A stretch of DNA of 7,796 nt, taken from Marinospirillum sp. Its GTDB lineage: Bacteria; Pseudomonadota; Gammaproteobacteria; Pseudomonadales; Halomonadaceae. Below the pieces are notes generated by a model. The model saw nothing but the letters and a program-made list of their open reading frames with translations. It had not been told where the DNA came from and did no database searches. Location of the stretch: contig NZ_JACUUA010000156.1 in the NCBI RefSeq assembly GCF_014859565.1, positions 1-7,796 on the forward strand. The letters run 5' to 3'. This document shows positions 1 to 7,796 of the stretch, in pieces; position 1 is the stretch's first letter, and every line of letters begins with the position of its first letter. A program made the position numbers and the translations under genes.

Positions 1-24
1 GACCTGATCGCAGCAGGACTATAG
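1..24 (+). CDS. Possible 3' end of an upstream gene (partial)
   Basis: The first 24 bases read in frame 1 as DLIAAGL followed by a TAG stop. The peptide is plausible as the C-terminal end of a protein running in from the left, and the chemoreceptor gene starts 55 bases further on. Seven codons cannot identify a gene, and an open frame this short is expected by chance. Confidence 0.2.
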
Positions 25-79
25 AATGTGTAAAAAGCTGGTTTATAAAATGTGGGTTAAGTTCACAAGGAAATATAAC

Positions 80-1702
80 ATGTTTATAACAATTCGCGCC
101 CGCTTGTTGCTGGTTGTGTTGTTGCTGAATACGCTGGCAGTTGTTGCTTACACCTCATACGCCTATCAGCTGCGTAAAGCAGACTTACAGAGCCAGATTG
201 ATGGACAGTTGTTGTTTGCCGCTCATACCGTTGCCAATATTACTGATCAGAGTATTTATGATCAGGTGGCTAACGGTACCTTTAGTCAGGAAACTTCAGA
301 TGCCTTGCAACTACAGGTATTTAATCTGCTTAAATCAACCGATATTGAGTATGTTTATACTATAGTTGAAACCCCGGAAGGCTTGGTGTTTGTATTGGAT
401 ACACCAGAAGCTGAGGAGGTTGAAGCGGGAGATTTTGGTGAGCTCCTAACACTTTATGAGGAACCCAGTGATGCCATCTTTACTGCCCTGCGTTCACAAC
501 AGATCCAGTTTGATGAATACATCGATGAGTGGGGTGAGTTTCGTTCTGTATTTATTCCCTACACCACAGCAAGTGGTCAGCGATTTATTGCCGGGGCCGA
601 TATCACTATCAGTCATATTCGTGGCGAGCTGTTAAGTACCTTGCTAGTTTCTGCCTCCATGGGTCTGTTGGTGTTTATTTTGTCTTCTGCCTTAACTTAC
701 TCACTGGTATCAACCATTCTGCGCCCACTGGGTTGGGCACAGGCTGTTATGCGAGAAGTAGCCAGTAACCGCGATCTGACATTAAGAGCCCAGTGTAGTC
801 CGGATGAAATTGGTCAGTTATTGGCCGATTTTAACAATCTGATGATTGAGCTGCAGGATACCCTGACCACAACAACCCGTGCAGCCTTGGATACCGCCTC
901 TATTGCGGATCAACTGCAGTCTAGTAGTTATCAGATGAATGATCGTGCCTTGGATGTGGTACGGGCAGTGGATGAAGTCAGGATTCTGGGTGGTACAACA
1001 GGAGAGTTGCTAGAAGCGTCCGATAGAGATTTGGCATCGGCTGTGACGGAGGTGTTGGAATCAGTGGAGCGGTTGGATGCTGGTCAGGCAGCAATCAAAA
1101 AAGTCGCGGCTAGTATTGAGCAAACAGCTCGTTCTCAATCAGAGCTGTCTGATGAGTTGGGTCAGCTGTCTCATCAGGCAGAAGATGTTAATCAGGTGCT
1201 GTCGGTGATCAGTGAAATTGCTGATCAGACCAATCTGCTGGCGCTGAATGCGGCGATTGAGGCTGCTCGAGCTGGTGAACATGGACGGGGTTTTGCTGTG
1301 GTTGCTGACGAGGTGCGCAATCTGGCAACTCGTACCCAGGACAGCCTGAATCAGACACGTGAAACCATCACTCGCATTGTTGAAGCTATAGGTGTGGTGG
1401 CAGGAAAAATGCAAAATAGTGCCGGTCAGTTTAATCAGCTGCTGGATGAATCCAGTCAGGCTTATGAGCGTGTCACGGAAAGCACTACTACCATGCACAA
1501 AACTCGTGGCAGGATGCAGCAGACCTCAGTAAATTTGACAGAGGTGCTGGAGCGTACTCGTGAGGTATTGGCACAGGTTAGGAAGGTTGAAGAGCACACT
1601 CATGAAAATTCGGCCAGCATGAGTGAGGTGTCTGAAGCAGCAGACCGCTTGCAGGCTTCTGCGGTGGAGTTAAAAGGCCAGTTGGCTAAGTTTATTGCCT
1701 GA
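80..1702 (+). CDS. Methyl-accepting chemotaxis protein (transmembrane chemoreceptor)
   Basis: This is a chemoreceptor that senses a ligand outside the inner membrane and controls the CheA kinase through CheW. From the ATG at 80 it has 540 residues. I prefer that start over the upstream in-frame ATG codons at 26 and 50 because AAGGAA at 67-72 lies seven bases before it and a hydrophobic helix follows at once. Visible parts in order are a first membrane helix (about 8-28), a periplasmic region (about 29-180) ending in a Cache-like stretch ([18 protein letters not shown]), a second membrane helix (about 184-208), a HAMP region (about 208-262) and a long coiled-coil signalling domain. The conserved hairpin tip is at about 377-413 ([21 protein letters not shown], then [12 protein letters not shown]). 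The protein ends KGQLAKFIA, so it lacks a C-terminal NWETF-type pentapeptide for tethering CheR/CheB. The ligand cannot be told from the sequence. No FliA-type promoter was recognised upstream. The receptor class is secure. Confidence 0.96.
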
Positions 1703-1727
1703 AGCTGGTTAAGCAGATAGGTCGAAT

Positions 1728-1761
1728 AAAAAAATCCCCGTGTAAGAACGGGGATTTTTTT
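1728..1761. terminator. Bidirectional intrinsic terminator between the chemoreceptor gene and pckA
   Basis: Seven A residues (1728-1734), then TCCCCG (1735-1740), an 8-base loop, CGGGGA (1749-1754) and seven T residues (1755-1761). The GC stem with A-tract and T-tract can end transcription from both sides. It lies 25 bases after the chemoreceptor stop and 19 bases after the pckA stop, so it serves both converging genes. Confidence 0.92.
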
Positions 1762-1780
1762 GTCAGCAGAGCAGCAGCTA

Positions 1781-3343
1781 TCAACTGTTCAGCTGTGGTC
1801 CGGCGGCAACTATGTTTTCATCTACACCAGAGAACTTGCGGAAGTTCTCGATAAACATGGCTGCCAGCTCTTTGGCCTGACGGTCATAGTCATCTTTGTC
1901 CTGCCAGGTTTCACGAGGACTCAGCAGGCTACTGTCAACACCGGGTACATGGGCAGGTACTTCCAGGTTCAGCGTTGGCAGTTTAACGGTTTCTACATCA
2001 GCCAGTGAACCATTTTGTACGGCATTTACAATGGCACGAGTGGTCGGGATGCTGAAACGGCTGCCACCCTTGCCATGTGCTCCACCTGTCCAGCCAGTAT
2101 TCACCAGATAAACACGTGAATTAAAAGCTTCGATACGCTTGATCAACAGGTCAGCATAAACACGTGCAGGACGTGGGAAGAAAGGTGCACCAAAGCAGGT
2201 GGAGAAGGTTGCTTCAAGGCCGGAGGTGGAACCCATTTCAGTAGAGCCTACTTTGGCCGTGTAACCGGACAGGAAGTGGTAAGCCGCTGCTTCTTTTGAG
2301 AGGATGGATACCGGGGGCAGTACACCACTCATGTCACAGGTCAGGAAGATGATGGCGTTGGGTTCGCCAGCGCGGTTTTCTGCAACCCGTTTTTCAACGT
2401 GCTCAAGAGGATAAGCAGCACGCGAATTCTGAGTCAGGCTGTCATCAGTATAGTCGGGCTCGCGACGATCATTTAAAACCACGTTTTCCAGAACTGCACC
2501 AAAGCGTATGGCATCCCAGATGATGGGTTCGTTTTTCTGGGACAGATCAATACACTTGGCATAACAGCCGCCTTCAATATTAAAGACAGTGCCCACACCC
2601 CAGCCGTGTTCATCATCACCTATCAGGTAACGGGAAGGATCAGCAGACAGGGTGGTTTTGCCAGTGCCGGATAGGCCGAAGAACAGGGTGGTTTCACCAT
2701 CTTCACCGACGTTGGCAGAGCAGTGCATTGGTAATACATCTGAGGCAGGCAGCAGGAAGTTCTGTACCGAAAACATGGCTTTTTTCATTTCACCAGCATA
2801 ACGCATACCAGCAATTAATACCTTGCGTTCGGCAAAATTCAGAATCACACAACCATCAGAGTTGGTGCCGTCACGTGCTGGATCACACTGAAAGTGCGGG
2901 GCGTTCAGAATCGTCCACTCTTTTTTACCGCCGGCGTTAAAATTATCCGGGCGGATGAACAGGGTACGACCAAACAGGTTGTGCCATGCGGTTTCTGTTG
3001 TTACGCGCACAGGCAGGTAGTGAGCTGGGTCTGAGCCAACATGCAGCTCGGAAACAAACTGGTCACGTTCAGCCAGATACTGGGCAACACGATCCCAGAG
3101 CGCAGCAAACTTTGAGGCATCAAACGGACGGTTGATGCTGCCCCATTCGATATCTGCAGAAGTGCCCGGTTCATCAACAATAAAACGATCCAGTGGAGAG
3201 CGGCCTGTGCGCTTGCCGGTGTTAACTACCAGGGCACCATTAACGGCCAGTTGGCCTTCGCCCCGTTGAATTGCCAGTTCGATCAACTGGGCATTGCTTA
3301 AGTTGGTATAAGTTTTCACAGCGCTCTCGTTAATATGCGTCAT
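1781..3343 (-). CDS. pckA: Phosphoenolpyruvate carboxykinase (ATP)
   Basis: This cytoplasmic enzyme catalyses oxaloacetate + ATP to phosphoenolpyruvate + ADP + CO2, the entry step of gluconeogenesis from TCA-cycle intermediates. The ATG at 3343 gives 520 residues, near the usual size of the ATP-dependent family (E. coli 540). A TTG eleven codons upstream is in frame, but the extra residues look non-family, and CTGAGG sits 12 bases before the ATG. Motifs in order: [10 protein letters not shown] (41-50, substrate-binding arginine region), YAGEMKK (182-188) and MHCSAN with the metal-ligand histidine at 207. These are followed by the P-loop GLSGTGKTT (223-231), the kinase-2/metal motif [10 protein letters not shown] (240-249) and the [18 protein letters not shown] region (371-388). 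All key residues expected of an active enzyme are present. It converges with the chemoreceptor gene and shares its terminator. A possible promoter and a leader hairpin lie upstream. Confidence 0.98.
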
Positions 3344-3396
3344 TATTAGGGGTCGCCTCAGTTTACTGCTGCCCAAAAAGTGTGCGGTATTATGTC

Positions 3397-3419
3397 AAAA
3401 AAAAACTTCGGGGCGAAGT
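3397..3419 (-). terminator. Terminator-like hairpin with T-tract in the pckA leader
   Basis: On the minus strand ACTTCG-CCC-CGAAGT forms a 6-bp stem closed by three bases, ending in a run of nine T residues (the A-run at 3397-3405 on the plus strand). It lies 54 bases upstream of the pckA start and points toward it. It could stop transcripts from the accessory patch upstream, or act as an attenuator in the pckA leader. The short stem makes its strength uncertain. Confidence 0.55.
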
Positions 3420-3450
3420 GCCTGTTTTTATTAAAAATGACTGATTCGGG

Positions 3451-3467
3451 GTGTAGCACCATTACAC
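3451..3467. promoter_or_regulatory. Inverted repeat GTGTA-N7-TACAC, possible operator upstream of pckA
   Basis: GTGTA (3451-3455) and TACAC (3463-3467) are perfect inverted arms around seven bases. The repeat overlaps the proposed pckA -10 box, the right place for a repressor site. No specific regulator is assigned. It is not a CRP consensus site (TGTGA-N6-TCACA). Confidence 0.25.
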
Positions 3468-3490
3468 GCTATAAAACTCTTATTTATCAA
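3461..3490 (-). promoter_or_regulatory. Candidate sigma-70 promoter for pckA
   Basis: Read on the minus strand: TTGATA (3485-3490) as -35, an 18-base spacer, and TGTAAT (3461-3466) as -10. Each box matches the consensus at five of six positions. It would give a leader of about 110 bases that passes through the hairpin and T-tract at 3397-3419. A second, weaker possibility is the CATAAT box at 3389-3394, downstream of the hairpin, which has no good -35. Confidence 0.4.
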
Positions 3491-3594
3491 TGAATTAGCT
3501 ATTGTAAATAATTTTTATCAGCCATCAGCTCAAAAATTGATCAAATCTGACTACATAAATGCTGTTTTGGCCTGCAGGCTTAGACTTCGAAGCG

Positions 3595-3658
3595 GCTTAA
3601 CCAATGGCTGTTGTCGGACGCGTCTGCGCTCCGGCGCACCGCAAAGCCAACATTAAAT
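3595..3658. repeat. attC-like 64-bp imperfect inverted repeat
   Basis: The left arm (3595-3617, GCTTAACCAATGGCTG...) and right arm (3639-3658, ...AGCCAACATTAAAT) are near-complementary. Pairing is interrupted by a few mismatches and single extra bases on the left arm. The arms enclose an apical hairpin, TGCGC-TCCG-GCGCA (3625-3638). The ends resemble integron core sites. On the minus strand GTTAAGC fits GTTRRRY, and the opposite end ATTTAAT fits RYYYAAC except for its last base. The size is in the range of short attC sites. The right end shares a base with the stop codon of the minus-strand yefM'-'yoeB ORF, as expected of a cassette. The orientation is ambiguous: the core site favours the minus strand, while the extra bases fall on the arm expected for the plus orientation. 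No integrase is in the window. Confidence 0.4.
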
Positions 3659-3822
3659 CAGTAATGGTAGCAAAGCTGAGCGATCAAGAGGGTGTCGTCG
3701 ATTGTTTTGTAGACCATGCGGTCTTCTTCATTGATCCTTTTTGACGGGCTATGGTCATCGCATACTTGTTGCATCATTTGAGCTAAGTTACTGCGAGCAC
3801 TGGTGTAACTGATGGCATCCAT
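3658..3822 (-). pseudogene. In-frame fusion of YefM antitoxin N-terminus to YoeB toxin C-terminus (toxin-antitoxin remnant)
   Basis: This is a 54-codon ORF from ATG (3820-3822) to TGA (3658-3660), with GAGG eight bases upstream as ribosome-binding site. Residues 1-26 (MDAISYTSARSNLAQ...DDHSP) line up with the start of YefM (ISYxxARxNL...DHAP in E. coli). Residues 27-54 (SKRINEEDRMVY...DDTLLIA...CYHY) line up with the last 28 residues of YoeB (SRRITEEHRLVY...DDSLLIA...RYHY). The simplest reading is an in-frame deletion of roughly 340 bases that removed the rest of the antitoxin and the first two thirds of the toxin. The equivalents of the YoeB catalytic Arg65, His83 and Tyr84 remain (Arg36, His53, Tyr54), but the Glu46 region is gone. 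Arg10 of YefM, implicated in DNA binding, is kept. An active RNase is therefore very unlikely; a small DNA-binding peptide cannot be excluded. The family alignment is from memory, but the matches are clear in both halves. Confidence 0.8.
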
Positions 3823-3826
3823 TTTT

Positions 3827-3861
3827 TGTACCTCGTTTCAGAATGTACAGGAAGCTGTACG
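3827..3861. promoter_or_regulatory. YefM-type operator with GTAC cores upstream of the chimera
   Basis: TGTACA (3844-3849) and TGTACG (3856-3861) lie 12 bases apart centre to centre and form the perfect inverted repeat GTACAG-GAAG-CTGTAC (3845-3860). A third core, TGTACC (3827-3832), overlaps the ribosome-binding region. The E. coli yefM-yoeB operator is known for two palindromes with TGTACA cores at about this spacing, so this is very likely the autoregulatory site of the ancestral module. It also lies upstream of the divergent small ORF at 3887 and could affect both directions. Confidence 0.65.
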
Positions 3862-3886
3862 CAAATGATTTAACAAACGCAAGCAC

Positions 3887-4084
3887 ATGGACGATTTTTT
3901 CGATCAGGTTACGGAGTCTGGTTTCAAGTTGCATCTGATTGAGCTTCTAGATGATTTTATTGCACACCGAGGCCAATGTAACGAGTTGCCGAAAAAAGAA
4001 GGTATTGTTCGCTTCGCGGAAGGTGACTTGAGAATTGAATGGTTGCCAGACGGCTCAACTCACCTTTCCAAAGGAGACTCGTAA
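3887..4084 (+). CDS. Small hypothetical protein, 65 residues
   Basis: The ORF runs from ATG to TAA and begins MDDFFDQVTESGFKL. It is acidic at the N-terminus, predicted mostly helical in the first half (LHLIELLDDFIAH), then has a strand-like stretch ending RIEWLPDGSTHLSK. No membrane segment, signal peptide or known catalytic motif is visible, and I do not recognise the family. There is no good Shine-Dalgarno sequence before the ATG (only weak purine-rich AACGCAAG), which lowers confidence. It diverges from the yefM'-'yoeB chimera with the operator region between them, so it may be accessory DNA that arrived with the toxin-antitoxin module. It could be a complete small gene or the remnant of a longer one. 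Confidence 0.5.
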   Translation: MDDFFDQVTESGFKLHLIELLDDFIAHRGQCNELPKKEGIVRFAEGDLRIEWLPDGSTHLSKGDS

Positions 4085-4127
4085 TCCTGCCTTATTCATG
4101 AGATATAGCTGAAAGGTGGGTGTGGCA

Positions 4128-4289
4128 ATGGTATGCTTCTGCACCTGCCTTCAACCAATCGAGGGGCATCAACTGAAAGTGGCCGCCACCCTCATCGTTC
4201 ATGCCCGACAGATCAAGGTCAACTGTCCAGTCTCTGGGGAAAGTGACTTACTCCAAGATCTATGTGAATTCAGGGAAAAAAGTGAGTAA
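4128..4289 (+). CDS. Possible small ORF, 53 residues, unidentified
   Basis: An ATG at 4128 opens a frame to TAA at 4287-4289, with GGTGGG seven bases upstream as a possible ribosome-binding site. The product starts MVCFCTCLQPIEGH, continues through QLKVAATLIVHARQIKV and ends in a charged tail (CEFREKSE). Four cysteines fall in the sequence, two of them as CFC near the start, with no recognised metal-binding pattern. A stop codon lies just upstream, so it is not a long truncated ORF in this frame. It follows the 65-residue ORF on the same strand after 43 bases. I do not recognise it; it may be a chance ORF or a decayed gene. Apart from it, the interval 4085-4337 shows no feature I can support. 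Confidence 0.3.
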   Translation: MVCFCTCLQPIEGHQLKVAATLIVHARQIKVNCPVSGESDLLQDLCEFREKSE

Positions 4290-4337
4290 GATGCATCGGA
4301 CAGATTATTAAAGCTCGGATCATACAAGAGGTTCACT

Positions 4338-5033
4338 GTGACTCAAATTGCCACCGCCAGACGCTCTCGCTCCATCACCACCGAAGAAGTTCTGTTGATT
4401 CTCTGCCATTCCGTGACTGAAGTGCTGGGCAACGCCGGTAACGACAAGGTCAGCTACTCTCCGATGGTACAAAAGATCAACAAAACCTGTCTGCGACCCG
4501 ACATAGGTTGTTTTGTACTGTTTGATGGTGGTTTTTCCGGTCTGGTGATTATCAACTTCACAGCAGAATCGGCGATGGAAATTTATCGTAAATACCTGCT
4601 GAGTATGGGGATGCCGGAAAACGAGCTGGCACAGTTCCACACTGCAGATGAAGTCGGCAACGTGATGGGTGAAATCATGAACCAGATTGTGGGTGACTTC
4701 ACCAACAAGGTTCGCCACCAGTTAAAAACCTCCATCACCCAGAGCCAACCAAAGATGATGGCCATCAACAAGCAGGTGCAGATTTCCGTCAACACCGCTC
4801 TGGATCAGGCACAGTCACGCCGGGTAACCTTCAGCACGGAAACCCACAATATTTTTTATCTGGAACTGTCGATGGATAAAACCGAATTCATCAAGCTGCA
4901 TGATTTTGATGAGTCCGAACTGGAAGATCCGGATGACATCCTGGCTGAAAACTCTCAGCCATCAGAGAACAGTCGCCGCAAGGAAAAATCCAGCAATAAT
5001 AATGATGATCTGATGAACGATCTGGGTATCTGA
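4338..5033 (+). CDS. CheX/CheC-like domain protein, probably DUF3334 family
   Basis: This is a 231-residue cytoplasmic protein with no signal peptide or membrane helix. It starts at GTG with AGAGG (4327-4331) six bases before it. The stretch DEVGNVMGEIMNQIVGDF (104-121) followed by Pro138 fits the CheC/CheX/FliY phosphatase pattern E-x2-N-x22-P: Glu112, Asn115 and Pro138 are at exact spacing. The Asp/Ser usually four residues before the Glu is Asn108. Proteins of this fold dephosphorylate CheY-P or related receivers, so a phosphatase or receiver-binding role is inferred. The length and pattern suggest DUF3334, an uncharacterised gammaproteobacterial family; that name is from memory. The last 45 residues are acidic and low in complexity (DESELEDPDD, then a Ser/Asn/Lys-rich stretch), probably disordered, ending in a short helix DDLMNDLGI. 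No che genes adjoin it, though a chemoreceptor lies 2.6 kb upstream. A hairpin at 5045 follows. Confidence 0.8.
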   Translation: MTQIATARRSRSITTEEVLLILCHSVTEVLGNAGNDKVSYSPMVQKINKTCLRPDIGCFVLFDGGFSGLVIINFTAESAMEIYRKYLLSMGMPENELAQFHTADEVGNVMGEIMNQIVGDFTNKVRHQLKTSITQSQPKMMAINKQVQISVNTALDQAQSRRVTFSTETHNIFYLELSMDKTEFIKLHDFDESELEDPDDILAENSQPSENSRRKEKSSNNNDDLMNDLGI

Positions 5034-5034
5034 T

Positions 5035-5283
5035 TCAGAACACTGCCCGCCCCTGTGGCGGGCTTTCCAGCAGGCGTTTTAACCTCAGCAAACCTTCCTG
5101 TAAATTGGACTGCCCTGCATCAGCCTGCGGGCCGGATTTGGGGTGGCAATTGGTAAAATCCTCAAGAGTGAATACCACTGGAGCTGGTTCAACCGCAGCA
5201 TGGGAGGCATTACAGCGGCCTGTGTGGTCATCATCCTGCAGTAATTTTTTTCTCAGGAAGGAACAATCCGCCGCGGTTATCCC
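5035..5283 (-). pseudogene. Start-less open frame, possible decayed or non-canonically started small gene
   Basis: Reading the minus strand, 82 sense codons are open between the in-frame TAA at 5284-5286 and a TGA at 5035-5037. The codons look like those of neighbouring genes (CTG, CAG, GAT, GCA common). The predicted peptide is protein-like, with FLRKKLLQDDD near the start, EPAPVVFTLEDF in the middle and a helical end, LLRLKRLLESPPQGRAVF. No ATG occurs, and the first GTG is at 5178 without a ribosome-binding site. It is therefore a chance frame, a gene that lost its 5' end, or a gene using an unusual start. It converges on the CheX-like gene one base away, and its upstream side is the ilvE leader. 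I do not recognise a family. It occupies most of the gap between the CheX-like gene and ilvE. Confidence 0.3.
5045..5066 (+). terminator. Probable terminator after the CheX-like gene
   Basis: GCCCGCC (5045-5051), a 5-base loop CCTGT and GGCGGGC (5057-5063) make a perfect 7-bp GC stem followed by only three T residues. It starts 12 bases after the stop codon. The position and stem favour a terminator, but the short T-tract makes it weak or dependent on other factors. Confidence 0.65.
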
Positions 5284-5342
5284 TTAATATATCGACCAGG
5301 TTTTTTACTATCCGTGAAATGGTTATTTGAGGACACAAGAGT

Positions 5343-6341
5343 ATGGCAACTGCGTTCGGTACAGTTTTTATGCCCGAGATGGCAATATCCTGGTTTAACG
5401 GCAGCAGCTGGAGCCAGGCAAAGATGGTATCGAGCAGCAGCCTGACCCTGCATCCTGGTGCCCATGTGCTGCACTACTCCAGCACCTGTTTTGAAGGCTT
5501 AAAGGCCTTTCGGCATGAAGACGGCTCCGTCAACATCTTCCGCATGGACAAAAACATTGCCCGCCTGGCACAAAGCAGCCGCTTGCTGGCACTGCCTGCC
5601 ATTGATGAAACCATGGCCGCTGAGATGATCAAACAAACGGTAGCTCGTTTTGCTGATGAGGTTCCTGCACCGCCCGGCTCTCTTTACATTCGCCCCACCC
5701 ATATCGGCACAGAAGCGGCGGTAGGCAAGGCAGCAGCACCCTCCACCAGCTCCTGTTTTTATGTACTGGTTTGCCCAGTGGGTGATTATTTTGCCGGTGG
5801 TGATACTGCCCTGCGCCTGCTGCTGGAAGATAACGGCATGCGCTGTGCTCCACACATGGGTATGATCAAAAGTGGCGGTAACTATGCCAGCGCCCTGCAA
5901 CCTATCCTGCAAGCCCGTGAAGCCGTCAAAGCGGATCAGGTGCTCTTCTGCCCCGGTGGTGATGTTCAGGAAACCGGCGCTGCCAACTTTCTGCTGATTG
6001 ATGGTGACGAAATCATCACCAAGGCACTGGATGAAAGCTTCCTGCACGGTGTTACCCGAGACTCCATCCTGACCCTGGCGCGTGATCTGGGTATGAAAGT
6101 ATCCGAACGCCAGCTGACTGTTACCGAGCTGCTGGAGCGAGCAGCCAAACCCGGCTGTGAGGCTGCACTGTCCGGCACTGCTGCAGTGTTGACCCCGGTT
6201 GGCACCCTGATTCATCAGGGCAAAGACTTCCCGGTCGGTAATGGCAAGGTAGGCACCACGGTGCTGAAACTGCGCAAAACACTGAACGACATCCAATGGG
6301 GCAAGGCCGAAGACAAACACGGCTGGCTAACCCGAATTTAA
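5343..6341 (+). CDS. ilvE: Branched-chain amino acid aminotransferase
   Basis: This is a cytoplasmic, pyridoxal-phosphate-dependent class IV aminotransferase. It interconverts leucine, isoleucine and valine with their 2-oxo acids using glutamate/2-oxoglutarate, the last step of synthesis or first of breakdown. The 332 residues show the long form typical of Pseudomonas and eukaryotic enzymes. Motifs: HYSSTCFEGLKAFR (44-57), FRMDKN (66-71), YIRPTHIG (115-122), the cofactor lysine Lys176 in MGMIKSGGNYA, VQETGAANFL with Glu210 (208-217), and SGTAAVLTPVG (277-287). The start has GAGG (5329-5332) ten bases upstream. Later methionines at residues 10 and 13 are less likely. It is flanked by terminators on both sides, so it is probably a single-gene unit. 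No attenuator peptide rich in branched-chain codons was found in the leader. Confidence 0.95.
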   Translation: MATAFGTVFMPEMAISWFNGSSWSQAKMVSSSSLTLHPGAHVLHYSSTCFEGLKAFRHEDGSVNIFRMDKNIARLAQSSRLLALPAIDETMAAEMIKQTVARFADEVPAPPGSLYIRPTHIGTEAAVGKAAAPSTSSCFYVLVCPVGDYFAGGDTALRLLLEDNGMRCAPHMGMIKSGGNYASALQPILQAREAVKADQVLFCPGGDVQETGAANFLLIDGDEIITKALDESFLHGVTRDSILTLARDLGMKVSERQLTVTELLERAAKPGCEAALSGTAAVLTPVGTLIHQGKDFPVGNGKVGTTVLKLRKTLNDIQWGKAEDKHGWLTRI

Positions 6342-6350
6342 GCCAAAAAC

Positions 6351-6390
6351 AAAAAGCCCCGGACAGACATAGCTGATCCGGGGCTTTTTT
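6351..6390. terminator. Bidirectional intrinsic terminator between ilvE and the L,D-transpeptidase gene
   Basis: A run of A residues (6351-6355), GCCCCGGA (6356-6363), a 13-base loop, TCCGGGGC (6377-6384) and TTTTTT (6385-6390). The perfect 8-bp GC-rich stem extends into A-T pairs, and the T/A tracts on both sides serve both converging transcripts. Confidence 0.95.
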
Positions 6391-6404
6391 GATTCAAACA
6401 ACAA

Positions 6405-6884
6405 TTAATCTTTTGTAATCAACACCTTCATACCGGGTGTGACCTGCTCAAAAAGTGCCACCATGGCCTCGGATTGCAAACGGATGCAACCATGCGACAG
6501 CGGAATGCCCATCGGCTGATCATCCGGTGTGCCATGCAGGTAGATGTAACGCCGCTGGCTATCCACCTGCCCGCCACGATTAAATCCCTGCTCCTCTCCA
6601 CACAACCAGAGTATGCGCCCCAGTATCCAGTCTCTTTGCGGATACTCTGCTGCCAGTTCCGCACTCCAGATTTCACCCGTTGGCCTGCGCCCTTTTAAAA
6701 CCGCTCTGGCATCCAGCCTCGCTCCAATACAAGCACGAACACGGTGCAAACCTCTGGGCGTACAACCACTACCCATTTGTTCACCGGCTCCAGCCAGCGC
6801 CGTTGAAACAGGACACTCCATCAACAACTCACCACTGGCCGACAACAGCCACAAGTGCTGCTGAGCAATGGAGATCCTGATCAC
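6405..6884 (-). CDS. L,D-transpeptidase (YkuD-fold) family protein
   Basis: This is a 159-residue member of the YkuD family, whose enzymes cross-link peptidoglycan or attach proteins to it through a cysteine acyl-enzyme. The catalytic signature is complete: YLHGTPDD with His117, then SHGCIRL with His131, Cys133 and Arg135. The N-terminus (MIRISIAQQHLWLL) is the first strand of the domain, and there is no signal peptide or membrane helix. The start cannot be moved upstream, because the psrA TAG stop is in the same frame only one codon before the GTG. The ribosome-binding site AGGTGG lies inside the last codons of psrA, eight bases before GTG, so translational coupling is likely. Family members usually act outside the cytoplasm, so its export route or true role is unclear. 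Catalytic competence is inferred from motifs only. It is co-transcribed with psrA. Confidence 0.9.
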   Translation of the reverse strand: MIRISIAQQHLWLLSASGELLMECPVSTALAGAGEQMGSGCTPRGLHRVRACIGARLDARAVLKGRRPTGEIWSAELAAEYPQRDWILGRILWLCGEEQGFNRGGQVDSQRRYIYLHGTPDDQPMGIPLSHGCIRLQSEAMVALFEQVTPGMKVLITKD

Positions 6885-6887
6885 AAC

Positions 6888-7547
6888 CTATGCCACCTGT
6901 TCAGACCAGCGCGGCGGCTGCTCAGGTACAGGAGCCTGCATGGCAGCAGTCACAACGGGCAGCAAACGTGCCACCAGATCCTTAATGCGGGTTTTTTCAT
7001 CATAATCATTGGCGGCTATATCACGCAGCGCATTCAGTGACGACATGGTGAACACCACCGTACCCAGCATAAAATGGATACGCCAGAAACGCTCAGCATC
7101 CGGCAAGTCAGACGTACAAAGTTTCAGCAAATTAGTAAAGCGGAAAAAGGTTTTACCGTAATGCTCCTGCAGGTAACGACGCATATGCCCCTGTGCCTGG
7201 GTATAAGCCAACCCCAACAAACGCATGAACACCGACAAACTGCCTTTACTGGCCGGCACACTAACGGTTGTGCGTGCCAGCACCTCCAGCAACTCCTCCA
7301 GCGTGACATCACCCTTTTTTTCCAGCCGCTCCAGCTCCAGATTAAACTGAGTACAAAAAGGCTCCAGATAACGGGCAAACACCGCCTGAATCAACGCTTT
7401 TTTAGAACCAAAGTGATAGTTCACCGCAGCCAGATTGACCTTAGCCTTGCCAGTGATGGTACGAAGGGAAGTTTCTGCAAAACCCTTTTCAGCAAAAAGA
7501 GCTTCTGCAGTATCAAGAATACGTACAACGGTATCGGACTGTGCCAT
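6888..7547 (-). CDS. psrA: TetR-family transcriptional regulator PsrA (fatty-acid responsive)
   Basis: A 219-residue TetR-type repressor. The N-terminal helix-turn-helix region (about 6-57) includes the recognition segment VNLAAVNYHFGSKKALIQAVF (37-57). Much of the protein matches Pseudomonas PsrA as I recall it, including the opening MAQSDTVVRILD, FAEKGFAETSLR, SVFMRLLGLAYTQAQGH and FWRIHFMLG. In Pseudomonas, PsrA binds long-chain fatty acids, represses beta-oxidation genes and itself, and activates rpoS; the same role is inferred here. It is slightly shorter than the Pseudomonas protein (about 233 residues), with a divergent C-terminus. GGAG lies five bases before the ATG. A sigma-70-like promoter and an AAAC-N4-GTTT operator are directly upstream, supporting autoregulation. 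The L,D-transpeptidase gene follows in the same frame three bases after its TAG stop. Confidence 0.92.
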   Translation of the reverse strand: MAQSDTVVRILDTAEALFAEKGFAETSLRTITGKAKVNLAAVNYHFGSKKALIQAVFARYLEPFCTQFNLELERLEKKGDVTLEELLEVLARTTVSVPASKGSLSVFMRLLGLAYTQAQGHMRRYLQEHYGKTFFRFTNLLKLCTSDLPDAERFWRIHFMLGTVVFTMSSLNALRDIAANDYDEKTRIKDLVARLLPVVTAAMQAPVPEQPPRWSEQVA

Positions 7548-7561
7548 GCCTGCTCCAGATT

Positions 7562-7578
7562 AAACGTCTGTTTCAAAC
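7562..7578. promoter_or_regulatory. PsrA-type operator upstream of psrA
   Basis: On the plus strand AAAC (7562-7565), GTCT, GTTT (7570-7573), C, AAAC (7575-7578). AAAC-N4-GTTT fits the reported PsrA box (G/C-AAAC-N2-4-GTTT-G/C), and an overlapping second palindrome, GTTT-C-AAAC, shares its half-site. It abuts the -10 box and covers the expected transcription start, so a bound repressor would block initiation. Confidence 0.7.
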
Positions 7579-7608
7579 ATTATCCGGCAAAGCTGCAGCA
7601 GGGGTCAA
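7579..7608 (-). promoter_or_regulatory. Sigma-70-like promoter of psrA
   Basis: On the minus strand TTGACC (7603-7608) as -35, an 18-base spacer and GATAAT (7579-7584) as -10, each a five-of-six match. The predicted start near 7572 gives a leader of about 25 bases containing the GGAG ribosome-binding site. Confidence 0.7.
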
Positions 7609-7726
7609 GCAACAGAAGAAACAGCGGGTGAAGGCGATTACCGGGCAGCACTCTCAAAACGTGACGCTTGTCAATGAGGCATAGAAATGACTGCATCACG
7701 CCAAGCTCACGCGAGCGAAAGATACA

Positions 7727-7796
7727 TTAACGATGGGCAGCCATGTATTTAGTAACTGCCTGTGCTAAAAGGCCTGACCGCGATTCACCGTGTCGC
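7727..7796 (-). CDS. Possible 3' end of a gene entering from the right (partial)
   Basis: From the right edge the minus strand reads RHGESRSGLLAQAVTKYMAAHR and then TAA (7727-7729). The peptide looks like a helical C-terminus, but 22 codons are too few to identify a family, and no clear terminator follows. The same interval has a 21-codon plus-strand ORF (7687-7752). The stretch 7609-7726 shows no other feature I can support. Confidence 0.3.
   Translation of the reverse strand, partial: RHGESRSGLLAQAVTKYMAAHR

Follow-up and report, generated by a model that had tools for sequence, protein, structure and literature searches.

The 54-codon open reading frame (ORF) that joins the start of a YefM antitoxin to the end of a YoeB toxin is very probably a pseudogene, the remnant of a dead and decaying toxin-antitoxin (TA) cassette that was broken by an internal deletion. 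The ORF is encoded in a 7,796-nucleotide stretch of Marinospirillum sp. DNA, which is referred to here as the window, and whose nearest relatives by its genes are Marinospirillum and Oceanospirillum. A sequence-only reading had left a choice between a dead module and a minimal operator-binding peptide; the dead module is supported by the loss of YefM Arg31 and YoeB Glu46 and by the remnants that neighbor the chimera. The features under discussion are collected in Table 1.

Table 1. Coordinates of the chimera, its cassette and the adjoining remnants in the window.
Feature	Position	Strand	Basis or description
Integron gene cassette holding the chimera	3601..3873	minus	273 bp as it stands; boundary motifs
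attC recombination site	3595..3658	minus	R'' ATTTAAT (one change from ATTTAAC), R' GTTAAGC; blastn matches
yefM'-'yoeB chimeric ORF	3658..3822 (3822..3658)	minus	54 codons; YefM 1–26 + YoeB 57–84
Chimera junction	3745/3746	minus	Two-piece DNA match to L099
Ribosome-binding site GAGG	3831..3834	minus	Sequence; GAGG also in L099 and L100
YefM-type operator	3844..3861	minus	CGTACA + TGTACA hexamers, 12 bp center to center
3' fragment of a 113-codon hypothetical gene	3890..4085	plus	91% nucleotide identity, last 196 bp
IS1380-type remnant	4086..4222	plus	Three pieces: 52, 36 and 50 bp

Sequence and Homology of the Chimeric ORF

From the ORF listing of the window, the chimeric protein consists of MDAISYTSARSNLAQMMQQVCDDHSP joined directly to SKRINEEDRMVYKTIDDTLLIAQLCYHY. 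A Pfam search matched residues 1–26 to positions 1–26 of 74 in PhdYeFM_antitox (PF02604; E = 1.6e-4, 21.8 bits against a cut-off of 29.8 bits, a lower score being expected since the match spans a third of the domain). Residues 27–54 were matched to positions 53–80 of 80 in YoeB_toxin (PF06769; E = 5.5e-6, 26.8 bits against a cut-off of 27 bits), and the YoeB half scored alone reached 28.2 bits. The NCBIfam models TIGR02116 and NF008499 split the ORF at the identical place, both at scores far under their full-length cut-offs. In protein searches, several intact YefM proteins shared every residue of the YefM half (100% identity), and intact YoeB proteins were 89% identical to the YoeB half. Together with the DNA alignment described below, these matches bear out the sequence-only reading of the ORF as the first 26 residues of YefM followed by the last 28 residues of YoeB.

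Among approximately 5.8 billion proteins searched, 29 matched: the window chimera, 24 proteins similar to YefM only (some of them truncated) and four YoeB proteins. No YefM-YoeB fusion besides the window's own was present in this search. The chimera was also compared with three overlapping sets of 390, 250 and 44 genomes, the two bigger sets being sampled from larger groups. While 47, 67 and 9 genomes, respectively, matched at an E value of 1e-5 or better, no match in any of the three sets spanned residues 1–54 and hence both halves.

In one truncated YefM, P0002 (30 aa), homology ends right after Pro26, which is also the junction residue of the chimera. A breakpoint at this position, common to both, is possibly recurrent.

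A Single Deletion Probably Accounts for the Fusion

L099, the closest intact yefM-yoeB module fetched (its YoeB is 97.6% identical to P0018), was used as the reference for the size of the deletion. Window positions 3902–3746 align with L099 2080–1924 at 88.5% identity, and positions 3745–3653 align with L099 1585–1493 at 93.5% identity. A single internal deletion of 338 bp, relative to L099, therefore separates the two at the junction. As judged by eye, the ends of the deletion have little or no sequence in common (0–2 bp).

The yefM and yoeB genes are read in different frames, and the loss of 338 bp puts both in one frame. The chance that a random deletion keeps the frame is one in three. It had been claimed earlier that keeping the frame is unusual; this does not stand, given the one-in-three chance and the presence of other yefM-yoeB remnants in related genomes, one of which (L191) is out of frame. 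A selected fusion was considered as well and rejected, both on the chance of keeping the frame and because no second in-frame case occurs in the sets searched.

Codon changes were counted between the chimera and two intact modules. Relative to L099, there are four synonymous and two nonsynonymous changes in the YefM half, and three of each in the YoeB half; relative to L100, there are 12 and none in the YefM half, and nine and five in the YoeB half. The two intact modules differ from each other by 10 synonymous and two nonsynonymous changes in the YefM part, and by 12 and three in the YoeB part. Since three nonsynonymous changes also separate the YoeB parts of two intact modules, the changes in the YoeB half of the chimera are no proof of relaxed selection. 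Counts this low, and this close to the control, do not demonstrate it.

An assembly artefact at the junction is very unlikely. Although the chimera is known from one contig only, the junction is a single one within one homologous cassette, several other deletion joints are close by, and the YoeB half has substitutions of its own, so that it is not a simple copy of a fetched sequence.

The Chimera and Its Integron Cassette

Judged by its sequence, the chimera is in an integron gene cassette, with an attC site at one end and a G^TTRRRY boundary at the other. The 5' boundary, G^TTAAATC, is located at 3874/3873 (motif GTTAAATC at 3874–3867) and the attC crossover, G^TTAAGC, at 3601/3600. The complement of the 5' boundary, GATTTAAC, falls at the yoeB stop codon, where the window has the form GATTTAAT. 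A G^TTRRRY boundary whose complement is R'' is present, with R'' one change off.

The boundary motifs were counted in 33 loci having both genes (L081–L084 and L099–L127), with 13 others, L085–L097, left out, most of which have a more distant YoeB. Allowing at most one mismatch each, GTTAAATC and GATTTAAC occur together in 11 of the 33 (L081, L099, L101, L102, L104–L108, L111 and L114); each motif taken singly is present in 13 of the 33, and L100 has neither. The upstream offset is identical in 10 of the 11 loci that carry both motifs, and the eleventh, L099, has the same offset as the window. Shuffled stretches reach a single-motif match in 3.1% (90 nt) and 1.2% (40 nt) of cases. The branch of yefM-yoeB represented by these 11 loci is apparently an integron cassette family.

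Window positions 3595–3648, which fall within the attC site, have two counterparts on a Marinobacter plasmid (E = 5e-7; 7.3 Gb of plasmid sequence searched), and an annotated integron integrase is 1.3 kb from one of them and 3.7 kb from the other. Positions 3597–3663 match a site directly after the intact yoeB gene of genome G284 with 80% identity over 75 bp, and attC-like sites are also present in Marinospirillum insulare (G011) and M. minutulum (G014). From the boundary motifs and the attC match in relatives, this branch of yefM-yoeB would travel as a cassette, of which the window holds a worn copy. A simple attC fold scan flagged neither the window attC nor the Marinobacter sites, and a pair that it returned at 3868–3944 of the window was taken for chance. 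No match to Rfam was made in the window at the gathering threshold.

An integron integrase was searched for in seven genomes that bear the module. An integrase over the cut-off is situated approximately 8 kb from the intact yefM-yoeB genes in M. celere (G007) and G284, and only a partial integrase, at approximately 5 kb, in G303. In G233 (the closest relative), G253, G204 and G373, the integrase is away from the module. No integrase gene is among the listed ORFs of the window. Neither the gene cassette and its attC site nor the adjacent deletion remnants had been mentioned in the sequence-only reading.

What the Chimera Keeps and What It Has Lost

Of 46 loci examined, YoeB was obtained from 45 and YefM from 43. 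YefM Arg10 and Arg31 are invariant in 43 of 43 relatives, and YoeB Glu46 in 45 of 45. The chimera keeps Arg10; Arg31 and everything past residue 26 are deleted, and the C-terminal stretch with which YefM neutralizes YoeB is absent. Both R10 and R31 are reported to be essential for operator binding by YefM2-YoeB (PMC4803016). On the toxin side, Glu46 is deleted along with YoeB residues 1–56, and the complete YoeB fold is gone, while Arg65 and His83 are kept; PMC3814384 gives Glu46 as the general base and Glu46, Arg65 and His83 as catalytic. The chimera also carries an R81C substitution. A cysteine occurs at YoeB position 81 in none of the 45 relatives, where the residue is Arg in 38, Gly in five, Lys in one and without a letter in one.

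Upstream of the ORF, the operator hexamers and the ribosome-binding site are kept. The earlier call of a good ribosome-binding site agrees with the GAGG listed in Table 1. The operator hexamers are located at 3844–3849 and 3856–3861, one of them altered at a single position; PMC4803016 and PMC3920265 describe paired TGTACA hexamers, spaced by 12 bp, in E. coli. A consensus scan identified no sigma-70-like promoter before the ORF on its strand, with counts that were not above those of shuffles.

An AlphaFold model of the chimera (pLDDT = 62.6, pTM = 0.24) had two helices and no strand. The control model of an intact YefM (pLDDT = 63.8, pTM = 0.35) had strands at residues 27–31 and 34–39, also with low confidence. 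Both models rest on similarly shallow alignments and their confidence values do not separate the chimera from intact YefM. The two strands of the low-confidence control model fall inside the deleted part.

With the needed residues and folds gone, as judged from sequence and literature, the peptide should not bind the operator like YefM, neutralize YoeB or cleave mRNA. That the chimera is instead an active interfering peptide, which binds a yefM operator or pairs with intact YefM elsewhere and so deregulates related modules, is very improbable. In its favor, the operator, ribosome-binding site, start codon and Arg10 are all present, and the YefM half does not differ from that of intact YefM; however, one of the two arginines reported as essential in PMC4803016 is deleted, and the chimera stands as a single sequence among the 5.8 billion proteins and the three genome sets searched. 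A putative operator-binding peptide would have little in its favor past the surviving promoter region, ribosome-binding site and Arg10. A 54-residue micro-regulator, expressed from the yefM promoter and disarming related cassettes by pairing with intact YefM or YoeB from elsewhere in the cell, is also very improbable.

Neighboring Remnants in the Window

Several deletion scars lie within about 1.7 kb, the chimera being one of them. A 65-codon ORF at 3887–4084 was considered as a partner gene and rejected, since it corresponds to the 3' portion of a 113-codon gene whose first 51 codons or so are missing. This gene is whole in two of 20 genomes searched (G010 and G012), and in G010 is approximately 1.4 kb from a broken integron integrase. 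The gene is found in several Gammaproteobacteria and has no match in Pfam or NCBIfam; the 65-codon ORF likewise has no match in the phage collection. In E. coli ET734, a relative of the 113-codon gene (74% DNA identity) is next to traN in a conjugative-transfer region, which we take to be part of an SXT/R391-type element.

The IS1380-type remnant immediately follows the truncated 113-codon gene's stop codon. Its three pieces stand 241 and 139 bp apart in M. minutulum, where the copy is itself partial: a 167-residue ORF matches the end of the transposase only (PF13701, 64.1 bits; NF033539 IS1380, 77.9 bits against a cut-off of 180). Further along, window positions 5107–5245 are the C-terminal stub of a LysE-type exporter that is a long open frame in M. 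celere. Compared to M. alkaliphilum, the window is without approximately 3.3 kb at this stub. An inspection by eye of ORFs of at least 40 aa identified no intact TA pair elsewhere in the window.

A Proposed Course of Decay

A yefM-yoeB module would have arrived as an integron gene cassette in a Marinospirillum-like bacterium. The 338-bp deletion would then have taken away the part of YefM that neutralizes the toxin, along with the first two thirds of YoeB, and by chance left the remaining ends of the two genes in frame. With the promoter region, operator and ribosome-binding site still in place, the locus may yet express a 54-residue peptide; it is probably decaying by deletion, as are its neighbors. 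Against decay stands the preservation of the frame, start codon, ribosome-binding site and operator. The identity of the YefM half to living YefM proteins suggests that either the decay is recent or the YefM half is constrained.

The window is a compact case of several deletion scars and presents one route to the death of a TA cassette, in which a single deletion removes the binding part of the antidote together with the fold of the toxin and leaves the operator, ribosome-binding site and attC behind. It is a warning, too, that decay can generate short in-frame chimeras by chance.

Comparison with Known Systems

Seven odd loci (L191–L197) were picked by eye for short-looking frames or odd spacing. 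L191, from genome G581, is a second case of an internal yefM'-'yoeB deletion, with YefM retained to about residue 74 (1–74) and YoeB from about residue 50. Truncated yefM-yoeB remnants are present at L193, L194, L195 and L197, YoeB is split over two frames at L196, and L192 has YefM without a recognized YoeB. From L191 and L193–L197, the decay of yefM-yoeB is not rare, and a kept frame is seen in the window chimera alone. The window resembles L191 in that one internal deletion joins yefM to yoeB; the breakpoints differ, and the L191 fusion is out of frame while that of the window is in frame.

TA cassettes are known from chromosomal integrons, and PMC11023631 describes 19 of them, carrying promoters of their own, in the integron of Vibrio cholerae. 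A literature search returned no relevant paper on degenerate or chimeric TA in integrons, and yefM-yoeB cassettes may well be in print already. Like the TA cassettes of chromosomal integrons, that of the window has its own upstream region, a G^TTRRRY boundary and an attC at the toxin stop codon. In contrast to them, it is a lone remnant with no second attC recognized and with its cassette gene broken. Compared to the YefM-YoeB type II module (PF02604/PF06769, TIGR02116, NF008499), the window retains 26 N-terminal residues of YefM, 28 C-terminal residues of YoeB, a paired TGTACA-type operator and a ribosome-binding site; however, the middle of both genes is deleted and neither protein is whole.
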